DNA from: Elusimicrobiota bacterium
GTDB lineage: Bacteria; Elusimicrobiota; Elusimicrobia; Elusimicrobiales; UBA9959
Direction of reading: 5' to 3'
Assembly (NCBI GenBank): GCA_016234365.1
Contig: JACRER010000097.1
Location: 1-39,934, forward strand
DNA: 39,934 nucleotides
How positions within the stretch are numbered: position 1 is the stretch's first letter; each line of letters starts with the position of its first letter. The notes under the pieces are model-generated. The model was not told the origin of the DNA. It ran no database searches and worked only from the letters and a program-made list of their open reading frames with translations. The position numbers and the translations under genes are program-made. Below are positions 1 through 39,934 of the stretch, one piece after another.

Positions 1-129
1 CGCAAGTCCGGCCAATATGGTCTTCAGGTCATTGGGGTAGCGTTCTTCAAGCACCACCCGGTCCTTTTCGTTCAGTATTACCAGCACGCTGTTATTGGAA
101 TGCAGGTCTATTGCCGAGTATAATTTCAT
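1..129 (-). CDS. IS110-family transposase, N-terminal fragment
   Basis: The minus strand reads from an ATG at 129 off the left edge of the window. The 43 visible residues begin MKLYSAIDLHSNNSVLVIL and continue through a KDRVV...RYPNDL segment. This matches the start of the DEDD (RuvC-like) domain of IS110-family transposases, in which the Asp of the IDLHS motif is the first catalytic acid. These enzymes act on DNA and move the element; recent work describes some as RNA-guided recombinases. The fragment is open across its whole visible length, so it is cut by the window and not visibly broken. An AGGGGAC ribosome binding site lies just upstream, inside a hairpin. Confidence 0.82.
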   Translation of the reverse strand, partial: MKLYSAIDLHSNNSVLVILNEKDRVVLEERYPNDLKTILAGLA

Positions 130-133
130 ACAA

Positions 134-195
134 GTCCCCTCAGCTGTTTGTAATTGCTTCTAGACAAAGCAATGTTACAAACTGCGGGAGGGGAC
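134..195 (-). promoter_or_regulatory. Long hairpin covering the transposase ribosome binding site
   Basis: Bases 134-159 and 166-195 form a nearly continuous inverted repeat: GTCCCCT pairs with AGGGGAC, TTTGTAA with TTACAAA, and ATTGCTT with the AAGCAAT arm around loop CTAGAC. On the transposase strand the last arm holds the AGGGGAC ribosome binding site just before the start codon, so folding would hide it. This is either translational control of the transposase or part of the structured RNA coded by the element's end. Confidence 0.6.
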
Positions 196-235
196 CCTCT
201 ATATGATTATCGGGTTAAAGCGGCGCGTAATTTCC

Positions 236-241
236 TAGAAT
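236..241 (+). promoter_or_regulatory. -10 element of the deacetylase gene, leaderless
   Basis: TAGAAT at 236-241 is followed by six bases and then the ATG at 248. No Shine-Dalgarno sequence is present and no good -35 is visible. Transcription would start at or within a base of the start codon. Confidence 0.45.
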
Positions 242-247
242 ATCCTT

Positions 248-1093
248 ATGCTGGTCCATAAAAAGATCCTCCTGCTGGCGCTGGCCGCGTTCTTTGCGCT
301 GGCCGCCGGCGCCGCGGCCAAAAAACCGCGCGGGGACGAACGCAGCACCTTTCGGTCCTACTATACCCCGGACTACCTCGCCTTCAAGGCCCGCATCATG
401 GAAGAGTTCTCCAAGGCCAAGGCCGGCAAGTTCAGCGAGTTCGTTAATTACCGCCGCAAGGAAACGGATAAGAGCCTGGACCAGAAGGTGATAGCCTTCA
501 CCTTTGACGCGTGCGGGGGCAAGCACAGCGGCTATAATAAGGAATTAATAGATTACCTGCGCAAAGAGCAGATCCCGGCCACGCTGTTCATTACCGGCAT
601 CTGGATAGAGAAGAACAAGGAAACCTTCGCCGAGCTGGCCAAGGACCCGCTTTTTGAGATAGAGAACCACGGCATGATGCACCGCCTCTGCTCCACGGAG
701 GGGCGCACCATGTACGGCGTGCACGGCACCCGCAATTTGAGCGACGTGGTGGACGAGATGGAACTGGGCGCGCGCAAGATAGCGGAGCTCACCGGCCGCC
801 GGCCAGTTTTTTTCCGGTCCGCCACCGCCTACACGGACGAGCTTTCGCTGAAGGTGGCCAAGCGCCTGGGCATGGAAGTGGTCAGCTACGATATTCTGGC
901 CGGGGACGCCACCCGCTCGGGCGCGGCCAGGATGAGCAAAAATATACTCAGCGGCGCGCGGCACGGGGCCGTGGTGATAATGCATTTCAACCATCCCGAG
1001 TGGCCCGAAAAAGCGGCGCTCGAAAAAGCCGTGCCGGAACTGCGCAAGCGCGGCTTTACTTTCTGTAAACTGGAAGACTTTACCGTAAAATAG
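248..1093 (+). CDS. Secreted polysaccharide deacetylase (NodB/CE4 fold)
   Basis: This protein of 281 residues has a Sec signal peptide (about residues 1-24). It is predicted to remove N-acetyl or similar groups from a cell-envelope or extracellular glycan. NodB motifs are in order: motif 1 TFDACGG (85-91), the HxxxH metal pair in ENHGMMH (His141, His145), the Arg of FFRSA (Arg190) and the late His of MHFNHP (His246). In the usual TFDDG motif the second Asp binds metal; here it is Ala88, while the putative base Asp87 is kept. This TFDACGG variant is known from annotated family members. The gene stands alone downstream of the IS110 end and appears leaderless. Substrate is unknown. Confidence 0.85.
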   Translation: MLVHKKILLLALAAFFALAAGAAAKKPRGDERSTFRSYYTPDYLAFKARIMEEFSKAKAGKFSEFVNYRRKETDKSLDQKVIAFTFDACGGKHSGYNKELIDYLRKEQIPATLFITGIWIEKNKETFAELAKDPLFEIENHGMMHRLCSTEGRTMYGVHGTRNLSDVVDEMELGARKIAELTGRRPVFFRSATAYTDELSLKVAKRLGMEVVSYDILAGDATRSGAARMSKNILSGARHGAVVIMHFNHPEWPEKAALEKAVPELRKRGFTFCKLEDFTVK

Positions 1094-1166
1094 GGTTTTC
1101 GCACGGGTCCCGGCGCCCTCCGCCCGACGGAGGAAAAAATATTTTAAACTATTTTTATTTTACCCC

Positions 1167-1195
1167 TTGACAAGTCAAGGTTCGCCTGTTATACT
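1167..1195 (+). promoter_or_regulatory. Consensus sigma-70 promoter
   Basis: TTGACA (1167-1172), a 17-base spacer and TATACT (1190-1195) form the closest match to the vegetative promoter consensus in the window. The expected start is about 1202. No open reading frame with a ribosome binding site follows for about 500 bases, which suggests a stable RNA product or a long leader. Confidence 0.8.
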
Positions 1196-1201
1196 CAAAG
1201 T

Positions 1202-1589
1202 GTAGTCCTGATCTTTAAAGTGCTCCGGCGGCGTGGTTGGCAGTGCGGTTCGGGGTTCGGCCCCGGTCCGGAGCGGTTTCCCCCAGGCCTTGCGGCCCGC
1301 CCTTTCCGGCAGTCTTGCGGCTCCGGAGCTTCGGTCGGCGGTGTCCGTCCCTGGGAGTCTTCCCGGCTCGTCTCCCGCCTCTTTGGCGGCGCGCTGCCGG
1401 GGTGCCGGTTCCGCGGCCCCGCCTATCAGGCGGACACTCCGCTCCCGGTGGCTTCCGCCCCTGTGCCCTTCGGCTCCAGGGTTCCCGGTCAGCCCTTACG
1501 CGGTGCAGTCTGCGGTTGCGGTACAAACTAGAGTAACGGCCTTACCGGCCGAAAAGAAAGAGCCCCCGCTATAGGGGGCTCTCTTTTTT
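1202..1589 (+). ncRNA. Candidate structured non-coding RNA of unknown class (about 388 nt)
   Basis: The stretch runs from a consensus promoter to an intrinsic terminator. It is GC-rich, very poor in A on the plus strand (about 12 A in 1261-1500) and full of inverted repeats: GCTCCGG 1222-1228 with CCGGAGC 1268-1274, enclosing CGGGG 1251-1255 with CCCCG 1261-1265; GGCC 1286-1289 with GGCC 1294-1297; GTGTCCG 1341-1347 with CGGACAC 1431-1437; CCGCC 1419-1423 with GGCGG 1429-1433 (overlapping the previous helix); and CCCTG 1459-1463 with CAGGG 1477-1481. Open frames here lack ribosome binding sites and give implausible Arg/Pro/Gly-rich proteins. I saw no RNase P, tmRNA, SRP or 6S signatures. It could instead be a long attenuator leader of the gene at 1714. 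Confidence 0.55.
1557..1589 (+). terminator. Intrinsic terminator of the 1202-1589 transcript
   Basis: AGAGCCCCC (1559-1567), loop GCTATA and GGGGGCTCT (1574-1582) form a perfect nine-base-pair stem followed by C and six T residues (1584-1589). It lies about 125 bases before the next start codon. Confidence 0.88.
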
Positions 1590-1713
1590 GGGCCTTATTG
1601 CCCAGCCGCGCGTAGGGCCTTTTCCTCCGGGAAAAGGTCCCTTTCGTCTCATGTGGAAAACCCCGCTAAAAAGTCATACTTATCCTATAGGAAAGCAGGC
1701 AGGGGAGACCAAG

Positions 1714-2964
1714 ATGAAAAAATTAATGCTTACAGCGGTACTGGCGGCCATAGCCGGCCCGTCGTTCGCGCAGACCAATTTCGACAGCCTGGCCGTGAGC
1801 CTGGCGGACCTGAAAGAAGCCGCCGCCCAGAATTCCTCCGAGATAAAACCCCAGAAAGAAAAGTTGAAGATGGACTATGTGACCAAGGCCGAGCGCCAGG
1901 GCTACATAGTGCGCTCCCAGTTGTGGCGCCCGGAAGGCGAGTTTAACACGGCCGCGATGGATTTTAAGAAAGGCCCCTACGAAAAGATGAAGTTCGCCCC
2001 CGAAGAGGTGGTCAACTGCACCTACGTGACCATGAAGGAAGGCTACGAGACCGGCCGCCCCAACGGCATGTCCTCCAAATTCAAGTGCCGCGACGCCAAG
2101 GGCAAGGCTTACAAGGTAAAGTACGGCGACGCCGGCGACGTGATGGCCGAAGTGGCCGCCAGCTGGGTCCTGACCGGTATAGGCTCCTATGCGGACCGCA
2201 TGTACCCGGTGCGGCTCAACTGCCCGGACTGCCCGTCCGACCCTTTTAAGGACGAAAGCGACCGCGGCGCCTGGAAACAGGGCCAGATAGTGGCTATAGA
2301 GGAAAAGCTGGGCGACCGCATAGAGGACGCTCCCAACTCCGGCATAGGTTTCGACGAGTTCTACCAGATAACCGACAAGGTGGGCGCGGAAGCGCTGACC
2401 GGCATGATGCAGTTCCTCTCCAATTCGGACAACAAAGCCCCCAACCAGGCCATGGCCTGCCAGAAGGACGACGTGGTGATGGGCCCCGCCGGCAAGGCCG
2501 TCTGCGCCAAGCCCGTGGCCTACCTGCAGGACCTGGGCATCACCTTCGGCGGGCGCGGCTGGTACCACAACAGCCGCATGAATTTCGACAAGTGGAAGAA
2601 GGAGCACGTCTGGGAAGACGGCCGCAACTGCATAATGCACCTGAACTCCACCCACACCAGCTCGCTCAGGGGCGTAGACCCGGCCGGCCGCCTCATCAAC
2701 CAGATAGGCGAACAGGCCCGGCAGATGATGATCCGCCGCCTGTCCATGCTGAGCCGCGAACAGCTTGTGGACATCTTCACCGCGGCCCGCGCGTCCCAAC
2801 ACGGGCCCTCCCACACCGCCCAGGAATGGGCCGACCTGTTCCTGCGTAAAGTAGACCAGCTGCGTTACCCGCGCGGCGGTAAAACCCCCAGCGGGTTCCA
2901 GTGCCCTTACCAGGTGGTGCCGCCCAACTCGGCCCCGCCGCAGGAGAACCAGTTCGGCGGTTAA
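1714..2964 (+). CDS. Secreted protein with kinase-like motifs, function unknown
   Basis: This protein of 416 residues has a signal peptide (residues 1-19, ending SFAQ). The start at 1714 is chosen because AGGGGAG precedes it and a signal peptide follows; an upstream in-frame start would add unlikely residues. The middle contains KFKCRD..GKAYKVKYG then EVAASWVLTGIGSYADRMYPV, followed by SNSDNKAPNQ and YLQDLGITFGG. This order (beta strands with Lys, a helix with Glu, D-x-K-x-x-N, then D-L-G) is like the ATP-binding and catalytic motifs of HipA/Fam20-type kinase folds, but no search was run. Several Cys residues suit a periplasmic location. It lies between the candidate ncRNA and a strong two-way terminator. 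Function is not assigned. Confidence 0.75.
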   Translation: MKKLMLTAVLAAIAGPSFAQTNFDSLAVSLADLKEAAAQNSSEIKPQKEKLKMDYVTKAERQGYIVRSQLWRPEGEFNTAAMDFKKGPYEKMKFAPEEVVNCTYVTMKEGYETGRPNGMSSKFKCRDAKGKAYKVKYGDAGDVMAEVAASWVLTGIGSYADRMYPVRLNCPDCPSDPFKDESDRGAWKQGQIVAIEEKLGDRIEDAPNSGIGFDEFYQITDKVGAEALTGMMQFLSNSDNKAPNQAMACQKDDVVMGPAGKAVCAKPVAYLQDLGITFGGRGWYHNSRMNFDKWKKEHVWEDGRNCIMHLNSTHTSSLRGVDPAGRLINQIGEQARQMMIRRLSMLSREQLVDIFTAARASQHGPSHTAQEWADLFLRKVDQLRYPRGGKTPSGFQCPYQVVPPNSAPPQENQFGG

Positions 2965-2977
2965 GCCGGACGGGCGC

Positions 2978-3020
2978 AAGAAGAACCCCGGGCCTTATAA
3001 GCCCGGGGTTCTTCTTTTAT
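2978..3020. terminator. Bidirectional intrinsic terminator
   Basis: AAGAAGAACCCCGGGC (2978-2993), a seven-base loop and its exact complement (3001-3016) make a 16-base-pair stem with A residues on one side and TTCTTTT on the other. It sits between convergent genes ending at 2964 and 3037 and can serve both. Confidence 0.9.
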
Positions 3021-3036
3021 GCCTTTAAAAACTTTC

Positions 3037-3633
3037 TCAGTTCGCGCTGTCGCCGGGGAGCAGGCGCTGCGGGAGGTTCTTGAAGGCGGCTATTTTGCCG
3101 GCCTTAAGGTCCAGGATCCACACCCGGTCAAAAGCTTCGGACGGCCACGCTTTGGGGATGGTGTTGTAAACCGCCGCGGAAGAATTGTTGTACTCGGCCA
3201 GCTTCTGCGCCGCTTCCACCAGGTTCTCGTGCTGCCAGCACACCAGCACCATGCGGCCCTCGTAGGCCGGGTTCTCCATGATGTCCCTTACCAGCTTACC
3301 CGTCTGGCCGCGGGTGAAATTGGTATTCACGGTCAGTTTTATGGCGCTGGCCAGCGGCGTCACGGTCTGCACCGAGCGCACGGAGCTGTCTTCGTTCTTG
3401 GGCGCCGCGGCGTAAATGGCCGCGGGCGTGCCGTAGCGGGTGACGGCCGTATTGGTTTTGAAAAAATTCACCAGCGCGTTGGCGCGCTTAACGCCCTGCG
3501 CGCTCAACTCCGGGCCGTCGGCCGGCTTTTCCGCGTGACGGATAAAAATAACCTGTGCGGGCGCGGCAAAGGCGGCGCCGGCCAGCAGCATGGCGGCAAT
3601 AAAAGTTAACGCCGTGTTCTTGCGCAATGACAT
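3037..3633 (-). CDS. Secreted histidine phosphatase family protein
   Basis: This protein of 198 residues has a signal peptide (about 1-23, ending AFAA). The mature part opens with VIFIRHAEKP, the RHG/RHA-type motif whose His is the phospho-acceptor in the phosphoglycerate mutase-like superfamily. A later CWQHENL segment supplies the second catalytic His. LSAQGVKRANAL is the usual following helix. The protein is short for the family but holds both catalytic halves. It is probably a periplasmic phosphatase acting on a small phosphorylated compound; the substrate cannot be read. It converges on the 1714 gene across a shared terminator. Confidence 0.8.
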   Translation of the reverse strand: MSLRKNTALTFIAAMLLAGAAFAAPAQVIFIRHAEKPADGPELSAQGVKRANALVNFFKTNTAVTRYGTPAAIYAAAPKNEDSSVRSVQTVTPLASAIKLTVNTNFTRGQTGKLVRDIMENPAYEGRMVLVCWQHENLVEAAQKLAEYNNSSAAVYNTIPKAWPSEAFDRVWILDLKAGKIAAFKNLPQRLLPGDSAN

Positions 3634-3716
3634 CTATATTAGCTTACCACTATAGGGCGGACCGGGAATGGGGCCAAAGTCCTACCCGGGCGCAGTTTTT
3701 TGGGCCAAGGAAAATA

Positions 3717-3745
3717 TTGAAATTCAGCGCGCGGAACGCTATTAT
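3717..3745 (+). promoter_or_regulatory. Promoter of the ParB-like gene, leaderless
   Basis: TTGAAA (3717-3722), a 17-base spacer and TATTAT (3740-3745) are followed by five bases and the ATG at 3751. No Shine-Dalgarno sequence is present. The start point would fall on the start codon. Confidence 0.65.
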
Positions 3746-3750
3746 TTACT

Positions 3751-4398
3751 ATGATGAGAACTCTGGCGCTCCTTTTTATTTTATCCGCCCCTGCCCTGGC
3801 CGGGGAAAAGATCTTTAAGTGCAGCGTAGCCGCCCTGCGCCCCACGCAGCTGGCCGTGGGCATGGCCGAAGTGGGGGAGAAGGAAAAGAAACTGCGCGGC
3901 CTCAGCCCCCAAAAGCTGGCCGCTTACCAGCGCAAGAACCCGGAGCCCGTGGTGCGCGGCCCCGGCGGCGCTCTTTACATAATAGACCACCACCACCTGG
4001 CGCGCGCGCTGGCCAACCTTAAAATAGACGGCACCTACTGCACTCAGGCGGCGGATCTTTCCAAACTTTCCTCCGGCGCTTTCTGGGCCGAAATGGCCGC
4101 CCGCAAATGGGTGTACTCCAACGACGAAACCGGCGCCCCGCGCCCGTACTCCGCGCTGCCCGCCACCGTGGCCGGCCTTAAGGACGACCCTTACCGCAGC
4201 CTGGCCGGCGCCGTGCGTAAGGCCGGCGGCTATGATAAAAGCCCGCGGCCCTTCGCGGAATTCCTGTGGGCGGATTTTTTCCGGCCGAAAATAGCCAAAG
4301 CCGACATCGAGGCGGATTTCGGCAAGTGCCTGCAGATAGCCCTGCTGCTGGCCCGCTCCGAAGAAGCCGCCGGCCTGCCCGGGTATAAAGGCAGGTAG
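3751..4398 (+). CDS. Secreted ParB-like nuclease-domain protein (ParBc_2 type)
   Basis: This protein of 215 residues has a short signal peptide (about 1-17, ending ALAG). The mature region reads LRPTQLAVGMAEV, then EPVVRGPGGALYIIDHHHLARAL, matching the ParB/sulfiredoxin-like domain called putative ParB-like nuclease, with its ligand-binding DHHH segment. The C-terminal half (FAEFLWADFF, then a helical tail) is typical of the same group. Unlike chromosome-partitioning ParB it has no HTH and seems exported, so a role in segregation is unlikely; actual activity is unknown. ATG codons occur at 3751 and 3754; the first suits the promoter spacing. Confidence 0.72.
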   Translation: MMRTLALLFILSAPALAGEKIFKCSVAALRPTQLAVGMAEVGEKEKKLRGLSPQKLAAYQRKNPEPVVRGPGGALYIIDHHHLARALANLKIDGTYCTQAADLSKLSSGAFWAEMAARKWVYSNDETGAPRPYSALPATVAGLKDDPYRSLAGAVRKAGGYDKSPRPFAEFLWADFFRPKIAKADIEADFGKCLQIALLLARSEEAAGLPGYKGR

Positions 4399-4505
4399 CG
4401 GTTCTTTGGCGCTCAGAAAACTGATCCCAAGAAAGCACAGGTCTTTCCTGCGCCGCGCTCCCGCGCGGCGCCGGCGGCGGCTGAAGAGCCCTGTCCAAAA
4501 TTGGC
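4399..4505. other. Intergenic, GC-rich hairpin only
   Basis: No gene is seen here. GCGCCGCG (4450-4457) and CGCGGCGC (4464-4471) form a strong hairpin without a T tract, so it is at best a weak terminator for the gene ending at 4398. Confidence 0.4.
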
Positions 4506-4535
4506 TTGACAGCGGAAGAACGTTTCTATTAGACT
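4506..4535 (+). promoter_or_regulatory. Sigma-70 promoter for the 4685-5568 cluster
   Basis: TTGACA (4506-4511) and TAGACT (4530-4535) are separated by 18 bases. TAGACT also forms the -10 of promoters at 8130 and 34782 in this window. The expected start is about 4542, giving a leader of about 140 bases before the first small ORF. Confidence 0.65.
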
Positions 4536-4541
4536 AACCGT

Positions 4542-4660
4542 AGATCGAACTCCTGGGGGTAGGGGCTCTAAATACCGCAACCGTGATCCCGGTTCACCGC
4601 CGGGATTCTGAATCCGCAACCTTCCGGCTTTTGTGTCTTTATCACAAGGCCGGCGCAGTT
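4542..4660 (+). promoter_or_regulatory. Structured 5' leader with tandem repeat units
   Basis: Two similar units follow each other: CTCTAAAT then CCGCAACC (4566-4582), and TTCTGAAT then CCGCAACC (4606-4621). Each is followed by a hairpin: ATCCCGG 4586-4592 with CCGGGAT 4600-4606, and CCGGC/TTGTG 4624-4635 with CACAA/GCCGG 4643-4653. The arrangement suggests a duplicated RNA module, possibly a regulatory leader or a small RNA. No known riboswitch was recognised. Confidence 0.4.
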
Positions 4661-4684
4661 GTCGCATCTTAACTGGGGGGGGAT

Positions 4685-4858
4685 ATGGGGATCATTTGCA
4701 AGCGTCACTGCGCCGCCACGGGGCGTCGTCGCTCGCGCCAAAAGAAAACAGGCCCGGCAAGGCGTATGGCGGGGCAACTCATGCGCAGCGCTTTCTATTA
4801 TCTTAAGGCGGAACAGTTCCTTAAGACTTCAATGCGCCTTTTGTGCGAAGCGGTATAG
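4685..4858 (+). CDS. Small basic protein, 57 aa, hypothetical
   Basis: An ATG preceded by a G-rich tract (GGGGGGGGAT) opens 57 codons beginning MGIICKRHC and rich in Arg and Lys (RRRSRQKK), then a helical tail (SAFYYLKAEQFLK). The stop at 4856-4858 lies 9 bases before the next start, with the ribosome binding site of that gene between them. This looks like the first gene of a small operon or a leader peptide for the next gene. No family is recognised. Confidence 0.42.
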   Translation: MGIICKRHCAATGRRRSRQKKTGPARRMAGQLMRSAFYYLKAEQFLKTSMRLLCEAV

Positions 4859-4867
4859 GGAGGATGT

Positions 4868-5341
4868 ATGCCTCCATCAGCTGCGCTCGCCAAGAAAGAT
4901 ATCCGACCTGATCCCGGGGCCGCCGCGCTGCCGCAAGAATACGGCGTAGCGATGGCGGTTTTAATGCCCCGGGACCCCAACTCGAAAACTCGTCTTGTCC
5001 GCGGGCGCGGGCATGACATATTTAAGAAAGGCCGCCCAGCGCTGGGAAATGTTGCGGGCCGTATTCTCGCGGGGGGCTTCGTGGAGAGGCTAATGACTGC
5101 GCGTTCGAAAGAATTCGGCCTGTTGCTGGATCATATCTTCAGGAATGAGGGAGGTGCCATGAGCGCTACGGGCGCGGCCAGGCTTTCCGGGTTGCCGGTC
5201 CGTGCGGCACTCAGCGTGATGGAGATCCTGGAAACCGAGGGGATACTGCGCGGACAGGGCGGCCGCCGCAGGCGGTTCCGTGCGAACGCCGGGGACAGGG
5301 CGTACCGGCGCTGCCGTCTCGCTTATCTGGTCCGGAGCTGA
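4868..5341 (+). CDS. Winged-helix-like hypothetical protein
   Basis: This frame of 157 residues starts after a good AGGGAGG site. Its C-terminal half (from about residue 76) reads MTARSKEFGLLLDHIFRNEG, then ARLSGLPVRAALSVMEILETEGILRGQGG and a basic tail. That order of helices plus RRRRFR looks like a winged-helix DNA-binding domain. An in-frame ATG at 5093 also has a ribosome binding site (GGAGAGGC) and would give a compact 82-residue winged-helix protein; the first 75 residues are Pro/Arg-rich and look less protein-like. Either start is possible. It probably regulates its own cluster, but no target is visible. Confidence 0.55.
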   Translation: MPPSAALAKKDIRPDPGAAALPQEYGVAMAVLMPRDPNSKTRLVRGRGHDIFKKGRPALGNVAGRILAGGFVERLMTARSKEFGLLLDHIFRNEGGAMSATGAARLSGLPVRAALSVMEILETEGILRGQGGRRRRFRANAGDRAYRRCRLAYLVRS

Positions 5342-5367
5342 ATAGATCCGCGATACTGTTATTAATA

Positions 5368-5385
5368 CCCGGCGGAGCCGCCGGG
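5368..5385. repeat. CCCGGCGG/CCGCCGGG hairpin between small genes
   Basis: CCCGGCGG (5368-5375), AG and CCGCCGGG (5378-5385) form a perfect hairpin with no T tract. The arms are the same words as the terminator family found elsewhere in the window, but in opposite order. Confidence 0.5.
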
Positions 5386-5397
5386 AACGGGGGGAAT

Positions 5398-5568
5398 ATG
5401 GGAAAACTCGGCGTCCAGTTGAAGGCGTGGAGCGACAGAATGGACGAGTTCGCGGAGAAAGCCGAGCATGAGGTGCTGGAACACAAGACGAAGCTGCTGC
5501 GTGGAATAGAAGAGTTAAGGGGCCGGAGTCTGGACGCGCAATTAAAGCGGAGGCTTCCCCGCAGGTAG
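5398..5568 (+). CDS. Small helical protein, 56 aa, hypothetical
   Basis: ATG at 5398 follows a GGGGGG ribosome binding site by four bases. The product begins MGKLGVQLKAWSDRMDEF and is almost entirely charged amphipathic helix (AEKAEHEVLEHKTKLLRGIEEL), probably a coiled coil or small helical bundle. It ends in a basic tail and is followed directly by a strong terminator, so it is the last gene of the small cluster. No family is recognised. Confidence 0.65.
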   Translation: MGKLGVQLKAWSDRMDEFAEKAEHEVLEHKTKLLRGIEELRGRSLDAQLKRRLPRR

Positions 5569-5592
5569 TCCGCGGAAAGCATTCGGGGCGAC

Positions 5593-5622
5593 GCCGCCGG
5601 GAAGACCCGGCGGTCTTTTTTT
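5593..5622 (+). terminator. Intrinsic terminator (CCGCCGGG family)
   Basis: CCGCCGGG (5594-5601), AAGA and CCCGGCGG (5606-5613), then TC and seven T residues. It ends the small-gene cluster. Confidence 0.88.
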
Positions 5623-5624
5623 GA

Positions 5625-5680
5625 CCCGACAACACGCTGTCGGGGGGCTCTGCTATGCTATCGTTAGGGGGGGCTATTTC
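5625..5680. repeat. Repeat copy A, similar to the region upstream of the ORF6N gene
   Basis: CCCGACA (5625-5631) and TGTCGGG (5638-5644) form a hairpin followed by a CTGCTATGCTAT segment and a G7 run. The same order occurs at 14193-14248 just before the ORF6N gene (CCCCGACA, six bases, TGTCGGGG, CTGCTAGGCTAT, G6). Copy A has no gene after it on the same strand; the end of the XRE gene interrupts it. Confidence 0.5.
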
Positions 5681-6021
5681 TTGGACTTAGAATACGGGCG
5701 CAGGGCTTCGCGCAGGATCATGAAGGTCTTCTTCTGTTGTTCTTCCGGCCGGTCTTTTATAATGCCTAGAATCTTCTTCTCCCAGGAAGAAGGGGAGGCG
5801 GCCGGTGGTTTTTCCTGCAGCAGGTCCGCCAGTTTGACCCTCAGTGCTCCGGCGAGCTTCTGCAGCGTGGCCAGGCTGATCTTTTTGGTGCCGCGCTCTA
5901 TCTGGCCTATGTAACTGGGGTGCAGGCCGGCGCGTTCGCCCAACTCTTCCTGTGACCAGGCCAGGTTCTTGCGGTAGGCGCGGACGGCCGTTCCAAGCGC
6001 GGAATAAATGTCGTTCTTCAT
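5674..6021 (-). CDS. XRE-family transcriptional regulator
   Basis: This protein of 115 residues has a classic Cro/CI helix-turn-helix in the first 66 residues: LGTAVRAYRKNLAWSQEELG, then GLHPSYIGQIERGTKKISLATLQKLAGAL. A Pro/Ser linker (about 72-79) leads to a helical tail with Lys-rich end, perhaps for dimerisation. It is divergent from the receiver gene at 6145, and a perfect palindrome at 6072-6094 lies between them as a likely operator. A -10-like TATAAG lies eight bases before the ATG; a TATAAT also sits inside the palindrome on this strand. Confidence 0.85.
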   Translation of the reverse strand: MKNDIYSALGTAVRAYRKNLAWSQEELGERAGLHPSYIGQIERGTKKISLATLQKLAGALRVKLADLLQEKPPAASPSSWEKKILGIIKDRPEEQQKKTFMILREALRPYSKSKK

Positions 6022-6071
6022 CGTGATGCCTTATATTCTTGCAATCAACGGCAGGAGTTTCTAGAGTTCAA

Positions 6072-6094
6072 AAGGTTTAATTATATTAAACCTT
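6072..6094. promoter_or_regulatory. Perfect palindrome, likely XRE operator
   Basis: AAGGTTTAAT, a TAT centre and ATTAAACCTT make a perfect 10-base inverted repeat. It is AT-rich in a GC-rich genome, lies between divergent genes, abuts the -35 of the receiver gene promoter and carries a TATAAT on the regulator's strand. Binding by the XRE product is inferred. Confidence 0.6.
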
Positions 6095-6100
6095 ATGGCA

Positions 6101-6129
6101 TTGACAGGGCGCCCGCTATTTAATAGATT
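6101..6129 (+). promoter_or_regulatory. Promoter of the receiver gene
   Basis: TTGACA (6101-6106), a 17-base spacer and TAGATT (6124-6129). The palindrome ends six bases before the -35, placing this promoter under likely control of the XRE regulator. Confidence 0.6.
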
Positions 6130-6144
6130 GAGGGCGGGGGGCAT

Positions 6145-6507
6145 ATGGGCGAAAAGAATATATTGATAGTGGACGATGAGGATGTCTGGCGCAGGCTGCT
6201 TGCCAGGCTGTTCGCGGGGCATGGTTATGCCGTGCTGCAGGCGGCGTCCTGCAGGGCGGCCCTGCAAAAGATCAAGACTACCCGCATAGACTGCGTCATC
6301 CTGGATTACAACCTTCCGGACGGTACCGGGGATATGGTCTGCGCGGCTATCCGTGAAATGGATTCGGGCTTTAAGACGCCGGTAATAATGTTCACCGCGG
6401 ACCGCACAGCCGCCGAATATATGTTCGGCCCGCACAGGGCCGATATGCTGGTCTTTAAAGACAGGCCGATACTGGCGTTGCCGGGCCTTATGGCGAGCCT
6501 CTTTTAA
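6145..6507 (+). CDS. Single-domain response regulator (receiver only)
   Basis: This protein of 120 residues is one receiver domain: ILIVDDED with acidic pair Asp10-Asp11, the phospho-accepting Asp54 in VILDYNLPDG, the Thr of MFTADR and a late Lys in VFKDRP. There is no output domain, so it must act through protein contacts, as CheY-type proteins do. A GGGCGGGGGG site precedes the ATG. No kinase gene is next to it; it is divergent from an XRE regulator and converges on the 6511 gene with three bases between stops. Confidence 0.85.
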   Translation: MGEKNILIVDDEDVWRRLLARLFAGHGYAVLQAASCRAALQKIKTTRIDCVILDYNLPDGTGDMVCAAIREMDSGFKTPVIMFTADRTAAEYMFGPHRADMLVFKDRPILALPGLMASLF

Positions 6508-6510
6508 CGT

Positions 6511-7281
6511 TCAGGGACGGGAGTAGCGCCGCTCAATGTTGGCGGCCAGGTCGGCGACTGTTTTCGAGGGGGAGTTTTTTGCCGCCGCTATCAGTTGCAG
6601 CGCCTGGGCGGCGTCAGGGTTGCCGGAGCCGGGGCCGGCCTGCAGTATCCTTTCGGCGCGCTTCAGGGCCATTACCGCGGGGTAAGAAAGGGTGATCTCT
6701 ACGCCGGCGCTCACGTGGGCGTCCGGCTCGGTTTTGGCCTGCATGGAACAATCCTGCAGACTGAGGCATGGTGGCGCGGCCGCCACCTCCCGCATAAAAG
6801 CCCAATCCTCTTCCGTTTTCAGGTTCCTGCCCAGCAGGTAGACCACGGTCCCCAGTTCGTTGCGTTTTTCGTCCGGCAACTGGCGGAACTTGGCGCGGAA
6901 CAGGCGCTTGGTCTGGGGCGAGAGGTCGTTGAAAGCGGTATCCAGCCGGGGGTCGTTGTCGTTGCGCGATAGGAGGATCTCGTCCAGGAGGGCCAGTTTC
7001 TGGGCCGGGGTGTCCGCGGCGCGGACGGTTGAAAGGGCGGCCTGCCGCGCTGCGCTGTTGCCCGCGTCCGGCCCGGGCTGCCCTGCGGCCTTACCTGCCG
7101 GTGCCGACGCCTGCTGTTTGGAGGGGTCGACCCACGGAAGAGCCGCCGGCGCGTTGGAACGCCGGGCAGCTATGGGTGGAAGCGGGTCTGAAGGGCCGTT
7201 CTCCGGCCCAGGCCGGTTAGCGCGCCAGAAAAACAGGCCCGCCGCCGCGAGGACGAGGATCAGTAGTGCCGCTTTTATCAT
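6511..7281 (-). CDS. Membrane-anchored hypothetical protein
   Basis: This protein of 256 residues has one N-terminal membrane segment (about residues 3-19) followed by a Pro-rich linker and a helical domain outside the cytoplasm. Two Cys residues (CLSLQDC) could form a disulfide. Helices such as AQKLALLDEILLSRNDNDPRL and the tail AAQALQLIAAAKNSPSKTVADLAANIERR look like a repeat-type helical fold. The start overlaps the stop of the upstream gene by ATGA, so the two are translationally coupled. No family is recognised. Confidence 0.72.
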   Translation of the reverse strand: MIKAALLILVLAAAGLFFWRANRPGPENGPSDPLPPIAARRSNAPAALPWVDPSKQQASAPAGKAAGQPGPDAGNSAARQAALSTVRAADTPAQKLALLDEILLSRNDNDPRLDTAFNDLSPQTKRLFRAKFRQLPDEKRNELGTVVYLLGRNLKTEEDWAFMREVAAAPPCLSLQDCSMQAKTEPDAHVSAGVEITLSYPAVMALKRAERILQAGPGSGNPDAAQALQLIAAAKNSPSKTVADLAANIERRYSRP

Positions 7282-8120
7282 TTATAAACGTCGTTGCGGA
7301 TGGCGTTCCTGGCGTTTGAGTCGGTTATGCGGGCAAGCTGGTCGTCGGCGTAAAGGCCGGCGTCCATGCGCACTTTTTCGGTGCAGTTGGTACAGTAGCG
7401 CTGGATGTTCTTGAGCATTATAAGCGAGGAGCCGTAGGAGCCCAGCGGGGAAGCGTCGCAGCCGGGCTTGCCGGCCAGCGGAACCCCGGTCAGGATGCTG
7501 AGCATGTCTTTGCCGTTGGCGTCGCGGAAGGGGTCGGGGCAGTTCACGTGGCGCCAGTTCTCGTTCTCTGGGTCGGAGTGGCGGGACTCGTGGAACACTA
7601 TCATGATCCTGGCTATTTGCGGCTGACTGGTTTTGATATAGCTGCCGGACAGCCACATCTTGGCGGGCGAGATGGCCGGGATGACGCAGGCCACCACCGG
7701 TTTTTTGTCCCAATCGTACAGGCCTACCATCTTTATGCGGTCGGAGAAGAACCGGAGGTAGGAAGGGCCGCCCATCTGGCCGAAGATCTGGTTGTGAAGG
7801 GGGGAGGTGTTTTTGCCGGACAACGTGCCCACGAAAGCCAGGTCCAGGCCCAGCTGCCGCTGGAGGTCGGCGGGCACGTCCTTGTCGAAAGCCGGGGCTA
7901 CGGCGCCCGGGAACTGGTTATCCACCGGGACCGGGGCCGCCGCCGGCACCGGCGCGGGGGCGCTGACCGGCCCCGCTGAGCGCAGGTCTGCCAGGGCCGA
8001 GCCGTCGGACATGGCGTCGCGCAGATCGGCAGGCGGAGCATAAGGGCGCTTATGCGCTACCGCGGTGAACAAAGCGGCCAGCGCCAGCGCTATAAGACCC
8101 GTAACGACCTTGCCTTTCAT
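7278..8120 (-). CDS. Exported protein with HExxH motif, putative metallopeptidase
   Basis: This protein of 280 residues has an N-terminal membrane anchor or signal (about 4-22) and an Ala/Pro-rich linker (about 50-70). The folded part contains IMIVFHESRHSD (His177, Glu178, His181), which fits the HExxH zinc-site pattern, followed by a Cys-containing region (VNCPDPF, YCTNC). A third zinc ligand is not obvious. The motif and extracytoplasmic location suggest a zinc peptidase or a degenerate relative. It is first in a two-gene operon with the 6511 gene, driven by a strong promoter that gives almost no leader. Confidence 0.7.
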   Translation of the reverse strand: MKGKVVTGLIALALAALFTAVAHKRPYAPPADLRDAMSDGSALADLRSAGPVSAPAPVPAAAPVPVDNQFPGAVAPAFDKDVPADLQRQLGLDLAFVGTLSGKNTSPLHNQIFGQMGGPSYLRFFSDRIKMVGLYDWDKKPVVACVIPAISPAKMWLSGSYIKTSQPQIARIMIVFHESRHSDPENENWRHVNCPDPFRDANGKDMLSILTGVPLAGKPGCDASPLGSYGSSLIMLKNIQRYCTNCTEKVRMDAGLYADDQLARITDSNARNAIRNDVYK

Positions 8121-8129
8121 AGATATTAT

Positions 8130-8158
8130 AGTCTAAGGCGGTGGCCGGGTTTTGTCAA
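8130..8158 (-). promoter_or_regulatory. Sigma-70 promoter of the 8120-6511 operon
   Basis: On the minus strand TTGACA (8158-8153), 17 bases and TAGACT (8135-8130). The expected start is about 8123, leaving a leader of about three bases before the ATG at 8120. Confidence 0.75.
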
Positions 8159-8247
8159 GGGACCCTCAGGCCTGAAAAAACAGCCTGTTCTGGGCGCCGG
8201 GCTATTTTGTAAAATATGGGGGTAGTCTTACGAACGGGGGAAATATT

Positions 8248-8835
8248 ATGAAACTTATCTCTTTACTGCTGCTGGCGGCCGTGCCCGCCGGGGCTTTTGA
8301 CCTGCCCGCGGTGGGCGTGGCGGACGTGAAGGCCATTGTGCCCGCGGCGGAGGCGCCCGCGGTAAAGCCGGCCACGCAGCACCTGTGGCTGAGCGTCACC
8401 AACACGCCCTCGTTCAAGGAAGCTCAGGCCAGCGACTGGAGCAACCAGGTGGAGGCCCGGGTGCGCGGCAACGGTACGGACCGCTACGACGTGAACCTGC
8501 GCACGCCGCAGGGGTATACCTGGGGCTCCATCAGCAAGTTCGGTTCCAGTTACAATTTCTTCGGCTCCGGGATGAACCTGTACATGAGCGGGGGCAACGG
8601 CAGCCACTTCATAAACGGCAACTTTATGGAGAACGGCAAAACGTACTTCGTGAGCGTTAACGTGAGCGGGTCCGACGCTTTCAACGGCAACGTGTACGGC
8701 AACGGCCTGAACCTGTTCTATTCGCGCGGCAGCATAAACGGCTGGTTCGACGAAGCCCTGCTTCCCAAAAAAGCCGTGGCCGCGGTGGCCGCCTTCCTGC
8801 TGGCGCTCCAGATAGAAGCCCAACCCGCAAAGTAA
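8248..8835 (+). CDS. Secreted Gly/Asn-rich hypothetical protein
   Basis: This protein of 195 residues has a short signal peptide (MKLISLLLLAAVPAGA). The mature part (about residues 45-165) alternates short beta-strand-like stretches with Gly, Asn and Ser turns (YNFFGSGMNLYMSGGNGSHF, INGNFMENGKTYFVSVNVSG), so an all-beta fold is likely. A hydrophobic helix (KKAVAAVAAFLLALQIEA) is close to the C-terminus. A GGGGGA ribosome binding site precedes the ATG, and TAAAAT at 8210-8215 is a likely -10. The gene ends at a CCGCCGGG-type terminator, so it is a single unit. No family is recognised. Confidence 0.7.
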   Translation: MKLISLLLLAAVPAGAFDLPAVGVADVKAIVPAAEAPAVKPATQHLWLSVTNTPSFKEAQASDWSNQVEARVRGNGTDRYDVNLRTPQGYTWGSISKFGSSYNFFGSGMNLYMSGGNGSHFINGNFMENGKTYFVSVNVSGSDAFNGNVYGNGLNLFYSRGSINGWFDEALLPKKAVAAVAAFLLALQIEAQPAK

Positions 8836-8855
8836 CGGGTGCGTTACTTTCAAAT

Positions 8856-8885
8856 GGCCGCCGGGAAGTCCCGGCGGTTTTGTTT
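8856..8885 (+). terminator. Intrinsic terminator (CCGCCGGG family)
   Basis: CCGCCGGG (8858-8865), AAGT and CCCGGCGG (8870-8877), then TTTTGTTT. A smaller hairpin (GTAAC 8832-8836 with GTTAC) overlaps the stop codon upstream. Confidence 0.85.
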
Positions 8886-8911
8886 GTGCTAAAATTGGGG
8901 CAGAGGTGACT

Positions 8912-9577
8912 ATGAAAAATATGATCTGCGGTTTGACGGCGCTGCTGCTGGCGGCGGGGACCTGCCGGGCGGCGGACCTGGGGGCGCGGCTGGTTTCGGC
9001 CGACGAGGACACGCGCAGCGCGGCCATGAGCGAACTGGGCGAGCAGGGCGACGCCGCCAAGGCTAAGCTGACGCTCTCCCTTATGCAGTCGCTTAAAAGC
9101 AAGGATGACGGTGTGCGCTATGCCGCGGCGCAGGCGCTGGGGGAAATTGGCCCCGCCGGCAAGGCGGCCATCCCCGCGCTCGTTAAAATGCTTAACGACC
9201 GGGGCATGGACGGCAACGTGGCAATGGGGGCTACGGACGCGCTGGGCCGAATGGGCCCCGCCGCGGTGACGCCGCTCATGGGCGCGCTTAAAAGCAAGGA
9301 CAACGAGGTGCGCGCCAACGCCGCCAGTTCGCTGGGCGATATAGGACCCGCGGCCAAAGCCGCCGTGCCGGAACTCATTGCCTGCGCCAAGGATAAATAC
9401 ATGGGCCTGCGCCAAGCCGCCACCCGCGCGCTGGGGAAGATCGGGCCGGACGCCAAGGCGGCGGTGCCCGCCCTGGCCGCCAACCTTAACGACAAGGACG
9501 AACTGCTTAAATCCCATGCCGCCGAAGCGCTCGAGCGCATTGGTACGCCCGAGGCCCTTAAGGCGCTGGGGAAATAA
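8912..9577 (+). CDS. Secreted HEAT-repeat protein
   Basis: This protein of 221 residues has a signal peptide ending near CRAAD. The start at 8912 is preferred over a GTG six bases earlier because AGAGG sits just before it; TGCTAAAAT (8887-8895) is an extended -10. The mature chain is a run of HEAT/PBS-lyase-type repeats of about 35 residues: VRYAAAQALGEIGPAGKAAI, VAMGATDALGRMGPAA, VRANAASSLGDIGPAAKAAV, LRQAATRALGKIGPDAKAAV and SHAAEALERIGTPEA. Such solenoids are usually protein-binding scaffolds. It may be co-transcribed with the next two genes (gaps of 17 and 1 bases). Confidence 0.85.
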   Translation: MKNMICGLTALLLAAGTCRAADLGARLVSADEDTRSAAMSELGEQGDAAKAKLTLSLMQSLKSKDDGVRYAAAQALGEIGPAGKAAIPALVKMLNDRGMDGNVAMGATDALGRMGPAAVTPLMGALKSKDNEVRANAASSLGDIGPAAKAAVPELIACAKDKYMGLRQAATRALGKIGPDAKAAVPALAANLNDKDELLKSHAAEALERIGTPEALKALGK

Positions 9578-9594
9578 CCGCCCCTTCCCGGGAT

Positions 9595-10275
9595 ATGAAC
9601 TTCGTATTCAACGTGCCGGCGCTGGCGGTAATAGCGGCCAACCTGTACCCGCTGGTGATGACGGCGCTGGGCTATTGGGACGCCACGCAGGTGCTGGTGC
9701 TTTACTGGACGGAGACCGTGGTGGTCTGCTTTTACAACGTGCTGGCCATCCTTTGCGCCAGCGCGCCGCCGCCCGCGAAGATGTGCAAAGGCAATGTCAC
9801 CTTGAGGGCGCTCAACTCCGCCGACAGCGCCCAGATGCTGCCCCGCCTGCTGGAGGACCTGGGCTTGCTGGGGCGGCTGGTGTGGGCCATCGCTTCGCTC
9901 TTCCCGTTCGCCATGTTCATGATTATGAGCGGCCTTATGATCTACGCCCTGTTCTTCAGCATGAACTCCGACCTGGAAGGCATGCTGCGCAGCATACAAT
10001 GGGGAACGCTGGCGCTGTTCATAAGCCACGGCGTGGTCTTTGTGAAGGAATACATTGGTAAAGGGATCTTCCGCGCCACCAGGCCGGAAGAACTTTTCGA
10101 CAAGCCGTTCCCGCAGCCGACGGTGCTGCTGGCCGCGGTGGTGGCGGGCGGCGGCGTTACCAAATGGCTGCACCTGTCCTACATGATGATAGTTTTTGTT
10201 ATCGCCAAGGTGGTAATGGAGCTGCGCCCCAAGGGGGGCTACTTTTCGGCCGGCGCCGTGAAGAAAGGGGCCTGA
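9595..10275 (+). CDS. DUF6498-like integral membrane protein
   Basis: This protein of 226 residues has several membrane segments: about 6-25, 30-50 (LVLYWTETVVVCFYNVLAIL), 85-120, 130-150 and two near the C-terminus. The LYWTE...FYN motif in the second segment and the later SHGVVFVKEYIG are like the DUF6498 family. Function is unknown. GGGA precedes the ATG, and the stop is one base before the next start, so it is coupled to the acetyltransferase gene. Confidence 0.72.
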   Translation: MNFVFNVPALAVIAANLYPLVMTALGYWDATQVLVLYWTETVVVCFYNVLAILCASAPPPAKMCKGNVTLRALNSADSAQMLPRLLEDLGLLGRLVWAIASLFPFAMFMIMSGLMIYALFFSMNSDLEGMLRSIQWGTLALFISHGVVFVKEYIGKGIFRATRPEELFDKPFPQPTVLLAAVVAGGGVTKWLHLSYMMIVFVIAKVVMELRPKGGYFSAGAVKKGA

Positions 10276-10276
10276 T

Positions 10277-10810
10277 ATGGATAACGCCGCGGATGTGAGC
10301 ATACGCCCGGAGACCAAGGCCGACATAGACGCGGTGCGCAAGCTCAATAAGAAAGCCTTTAAGGGCAAGGACGAGTCCAAGCTGGTGGACGCGCTGCGCG
10401 AAGAGGACGGGTTCATACCCGCGCTGGCGCTGGTAGCCGAAAAAGCCGGGACCGTTGTTGGGCATATACTTTTTTCGCCCGTAGAGATAAAGGACGGGGA
10501 AACCTCCGTGCCGGCGCTGGCACTTGCCCCCATGTCCGTATTGCCGGATTTTCAGGGCCAGGGCATAGGGACCGCGCTGGTGAAGCACGGCCTGGCCGAA
10601 GCCGCCAAATTGGGCCACAAGATAGTGGTGGTGGTGGGGCACCCGGGATATTACCCGCGTTTTGGCTTTGTGAAGGCGGGGGAGAAAGGCTTAACCCTGC
10701 CTTTCGAATGCGAGGCCGAGGTGTTTATGGTTTTGGAACTGGCGCCGGGCGCATTGAACGGCGTGCGCGGGGAGATAGTCTACCCCGGGGCGTTCCACGA
10801 GGTGATATAA
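10277..10810 (+). CDS. GNAT-family N-acetyltransferase (YhbS-like)
   Basis: This protein of 177 residues is a single GNAT domain. It opens with SIRPETKADIDAVRKLNKKAF, has the strand GTVVGHILFSPV, and the acetyl-CoA pyrophosphate-binding loop in LPDFQGQGIGTALVKHGL (Q/R-x-x-G-x-G/A). GHPGYYPRFGFV is a hallmark of the YhbS (COG3153) group. It would transfer an acetyl group from acetyl-CoA to an amine; the substrate is unknown. It is the last gene of the 8912-10810 run. Confidence 0.88.
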   Translation: MDNAADVSIRPETKADIDAVRKLNKKAFKGKDESKLVDALREEDGFIPALALVAEKAGTVVGHILFSPVEIKDGETSVPALALAPMSVLPDFQGQGIGTALVKHGLAEAAKLGHKIVVVVGHPGYYPRFGFVKAGEKGLTLPFECEAEVFMVLELAPGALNGVRGEIVYPGAFHEVI

Positions 10811-10814
10811 AACG

Positions 10815-10950
10815 GGGCGGGCCCTTTGGCCCGCCCATTTGGTCTCGACCAACTGTCCTGCACTGTACTGCTACTGCACCGCACTTTCCCCGCTTTCCGC
10901 GCTTCCGGTCGAGACCCTGTCTGCTACTGCTATCTTCCTAGTATATAGTA
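10815..10950 (-). ncRNA. Candidate small RNA or structured repeat between 10810 and 11022
   Basis: GGTCTCGACC (10841-10850) and GGTCGAGACC (10907-10916) are perfect complements enclosing 56 bases. Next to them GGGCGGGCC (10815-10823) and GGCCCGCCC (10828-10836) form a strong hairpin. On the minus strand this hairpin is followed by CGTTTT, as in an intrinsic terminator, and a TATATACT sequence (about 10942-10949) lies upstream of the stem, so a transcript of about 120 bases on that strand is plausible. CTGCTACTGC is repeated exactly at 10868 and 10921. No good -35 is visible. On the plus strand the first hairpin may weakly terminate the acetyltransferase operon. Confidence 0.35.
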
Positions 10951-11021
10951 GCTCCTGAAACGGGAAATATCAAGGGTACTTTGGGTACTTATTTTGAACC
11001 GGCCGGACAGCGCTTTTTGTT

Positions 11022-11414
11022 ATGATAATAGCAGGGAAAGGTGATCTTATCAATCATACCGTACTTGTAGTCGACGACGACGCCAACGTCTGTAAACTGA
11101 TCTGCGCCGTGCTTGCCCGGCAGGGCTACGGCACCGCCGTGGCCGGCAACGGCAGGGAGGCGCTGACCTACCTTAAAAAATGCGCCTGCGTGCCCGGCCT
11201 TATACTGCTGGACCTGATGATGCCTGAAATGACCGGCTGGGAATTCCGGAAGCTGCAGCAGGACGATCCCGAACTTGCCGGCATCCCCGTGGCCATTATC
11301 ACCGGCCTGGACAGCGAGGAAGGTAAGTACGAGTCCATAGGCGCCGTGGACGTGCTCTGCAAGCCGTCGCGCGCCGAAGAACTTATCTCCGTGGTTTCCC
11401 GCCTCTGCAAGTGA
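11022..11414 (+). CDS. Single-domain response regulator (receiver only)
   Basis: This protein of 130 residues is a receiver domain alone: TVLVVDDDANV with the acidic pair at Asp18-Asp19, phospho-accepting Asp64 in LILLDLMMPEMTG, the Thr of IITGLD and the Lys of LCKPS. No output domain follows. No clear Shine-Dalgarno lies before the ATG and no in-frame alternative start exists downstream before the domain. It is the second lone receiver in the window; the only kinase present is the hybrid at 25710. A GC hairpin (about 11421-11442) follows the stop. Confidence 0.83.
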   Translation: MIIAGKGDLINHTVLVVDDDANVCKLICAVLARQGYGTAVAGNGREALTYLKKCACVPGLILLDLMMPEMTGWEFRKLQQDDPELAGIPVAIITGLDSEEGKYESIGAVDVLCKPSRAEELISVVSRLCK

Positions 11415-11430
11415 CCGGCGGCCCCGCGCG

Positions 11431-11460
11431 TTGACGCGGGGCGGGCAAGGTTGCTAACCT
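11431..11460 (+). promoter_or_regulatory. Possible promoter of the SulP gene
   Basis: TTGACG (11431-11436), 18 bases and TAACCT (11455-11460), with the small inverted repeat AAGGTT/AACCTT overlapping the -10. A TATATA at 11463 is an alternative -10. The start codon is at 11492. Confidence 0.4.
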
Positions 11461-11491
11461 TTATATATCCTCATTCCCGGGTCCAGGCATC

Positions 11492-13171
11492 ATGTTCATC
11501 CCAAAACTCTACGACACCTTAAAGAATTATTCCCTGAAACAGTTCCAGCGCGACGGCCTGGCCGGCGTGATAGTGGGCATAGTTTCGCTGCCGCTGGCCA
11601 TAGCTTTCGCCATAGCCTCCGGCGTAGGGCCCGAAAAAGGCCTGTACACCGCCATCATAGCCGGGTTCATTGTCTCGGCTTTCGGCGGCAGCCGCGTGCA
11701 GATAGGCGGGCCCACCGGCGCCTTCGTTATAATCGTTTACGGCATCATCCAGCAGTACGGCTACAACGGCCTGCTCATTTCCACCATGATGGCCGGCGTC
11801 ATCCTTGTTATCTTCGGGCTGGCCAAGTTCGGCTCCATCATAAAATTCATCCCCTACTCCGTGGTAACCGGGTTCACCTTCGGCATAGCCGTGCTTATCG
11901 CCGTAAGCCAGCTGCCGGACCTGCTGGGGCTGGGCCTTACCAAGCTGCCCGCCGACGTGTTCCACAAACTTTCGGTCATGGCGGAGAACATGGGCCGCTT
12001 CAATCCCTGGGCGGCCGGCGTGGCGCTGTTCACGGTGCTGGGCGTGTGGTTCTCCGGCAAACTCACCAAGCGCGTGCCGGGCTCGCTATTCGCCATACTG
12101 GCGGCGTCCGCCGCCGTTTACGCTTTTGGCCTGCCGGTGGAAACCATAGGTTCGCGCTTTGGCGCGCTGCCGCAGTCCCTGCCGCACCCCAAACTGCCGC
12201 ACCTGGACGCGGCCACGGTGCAGGCGCTGCTTAACCCCGCTTTCACCATAGCCATGCTGGGCGCTATAGAATCGCTCTTGTCCGCCGTGGTGGCCGACGG
12301 CATGATAGGCGGGCACCACCGCTCCAATATGGAACTGGTGGCCCAGGGCGCGGCCAATATCTTCAGCCCGCTGTTCGGCGGCCTGCCGGCCACCGGCGCC
12401 ATAGCGCGCACCGCCACCAACGTAAAGAACGGCGGGCGCACGCCCGTGGCTGGCCTGGTGAGCGTCTTCACGCTTACCATGATCCTGCTATTCTTGGGCG
12501 GGCTGGTGCGTTACGTGCCGCTGGCCTGCCTGGCCGGCATCCTGCTTACCGTGGCCTACCACATGAGCGAATGGCGCTCGGTGCTGGCCAATATCCGCGT
12601 CTCGCGCAGCGCCGCCGCCGTAACGCTGGTAACGCTTTCGCTGACGGTGCTGGTAGACCTGACCGTGGCCATAGAGATAGGCATAATCCTGGCCACCATG
12701 TCCTTTGTGAGCGGCATGAACGCGGCCAGCAACGTGCGCATGGTAAAAGCTTTGCGCGAGGGCGAGGCCGAAGGGGAAACTGATTTCGCGGAGGACGCGC
12801 GCGCGGCCGCCCGGCTGCCGCAGGGCGCCGTGCTGTACGATATCAGCGGCCCCATGTTCTTCGGGGCCATCCATAAATTCAAGGAAGCGCTGCAGGAACT
12901 TAACAGCCCGCCCGAAGTGCTGGTGCTCAAGATGTCGCACGTGCCGTTCATGGACAGCACCGGGGTTAACGCCATGCGCGAGGCTCTGGGCGTTTTTGCG
13001 CGCTCCGGCACCAAATTCGTGCTTTGCGGAGCGCAGCCGCAGGTGATGAGCCGCCTGGAACACGGCGGCGTGGCAAACCTGACCGGCCGCGAGAATATAG
13101 TTAAAGACCTGGCCCGAGCGGTGGAGCGGGCCAACGCCCTTATAGGCGCCGGCGCCAAGGCCGGGGCCTGA
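11492..13171 (+). CDS. SulP-family anion transporter with STAS domain
   Basis: This protein of 559 residues has the SulP (SLC26) layout: a membrane domain of about 12-14 segments (residues about 20-410) and a C-terminal STAS domain (about 440-545). The N-terminal part contains the family signature region (RDGLAGVIVGIVSLPLAIAF, then GFIVSAFGGSRVQIGGPTGAF). The STAS domain has the KMSHVPFMDSTGVNAM segment with the conserved D-S-T-G. Members carry sulfate, bicarbonate or dicarboxylates across the inner membrane; which one cannot be told from sequence. The flavin reductase gene follows after ten bases with its own ribosome binding site. Confidence 0.92.
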   Translation: MFIPKLYDTLKNYSLKQFQRDGLAGVIVGIVSLPLAIAFAIASGVGPEKGLYTAIIAGFIVSAFGGSRVQIGGPTGAFVIIVYGIIQQYGYNGLLISTMMAGVILVIFGLAKFGSIIKFIPYSVVTGFTFGIAVLIAVSQLPDLLGLGLTKLPADVFHKLSVMAENMGRFNPWAAGVALFTVLGVWFSGKLTKRVPGSLFAILAASAAVYAFGLPVETIGSRFGALPQSLPHPKLPHLDAATVQALLNPAFTIAMLGAIESLLSAVVADGMIGGHHRSNMELVAQGAANIFSPLFGGLPATGAIARTATNVKNGGRTPVAGLVSVFTLTMILLFLGGLVRYVPLACLAGILLTVAYHMSEWRSVLANIRVSRSAAAVTLVTLSLTVLVDLTVAIEIGIILATMSFVSGMNAASNVRMVKALREGEAEGETDFAEDARAAARLPQGAVLYDISGPMFFGAIHKFKEALQELNSPPEVLVLKMSHVPFMDSTGVNAMREALGVFARSGTKFVLCGAQPQVMSRLEHGGVANLTGRENIVKDLARAVERANALIGAGAKAGA

Positions 13172-13181
13172 GGAGGGGTTC

Positions 13182-13718
13182 ATGAAAAAGGTTTTTCCTC
13201 TGGGGAAGGTTTATTCGCTGCTGGAGTCTGGGCCTGTTATCATGGTGAGCACGGCCTGGAAGGGCCGGCAGAACGTTATGCCCATGAGCTGGCACTCCAT
13301 GATAGATTTCGACCCGCCGCTGGTGGGCTGCGTTATAAGCGACGCCAGCCTTACGTTCAAGATGATCAAGGGCTCCAAGGAATGTGTAATTAACATCCCC
13401 ACCAGGGAGATAGCCGGCAAGGTCATTGCCTGCGGCAACGTGAGCGGCTCCAAGGTGGACAAGTTCGCCAAGTTCAAGCTTACGCCGGTAAAGAGTTCCA
13501 GGGTAAAGGCGCCGCAGGTAAAGGAATGCTACGCCAGCCTGGAATGCCGCCTGCACGACGCCCGCCTGGCCGCCAAATACAACCTCTTCATCTTCAAAGT
13601 CCTCAAAGCCTGGGTAGACCCCGCCGTAAAACACCCCCAAACCTTCCACCACCGCGGCGGCCCCTCCTTCTTCATCGCCGGCAAGTCCGTAAAACTAAAA
13701 CCCAACAAAATGGCGTAG
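13182..13718 (+). CDS. Flavin reductase-like FMN-binding protein
   Basis: This protein of 178 residues matches the flavin reductase-like (FMN-binding split barrel) domain: GPVIMVSTAWKGRQNVMPMSWHSMIDFDPPLVGCVI followed by SLTFKMIKGSKECVINIPT. These regions form the FMN pocket. It may use NAD(P)H to reduce flavin or carry FMN in another oxidoreductase role. AGGAGGGG precedes the ATG and it sits ten bases after the SulP gene, so they probably share a transcript. No metabolic link to the transporter is evident. Confidence 0.83.
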   Translation: MKKVFPLGKVYSLLESGPVIMVSTAWKGRQNVMPMSWHSMIDFDPPLVGCVISDASLTFKMIKGSKECVINIPTREIAGKVIACGNVSGSKVDKFAKFKLTPVKSSRVKAPQVKECYASLECRLHDARLAAKYNLFIFKVLKAWVDPAVKHPQTFHHRGGPSFFIAGKSVKLKPNKMA

Positions 13719-13770
13719 CCAGTGTGGCTTTATTATTGAACTCGGTGGCAAAGTTATAGGATGAGGCACT

Positions 13771-14046
13771 ATGACGGACAATGAGGTGTATGACGCGCTG
13801 ATCGCCATGTTCAAAGGGCAATATCTGGGGAAACAATGGGTGGTATCCCCTAGTGATACGCCCGAAGAGATAAAGGCGCGTTATGGCGCAGTCCCGCTGA
13901 AGCAGCTTCGCAGTTTGATGATACTGACGGGGAATCATCATCTGTATAAGTCCGAGAGAGTGGTAGAGCATAAACTCTGGAACCCGCGCCGCCGTGCTGT
14001 AGGGGAACGGCTACTGGCGGAGGCGTTCAAACTTCCCCTGCCTTAG
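13771..14046 (+). CDS. Small hypothetical protein, 91 aa
   Basis: This protein of 91 residues begins MTDNEVYDALIAMFKGQYL and has several charged, mixed-structure segments (SDTPEEIKARYGAVPLKQLRSLMI, then KSERVVEHKLWNPRRRAVGERLL). It has no signal or membrane segment. GAGG lies just before the ATG. It is followed by a CCGCCGGG-type terminator and begins the accessory patch that holds the ORF6N and toxin-antitoxin genes. No family is recognised. Confidence 0.6.
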   Translation: MTDNEVYDALIAMFKGQYLGKQWVVSPSDTPEEIKARYGAVPLKQLRSLMILTGNHHLYKSERVVEHKLWNPRRRAVGERLLAEAFKLPLP

Positions 14047-14093
14047 GGGAGGCTAATGGACGCTGTTTCCTAACTTCCTGAGTCCTATTTGCG

Positions 14094-14126
14094 AACCCGC
14101 CGGGGAAGCCCGGCGGTTCTTTTTTT
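14094..14126 (+). terminator. Intrinsic terminator (CCGCCGGG family)
   Basis: CCGCCGGG (14097-14104), GAAG and CCCGGCGG (14109-14116), then TTC and seven T residues. Confidence 0.88.
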
Positions 14127-14192
14127 GTGGTTTTGGAAATACAACAATTGCGCGCGGACCCAAAAGGCATATATGGGGAATACCCGCCGTTT

Positions 14193-14248
14193 CCCCGACA
14201 GTACGGTGTCGGGGTGGCCTGCTAGGCTATTTATGGGCGAGGGGGGCT
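14193..14248 (+). repeat. Repeat copy B: hairpin plus promoter-like segment before ORF6N
   Basis: CCCCGACA (14193-14200) and TGTCGGGG (14207-14214) form a hairpin, then CTGCTAGGCTAT and a GAGGGGGG ribosome binding site just before the ATG at 14250. TAGGCT (14223-14228) may be the -10. The arrangement repeats copy A at 5625-5680. Confidence 0.55.
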
Positions 14249-14249
14249 T

Positions 14250-14771
14250 ATGGCTAAAGACATTGTTGCACAGGGGATAGTAGAGTCTAAGATCTTGCTG
14301 GTGCGCGGTTGCAAGGTTATGCTGGATAGCGACCTTGCGGCGCTTTACGGCGTAGAGACCAAGGTGTTAAAGCGTGCAGTAAACAGGAACTCCTTCCGGT
14401 TCCCGGCGGACTTTATGTTCAGGCTTAGGGTCGATGAGGTCAAAAACTTGAGGTGCCAATTTGGCACCTCAAGTTGGGGCGGGAGGCGCTACTTGCCATA
14501 CGCTTTTACCGAGAGCGGCGTGGCCATGCTTTCAAGCCTCCTAAACAGCCGCCGGGCGGTGGAGGTGAACATATAGATAATGCGGACGTTCACCAGGATA
14601 CGCGAGCTGCTGGCCACGCACGCGGACCTGCGGCGCAAACTGGAGGAGATGGAGAAAAAATACGACTACCAGTTCAAAGCGGTGTTCGACGCCATAAAGA
14701 GCCTGATCTCCGCGCCGGAGAAGGACGTTAAGCGCATAGGCTTTACCGCAAAATGGGATGGGCCCCATTGA
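14250..14771 (+). pseudogene. ORF6N-domain DNA-binding protein, interrupted by an in-frame TAG
   Basis: The first 108 codons encode an ORF6N domain: [20 protein letters not shown], then [14 protein letters not shown] and [24 protein letters not shown]. The frame then meets TAG at 14574-14576 and continues unchanged (IMRTFTRIRELL, a coiled coil, then FDAIKSLISAPEKDVKRIGF) to 14771, exactly as full-length family members read. Relatives usually have Gln or Ala at this place (VNIQIMR), so a C-to-T change from CAG is a simple explanation. ORF6N proteins are linked to phages and mobile DNA. It may be a dead gene, or an ATG at 14580 could restart the second half. Confidence 0.75.
14445..14475. repeat. 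Perfect 31-bp palindrome inside the ORF6N gene
   Basis: AACTTGAGGTGCCAA (14445-14459), a central T and TTGGCACCTCAAGTT (14461-14475) are exact reverse complements. It lies in the coding sequence for NLRCQFGTS, a conserved part of the family. Confidence 0.85.
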
Positions 14772-14796
14772 CAAAGTGTAAACTATAGTATACACT
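14768..14796 (+). promoter_or_regulatory. Promoter and palindromic operator of the toxin-antitoxin operon
   Basis: TTGACA (14768-14773) is followed at 16-17 bases by TATACA/TACACT (14790-14796). The 22 bases from 14775 to 14796, starting AGTGTAAAC and ending GTATACACT, form a near-perfect palindrome (one mismatched pair) over the spacer and -10, the expected place for antitoxin autorepression. The ATG follows at 14801 without a Shine-Dalgarno, so the toxin mRNA seems leaderless. Confidence 0.7.
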
Positions 14797-14800
14797 ATTT

Positions 14801-15124
14801 ATGAAGAAGATCTCTGCCGTTTACCGTACTGCCGCCGGGGCGGAGCCGTATAGCGACTACGTGAATTCCCTGCGGGACCGTGAGGGTGCCGCCAAGATCA
14901 GGGTGCGGGTTACCAGGGCAGAGCTGGGGAACTTGGGAGATCACAAAAACATCGGGCGCGGGATAATAGAATTGCGTATAGACTACGGGCCGGGTTACAG
15001 GGTTTATGTGGGGCTGCACGGTTTGGAACTGATAGTGTTGCTTTGCGCGGGAGCCAAATGCAGTCAGCGGGAAGACGTCAGGCGGGCCATGGCTTTCTGG
15101 GAGGATTACAAAAGGAATTTATGA
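14801..15124 (+). CDS. higB: HigB-type (RelE/ParE superfamily) toxin
   Basis: This protein of 107 residues has the fold pattern of phage Gp49/HigB-like toxins: AEPYSDYVNSLRDREGAAKIRVRVTRAELGN, then GIIELRIDYGPGYRVYVGLHGLELIVLLCAGAKCSQREDVRRAMAFWEDYK. The ELRIDYGPGYRVYV strand pair with Arg and Tyr is typical of family members that cleave mRNA at the ribosome. The stop overlaps the antitoxin start by four bases (ATGA). Toxin-first order is normal for HigBA. Mild inhibition of growth is the expected role; the gene is intact. Confidence 0.85.
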   Translation: MKKISAVYRTAAGAEPYSDYVNSLRDREGAAKIRVRVTRAELGNLGDHKNIGRGIIELRIDYGPGYRVYVGLHGLELIVLLCAGAKCSQREDVRRAMAFWEDYKRNL

Positions 15125-15420
15125 GAAAGTACAGGACACACGGCGAATACCTGGATAAAGCGCTTAAAGACCCAAAAGAGGCCGCGCTTTACCTGAACGC
15201 GGCCGCACAGGAGAACGACGCGGCGCTTATGCTCGCCGCGTTGGCGCAGGTGGTCAGGGCGCACGGTGTTTCAAGGACGGCCAGAAAAGTGGAGCTTTCC
15301 CGGGCCGGGATATACAAGACCATCTCCAAAACTGGAAATCCAGAACTTAAAACCTTCCTGGGGATACTAAAAGTCTCCGGCTTGCGGATGTCCTTCAAAC
15401 CGGTCCCGCATCGGCCTTGA
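15121..15420 (+). CDS. higA: HigA-type antitoxin with HTH
   Basis: This protein of 99 residues, from the ATG overlapping the toxin stop, belongs to the addiction-module antidote (COG3636) group: EYLDKALKDPKEAALYLNAA, then LAALAQVVRAHGVSRTARKVELSRAGIYKTISKTGNPELKTFLGILKVSGL. The VSRTARKVELSRAGIYKTIS segment is the helix-turn-helix. It should bind and neutralise the toxin and repress the operon at the palindrome near 14775-14796. A longer in-frame extension upstream lies inside the toxin gene and is not used. A CCGCCGG-type terminator follows. Confidence 0.87.
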   Translation: MRKYRTHGEYLDKALKDPKEAALYLNAAAQENDAALMLAALAQVVRAHGVSRTARKVELSRAGIYKTISKTGNPELKTFLGILKVSGLRMSFKPVPHRP

Positions 15421-15440
15421 GCCGGAGCCGGGTAGATGGG

Positions 15441-15473
15441 ACCGCCGGGCGATACCGGCGGTTTTGCTTTTTT
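15441..15473 (+). terminator. Intrinsic terminator (CCGCCGGG family)
   Basis: CCGCCGG (15442-15448), GCGATA and CCGGCGG (15455-15461), then TTTTGC and six T residues. It ends the toxin-antitoxin operon. Confidence 0.85.
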
Positions 15474-15481
15474 GAGGCGGG

Positions 15482-16387
15482 TCAGTAGAAGGCTACGGTG
15501 GTAAGGCCGAAGATAACGGCGGAGTGCATTTGGGAGTAGTCTATACGGAAGAAGCCGTTCTCGCCCCAGTCCGTGCCCCAGCTGTTCTTTACTATGAAGT
15601 ACTCTTCCTCGTCGTTGTAGCCTACCAGCAGCACGGCATGTCCGCCCAGGCGCTTGCCGCCCACGCGGGTGTAGACGCCGGACTTGTAATGCATCAGGTC
15701 CTCATAGACCTGCATGGAGGTTGGCAGCGGGCCGTAATGGGCCAGCGCGGCTTTTATCTGGGGCAGAGACGGCCAGACCATGCCCCAACCCGAGATCTTG
15801 TATGCGTTCTTCTCCCAACCTGGCGCCGCCGCGGCGCAGGAACCGTTGGAGGCGGTATAAGGGTAGGCGGATTCGGGGGGGAGCCCTTCGCTTACCAGAA
15901 AGACGGGGAGCAGCACGCCGCCCTTGCAGCTGCCCACGTTGCTGCACGACACGTAAACCTGTTCGGAAAGGTCCAGGTCGGCGCCGGGCTTCTGCTGCTT
16001 TCTTAACACGTAGGATTCAAGGGCGCCGGTCATGGCGAAGGACCAGCAGGAGCCGCATTTGCCCTGCTGCTTCGGGGTGGTGACAAAGTTGCCGCCTTCA
16101 TTGCGCCAGTCTATGGCGCGGGGGAGTAGTTTAACCGGGGAATCCGGGATCATGGGTCCGGATATCAAGGTGGAGTCCAGGCTGGCCAGGGTAGCCCACT
16201 GGTCTTCCGGCAGTCCGGAGACGGAAGTTTCGGCGGCCACCCAACGGGCTTTGCCGGACCTTATGGACTTTTGTAATTCGTCTATTTTTGCGCGGGTAGC
16301 GTCATTTACTTCGGCGGCGGCGCCGCCGGCCAAAAAGCAGACGGCTATAACTACGCGCGCGGCATGGCGCAGTAACGAGGTTTTCAT
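15482..16387 (-). CDS. Secreted papain-like cysteine peptidase (C1 family)
   Basis: This protein of 301 residues has a signal peptide (about 1-25), a short propeptide-like part (26-85) and a papain domain. The active site is complete: QGKCGSCWSF with Cys114, GGHAVLLVGY with His250 and NSWGTDWGE with Asn268; Gln108 would form the oxyanion hole. LSEQVYVSCS and GCKGG-like SCKGG are standard papain landmarks. The ATG at 16387 is chosen because it starts a signal peptide and has a fitting promoter; upstream in-frame residues are unlikely. It is closely similar to the gene at 39426 (both share ETSVSG and MTGALESY). It probably acts in the periplasm or outside the cell. Confidence 0.9.
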   Translation of the reverse strand: MKTSLLRHAARVVIAVCFLAGGAAAEVNDATRAKIDELQKSIRSGKARWVAAETSVSGLPEDQWATLASLDSTLISGPMIPDSPVKLLPRAIDWRNEGGNFVTTPKQQGKCGSCWSFAMTGALESYVLRKQQKPGADLDLSEQVYVSCSNVGSCKGGVLLPVFLVSEGLPPESAYPYTASNGSCAAAAPGWEKNAYKISGWGMVWPSLPQIKAALAHYGPLPTSMQVYEDLMHYKSGVYTRVGGKRLGGHAVLLVGYNDEEEYFIVKNSWGTDWGENGFFRIDYSQMHSAVIFGLTTVAFY

Positions 16388-16393
16388 ATATAT

Positions 16394-16422
16394 AGGATAG
16401 GCTTCCCGGTGTCGGTTTTCAA
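16394..16422 (-). promoter_or_regulatory. Promoter of the C1 peptidase gene, leaderless
   Basis: On the minus strand TTGAAA (16422-16417), 17 bases and TATCCT (16399-16394), then six bases to the ATG at 16387. No Shine-Dalgarno is present. Confidence 0.65.
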
Positions 16423-16557
16423 GACCAGAAGTCCCAGGTCTGCGCAGGAATATGGCCCTGCCAGAGAATGGGTATTGAACGAGGTAGGACCAAAGACCAG
16501 AGGGGGGTGGGGCCAAAGCCTCAGGGAGGGGAAGGGATTAACCTGTATAGTATAAGC

Positions 16558-17346
16558 ATGAGATCTGTTCTTCTTGTCCTGGTGTTCCCTTTCCTGGCGG
16601 TAAATACTTACTCGCAAAATAACGCGCTCGCGGACCTGCTGGCCGTGCCCGGCACCGAGGTAATGGACGTAGCCGTGCCCGGGCCCGTGGCCGTAGAGAC
16701 TTTTCCCACTTACGAACAGGACCGCAAGCCGGGCAAACAACTTTCCAACGCCAACGGCGTACGCGTGCTTGACGTGGTGCGCTTTGAACGCGACGCCAAG
16801 AACAATACCTACCGCTGGGGCCAGCTGAAAATAGAGGACGCCGCCCTGGAAGAAGTCTATTTCGGTTTCAGGTCCGCCAGCGTAGGCCACAACTACCTCA
16901 TGTTCGCTTTCAAGGGCGGGGCCAAACTGGTAGTGGAAGTGCTGCCCTGGAAGAAGAAAGGCGAGAAGTTCGACCCCATAGTGGCCGGCAATACCGGCAA
17001 ATACGACCTGGTGTGGAACATGGTCTCCTTCGACAGCTTCCTGGAGACCGCCGTGGGGAGCCAGGGCCTTTACGCGGACGTTTACCCCATGAAGCTTAGC
17101 CGCGAAGAGAAACTGCGCATGCTCGACGTTGCCATTGCCGAAGCCACCCGCGACTACAGCGGCGAGAAGTATAACACCCTTACCAACTCCTGCAGCAGCA
17201 ACGCCCTCAAGGTGTTCGCTAAAGCCACCGGCCACCACCTGGTGCTGGGCCGCATGCTGCCCTCCGTGGTAATAAAGCACCTTAAGGCGCGCGGCTTCCT
17301 GGGCGAACCCCTGCACTACGACTCTTCCAACTGGAACAAGCAGTAA
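16558..17346 (+). CDS. Secreted protein with DUF4105-like segment
   Basis: This protein of 262 residues has a signal peptide (MRSVLLVLVFPFLAVNTYSQ). The start at 16558 is chosen for that peptide and for TATAGT (16546-16551) six bases upstream. The mature part contains a beta-rich region (VYFGFRSASVGHNYLMFAFKGG), then DYSGEKYNTLTNSCSSNALKVFAKATG, which resembles the YN-L-x-NC-x-N segment of DUF4105/Lnb-type periplasmic proteins with its Cys. The relation is by eye and unproven. It is divergent from the C1 peptidase gene and ends at its own terminator. Confidence 0.68.
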   Translation: MRSVLLVLVFPFLAVNTYSQNNALADLLAVPGTEVMDVAVPGPVAVETFPTYEQDRKPGKQLSNANGVRVLDVVRFERDAKNNTYRWGQLKIEDAALEEVYFGFRSASVGHNYLMFAFKGGAKLVVEVLPWKKKGEKFDPIVAGNTGKYDLVWNMVSFDSFLETAVGSQGLYADVYPMKLSREEKLRMLDVAIAEATRDYSGEKYNTLTNSCSSNALKVFAKATGHHLVLGRMLPSVVIKHLKARGFLGEPLHYDSSNWNKQ

Positions 17347-17366
17347 AAGTAACTTTTGAGCGCACG

Positions 17367-17398
17367 GACCGCCGGGCTTGCCCGGCGGTTCTGTTTTG
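17367..17398 (+). terminator. Intrinsic terminator (CCGCCGGG family)
   Basis: CCGCCGGG (17369-17376), CTTG and CCCGGCGG (17381-17388), then TTCTGTTTT. It ends the 16558 gene just before the next promoter. Confidence 0.82.
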
Positions 17399-17405
17399 GT
17401 AGAAT
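17397..17405 (+). promoter_or_regulatory. Extended -10 of the Bax-inhibitor-1 gene, leaderless
   Basis: TGG followed by TAGAAT (17400-17405) fits the TGn extended -10 pattern. Six bases separate it from the ATG at 17412. No -35 of quality is seen because the terminator occupies that place. Confidence 0.5.
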
Positions 17406-17411
17406 AAGGGC

Positions 17412-18089
17412 ATGGCTGAAGATAATGTTTCTAACGACGTTTTTAACCGCACCGCTACCGAAGGCGAGATAATAAGCGACGGCTCTTACAACCTGGCCAT
17501 GGGCCTGGTACTGGGCTGGGGCTTTCTGGTGAACTGGTGGATGGTGAAGAACATCCCCGCGTCCGTCATAACCGGCGTGGACATAAGACTGTTCCTGCTG
17601 GCCTATTTCGCCTCGTGCTTTTTCGGGGTGTACCTGTTCAACAAGTCCGTCAACCCGCTGGTGAGCTTTATCGGCTACAACTTCGTGGTGGTGCCTTTCG
17701 GCTTTGTAATAAACGTAGTGGTGGCCCGCTACAGCCCGGACCTGGTGCTGGAGGCCATGCGCATAACCGGCACGGTGGTGCTGGGCATGATGGTGCTGGG
17801 CACGCTGTTCCCGGCCTTCTTCAAACGCATCTACGGCGCGCTCAGCGCGGCGCTGCTGCTGGTGATAATAGTGCAGCTGGCTGATATCTTCTTCTTCCAC
17901 AAGGACCCCGGCTATATAGACTGGATAGTGGTGGTGATCTTCTGCGGCTATGTGGGTTACGACTGGGGCCGCGCCAACAATATCCCCAAAACCCTGGACA
18001 ACGCCGTGGACAGCGCCGCCGCGCTGTACATGGACATCATCAACCTCTTCCTGCGCATCCTTAAAATACTAGGCCGCAGGCGCCGCTGA
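17412..18089 (+). CDS. Bax inhibitor-1 (BI-1/YccA) family membrane protein
   Basis: This protein of 225 residues has about seven membrane segments after a hydrophilic N-terminus, the normal size and shape for the family. YNLAMGLVLGWGFLVNWWMVK opens the first segment, and the C-terminal GYDWGRANNIPKTLDNAVDSAAALYMDIINLFLRIL is the family's characteristic end (ALYLDxxNLFLxLL), finishing in a basic tail. Members are inner-membrane proteins that may leak or carry calcium; in bacteria some interact with FtsH. The gene is a single unit that ends in a hairpin at 18074-18099. Confidence 0.85.
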   Translation: MAEDNVSNDVFNRTATEGEIISDGSYNLAMGLVLGWGFLVNWWMVKNIPASVITGVDIRLFLLAYFASCFFGVYLFNKSVNPLVSFIGYNFVVVPFGFVINVVVARYSPDLVLEAMRITGTVVLGMMVLGTLFPAFFKRIYGALSAALLLVIIVQLADIFFFHKDPGYIDWIVVVIFCGYVGYDWGRANNIPKTLDNAVDSAAALYMDIINLFLRILKILGRRRR

Positions 18090-18099
18090 CCGCCTGCGG
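18074..18099 (+). repeat. Hairpin across the stop codon of the BI-1 gene
   Basis: CCGCAGGCG (18074-18082) and CGCCTGCGG (18091-18099) form a nine-base-pair stem with the stop codon in its loop. There is no T tract, so termination is doubtful. Confidence 0.45.
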
Positions 18100-18119
18100 T
18101 TGAAAGGTAAAACTTAGAA

Positions 18120-19280
18120 GTGGAACTTTCCGAAGACCAGAAGAACGCGCTGGCCCGGCTGACCGCCTGGTACCGTGACCCGGCGCGCTCCCGCTTTATA
18201 ACGCTGGGCGGCTACGCCGGCACCGGCAAGACCACGCTTATCGCCGTGCTCAAGAACGAACTTGTAAAGCTCAACAAGTCCGCACGCTTCGCTTTTTGCA
18301 GCTACACCGGCAAGGCCGCGCAGAATTTAAAGAACAAACTGCGCGAGGCCGGCGCGCTGGCGGCGCGCGATTCCGTAGGCACCATCCACGGGCTTATTTA
18401 TACGCCGCGCGAGAACGAGGAAGGCCGCATTACCGGCTGGGACCGCAAGGACCTGCTGGAAAAAGACCTCATCATAGTGGACGAGGCGTCCATGGTGGAC
18501 GGCAATATCTGGGCGGACCTGCTGTCCTTCGGCGTTCCCATAGTGGCGGTGGGGGACCACGGCCAGCTGCCGCCCATAGCGGGCCAGTTCAACCTTATGC
18601 AGGCGCCCGAGCTGCTGCTCACGCAGATCCACCGGCAGGCCGCCGAGAACCCTATTATAAAAGTGTCGCAGTTCGCGCGCACCACCGGGCTGGTGCCGGC
18701 CGAGCGCTACGGCCCCGGCGTGGTGAAGTACCTCAAGGACGATTGCGACGCGCAGGAAAAGACCGGCGAGCTGCTGGAAAGCTGGACGCCGGAGACCATG
18801 ATCCTCTGCGGCTACAATTCCACGCGCAACAAGATAAACCAGTTCGTGCGGGCGGCGCGCGGCTTTGAGGGGCCGGCGCCCTCTTCCGGCGACCGGGTGA
18901 TCTGCCTGCGCAATAACCATAAAAAAGCCGTTTACAACGGCATGCTGGGCACCATAACGCACATAATGAAGCACAATGCCGACTGGTACGAAGCCGAGAT
19001 CCAGCTGGACGACCGCGAGCGGCCTTACGACGGGCTTATCTACGCCCCGCAGTTCGGCGCCAAGACCGGCGTTAACTTTACCAAGGACCGCCGCCTGGCC
19101 ATGACAGGCGACCTGTTCGATTTTGGTTACGCGCTTACGGTGCATAAGGCGCAGGGCGGCCAGGCCCGGCGGGTGGTGATGTTCGAGGAGCGCTTTCCCA
19201 AAATGGACGACGAGATGTGGCGCCGCTGGCTTTACACCGGCGTCACGCGCGCCGAGGAAGAACTGTACCTGTTCGGTTAG
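18120..19280 (+). CDS. Superfamily 1B DNA helicase (RecD/Dda-like)
   Basis: This protein of 386 residues starts at a GTG. Motif I is GYAGTGKTT (31-39, Lys37), a Ser/Thr-rich motif Ia follows (FCSYTGKAAQNL), and the Walker B is IIVDEASM (118-125). GDHGQLPPI is motif III and the C-terminus has LTVHKAQGGQ and YTGVTRAEEELYLFG, the UvrD-like C-terminal motifs. It is an ATP-driven 5'-to-3' helicase of the RecD2/Dda type without an N-terminal extension or nuclease. A weak TAAAAC lies six bases before the GTG, which may be another leaderless start. The role in repair or replication cannot be fixed. Confidence 0.88.
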   Translation: MELSEDQKNALARLTAWYRDPARSRFITLGGYAGTGKTTLIAVLKNELVKLNKSARFAFCSYTGKAAQNLKNKLREAGALAARDSVGTIHGLIYTPRENEEGRITGWDRKDLLEKDLIIVDEASMVDGNIWADLLSFGVPIVAVGDHGQLPPIAGQFNLMQAPELLLTQIHRQAAENPIIKVSQFARTTGLVPAERYGPGVVKYLKDDCDAQEKTGELLESWTPETMILCGYNSTRNKINQFVRAARGFEGPAPSSGDRVICLRNNHKKAVYNGMLGTITHIMKHNADWYEAEIQLDDRERPYDGLIYAPQFGAKTGVNFTKDRRLAMTGDLFDFGYALTVHKAQGGQARRVVMFEERFPKMDDEMWRRWLYTGVTRAEEELYLFG

Positions 19281-19295
19281 GACGGGCCGGGTATT

Positions 19296-19304
19296 TGTTA
19301 ATAT
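19296..19304 (+). promoter_or_regulatory. Extended -10 of the 19311 gene, leaderless
   Basis: TGT followed by TAATAT (19299-19304) fits an extended -10. Six bases separate it from the ATG at 19311; no Shine-Dalgarno is present. Confidence 0.5.
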
Positions 19305-19310
19305 CTCCCT

Positions 19311-20612
19311 ATGATGAAGATGCTTATCGCATTTTTTTTGCTGGGGCTGGCGGGGCCGGCCGCGGCCGGCTATAAAGAGGCCCTGGGCCTTGTCCGCCTG
19401 GACGCGCCGCAGGCCAAGGCTCTGGACGGTTTTCTCGCCATGGCCGAGGAGGACCTTTCCGCCAACGAACCGCTGGAGGCCCTGCTTAACGCCAACCGGC
19501 CGGCCATAGACGCTTTTATCAAGGCCGCCGGCGAACCCACCGACGGCTACCTGTTCGGGGCTAAACCGGAAAAACTCACCATGAGCACGCCGGTCATAAA
19601 GTACGGCGAGCACATACAACTTTTTAAACTCCTGCTGATAGACGCCAGGGTGAACGCGCAGTCCGGTTTTGTGGAAGGCGCTGAGCGGGACCTGCTTGCG
19701 GCCGCCGGTTTTCTGTCCCAGCTTTCCGAGCAGAAGGCTGGGCTTATGATAACCTCGCTCACCTACGGCCTGTGCGTGCGCAAGGCTTTCGCGCCGCTGG
19801 CGGCGAGTATGCGCGAAGAGAGCGCCTCCCCGGCGTATCTTGGCGCCCTGGCCCGGAAGCTGGCCCGCGCCCAGGCCGCTATGGATTTTATGCGCGGCGC
19901 CATGCAGGAAGAGGCTGAATTGAGCAAAAACACCGTGCGCGAGACCATGAACGTGCTTACGATAAAAAAAGAGAACGCCAAACTGCCCATGCATAAGGAA
20001 CTGGTGGCCAAAGCGCTGCAGGACCAGGCGTTCTTCGACATGGTATACACCCACTATAACGACGCCGCCTCCGCGCGCGCCGAGGCCTGCGCCAAAGCTT
20101 TCGAGGCCAACGACCCGGCTCTTTGCGACGGCTTTGTGGAAAAGCAGCTGGCCTGGCTTTCCGCCAAGGCGAAGGCCTACGAGGCGCTGGGTTTTATGGA
20201 TTCCGTGAAGGCCGGAACTGCCGGCCTGAGATCAGGTATGGCCGATTACGTGGTGGCTAAGCTTACCGCCGGGTCCGTACCGCAATACGGGCGGTTGGTG
20301 GAGCCCTATAACGTTTCCTATTCCATATTGGGCGTTCTAAGGACCGCCCTGGCCGTTAAGGCGTACAAGGCGCGCAACCGCGGCCGCCTGCCTGGCGGCC
20401 TGGTTAAATTGCCGCCCGGGTTTATAGACGAGCTGCCCAGGGACCCTTTTAATAAGTTCCAGCCGTTCACTTACGCGTCGGCCGGGAAAAAGTTCACGGT
20501 CTACGGTTACGGCCCGGACCGTGCTGACGGCGGCGGGCGCACGCAGCTGGACGCGGAGGCTTACGGCAACGACCAGGCCAAGGCTTCCGGGGATATTTTG
20601 TACGAGGAATAA
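19311..20612 (+). CDS. Secreted hypothetical protein with pseudopilin-like C-terminal tail
   Basis: This protein of 433 residues has a signal peptide (about 1-20). Residues 25-330 are mostly helical (for example EAERDLLAAAGFLSQLSEQKAG-type stretches), without recognised motifs. The last 90 residues read RGRLPGGLVKLPPGFIDELPRDPFNKFQPFTYASAGKKFTVYGYGPDRADGGG in part; LP-x-DPF..K-F-Y......F..Y..GPD is the pattern found at the end of type II secretion pseudopilins and in Planctomycete-like exported proteins. Without an N-terminal methylation helix it is not itself a pseudopilin. Two ATG codons start the gene; the first suits the promoter. Confidence 0.7.
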   Translation: MMKMLIAFFLLGLAGPAAAGYKEALGLVRLDAPQAKALDGFLAMAEEDLSANEPLEALLNANRPAIDAFIKAAGEPTDGYLFGAKPEKLTMSTPVIKYGEHIQLFKLLLIDARVNAQSGFVEGAERDLLAAAGFLSQLSEQKAGLMITSLTYGLCVRKAFAPLAASMREESASPAYLGALARKLARAQAAMDFMRGAMQEEAELSKNTVRETMNVLTIKKENAKLPMHKELVAKALQDQAFFDMVYTHYNDAASARAEACAKAFEANDPALCDGFVEKQLAWLSAKAKAYEALGFMDSVKAGTAGLRSGMADYVVAKLTAGSVPQYGRLVEPYNVSYSILGVLRTALAVKAYKARNRGRLPGGLVKLPPGFIDELPRDPFNKFQPFTYASAGKKFTVYGYGPDRADGGGRTQLDAEAYGNDQAKASGDILYEE

Positions 20613-20651
20613 CCGCCGCCGCCTGAACTTAAGTCACCATTGGGAATAAAA

Positions 20652-21842
20652 ATGCCTCAAACTACCGTAAACCTCCGCTCGCTGTTCCTGCTATCGCCGG
20701 ACGTGATCTTCCTTAATCACGGCTCCTTCGGCGCCTGTCCCAGGGAAGTTTTTACCGAGTACCAGCGCTGGCAGCTGGAACTGGAAATTAACCCCGTGGA
20801 ATTCCTTGGCCGCCGCTCCGGCGAGCTGCTGCTCTACGCGCGCACGGCGCTGGGGAAATTCCTGGGCGCGCGGCCGCAGGACCTGGTGTTCATCTCCAAC
20901 TCTACCGCCGGGGTGAACGCCATAGCCAAGTCGCTCAAGCTCAAGCCCGGCGACGAAGTGCTCTCCACCGACCACGAGTACGGCGCCTGCGACAATACCT
21001 GGGAACTGGTCTGCCGCGAGCAGGGAGCCACCTACGTGAAGGCCGCCATCCCGCTGCCTTTCGACAGCGTCTCTTTTTGCGACCGCGTGTGGCAGAAGGT
21101 GACGCCGCGCACGCGTCTTATTTTCTTCAGCCATATCACCTCGGCCACGGCGGTACCGTTCCCCGCGCAGGAACTGTGCGCCCGCGCCCGCGCCGCGCGC
21201 ATCCTTACCATGGTGGACGGGGCGCACGCGCCCGGCCTTATAGACCTGGACCTGGAAAAACTGGGCGCGGATTTTTACGTAGGCAACTGCCACAAATGGC
21301 TGATGGCGCCCAAGGGCAGCGCCTTCCTCTACGCGCGGGAGAGCGCGCAGCCGCTGGCGCAGGGCCTGGTTACCAGCTGGGGCTACAGCGAGCGCACCGC
21401 GCTCAACGCCGACCAGGAAGCTTACGCGGGCCGCGAAACTTTTGAGCGCCGCCACCAGTGGCAGGGCACGCGCGACATAGCCGCGTTCCTGGCCGTGCCC
21501 GCCGCGCTGGAGTTCCGCCGCAAGTACGGCTGGGAGCGGATGCGGGCGGAGTGCCGCACGCTCGCGGCCCTGACGCAGGAAAGGATCCTGGCGGCTAACG
21601 GCCTGGCCCCTGTAGTTTCCGGGGACGACATCCTGCAGATGCTGGCTATCCCGGTGCCGCGCGCCGGCGCCGAGCGGCTGCAGAAGTGGCTTTTTAACGA
21701 GCGCCGCATAGAAGTGCCGGTTACGGCGTTCGGCGATATGGCTTTTGTGCGCATCTCGGTGCAGGCTTACACCACGCAGGCCGAACTGGACGCGCTGGTG
21801 TCCGCCCTGGCGGAATTCTACAAGGACAAAGGAAATTCATGA
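20652..21842 (+). CDS. Class V aminotransferase (isopenicillin N epimerase-like)
   Basis: This protein of 396 residues is a fold-type I PLP enzyme. FLNHGSFGACPREV opens the domain, VDGAHAPG has the PLP-ring Asp189, and GNCHKWLMAPKG carries the Schiff-base Lys215. SNSTAGVNAIAKSL is the phosphate-binding region. It resembles isopenicillin N epimerase/cysteine desulfurase-like proteins; the amino-acid substrate is unknown. The ATG at 20652 is used over a TTG twelve bases earlier. The stop overlaps the next start by four bases (ATGA), tying it to the transporter gene, so the pair may process and move the same compound. Confidence 0.88.
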   Translation: MPQTTVNLRSLFLLSPDVIFLNHGSFGACPREVFTEYQRWQLELEINPVEFLGRRSGELLLYARTALGKFLGARPQDLVFISNSTAGVNAIAKSLKLKPGDEVLSTDHEYGACDNTWELVCREQGATYVKAAIPLPFDSVSFCDRVWQKVTPRTRLIFFSHITSATAVPFPAQELCARARAARILTMVDGAHAPGLIDLDLEKLGADFYVGNCHKWLMAPKGSAFLYARESAQPLAQGLVTSWGYSERTALNADQEAYAGRETFERRHQWQGTRDIAAFLAVPAALEFRRKYGWERMRAECRTLAALTQERILAANGLAPVVSGDDILQMLAIPVPRAGAERLQKWLFNERRIEVPVTAFGDMAFVRISVQAYTTQAELDALVSALAEFYKDKGNS

Positions 21843-23146
21843 CCGAGTCAGCCGCTACCAACGTAACCATCCCCGCCGCCGGCGAGCACGCCGTACCGCC
21901 GCTGGGGCGCTTTCACCGCATCCTTAAATTGCCGTATTTCAACGTGGCGCTTATCGTGGGCTGCGGCATCTTCGTCAGCACCTTCGCCCAGGCGGGCGTG
22001 CTGGGTTTGTACCCGCTGCGGTTCCTGCTCAAGGACACGCTGCACGAGGGCCCGTTGCGCGTGGCGCTGTTCATGCAGCTGGCCAACATGCCCTGGAACC
22101 TCAAGATCATCGCCGGTATCATTTCCGACGCCATCCCGCTGTTCGGCACGCGCCGCCGCCACTACCTTATCTTCAGCAGCATGCTGGCGGGCCTGTTGTG
22201 GCTGTGCATCGCCATAGTGCCGCACCAGTTCCTGCCGCTGCTCCTGATGACGCTGATGATGAACATAGCGCTGGTGTTCGTAAGCACCATCTCCGGCGGC
22301 ATCCTGGTGGAAGGCGGCCAGACCTTTGGTGTTACCGGCAAGCTCAGCTCCGTGCGCGTGCTGGCCATGAACGTGGCCAGCCTGGGCGTGCCGCTGGGCG
22401 CGGTGCTGGCGGCCATGACGCTGGGCGTCACGGCGCTGGTAGCCGCCATCCCGCTGTTCCTCTTGTTCTTTGTGGCGCTGTTCCTTTATAAGGAAGCCCC
22501 CACCGCAAAGCGCGACCCCAGGATCTGGGTGGGCATAGGCACGCAGCTTAAGATAGCGCTGAAGGCCAAAAGCCTCTGGTTCGCGGCGGGGCTGCTGTTC
22601 CTGGTGCAGTTCGCGCCGGGCTTTTACACGCCGCTGATGTTCTACCAGACCGATACCCTGCATTTCAGCGAAAAATTCATAGGCCTCATCAGCCTGTGTT
22701 CGGCCATAGCCGGCGCCGTGGGCGCGCTGTTCTACGTGTATTTCTGCCGGCGGTTCACGCTACGCCAGCTCTTGTACGCGTGCGTGTTCTTTACGTCGCT
22801 GCTGTCGCTGATGTATTTGGGTTACGTGGACAAGCGCTCGGCGCTGGTAATAGAAATAGTCTACGCCTTCGCCGTGAGCCTGGCGCAGCTGCCGCTTTAC
22901 GACCTGGCCGCGCGCGCCACGCCCAAGGGCAGCGAGGCCGTGGGGTATTCCATTATAGTGAGCGTGTGGAACTGGGGCCTGCTGGTGAGCGACCTGGTGG
23001 GCTCCGGCCTGTACGAGAAATACCACATGACCTTCAAGACCTTGGTGTGGGTGAACGCCGGCACCACGCTGCTGGCGGTGTTCGCCATACCGTTCCTGCC
23101 GGCGCTGCTGGTGGACGGCAAGGAGAAGGACGAAGCCGCCGCCTGA
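21839..23146 (+). CDS. MFS-type transporter, BT1/folate-biopterin-like
   Basis: This protein of 435 residues has about 12 membrane segments. After a hydrophilic N-terminus, YFNVALIVGCGIFVSTFAQAGVLGLYPLRFLLKD starts the first bundle. The short NMPWNLKIIAGIISDAIPLFGTRRR motif between segments 2 and 3 matches the BT1 group (PWxLKPLxGxxSDxxPxxG). It would be an inner-membrane importer or exporter of a small organic molecule. It is translationally coupled to the aminotransferase and followed after nine bases by the 23156 gene. Confidence 0.82.
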   Translation: MTESAATNVTIPAAGEHAVPPLGRFHRILKLPYFNVALIVGCGIFVSTFAQAGVLGLYPLRFLLKDTLHEGPLRVALFMQLANMPWNLKIIAGIISDAIPLFGTRRRHYLIFSSMLAGLLWLCIAIVPHQFLPLLLMTLMMNIALVFVSTISGGILVEGGQTFGVTGKLSSVRVLAMNVASLGVPLGAVLAAMTLGVTALVAAIPLFLLFFVALFLYKEAPTAKRDPRIWVGIGTQLKIALKAKSLWFAAGLLFLVQFAPGFYTPLMFYQTDTLHFSEKFIGLISLCSAIAGAVGALFYVYFCRRFTLRQLLYACVFFTSLLSLMYLGYVDKRSALVIEIVYAFAVSLAQLPLYDLAARATPKGSEAVGYSIIVSVWNWGLLVSDLVGSGLYEKYHMTFKTLVWVNAGTTLLAVFAIPFLPALLVDGKEKDEAAA

Positions 23147-23155
23147 GGGGTAGAC

Positions 23156-24619
23156 GTGAAGATAAAGAACATAGCGAAGATCCTTGCGTACCTGGCCGTA
23201 CTGGCCGCCGCCGTGCTGGCCGCGGCGTACTATACCCTGCCGGTGAACCGCATCAACATGCATTCGCGGCTGGTGATGCTGGGCGATTTCAACGGCGACG
23301 ATAAATGGGACAAGGCCGACCAGGCCCTGCTGGATTCCGTGCTGGCCGACCCCTGGGCGCAGCCGGCCGAGACCGTTTACAAGGCCGACGTTAACCACAA
23401 CGGCCTGCTGGACGAAGAAGACGTTTACCTGCTCTACGACCTTTACATGACCGGGGACCCGTACAAGGCCAGGGAGCAGTTCTCCGCCTCGGCCCGCCCG
23501 TTCCCTTACCCGCGCGAGTTCTTCCGTTACGTGCCAGACACGGAATACCTGCAGCGCCCGGTGCTGGCGGTCTATAACCCCGCAACGGCCTCTTCGCCGC
23601 TTAAATTCCTTTCCGAGGTCCGCCTGAAGAAAGCGTTCGGTTACCGCGAGCGCCTGCTGCAGGAGATCTACAGCGAGGGCGTGCGGTTCTCGCTGGCTTA
23701 CGCCAAGCGCGCGCCGGGCCTGCTGCCCAAGGAGAAAGAATACGCCTCGCTGAAGATAAAGCGCTGCGCCTCCCTGTGGAAAGCCGGCGACTACTACGAA
23801 CTGCTGCTGGAGATAATGGCCCTTACCGAGGACGCCGAAACGCTTACCGTAAAAGGCCAGCCGGAATTTGTGGCGCAGAGCCTGTATTTCCGCGACCACC
23901 TGCGCGCCTTGCTGGAGTCCGGGCTATACAGGGATTACCTGGCGGGCAAAGTTGCGCAGGCGGAAGTTTTTAAGGCGCTGGAGAAATACCTGCTGGACGA
24001 TATGGGCATAAAGGCTGACTTGGCGAACATGGCGCCGCCGCGCAACTTCCTGGAACTGAAGAATTACGCGGACCGCGCGCGCTGGCAGTATTATAAGACC
24101 ACCTCCACCCGCAAGGATTTCCGCAAACTGCTCTTGTTCGCGCAGTATGACCGGCGCTACCTGCGCGCGGCCGCGCGCACCACCCGCAAGGCCGCCGACG
24201 CGCCGCTGGAGAACCACAACCTGCCCATGGAGCTGCTGTTCCGGGAGGCGCTGGTCATTAAAGGCGGCGACAAGCTGGCCGCCGTGGGCCTGCTGGACGA
24301 AGCCGTGCGCATCCCTTTCGCCTGGGTTAAATCCATCCCGCGCGACAAGCTGCCCACGTCGGTGGCGCTGGAGAACTTTCTGCTGCCCGGCAATAAAGAG
24401 GACGGCTCCGACAAGAGCCGCCATTGGAACGTGTTCGGCGGGGTGAGCTTGTATAAGTCCCCGGAGGAGTCCCTGCAGCTGGCGCTGGCGCGCGAGGTTA
24501 AGGACTTCAGGGCGGAGCCCGCGCCCAGGGGCATGACGGAATTTATCCGCGACACCATGGCCAACCTAAACGGCATCTACTACGTGGTGAGCATCAACCC
24601 CGGCCTGCTGAAGAAGTAG
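23156..24619 (+). CDS. Membrane-anchored protein with dockerin-like calcium loops
   Basis: This protein of 487 residues starts at a GTG after GAGGGG. One membrane segment (about 10-25) anchors it. Residues about 42-90 hold two EF-hand/dockerin-type loops: GDFNGDDKWDKADQALLDSVL and ADVNHNGLLDEEDVYLLYDL, with Asp/Asn at alternate positions for calcium. The remaining 390 residues are mainly helical and rich in Tyr, Lys and Arg, with no family recognised. Dockerin domains normally bind cohesins; none is seen here, so the loops may act as a structural calcium site. It ends at a two-way terminator. Confidence 0.72.
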   Translation: MKIKNIAKILAYLAVLAAAVLAAAYYTLPVNRINMHSRLVMLGDFNGDDKWDKADQALLDSVLADPWAQPAETVYKADVNHNGLLDEEDVYLLYDLYMTGDPYKAREQFSASARPFPYPREFFRYVPDTEYLQRPVLAVYNPATASSPLKFLSEVRLKKAFGYRERLLQEIYSEGVRFSLAYAKRAPGLLPKEKEYASLKIKRCASLWKAGDYYELLLEIMALTEDAETLTVKGQPEFVAQSLYFRDHLRALLESGLYRDYLAGKVAQAEVFKALEKYLLDDMGIKADLANMAPPRNFLELKNYADRARWQYYKTTSTRKDFRKLLLFAQYDRRYLRAAARTTRKAADAPLENHNLPMELLFREALVIKGGDKLAAVGLLDEAVRIPFAWVKSIPRDKLPTSVALENFLLPGNKEDGSDKSRHWNVFGGVSLYKSPEESLQLALAREVKDFRAEPAPRGMTEFIRDTMANLNGIYYVVSINPGLLKK

Positions 24620-24633
24620 CCCGGCCGGGCAAA

Positions 24634-24664
24634 AGAAAAGCCGCCTCCGGGCCGGCTTTTTTAT
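24634..24664. terminator. Bidirectional intrinsic terminator
   Basis: AAAAGCCG (24636-24643) and CGGCTTTT (24653-24660) with extra T residues after and A residues before. It separates convergent genes ending at 24619 and 24678. Confidence 0.82.
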
Positions 24665-24677
24665 TTTAGGCGGAAAT

Positions 24678-25457
24678 TTACGGGGCTTTGTAGGCCGCTA
24701 TGCCGGCGGCTATGGCCGCGGCCATCTTTTCCTGGCCGGCCTCGGTCTTTATAAAGGCGGCGTCCTTTTTATTGGTGAGCACCACCATCTCTATGGTGAC
24801 GGTGGGGATCTTTGAAAGTATGGAATAGGTGAGCGCGCCCTGGCGAGAACCCACCGCCGTGCGGGAATCGCCGTAGATGCCCTGCTGGACCAGGCTGCCG
24901 GCCAGCGCCCGCCGCATCCAGGCGGCCACGGGTTCGGCCAGCGGCAGGCTGGCCATTATTACCCCGGCCTCGGGGCCTTTAAAACCGTTCTCGGCGTCGT
25001 CCTTGTAATCGTACACGCCCTGGCGGTCCGGGTAGTACAGCGCAAAGCCGGTGCCCGGGGTGCTTTCGCAGTGCAGGTGCACCGCCAGCGCCGAGCCGTC
25101 GTTGCAGATGTAGGCGCGGTCCTTGTTCTCCACGTAATTCAGTTCGGCGTTGCGCGTCATGCGTACGTCGTAGCCCATGCTCTTGAGCACGCGCTCCAGG
25201 CGCACGCCCACCTGCCAGTTCACGCGGGCTTCGTTGGTGCCGTTCACCATGTCGGTGGCGGGGTTGAAAGTGTTGGGGTGGCCGGGGTCCACGCAGACCT
25301 GGGTGCGGGCGTTATCCCGGGAGGGGATAGCGGGCACGGGGGCGGGAAGGGAGGCGGTAACGGTCTCTTCGGGCAACTGCTCAATGGCAGCGGCATTGGC
25401 CCTGTGCTGAAAACACCAGGTTAAAGCGGCCAGAAAGAGGATTACGCGGTAAGTCAT
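24678..25457 (-). CDS. N-acetylmuramoyl-L-alanine amidase (Amidase_3 type)
   Basis: This protein of 259 residues has a signal peptide (about 1-23, ending ANAA). The start at 25457 begins that peptide; upstream in-frame residues are unlikely. The domain holds VCVDPGHPN with zinc ligand His60, GTNEARVNW with Glu76, LAVHLHC with His127 or His129, and the catalytic Glu in IPTVTIEMVVL. These fit zinc amidases that cut the bond between muramic acid and the stem peptide in the periplasm. No cell-wall binding domain is present. It is an unlinked gene; a TTGACA lies at 25505-25500 but its -10 spacing is not ideal. Confidence 0.88.
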   Translation of the reverse strand: MTYRVILFLAALTWCFQHRANAAAIEQLPEETVTASLPAPVPAIPSRDNARTQVCVDPGHPNTFNPATDMVNGTNEARVNWQVGVRLERVLKSMGYDVRMTRNAELNYVENKDRAYICNDGSALAVHLHCESTPGTGFALYYPDRQGVYDYKDDAENGFKGPEAGVIMASLPLAEPVAAWMRRALAGSLVQQGIYGDSRTAVGSRQGALTYSILSKIPTVTIEMVVLTNKKDAAFIKTEAGQEKMAAAIAAGIAAYKAP

Positions 25458-25535
25458 ATGTTTTGCGCCGTATTTATAGTTTATCAGTCGTAAAATCCCT
25501 GTCAAGGGCCGAAAGTAGGCCTTTCTGGGTGACAA

Positions 25536-25709
25536 ATGTTTTCCTGTGTCCGCTCAGCTGCCTGGTGCTGGACGATCCTGCCAATTGCGGTATTTCTAAA
25601 AAACCGTGGTGCTTCCCACGGGAACACCAAAACCACTTGTTAACACGCATTATATGGGGCGCAGCTGGTCATTTAGTCATCAGCGTCCCCCTTCACGCCT
25701 AAATATATA
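25536..25709. other. Intergenic region without a recognised gene
   Basis: This stretch between the starts and ends of two minus-strand genes holds one small hairpin (CCGTGG and CCACGG, about 25604-25620) and an AT-rich end. No promoter of quality or terminator with a T tract is seen. Confidence 0.4.
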
Positions 25710-28559
25710 TCAGGCGCCGCCGCTCCTCCCGGCCGCAAAGCCGATCAGGTACGAATAGAAGGCGTTTTTTCTTATGGGTTTGGTGAGATAATCGTCGCAG
25801 CCGGCTTTCAAGGCCTTGTCCACGTCCTCGCGCATGGCCATGGCCGTCAGCGCCACAACTTTTGTCCGGGCGCGTTTTTCGGCCGCTTCCAGTTCGCGGA
25901 ATTTGGCGGTCACCTCGAACCCGTCCATGCCCGGCATCTGGATGTCCATAAAAACGATGTCGTACACTCCGCGCTTGAGCTTCTCCAGCGCGTCAAAACC
26001 GTCCACCGCCAGGTCGAGCTTTACCTTGGATTCTTTCAGGAAGGAACCGATCAGCATGCGGTTATCTTCCGAGTCGTCTACCACCAGCGCGGCCAGCGCG
26101 GGCAGGTCCCCCCTGGAGTACCCTGTGGCTTTTTGAGGCGCCTCGGCCGGGGCGGCCTTTCCCAGCGCTACCATCTCCAGGGCTCCCTCCAATACCGTTT
26201 GCTTTTTCACCGGCTTCATCATGTGCGTTATTACTCCGAGCGCCAGGAAATCCTCTTTCTTGACCCGCACCGTATCCGAGGTCACCAGCGCCAGCGCGGG
26301 TTTGGGCGTTATGGCCGGGTCCTGCATCAGGCGCCGGCAGAACTCATACCCGTCTATTCCAGGCATATTGAAATCCACGAAGATCCCGTGGTAGGGATTC
26401 CCCTTAAGCTGCTCCTCCAGGACTTTAGCCAGCCCGGCCTCTCCGGCGGCGACGCCCTCGCAGAAAGCGCCCCAGCTCTGCGCGATCTCGCGGATTATGA
26501 TGCGGTTCACCAGGTTGTCGTCCACCACCAGGAAGCGGCGCCCTTTCAGCTCTTTTATGTCCGCCTTCGGCAGGTAGACCGCACGGTTGTCTTTCTGCGT
26601 AGAAAGCCGCACCGTGAAATAGAACACCGTCCCCACTCCAGGCTCGCTTTCCAGCCAGATCTTTCCGCCCATCAGTTCTATCAGCAATTTCGAGATGGGC
26701 AGTCCCAGGCCGGTCCCGCCGTATTTGCGCGTAGTGGAAGAATCCGCCTGCGTGAATTTCTCGAAAATGGAAGCCCGTTTGTCGGCGGGAATGCCGATGC
26801 CGGTGTCGCGCAGGGAAAAAAGCAGTTCCACTTTGTCCCCTTCGGTCTTCTGTTTTTTCACGTTAAGGGAAACATGCCCTTTTTCCACGAATTTCACCGC
26901 GTTGCCCATCAGGTTAGTCAGCACCTGCCCCAGCCTGGTGGAGTCTCCCGTCAGGAACACAGGGACGTCGGCGTCTATCTTGCAGCTGATCTCCACGTCT
27001 TTTTTGTAGGCACGCACCGCCGTCATTTCCGACACCTTGGATACCAGTTCCTCCAGGTTGAAGGGCGCCGCCTCTATCTCTACCTTGCCGGACTCTATTT
27101 TGGAAATATCCAGGATATTGTTAATCAGGGCCAGGAGGGTGTCGCTCGCGTTGCGCATTATGGAGAGGTACTGCGCCTGGTCCTTGCTGAGCCCGGCCTC
27201 GTCCATCAGTTCCGACATGCCGACTATGGCGTTGAGCGGCGTTCTGATCTCGTGGCTCATGGAGGCCAGGAAATCGCTCTTGGCCTGGCTGGCCTGCTCG
27301 GCCAGCGCCGTGCGCTGGCGCACGCGCTCCTCGAGCTCCAGGTTCAGTTCCATGTACTTCCTTTCGGATTCCTTGCGCGCCTGGTTCTCCTGCTGCAGCG
27401 CCGCGCGGGACTTTTCCAGTTTCTCCATGAACTCGTTGAAAAAATCCGTCAATCTTCCGAATTCATCAGCCGAAACCTTGGGCAGCCGGGCCGTGTAGTC
27501 CCCGGAACCTACCGCCCCCAGGCTGCGGATCAATTTATTCAGGTTCTTTACGATATACGACGAGTATAAAAATGTCAGCGCGAACATGAAAAGCACGGAG
27601 GCGAGGACCAAACCGACCAGGATACGCCGGATATCTTTAAGCGGCGCGTAAAACTCGTCGAGATAACTGGACGAGACCACGTGCCAGTCCAGCTCAGGGA
27701 TATAGCTGAAGATGTCCAGTTTTTGCCGGTAGTCCTGCTCGCCGGGATCTCTCCAGGAATAGGAGACCTTTCCGGTCTTGCTGGCTAGTATCTCCCTGAC
27801 GAATTCCCGCCCCCGCTGGTCTTTCACGCCGTAAATATTGCCGGTAAGCGCCGGATGGACGATAACGTTCCCTTGGGAATCAATGATGTAAGGATACCCG
27901 GTCTTGCCGACGCGGATGGCCAACAGGCTGTCCCGGAAATCCTCTATCTTCACGAGCCCCCCGAACTCTTCCCGGTAGGAAGAGGCGGAGATGATCCAGT
28001 CCCAGGGCTTGAAATAGGTCATGTAAAGCGCTTTCGGCCTGGTACTGGTTTCGCCGGGGTTCTTCCAGTCATACTCCACATAGCCTTCCCTGCGCTTTAA
28101 CTGTTCCTGGATGAACCCGTAACGGGTGAGGTCCGCCCCTATAAGCGCGGCCTTGGGGTGCACCCGTATCACCCCTTTGCTGTCCAGGCAATAAACGTAG
28201 CCGGTTTGGCCGATGCGCTGGCTCAGCAATATCGCCATGGCGCGTTCTTTGGCGTCCTGTTCGCTCAAGACCCCCTGCCTATACAACTTATAGGATTGCT
28301 CCACGACGTCGTTATCCTTTTCGGCCACGGCGCGCAGGTAGTTCTTTATCGAGGCGTCCGCCGTGGTCCTGACCATGCTGAGGATGATGTCCGTGGTATG
28401 GGTCAGTTCGCTTTCGACGCCGGCTTCTATGGTTTTTTGCATGATGGGGTAGATGGTCACCCCGCCTATGGCAAGAAAAAGTAAAAAGCCGGTTATATAA
28501 CCAGCCAATAACTTCGAGCGGATCCCGAGGTCCCTGAATTTTTTGACCATAGAAAACAT
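25710..28559 (-). CDS. Hybrid sensor histidine kinase with tandem Cache domains and two receivers
   Basis: This protein of 949 residues is anchored by membrane segments at about 15-38 and 312-335. Between them lie two similar Cache-type sensor units: GYVYCLDSKGVIRVHP (120-135) and GYPYIIDSQGNVIVHP (221-236), each followed by an Asp-Trp-x-hydrophobic SSY segment. HAMP follows (about 337-390), then a coiled coil, HisKA with His436 in SHEIRTPLNA, and HATPase_c with DTGIGIP (585-591) and GGTGLGLP (614-621). Receiver 1 (675-795) has Asp729 in FVDFNMPG; receiver 2 (822-940) has Asp872 in FMDIQMPGMDG and Lys927. No output domain is present, so phosphate must pass to another protein, possibly one of the lone receivers. 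AGGGGGA precedes the ATG. Confidence 0.93.
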   Translation of the reverse strand: MFSMVKKFRDLGIRSKLLAGYITGFLLFLAIGGVTIYPIMQKTIEAGVESELTHTTDIILSMVRTTADASIKNYLRAVAEKDNDVVEQSYKLYRQGVLSEQDAKERAMAILLSQRIGQTGYVYCLDSKGVIRVHPKAALIGADLTRYGFIQEQLKRREGYVEYDWKNPGETSTRPKALYMTYFKPWDWIISASSYREEFGGLVKIEDFRDSLLAIRVGKTGYPYIIDSQGNVIVHPALTGNIYGVKDQRGREFVREILASKTGKVSYSWRDPGEQDYRQKLDIFSYIPELDWHVVSSSYLDEFYAPLKDIRRILVGLVLASVLFMFALTFLYSSYIVKNLNKLIRSLGAVGSGDYTARLPKVSADEFGRLTDFFNEFMEKLEKSRAALQQENQARKESERKYMELNLELEERVRQRTALAEQASQAKSDFLASMSHEIRTPLNAIVGMSELMDEAGLSKDQAQYLSIMRNASDTLLALINNILDISKIESGKVEIEAAPFNLEELVSKVSEMTAVRAYKKDVEISCKIDADVPVFLTGDSTRLGQVLTNLMGNAVKFVEKGHVSLNVKKQKTEGDKVELLFSLRDTGIGIPADKRASIFEKFTQADSSTTRKYGGTGLGLPISKLLIELMGGKIWLESEPGVGTVFYFTVRLSTQKDNRAVYLPKADIKELKGRRFLVVDDNLVNRIIIREIAQSWGAFCEGVAAGEAGLAKVLEEQLKGNPYHGIFVDFNMPGIDGYEFCRRLMQDPAITPKPALALVTSDTVRVKKEDFLALGVITHMMKPVKKQTVLEGALEMVALGKAAPAEAPQKATGYSRGDLPALAALVVDDSEDNRMLIGSFLKESKVKLDLAVDGFDALEKLKRGVYDIVFMDIQMPGMDGFEVTAKFRELEAAEKRARTKVVALTAMAMREDVDKALKAGCDDYLTKPIRKNAFYSYLIGFAAGRSGGA

Positions 28560-28666
28560 TTTACCATCCCCCTGAAAACGCGGCGGTTCCCGCCTGGTAG
28601 AATTGAATCATATTTTTAAGCCTAATTCTGCCGCCAATACGCGGCAATACGTTGGTCGGGTCGCCG

Positions 28667-28675
28667 TGGTATACT
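28667..28675 (+). promoter_or_regulatory. Extended -10 of recQ, leaderless
   Basis: TGG followed by TATACT (28670-28675) lies seven bases before the ATG at 28683. No Shine-Dalgarno or clear -35 is present. Confidence 0.5.
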
Positions 28676-28682
28676 ATCTGGG

Positions 28683-30536
28683 ATGAAGCCGGAAGAAATT
28701 CTGAAGAAACGCTGGGGCTACGACAGCTTCAAGCCGCTGCAGAAAGAGGCCATAGAGGCCGCTTTTGAGGGGCGAGACTGCCTGGTGGTGCTGCCTACCG
28801 GCGGCGGCAAGAGCCTCTGCTACCAGCTGCCGGCCGCGGCGGGCAAAGGGCTGGTGTTGGTGGTGTCCCCGCTCATCGCGCTCATGGACGACCAGGTGGC
28901 CGCCGCGCGCGAAGCGGGGCTTGCTGCCGACGCGCTGCATTCCAATTTGAAAGCCGGCCCCAAACGCGAGGTTTACGCCAACCTTAACAACGGCACCACC
29001 GAACTGCTTTATGTGAGCCCCGAGCGCCTGCTTTCCGGGGACCTGTACGAGGCCATCGCCCCGCGGCTGGTGCTGGCCGCCGTGGACGAGGCGCACTGCG
29101 TGTCGCACTGGGGCCACGAGTTCCGCCCCGAATACCGCAAGCTTACCGAGGCGCTGGACCATTTTCCCAAGGCCGCCCGCATGGCGCTTACCGCCACCGC
29201 CACGCCCGCCGTGCGCGAGGATATTTTAAAACAGCTGGCCCTGCGCTCGCCGCAGGTCCTGATAGGCCACCCGGACCGGCCCAACCTGGTGTACCGCGCC
29301 TTCCCGCGCCGGGACCAGGTAAAGCAGGTGCTGGAGACCGTGCACCGCCACCCCGGCGAGGGCGGCATAGTTTACGCGCAGACCCGCAAGGACGTGGAGC
29401 GCATAGCCGCCCAGCTGAAGAAAGAGGGCGTTTCCTGCGCGCCTTACCACGCCGGGCTTAACGCCGCGGAGCGCCAGCAGGCGCAGCACGATTTTGTTAA
29501 CGAGCGGCTGGACGTGATAGTGGCCACCATCGCCTTCGGCATGGGTATAGACCGCTCCAACGTGCGCTACGTGGTGCACGCCAATACGCCGCGCTCGGTG
29601 GAGCATTACCAGCAGGAAAGCGGCCGCGCCGGGCGCGACGGGCTGCCGGCCGACTGCACGCTGCTCTTTGCGGCGTCGGACCTGGCCGCCCACCGCTGGC
29701 TGGCGAAAAAAGACATACACCTTTCCGCCGAGCGCACGCGCGCGCTGGAAAAACAATTAAAGGACATAGGCCGCTACGCCGTGGCCCCGGTTTGCCGCCA
29801 CGGCCTGCTGTCCGAACATTTCGGCGAGCCGTACCCGGCCGACGGCGGGCCGCGCGGTGAAGCCGGCTGCGGCGCCTGCGACGTGTGCCTGGGCGAGACC
29901 AAGGGCCTGCCGGAGGCGGAGGCCCGCCTGACCGCCAAGAAGGTTTTAAGCGCCGCCTGGCGCGCCGAAGGCCGTTACGGCACAGGCTACGTGGTGAACC
30001 TGCTCTTGGGCCGCCCCAGCGACCGCATGGCCGCCAACGGCCACGACGCGCTGCAGGTGTTCGGCCTGCTCAAAGAGGCGGGCGAGCCGGCGGTGCGTTC
30101 CTGGATAGACCAGTTGATAGTGCAGGATTACCTGGAAGTTACCGAGGACGACGAATACCCGCTGCTGCGCATTACCGCGGCAGGCCGCGCCCTCTGCCAG
30201 GACAAGGGCGAAGTGCGCCTGGGCCTGCCGGTGCAGCCCGCTAAAGGCAAAAAGAAGCCCGCCGCCCTTAAAAAGGTAGCTGCTACCTTTTTGCAGTCGG
30301 ACGAGGAACTGTTCGACCGGCTGCGCGCCATCCGCCGCGCACTGGCCGACAAGGCCGGCGTGGCCCCTTACGTTATCTGCAACGACGCCACCCTTGTGGA
30401 CATAGCCGCCTCCAAGCCGGCCACGCCCGAAGCCCTGCTGGATATCAAGGGCATGGGCGAGAAACGGGTGCAGAAATACGGGCAATTCTTCCTGGACGCG
30501 GTGGCCGGCAAACGGGAGATCCCGCTGGCGGACTAG
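28683..30536 (+). CDS. recQ: ATP-dependent DNA helicase RecQ
   Basis: This protein of 617 residues has the full RecQ layout. Motif 0 is seen at LKKRWGYDSFKPLQKEAIEA, motif I at LPTGGGKS (37-44, Lys43), motif II DEAHC (135-139), the RecQ aromatic-rich loop SHWGHEFRPEY, and the motif VI region QESGRAGRDGLP. The zinc site Cys residues lie at about 373-401 (CRHGLL...CGACDVC). A winged-helix part follows and an HRDC domain closes the protein (about 530-605). It unwinds DNA 3'-to-5' in recombination and repair. It is divergent from the histidine kinase. Confidence 0.95.
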   Translation: MKPEEILKKRWGYDSFKPLQKEAIEAAFEGRDCLVVLPTGGGKSLCYQLPAAAGKGLVLVVSPLIALMDDQVAAAREAGLAADALHSNLKAGPKREVYANLNNGTTELLYVSPERLLSGDLYEAIAPRLVLAAVDEAHCVSHWGHEFRPEYRKLTEALDHFPKAARMALTATATPAVREDILKQLALRSPQVLIGHPDRPNLVYRAFPRRDQVKQVLETVHRHPGEGGIVYAQTRKDVERIAAQLKKEGVSCAPYHAGLNAAERQQAQHDFVNERLDVIVATIAFGMGIDRSNVRYVVHANTPRSVEHYQQESGRAGRDGLPADCTLLFAASDLAAHRWLAKKDIHLSAERTRALEKQLKDIGRYAVAPVCRHGLLSEHFGEPYPADGGPRGEAGCGACDVCLGETKGLPEAEARLTAKKVLSAAWRAEGRYGTGYVVNLLLGRPSDRMAANGHDALQVFGLLKEAGEPAVRSWIDQLIVQDYLEVTEDDEYPLLRITAAGRALCQDKGEVRLGLPVQPAKGKKKPAALKKVAATFLQSDEELFDRLRAIRRALADKAGVAPYVICNDATLVDIAASKPATPEALLDIKGMGEKRVQKYGQFFLDAVAGKREIPLAD

Positions 30537-30619
30537 CCGGGGGGGGGGCTCCCGCCGCCGGGGGGAGATTTGTTAAGATGGTAGGACGTTTTAAGAACAG
30601 CGATAGGTAAAAGGAACAA

Positions 30620-30847
30620 ATGAAGCCTTATAAGAACCTCAGCGGCAAGTCCACCGTGACCATGTACGAACTGGCCCAGGATTTCATCACGGTCCGCTTC
30701 GGCAACCAGTCGGTGTACCGCTATTCCAACCAGAGCGCCGGTTCCGCCAATGTGCGCGAGATGAAGACCCTCGCCGTGGCCGGCAAGGGCCTGGGCACGT
30801 TCATCGAAAGCAAAGTGAAAGACCTGTTCGCCAGGAAAGTGCGCTAA
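30620..30847 (+). CDS. Small KTSC-like hypothetical protein
   Basis: This protein of 75 residues reads MKPYKNLSGKSTVTMYELAQ, then FITVRFGNQSVYRYSNQSAG and a C-terminal helix (REMKTLAVAGKGLGTFIESKVKDL). The pattern of a strand pair with VYRY followed by M-K-x-L-A-x-x-G-x-G-L-x-x-F-I matches a common small bacterial family related to KTSC domains, probably nucleic-acid associated but not characterised. AAAGGA precedes the ATG. It lies 17 bases before the RNase HI gene and likely shares its transcript. Confidence 0.72.
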   Translation: MKPYKNLSGKSTVTMYELAQDFITVRFGNQSVYRYSNQSAGSANVREMKTLAVAGKGLGTFIESKVKDLFARKVR

Positions 30848-30864
30848 TAAAACCGCGGCGGCCG

Positions 30865-31590
30865 ATGGATCACACCATCTACATCTATTGCGACGGCGCC
30901 TGCTCGGGCAATCCCGGCCCGGGCGGCTGGGCCGCCGTGATAATTTCCCCCGAGGGGACCGTGCAGGAACTGGGCGGGGGCGAGCGCGCCACCACCAACA
31001 ACCGCATGGAGATGACCGCCGCCATAGTGGCGCTGCACGCGGTGGTAGAGCGCCCTGAAAAAGTAAAGGTTTATACGGATTCCGGCCTGCTCATTAACGG
31101 CATCAAAGGCTGGATCCACGGCTGGAAGCGCAAAGGCTGGCTGACGGCCGCCGGCGAGCCGGTGGCCAACCGGGACCTGTGGGAGCGGCTGGACGCGCTG
31201 GCGCAGGCCATGAAAGGCCGCCTGAGCTGGGGCCACGTCAAAGGCCACGCCGGCCACGAGATCAACGAGCGCTGCGACGTTATAGCGGTGGCTTACTCCA
31301 AACATTCCCATCCCAAACTTTATAGCGGCCCCGCCGTGGGCTGCGGCTATTCCCTGCTGGAACCCGGCGAGGAACACCTGCACAAGCCCAAGCCCAAGGG
31401 CGAGGCCGGGACCAGGGCCAAGCCCAAAGGCCCAGCCGTTTACTTAAGCCTGGTGGGCGGCCGCCTGGAGCGCCACCGCACCTGGGACGCCTGCAAACTG
31501 CGCGTGCACGGCACCGCCGGCGCCAAATTCAAGAAAGTGCATTCCTCCGAAGAAGAGCGGGAAGTCCTGAAATCCTGGGGCGCGGCTTAA
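30865..31590 (+). CDS. rnhA: Ribonuclease HI with C-terminal viroplasmin-like domain
   Basis: This protein of 241 residues begins with an RNase HI domain (about 1-150): IYCDGACSGNPGPGGW with Asp10, NNRMEM with Glu49, YTDSGLL with Asp72 and KGHAGHEINERCD with His128 and Asp138. It cuts RNA in RNA-DNA hybrids. A basic linker rich in Lys, Pro and Gly (about 165-190) leads to AVYLSLVGGRLERHRTWDACKLRVHGTAGAKFKKVHS, which resembles the viroplasmin/hybrid-binding domain usually found at the N-terminus of eukaryotic-type RNase H1. Here the order is reversed. The helix GWIHGWKRKGW is the basic handle. Confidence 0.9.
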   Translation: MDHTIYIYCDGACSGNPGPGGWAAVIISPEGTVQELGGGERATTNNRMEMTAAIVALHAVVERPEKVKVYTDSGLLINGIKGWIHGWKRKGWLTAAGEPVANRDLWERLDALAQAMKGRLSWGHVKGHAGHEINERCDVIAVAYSKHSHPKLYSGPAVGCGYSLLEPGEEHLHKPKPKGEAGTRAKPKGPAVYLSLVGGRLERHRTWDACKLRVHGTAGAKFKKVHSSEEEREVLKSWGAA

Positions 31591-31599
31591 ACGCAACGC

Positions 31600-33510
31600 T
31601 CAGTCCAGTTTCCTGGTCTTGCCTTCCCAATCCATGAAATAGATACCGTCGGCTCCGGCTATGAAGACGCCGTCCGTTGAGGGCGACACCGTTTTGTGGC
31701 GCTCCCTTACCACCTTAGGCAGTTCCCAAAATTTCGCGTTCTCCAGGTTGGCCGCTTCGGTTTTTACAAGAAACTTGTTGCCTGCGTTGAACCAAAGGTA
31801 GCCGTTCTGCGCGCGCAGCGGCCAGATATCACCGTAGGTGATGCCGGCTTTTCGCAGGAGACCGTCCGTATTGACCGCGGACATGGCCTTGCCGTCCGGT
31901 GTAAGCAGGTAGAACAACGCGGTGGCTATGTCCGCGTTGGGGGATCTCCCCGCGGGCGGCAGGGGCCGGCGTTCTACGCCCCACACCGTGCCGTCCGGGG
32001 TTATGGTCAGGTTTTGTGTGATGCGGAAATACGAGGGCCAGAGCGGCTCCGATTTGCCGTTGGGGCGGCACAGGTAGGTGGAGTAATCATCCTTTACCCT
32101 GACCGGCACCAGGAAATTAAGGCCGTCGGTCAGGCGGACTCCCGGAACGGCCGCGCGCGTGACTATCTCTCCTGGCAGGGGCCAGCGCTTTCCCTTGTGC
32201 TCCAAGGTTTTACCGTCCTTACTTACCTCCGCGGCCAGGCCGTCCTTGAGATATTTTTCCCCAAGGAAGCGCAGATAGCCGGCATCCCGGGAGGCTACTT
32301 TCTTCCACTCAAGGCCGCCGGCCCCGGGCGGCAGGGGCGCGAAGTAGTAGGCGTCGTCGCGGCGGTCCAGTATGCCGGGTTCCTTGCCGCCTAGCAGTTC
32401 CATGCTCCAAGTCGCATGGATGTCCCAGGAATTATTAAAGCCCTCTTTTATGCTGCCGTGGGTCAGACGGCCGCGCCTGCCTACCGAGTAGAGCGCCCAG
32501 GTTTTGCCGTCCTCTCCGGTCATGCTCTGGCCGTTGCTGAAGGTGAGGTCCGGCATGAGGTATGTGAATCCGCTCTCGCGCCGCTCGCCTCCCCGCTCCA
32601 GCACGGCGCGGTTGCCGTCCTTGTCAACGAAGAAAACCTCGCCGTAGAACGGCCTCTGCGCCAGCATCAGCGCGGCGTTCTTTTCGCGCCCGGGGTAAAG
32701 ATTGCTGTCGGTGCCGTACAGCGGGAAGAACAGGTTCCCCACCGGCATGGTCACCTGCCTGGCGCCGTAGTTGAGCCACATCAGCACGGCGAAGGCGGCT
32801 AGCACCGGGGCTGCCAGCAGGCCCGCACCGGCGGAAAGGAGCCGCACCTGCCCGACGGCCTGGCGGTCGCGTGCCAGTGAGAACAGCCGGAGCGCCAGCG
32901 CGCCGCCGGCCAGGGCCGCGGCTGCCACCAGCGGGTTTATTAACCACAACGGAATAAGCTTAAAGGCCAGCCGCTGGAAGATGGCCGTGCTGGTAAGCGG
33001 GATAAGGATGGCGGCGGAGGCTGCGCCTGCCAGGGCCGCGCCGGCTATGCCGTTGCGGAACACGTACGAGAGTGTGAAACCGTACACGGCCAGGCAGGAG
33101 AGGCCGAAGACAAAGAAGCGCAGCAGCTGCTCCTGCGCGCCGGTCAGGCTCTCCAACGGGAGTTTGAAGCCGAGTATGCCGTAGACCACGGCCAACAGCG
33201 CGAAGGTCTCCAGCAGGGCCGCGGCCAGTCCGGACAGGAGCAGCCGGTACTGCGACACCGGCAGCGGCTGTTCCGTATCCCGGGCTTTCTCGCCGGCGGC
33301 TTCGGAGCCGGCTATGCCGGAGAGTATGAGCGCGCTCAGAGGCAGGCCGGCCAGGCCCCAGTAGAGCATGGCGAGGTTTATGGCCTCATGGGCCGGCATC
33401 CCCTCGGACTTTATGGCCAGGGCGAGCGGCACGGAAGCCAGCACCGCGCCAAGGATGACCGAGAAGGTCAGCAGATTTTTCCTCAGTTGAAGCTTTATAA
33501 GGGTTGTCAT
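31600..33510 (-). CDS. ABC transporter permease fused to an extracytoplasmic beta-rich domain
   Basis: This protein of 636 residues starts at 33510 (MTTLIKLQLRKNLLTF), three bases after the ATPase stop codon region. Six or more membrane segments fill residues about 12-285, like an ABC-2/YtrC-type permease. The remaining 350 residues lie outside the membrane and consist of repeated short beta units with aromatic and Gly-Asp turns (FVDKDGNRAVLERGG, FSNGQSMTGEDGKTWALYSVG, ITPDGTVWGVERR, FYLLTPDGKAMS, GVFIAGADGIYFMDWEGKTRKL), which suggests a beta-propeller. It is the last gene of the GntR-ATPase-permease operon. The cargo is unknown. Confidence 0.75.
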   Translation of the reverse strand: MTTLIKLQLRKNLLTFSVILGAVLASVPLALAIKSEGMPAHEAINLAMLYWGLAGLPLSALILSGIAGSEAAGEKARDTEQPLPVSQYRLLLSGLAAALLETFALLAVVYGILGFKLPLESLTGAQEQLLRFFVFGLSCLAVYGFTLSYVFRNGIAGAALAGAASAAILIPLTSTAIFQRLAFKLIPLWLINPLVAAAALAGGALALRLFSLARDRQAVGQVRLLSAGAGLLAAPVLAAFAVLMWLNYGARQVTMPVGNLFFPLYGTDSNLYPGREKNAALMLAQRPFYGEVFFVDKDGNRAVLERGGERRESGFTYLMPDLTFSNGQSMTGEDGKTWALYSVGRRGRLTHGSIKEGFNNSWDIHATWSMELLGGKEPGILDRRDDAYYFAPLPPGAGGLEWKKVASRDAGYLRFLGEKYLKDGLAAEVSKDGKTLEHKGKRWPLPGEIVTRAAVPGVRLTDGLNFLVPVRVKDDYSTYLCRPNGKSEPLWPSYFRITQNLTITPDGTVWGVERRPLPPAGRSPNADIATALFYLLTPDGKAMSAVNTDGLLRKAGITYGDIWPLRAQNGYLWFNAGNKFLVKTEAANLENAKFWELPKVVRERHKTVSPSTDGVFIAGADGIYFMDWEGKTRKLD

Positions 33511-33512
33511 AA

Positions 33513-34385
33513 TTATTCTCCCAGCAGGGCCTTGAACGCCGAATCCAGGTCCAGCGGCGCTATTTCGGCCCCGTTCAGTTTTCCGGAACTCTTCAGTTCC
33601 TCCAGTTTCGCTTTGCCGAAGACGGCCAGTTCGCAGAGGGGGCCGGCTGAACTTAACAGCCGCACTCCGGGCTGCTCGGCCGGGCGCGCGTCCTGCCGCG
33701 CGCTCACCCTGAATGTCTCCGTCTTTATGAAGTCGGCCTTGTGATCGGCGGTTATGCGGCCGTCCTTCAGCACGCAGACCCGGTCCAGCAGGCCGCCGAT
33801 CTCTCCCATGCGGTGGTTGGAGATGAGGATGGTGCGGCCGCCTTCCGCCATTTCGCTCACCAGGCCGTTGAGGATATGGTCGCGCACCAGGTAGTCCAGC
33901 CCGGAGGTGGGTTCGTCCAGCAGCAGCAGGCGCGGGTTGTGGGCCGCAGCGCATATCCAGGCGAGTTTGGCGGTGTTGCCTTTGCTCAGAGTGCCGGTCT
34001 TGGCCCGGGTGTCCAGCTCCAGGGTTTTGCATAGTTGGGCGGCCTTGGCCTTGTCCCAGCCGGGGAAGAAGGCCGCGCGGAAGGCCAGGGCTTCCTCCAC
34101 GGTCATGAAGCCGTGGAAGGAGGGCTTTTCCGGCACGTAGCCTACCAGGCCGCGCAGGGCGCCGCTGCCGTCCGGGGTGAGCCCCATCACGGATACGCCG
34201 CCGGTGTCCGGGGCCAGCAGGTCGAGCAGCACCTTGAACAGGGTGGTCTTTCCGGAGCCGTTGCGGCCGAGTATTCCTATTACTTCGCCTTCGGCGGCGG
34301 CCAGGTCCAGCCCGCGCAGTACTTCCTTGCGGCCGAAACTCTTTACCAGGCCATGGCAGGCCACTGCGGTCTTGATGTCGTTCAT
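33513..34385 (-). CDS. ABC transporter ATP-binding protein
   Basis: This protein of 290 residues is a single nucleotide-binding domain: Walker A GRNGSGKTT (Lys46), signature LSKGN (about 133, in place of LSGGQ), Walker B LLLLDEPTSGLD, and the switch His in ISNHRM. It powers the membrane protein coded just downstream, with two bases between the genes. Its start overlaps the GntR stop by ATGA, so the three are one operon of the YtrA/B/C kind. A C-terminal extension of about 70 residues follows the core domain. Confidence 0.92.
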   Translation of the reverse strand: MNDIKTAVACHGLVKSFGRKEVLRGLDLAAAEGEVIGILGRNGSGKTTLFKVLLDLLAPDTGGVSVMGLTPDGSGALRGLVGYVPEKPSFHGFMTVEEALAFRAAFFPGWDKAKAAQLCKTLELDTRAKTGTLSKGNTAKLAWICAAAHNPRLLLLDEPTSGLDYLVRDHILNGLVSEMAEGGRTILISNHRMGEIGGLLDRVCVLKDGRITADHKADFIKTETFRVSARQDARPAEQPGVRLLSSAGPLCELAVFGKAKLEELKSSGKLNGAEIAPLDLDSAFKALLGE

Positions 34386-34753
34386 ATAGTATCCTTCTTC
34401 GCCTTATTTATTACTTCCTCTATGTCGGCGGTGGAAAGCCCGTTCTTAAGGCCGGCGGCCAGGGCTTCGGCCAGGCGGGCTTTTAGGTTGCGCGCGTCGG
34501 CTTCGGCCAGGACCTTGGCGCGGGGGGAAACCATGTTCTCCTCGCCGCGCTTGGCCTCGAAGAAGCCTTCCACGGTGAGCTCCCTGTAGGCCCTGGCCAC
34601 GGTGTTGGGGTTCAGTTTTAGTCGGGAGGCCAGAACTCGTATTGATGGGGCCGCGTCCCCGGGCCGGAGCAGGCCTTTTCGCACCAGGCCTTTGAAGCCG
34701 GTCTTGATCTGTTCGTAGATCGGGGTGGAAGAATGAAGATCTATTTTTATCAT
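34382..34753 (-). CDS. GntR-family regulator, YtrA subfamily
   Basis: This protein of 123 residues has the GntR winged helix (about 10-75): PIYEQIKTGFKGLVRKGLLRPGDAAPSIRVLASRLKLNPNTVARAYRELTVEGFFEAKRG. The short helical tail (about 80-123) is typical of the YtrA subfamily, which controls its own ABC transporter operon. A palindrome of CTGTA...TACAG type lies at the predicted start point of the operon, so repression at that site is likely. Confidence 0.9.
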   Translation of the reverse strand: MIKIDLHSSTPIYEQIKTGFKGLVRKGLLRPGDAAPSIRVLASRLKLNPNTVARAYRELTVEGFFEAKRGEENMVSPRAKVLAEADARNLKARLAEALAAGLKNGLSTADIEEVINKAKKDTI

Positions 34754-34755
34754 AT

Positions 34756-34810
34756 CTGTATTACCTTACTAGTACAGAAATAGTCTAGCACCCGGAAGGC
34801 CGTTTGTCAA
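34756..34810 (-). promoter_or_regulatory. Promoter and GntR operator of the ABC operon
   Basis: On the minus strand TTGACA (34810-34805), 17 bases and TAGACT (34787-34782). Right at the expected start lies a 22-base inverted repeat at 34777-34756, arms CTGTACTA and TAATACAG with six bases between, matching in seven of eight pairs. Its position fits repression by the GntR product. Confidence 0.7.
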
Positions 34811-34844
34811 GGGGGGACGCCCGCCATTCTATTTTGTAGAATTG

Positions 34845-34988
34845 GTGAACGAGGTCCGCTTGAACATAACCGCAATAGATCCCAAGAGCAGTCTGGTCGA
34901 AAAGACCGGCGAGCTCATGCTCGCCTCGAAGTCGCCTGAGAGCGACCTGGTGGTCTTCCCGGGCAATCGGTCGGCGCATTCCCTATGA
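34845..34988 (+). CDS. Small ORF overlapping the FIST-cyclase start, 47 aa
   Basis: A GTG at 34845 (or a TTG at 34860 with GAGG five to eight bases before it) opens a frame coding for MNEVRLNITAIDPKSSLVEK and a further 27 residues, ending FPGNRSAHSL. Its stop overlaps the ATG of the next gene (ATGA at 34985-34988), the usual sign of translational coupling. TAGAAT (34837-34842) is a likely -10. The next gene has no ribosome binding site of its own, which supports translation of this ORF. No family is recognised. Confidence 0.5.
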   Translation: MNEVRLNITAIDPKSSLVEKTGELMLASKSPESDLVVFPGNRSAHSL

Positions 34989-36950
34989 AAATAGCCATAG
35001 GTCTTGGTCTGGACAAAGACCCCGCGAAAGCCGCCCGGACCGCGGTGAAGCAGGCCCTCAAGGCCGTACCCAGACCCGGGCTGGCCATAGCTTTCGCCTC
35101 TATACGCCTGGACCAGGCAAAGGTGCACCGGGAGTTGTGCCGGCACCTGGACCCGGCGGTGCTTACCGGCGGGTCCTGCTACGCCGAGATCACCAACGCC
35201 GGCGTATCCCGCGGCGGCGTGGCCGTGCTCCTCCTGGAGGACAAAGGACTGCAGGTGAAGCTGAGCGTTGCCGACGTCTCGGAAGATTGCCGTCGTACCG
35301 GGCTTGAACTCGCGGCCGGCGCGGCTGGCGGCGGCAAAGACCTGGCACTGGTATTCGGTTCCATCGCCACCGGATACGAGCAACTCATGGTGGACGCCAT
35401 TTCCCAGGAACTGTGCCCGGCCCCCGTCTTCGGCGGGCTTACCTGCGGCGCCTACGACCTGGGGATGAGCCATCCGGATTTCTGGACCAATTACCAGTAC
35501 TGCGGCGCCGAACTCAGCAAGAAGGGCGCGCGCCTGGCCGCGCTGGGTCTGCCTGAGGGTGTTACGCCGGTGTTCGGCTACGGGCACGGCTGGCAGCCTG
35601 TGGGCGAGGAGCTGACCATAACCAGGGCCGAGGGCCCCAATGTCTTCGAGGTGAACGGCGTGCCGGTAATAGAGTTCTACCGGCAGTTCCTGGGCCGCGA
35701 CGCCAAGGAGAAGTTCTTTGAGCTGATGGTGCAGCGCTACGGGTTCTCCGTGGCGGCGCCGGGCGCCGGCAAGACCATCATAAAACTGCCGGTCTCCTGC
35801 GATTTCAAGAAAGGCTCCATCCTGTACTTCCCGGCCGAGGACCTGCAGGGCATGAAAGTGCGCCTGATACAGGCCAGCCGCCTTAGCCTTATAGACGGGG
35901 CGCGGGCCGCCGCCAGGGAGTGCGCCGCCGCGCGGCCGGGAGAGAAGCCCGCGCTGGTGTTCATGGTGAGCTGCTGTTCGCGGTCCCATATCCTGCACAG
36001 CCGCGTTAACGACGAGTTGGAAGCCGTGCGGGAAGTTTTCGGCAGGGAGATCCCCGTGTTCGGTTTCTATTCAGGCGGGGAGATAGTGCCGTGGAAAGGC
36101 ACCTGCTCTACTCGCGGGCGCTGCGGCTCCTTCTACCACACCACCACGGTGGCGCTGCTGGCGCTCTACTCCCATAAGCCGGTAAAGGCCGCCGTCCCGG
36201 CGGCGGCCCTCGCCAAGGCCGCCGACTCCGCCGCGGCACTGGCCCTGCTGGAGCGCAGCGAGGAAATGCTGGATACCACCGAGAGTTTTCTGGCCAACCT
36301 CAGCCGCAAGTCCTACAAGGACGGCGAACTGCTGCGGCGCTCTCATGAGATGATCCACGCCTATACCCCGCACGGGGTCTGGAAGGAAGTGGGCGCCGTG
36401 GCCGCCGCCGGCGGGGCCGAACTGGCCGACGCGGAGTTCTCCGGGGTATTCATGTTCATGGACGTGAAAGGTTTTACTCCCTACTCCGAGGCCCACACGT
36501 CCGCCGAGGTGGTGAAAGCCCTCAACGAGATCTTCGCCCCGGCTACCGGGCTTATTTACAAGCACGGCGGCGACGTGGACAAGTTCATAGGCGACTGCAT
36601 TTTCGCCTGCTTCCCGTCGGCGAAAAGCGCGGCTGAGGCGGCCAAAGCCATATTGCTGCTCTTCAGGGGACTGAAAGCCGGGGGGAACCCGTTCAACGTG
36701 CGCATAGGCCCTCAACGGCGGCCGCGCGGTGCGCGCCAACGTGGGCGCGCCCAGCCGGCGGGAATACACTTTTATCGGGGACGCGGTGAATACCGCCCAG
36801 CGCCTGGAGAGCGCCTGCGAACCGGGCATGGCCCTGCTTTCCGAATCCGTCTACCTGGGGGCGCGGGCCGTCTTTGGCTCGGCCCGGGAGAAAGTCGTGG
36901 CGCTGAAGGGCAAGGTGCGGCCTGTGACGGCTTTTCTTTGCGAGCCTTGA
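34985..36950 (+). CDS. FIST-domain adenylate/guanylate cyclase, frameshifted near the C-terminus
   Basis: Residues 1-390 are FIST N and C sensor domains (GGSCYAEITNAG, GGLTCGAYD, then MVSCCSRSHILHSR and FGFYSGGEIVP). A coiled coil (about 415-450) leads to a class III cyclase domain: FMFMDVKGFTPYSEAH with Asp493 and GGDVDKFIGDCIFACF with Asp537. After VRIG (about residue 575) an extra C in the CCC at 36709-36711 shifts the frame. The correct reading resumes in the next frame (GAPSRREYTFIGDAVNTAQRLESACEP, containing the N-x-x-x-R catalytic pair) to a stop at 36950; the unshifted frame runs on to 36994 with nonsense sequence. Restored length would be 654 residues. It is either a recent mutation or an assembly error. 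Confidence 0.85.
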
Positions 36951-36960
36951 GGACCGTATT

Positions 36961-37758
36961 ATGGAAATCAGAAAAACACTGTCTGCCGCGCTAGGTCTGC
37001 TGCTGGCCGCTGCATGCGCGCTGCAGGCGGCCCAGTTCCACGTACCGCTGCATATGCCGCCGCACCCGTCTTTCCCGGGAGGCGAGCCGGGCAGGGAATT
37101 ATATCTGGAGGCCGGTGCGGCCAGGTTCATTTCCAAAGGAATAAATATCGCGGGCCCGGGCGCCTGTTTTGAACTCTCGGCGCTGGGAAAGGCGGGGGGA
37201 GGCGCTGCGGTGCGCGGCTGCGGCTTCTCGCTGTCGGGTAAGGTGGACCCGCTGGGGCTCGGGCGCGACGGCGGCAGCGGCTTCGCGTCGGCGGTGGAAG
37301 CGGACCTGCTGTGGGCGCCGCGAGGCAGGGACGGGCTCAAATTTTACGCCGGCGGCCTGGTCGGCATGAGTTCGCTGGACATCAGGGACCCTCTGAACTA
37401 TACGCTGGTGAACGGCAAACTGGTGGTGGAACCGGATACGGCCTTCTCCCTGTTCCTGGGGCTGCCCCTGGGCGTGGAACTGCCCTTCGGCGTGTCGGAG
37501 AACTGGAGCGGCTCGGCGCAGGCCGACGTGGCGCTGTTCCCGGCCGGGGTCACTTTCTTTTCCTACCTGGGCCTGCCAGGCTCGGGACTTTACGGCACCT
37601 CGCGCGGGATAGACCCGCAGGCGGCCGGCGGCGCCAGGGCGGCCTTTTTCTACAGGCCCTGGAAACTTTTTATAGAGGGCGCGGGCCGGCTCTATTCCGG
37701 CGGCGGCAATAACGAGGCGGCTTCTTTCGTGTCTCTGTTGGGCGGCATTAAGTTCTGA
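36961..37758 (+). CDS. Secreted beta-barrel-like protein, probably outer membrane
   Basis: This protein of 265 residues has a signal peptide (about 1-24, ending LQAA). The mature sequence is a series of amphipathic strands with Gly-rich turns (LYLEAGAARFI, FYAGGLVGMSSL, FSLFLGLPLGVELPFG, AAFFYRPWKLFIEGAGRLYSGG) and ends FVSLLGGIKF, with the C-terminal Phe usual for outer-membrane barrels. It lies ten bases after the cyclase gene and may be co-transcribed. Function is not known. Confidence 0.7.
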   Translation: MEIRKTLSAALGLLLAAACALQAAQFHVPLHMPPHPSFPGGEPGRELYLEAGAARFISKGINIAGPGACFELSALGKAGGGAAVRGCGFSLSGKVDPLGLGRDGGSGFASAVEADLLWAPRGRDGLKFYAGGLVGMSSLDIRDPLNYTLVNGKLVVEPDTAFSLFLGLPLGVELPFGVSENWSGSAQADVALFPAGVTFFSYLGLPGSGLYGTSRGIDPQAAGGARAAFFYRPWKLFIEGAGRLYSGGGNNEAASFVSLLGGIKF

Positions 37759-37778
37759 TTTTAGTATACTCTCCATAA

Positions 37779-38438
37779 ATGAAGATACTCCTTATTTCCG
37801 GCAGCCCGCGCGGCGAGAAGAGCGCCACCTATACGCTGGCCGCCGAGATCCTTAAAGGCGCGCAGGCCGCCGGCGCCGAAACCGAGGCCGTGCAGCTGGC
37901 CGGTAAAAAACTTTCCTTCTGCCACGCCTGCGACGCCTGCCACCGCGGCGCCATGACCTGCCCGCTCAAGGACGACGTCCACCACATCATTATGAAGATG
38001 CTCAACGCCGACGGCATAGTCTTTGCCACGCCCAACTACATCAACCAGGTGGCCGCGCCCATGAAAACGGTGATGGACCGCACCTCCAACCATATCCACT
38101 GCCAGCGCTTCCTTGGTAAGTACACGGCGTCCGCCGTGACTTCCGGCAGCGGCCATAACAAGCCGGTCAGCGAATATATCGCCGCCTACGGCCGCCTGTG
38201 CGGCGCGCAGTCCAGCGGGGCCGTGTCCTGCGGCCCGGTGCCGCCGGAGGAACAGCTTAAAGAAGCGTTCGCCCTTGGGGCAAAGCTCGCCATGGACATA
38301 AAGAACAAGACGGCCTACAAGGAACAGCTTTCGGAAATAGAGACGCGCCGCCGCTACTTTGCGGAGATCATCAAACGCCGCAAGGACGAATGGGACGGGG
38401 AATACCACTACTATTCGGAAAAAGGCTGGCTCGCCTGA
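37779..38438 (+). CDS. Iron-sulfur flavoprotein / NADPH-dependent FMN reductase family
   Basis: This protein of 219 residues has a flavodoxin-like fold: LLISGSPRGEKSATYTLAAEIL is the FMN phosphate-binding loop, and GIVFATPNYINQVAAPMKTVMDR is the second FMN-contact region. Between them a compact cysteine set, Cys48, Cys51, Cys54 and Cys61 (C-x2-C-x2-C-x6-C), fits the 4Fe-4S site of iron-sulfur flavoproteins. It would shuttle electrons between ferredoxin-like partners and small acceptors in the cytoplasm. TATACT (37765-37770) lies eight bases before the ATG, so the message has almost no leader. Confidence 0.83.
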   Translation: MKILLISGSPRGEKSATYTLAAEILKGAQAAGAETEAVQLAGKKLSFCHACDACHRGAMTCPLKDDVHHIIMKMLNADGIVFATPNYINQVAAPMKTVMDRTSNHIHCQRFLGKYTASAVTSGSGHNKPVSEYIAAYGRLCGAQSSGAVSCGPVPPEEQLKEAFALGAKLAMDIKNKTAYKEQLSEIETRRRYFAEIIKRRKDEWDGEYHYYSEKGWLA

Positions 38439-38464
38439 ATTCAGCCGGGGATGACGGAGGAAAA

Positions 38465-39406
38465 ATGAAAAAATTATTGATGGCGGTACTGGCGGCCGGG
38501 GCGTTGAGCGCCAGCGCGGCCGCCCGCGACGTGGATTTTGGCGGCGGTTCGGTGCGGGACCTGGTGGCCTACACGCAGGCCGGCGCCGACGGGCTGGACG
38601 CGCCGGATAACGACGCCGTTGACCAGGCCACCGGCCGGCAGGTTTACGGTATGGGTTTTATCCGCAAGGACCTGCCCAACGCCATGTGGAAATCCTTCAA
38701 GAACGTGAAGATTGCCATCCCGGACAAACTGGACCTGCGCCCGGGCCTTACGCAGATAGAGAACCAGGGTTCCTGCGGCAGCTGCTGGGCGTTCAGCCTT
38801 ACGGCCACGCACCGCGACGGCTACGCCGTGAACGGCAAGGACCCGGGCCGGCTCTCGCAGGAGTGGCTGGTGGAATATTCCACCTTCGCCGCCGGCTGCC
38901 GGGGCGGTTATTTCGATTCCGCTACCGACCTGGTGAAGCCGCTGGGCCAGCCGCTCTACACTGAGTGCCCCTATAAGTCCGGCAACGCCAAGTGCGCCAA
39001 AACGCTCAAGCCGGCTTCCGGTATAAAGGGCTGGTTCATGCTGGGCGAAAAGGGCAAGGCCCCGACGGCCCGCGACATAGAGGTTTACATGGCCATGACC
39101 AACGCCCCCATCTCCATCGGCGTGGCGGCGCAGGCCGGCGGTTGGCAGAGTTACGGCGGCGGCATCAAGACCAAGTGCCGCAAAGGCGAACTGGACCACA
39201 TGGTCAACATTGTGGGCTGGGACAACGAGGGCGCCGTTTTCGACGAGAACGGCAACCTGCCCGCCGGCAAAGGCGTGTGGATGATCCGCAACAGCTGGGG
39301 TAAGGGCTGGGGCGAGCAGGGCTATATGCGCATCAAGATGACCGGGCCCGACGGTAAACTGTGCGACAACACGGCCGAAGAGGCCGCGGCTTACGAATTT
39401 TGGTGA
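38465..39406 (+). CDS. Secreted papain-like cysteine peptidase (C1 family)
   Basis: This protein of 313 residues starts at 38465 after GACGGAGG and has a signal peptide (1-20). Residues 21-85 may be a propeptide. The papain active site is complete: QGSCGSCWAF with Cys107, LDHMVNIVGWD with His245 and NSWGKGWGE with Asn276. Insertions around EGAVFDENGNLPAGKG and the shorter occluding region differ from the other two C1 proteins in the window. It is followed after 19 bases by another C1 gene, so the two form a protease pair. Confidence 0.9.
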   Translation: MKKLLMAVLAAGALSASAAARDVDFGGGSVRDLVAYTQAGADGLDAPDNDAVDQATGRQVYGMGFIRKDLPNAMWKSFKNVKIAIPDKLDLRPGLTQIENQGSCGSCWAFSLTATHRDGYAVNGKDPGRLSQEWLVEYSTFAAGCRGGYFDSATDLVKPLGQPLYTECPYKSGNAKCAKTLKPASGIKGWFMLGEKGKAPTARDIEVYMAMTNAPISIGVAAQAGGWQSYGGGIKTKCRKGELDHMVNIVGWDNEGAVFDENGNLPAGKGVWMIRNSWGKGWGEQGYMRIKMTGPDGKLCDNTAEEAAAYEFW

Positions 39407-39425
39407 AATCAAGGATAAGGGGTAA

Positions 39426-39934
39426 ATGATGAAGAATAGAACGATACTGGCGGCGCTCCTGGCGCTGCCTCTCCTGGCGGCCGCAGCCTCCGCGCAGGAC
39501 CTGTCCTCGCTGGACGTGAAGGACCAGGTAGCCAAGGTGCAGCAGGCCATCAAGGACTCGGGCGCGCGCTGGGAAGCCGGCGAAACCTCCGTGTCCGGCA
39601 TGAGCAAGGAAGAGTTCCGCAATTACATCGGCTTCACGCCGGGGCCCGTGGACGCGCAGCCTGCGCCCGCGGTAGAGGCCACCGGCCTGCCGGCCGCGCT
39701 GGACTGGCGCGAGAACGGCGGCAGCTTCGTGACCGTGCCCAAGGACCAGAAGAAATGCGGCTCCTGCTGGGCCTTCTCCATGACCGGCGCGCTGGAGTCC
39801 TACACCCTGCGCACGCAGAACAAACCGGGCTGGGACCTGGACCTGTCCGAGCAGGTGATGCTCAGCTGCAGCGGCGCGGGCTCCTGCAACGGCGGCCGCC
39901 TGACGGCCGGCTTCCTGGAGAAGAGCGGCCTCCC
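39426..39934 (+). CDS. Secreted papain-like cysteine peptidase, 3' end outside window
   Basis: The gene starts at 39426 (or 39429) after AAGGGG and is open to the window end. The 169 visible residues have a signal peptide (about 1-24), a propeptide-like part with RWEAGETSVSGMSKEEF, then LPAALDWRENGGSFVTVPKDQKKCGSCWAF with the active-site Cys114, and DLDLSEQVMLSC. It closely follows the protein coded at 15482-16387 over the whole visible length, so the two are paralogs. His and Asn of the triad lie beyond the edge. Confidence 0.88.
   Translation, partial: MMKNRTILAALLALPLLAAAASAQDLSSLDVKDQVAKVQQAIKDSGARWEAGETSVSGMSKEEFRNYIGFTPGPVDAQPAPAVEATGLPAALDWRENGGSFVTVPKDQKKCGSCWAFSMTGALESYTLRTQNKPGWDLDLSEQVMLSCSGAGSCNGGRLTAGFLEKSGL

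Follow-up and report, generated by a model that had tools for sequence, protein, structure and literature searches.

Near the start of contig JACRER010000097.1 from an Elusimicrobiota bacterium (assembly GCA_016234365.1), a promoter and an intrinsic terminator enclose a stretch that contains very little adenine (A). Which kind of RNA would be made from this locus, and why would it be so poor in A? The stretch of DNA analyzed (39,934 nucleotides; referred to here as the window) had been annotated initially from its letters alone, and positions 1167 to 1589 had been proposed as a candidate new structured RNA. The features of the locus and its upstream neighbor are as follows.

248 to 1093, plus strand: polysaccharide deacetylase gene (Pfam PF01522, E 4e-21); upstream neighbor, not part of the RNA
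1166 to 1179, plus strand: inverted repeat CTTGAC-AA-GTCAAG, overlapping the -35 hexamer; found in most copies
1167 to 1195, plus strand: promoter (-35 TTGACA, 1167 to 1172; 17-base spacer; extended -10 TG, 1187 to 1188; -10 TATACT, 1190 to 1195)
1202 to 1589, plus strand: predicted noncoding transcript, its start placed from the -10 element and its end from the terminator
1209 to 1220, plus strand: boxA (TGATCTTTAAAG), an antitermination box of the NusB/S10 type; TGNTCTYT match at a fixed position, a box that rRNA leaders of the genus also carry
1220 to 1520, plus strand: A-depleted core (about 5% A here; family mean, 4.2%)
1222 to 1274, plus strand: domain P1, a helix of 1222 to 1228 (GCTCCGG) with 1268 to 1274 (CCGGAGC) and an inner hairpin, P2 (1251 to 1255 with 1261 to 1265)
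1362 to 1448, plus strand: middle domain, with helices 1362-1367/1396-1401, 1369-1371/1391-1393, 1375-1379/1385-1389, and 1405-1408/1445-1448
1559 to 1588, plus strand: intrinsic terminator, AGAGCCCCC-GCTATA-GGGGGCTCT followed by a T run (hairpin, 1559 to 1582)

Transcription signals of the rRNA type

The promoter (TTGACA-17-TATACT) matches the consensus at 11 of 12 positions and carries an extended -10 TG. The initial annotation had called it the best sigma-70 promoter and had called the terminator perfect; both elements were confirmed as the top of their kind, within the first 4 kb of the window. In the RNA family described below, the promoter pattern TTGACAAGTCAA-N7-CTGTTATAnT was present in each copy, and the terminator (GAGCCCCC...GGGGGCTC) was conserved. 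The inverted repeat also occurs at other strong promoters of the genus, and the promoter containing it belongs to a strong type used by the genus and is not RNA specific. Given that some protein genes of the genus are driven by the same type, the motif alone does not identify the RNA family. At loci L070, L075, L080, and L085, a TTGACAAGTCAA-TGCTATAAC promoter drives a conserved two-gene operon (membrane or secreted proteins) that has a short conserved leader (CTTTGCCTTGAACGCC...GGCTGTGTCA).

The 5' box of the window copy (CCTGATCTTTAAAG) was identified as boxA. TGNTCTYT was found 12 to 13 bases past the -10 element in 72 of 84 copies (82 of 84 when one mismatch was allowed), against a background of 0.7% of random 41-mers. 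Because the window's own assembly contains no rRNA genes, the box was compared with the rRNA leaders of relatives; those of seven genomes of the genus bear CTGATCTTTTAAAG-like and TTTGCTCTCTAAAA boxes, and the box near the 5' end of the RNA matches the rRNA boxA of the genus. In the genus, rRNA operons are preceded by tandem promoters, each apparently followed by its own boxA-like element (L196 to L202; approximately 370 to 620 bases before the 16S gene). In Escherichia coli, boxA recruits NusB and S10 and thereby shields long untranslated transcripts from Rho (PMC4807359), and CRISPR arrays are likewise boxA protected, according to Stringer et al. (2020, eLife 9:e58182) as cited in PMC12691694. 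By analogy, we infer that the boxA of the RNA family may be used for NusB/S10 antitermination.

Distribution, neighbors, and identity of the RNA family

A DNA search of 61 related genomes gave matches in 35, many of them with several loci per genome. With the copies added from a scan of named genomes and from other genera of the taxonomic family, the collection amounted to 84 distinct copies, mostly about 200 to 420 nt long, with one of 560 nt. Among the homologues, the promoter, the 5' box, and the terminator were constant, while the middle diverged yet stayed A poor. In the scan of named genomes, every match with an A-poor core belonged to an Elusimicrobia metagenome-assembled genome or to the same genomes that were found by kinship.

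The combined promoter and boxA pattern was present in 31 of the 32 genomes of the genus at 1 to 5 copies each (66 copies), these numbers being lower bounds given that the assemblies are drafts and that the pattern misses divergent copies (e.g., a copy in L053); a reversed control pattern had no matches in the same genomes. At the level of the taxonomic family, 41 of 59 genomes matched (genera g1, g3, g14, g15, and g16), and one of these matches, in G074, was not A poor (17% A). The 282 remaining genomes of the phylum gave no match, and the three promoter-like matches on viral contigs all lacked an A-poor core. A covariance model of the middle domain, from which the promoter was left out, had matches in three genera of the same family (g1, g15, and g16) and nowhere else, and these lay at promoter-found copies or at contig ends (the model was home-made and its E values are rough). 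In the longest copy (L034, approximately 560 nt), this model matched twice, strongly at 2071 to 2161 and weakly at 1829 to 1898, which suggests an internal duplication.

Many orthologous copies share the upstream deacetylase gene, which was the same-strand upstream neighbor at 11 loci and was recognized via a reverse frame at up to 12 more; the downstream genes differ. In the window, the gene downstream of the RNA (1714 to 2964), described as kinase-like in the initial annotation, encodes a protein that has no Pfam match and, judged by eye, apparently carries a signal peptide.

A coding gene was rejected as an explanation. Indels between close relatives were mostly single bases, as would not be expected of a coding sequence; 37 of 50 had a length of 1 modulo 3, and no frame was open in all copies. 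Open frames occur on both strands of the A-poor stretch only because all stop codons, on either strand, need an A.

The initial annotation had seen no signature of RNase P, transfer-messenger RNA (tmRNA), signal recognition particle (SRP) RNA, or 6S RNA. In agreement with this, Rfam gave no match in the window at the gathering score, a permissive search returned only chance-level matches (E of 0.098 or worse), and ARAGORN found nothing in the window. The 59 genomes of the taxonomic family yielded no 6S RNA, which could be missing or divergent in them. A c-di-GMP-I riboswitch was observed at L082 (2321 to 2399) in G034, a genome of the same family.

A sponge of the CsrB/RsmZ type was also rejected because CsrA (PF02599) is absent from all carriers of the RNA; it was found in 2 of the 59 family genomes, neither of which carries the RNA. 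GGA motifs, the CsrA motif that such sponge RNAs carry many times in hairpin loops, numbered 92 in the 23,928 nt of core of the 84 copies, or about one each.

The proposal of a new RNA that has a promoter and a terminator of its own was thus borne out by the lack of an Rfam match, by the 84 homologues that share the promoter, boxA, and terminator, and by covariation in two domains (see below). Positions 1167 to 1589 very probably represent a member of a real, noncoding RNA family that was not listed before and in which A depletion is conserved.

Covarying helices and depletion of adenine

The folding energy of the whole transcript gave a z score of -2.2 relative to dinucleotide shuffles, which is accounted for by the leader and the terminator; the core alone gave +0.2, and the family mean for the core was +1.5. 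Overall, the core is no more stably folded than expected by chance, and the term "highly structured" is unjustified on the basis of energy. The many nested arms of the initial annotation are therefore less certain than they appeared, and its claim of a structured RNA holds for specific helices (P1 and the middle domain) but not for the core as a whole.

The covariation check on homologues proposed with the initial annotation gave a positive result in these two domains. In P1, the loop of which varies from 36 to 155 nt across the family, 15 cells were changed on both sides versus 5.2 in shuffles (0 of 500), where cells are counted sequences and not independent events. The GCTCCGG/CCGGAGC helix of the window is replaced elsewhere by GAGCCTG/CAGGCTC, GCACCGG/CCGGTGC, GCGCCGG/CCGGCGC, and GCGTCG/CGACGC. 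In the middle domain, 98.1% of the cells were paired, with 17 both-sided changes, counted in the same manner, versus 3.4 in shuffles (0 of 500); when the partners were slid by 1 to 3 columns, pairing fell to 39 to 55%. Covariation thus exceeded that of both the shuffled and the slid controls, as in a structured noncoding RNA. RNAalifold applied to whole-length MAFFT alignments missed P1 through misalignment, and domain-wise alignments recovered it. Judged from these alignments, the helices of P1 and the middle domain are real. The pairing of 1341 to 1347 with 1431 to 1437, from which alternative folds had been suggested, is present in the window but is not preserved in homologues (alignment A1, by eye); the alternative folds themselves are not conserved and have no covariation support.

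The extreme A poverty of the plus strand, already pointed out in the initial annotation, was confirmed. With 4.7% A, the core (1220 to 1519) is the lowest 300-base segment in 40 kb, the next lowest having 11%. Averaged over the 84 copies, A amounts to 17% in the first 19 nt (the leader), 4.2% in the core, and 15.5% immediately ahead of the terminator, and A-free runs extend up to 222 nt. The core contains 23% T and more C than T; in the surrounding DNA, A and T are at 19 to 20% (A, about 19%), leaving T unchanged in the core while A is depleted. In genus g15 (approximately 50% G+C), the core still has only 6 to 9% A in 250-nt windows. G+C content therefore does not explain the depletion, which persists near 50% G+C.

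If mutation were strand symmetric, A/G and C/T differences would be about equally numerous once weighted by composition. Close pairs differed by A/G at 31 sites versus C/T at 144. For this reason, A appears to be selected against, with G-to-A changes apparently purged on the RNA strand.

Candidate functions and relation to known systems

Two short words are enriched in the core relative to an order-2 Markov model: UGCGGU (248 observed versus 110 expected; 2.2-fold) and GUGUG (149 versus 61; 2.4-fold). Many of them sit in the G/U-rich P1 loop. An array of unpaired GCGGU sites was considered and dropped: GCGGU is 4-fold enriched over dinucleotide shuffles, but much of the excess vanishes under the order-2 model (1.24-fold), and GCGGU sites do not stand out clearly from the remaining core in being unpaired. 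Proteins with an RNA recognition motif (RRM) are the likeliest G/U binders. As the partner of the RNA, however, an RRM protein was rejected: most genomes of the family encode one or two RRM proteins irrespective of whether they carry the RNA, the complete carrier G073 has none, and UGCGGU words are absent from RRM mRNA leaders. Single-RRM proteins with glycine-rich tails (approximately 110 amino acids) are often found two per genome in the genus (L231 to L246), including two in the window's own genome (L231 and L232; G000:C11:16147 and G000:C59:7561), and the 5' leaders of their genes, which are long and conserved (GTAGTTNAAACCGAGAACTCAAGTTTTTGAAGCCTATCC...GCAGTAGAG), have a regulatory appearance.

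We tentatively favor, by analogy and at somewhat less than even confidence, an abundant trans-acting RNA that serves as a binding platform or sponge for a protein and is made with rRNA-type transcription signals. The resemblance to a sponge lies in the multiple copies, the strong promoter, the terminator, and the variable loop. The strong promoter of the rRNA class would start the RNA, and boxA would load NusB/S10 onto RNA polymerase, which may let a long ribosome-free transcript escape Rho in the manner of rRNA and CRISPR arrays. The product would then be abundant and act in trans, its variable P1 loop offering repeated binding sites (UGCGGU/GUGUG words). Selection against A may keep the core clear of A-containing sites for other RNA-binding proteins, nucleases, and start codons. 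It is also possible, and we put this with some reserve, that the near-absence of A is itself the selected functional property of a new multicopy class of bacterial noncoding RNA with rRNA-type signals, i.e., a natural A-less RNA; such a property could permit, for example, synthesis at low ATP, or invisibility to A-recognizing proteins or nucleases while a G/U-binding protein is sequestered.

Several other explanations bear on the same data. The strong rRNA-class promoter and the boxA, both like those of the rRNA leaders of the genus, would fit an RNA that acts on ribosome assembly or translation, or whose boxA titrates NusB/S10 and so tunes rRNA synthesis, and UGCGGU may be similar to the 3' strand of helix 45 in 16S rRNA. 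We nevertheless consider this role rather doubtful, as a boxA decoy needs neither a conserved 300-nt A-free core nor covarying helices, and most of the related genera lack the RNA and yet make ribosomes as well. A trans-acting small RNA, the exposed G/U/C segments of which pair with mRNAs bearing complementary ACCGCA-type sequences, would agree with a free-standing, terminated transcript and with a partly unpaired, G/U-rich loop of 36 to 155 nt; it is unlikely, however, given that the loop varies strongly in sequence and length between orthologues and only short words are conserved as a seed.

The distribution of A, most of which lies in the first 19 nt and in the last segment, the A-free runs, and a depletion conserved at different G+C contents recall a cassette whose core is transcribed without ATP, such that the RNA or its transcription reports or survives low ATP. 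The initiation and termination regions still need A, though, and the conservation of helices and words points to a product that matters, leaving this reading improbable. Even less probably, the loss of A would have followed from strand-biased mutation in a spacer that is heavily transcribed and free of constraint. A-to-G change can remove A from the nontemplate strand of highly expressed genes, but C exceeds T in the core, helices covary, and the leader and tail of the same transcript keep their A; moreover, transcription-linked mutation is unlikely because the rRNA leaders of the genus, transcribed from comparable promoters, are A rich. Hardly credible, finally, is an attenuator leader for the gene at 1714, as the initial annotation had offered, or a coding gene. 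The RNA does lie upstream of 1714 and long open frames exist, but the downstream gene varies among copies and is sometimes on the opposite strand, the terminator has no conserved competing fold, and indels break every frame.

The novelty lies in the RNA class and in how consistently A is nearly missing from it. A search of open-access papers found nothing on noncoding RNAs in Elusimicrobia. To our knowledge, no other RNA class owes its conservation mainly to the lack of a single nucleotide, and no known class explains the A-poor core. Signals of rRNA-type transcription apparently serve another stable RNA in an almost uncultured phylum, which raises the testable question of why selection would strip A from an RNA.

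Among known systems, rRNA operon leaders share with the RNA family a strong sigma-70 promoter and a 5'-proximal boxA. Unlike them, the family has no rRNA downstream, its leader is short, and its core is A depleted where rRNA leaders are A rich. CRISPR arrays with boxA are likewise long, untranslated, boxA-guarded transcripts, whereas the family has no repeats and spacers but has an intrinsic terminator and covarying helices. CsrB/CsrC and RsmX/Y/Z are free-standing RNAs of 100 to 400 nt with a strong promoter and an intrinsic terminator, several copies per genome, a repeated short word, and variable sequence, as in the family, which differs in its lack of CsrA in carriers, scarce GGA, A-depleted core, and boxA. 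6S RNA (RF00013) is a stable noncoding RNA of the abundant type and of a similar size class, whereas the family has no Rfam match. The large noncoding RNAs of Rfam (OLE, ROOL, GOLLD, and others), to which the family has only chance-level weak matches and none at the gathering score, are similarly long, structured, and of unclear function; the unpaired segments of such classes are A rich, and those of this family are A poor instead.
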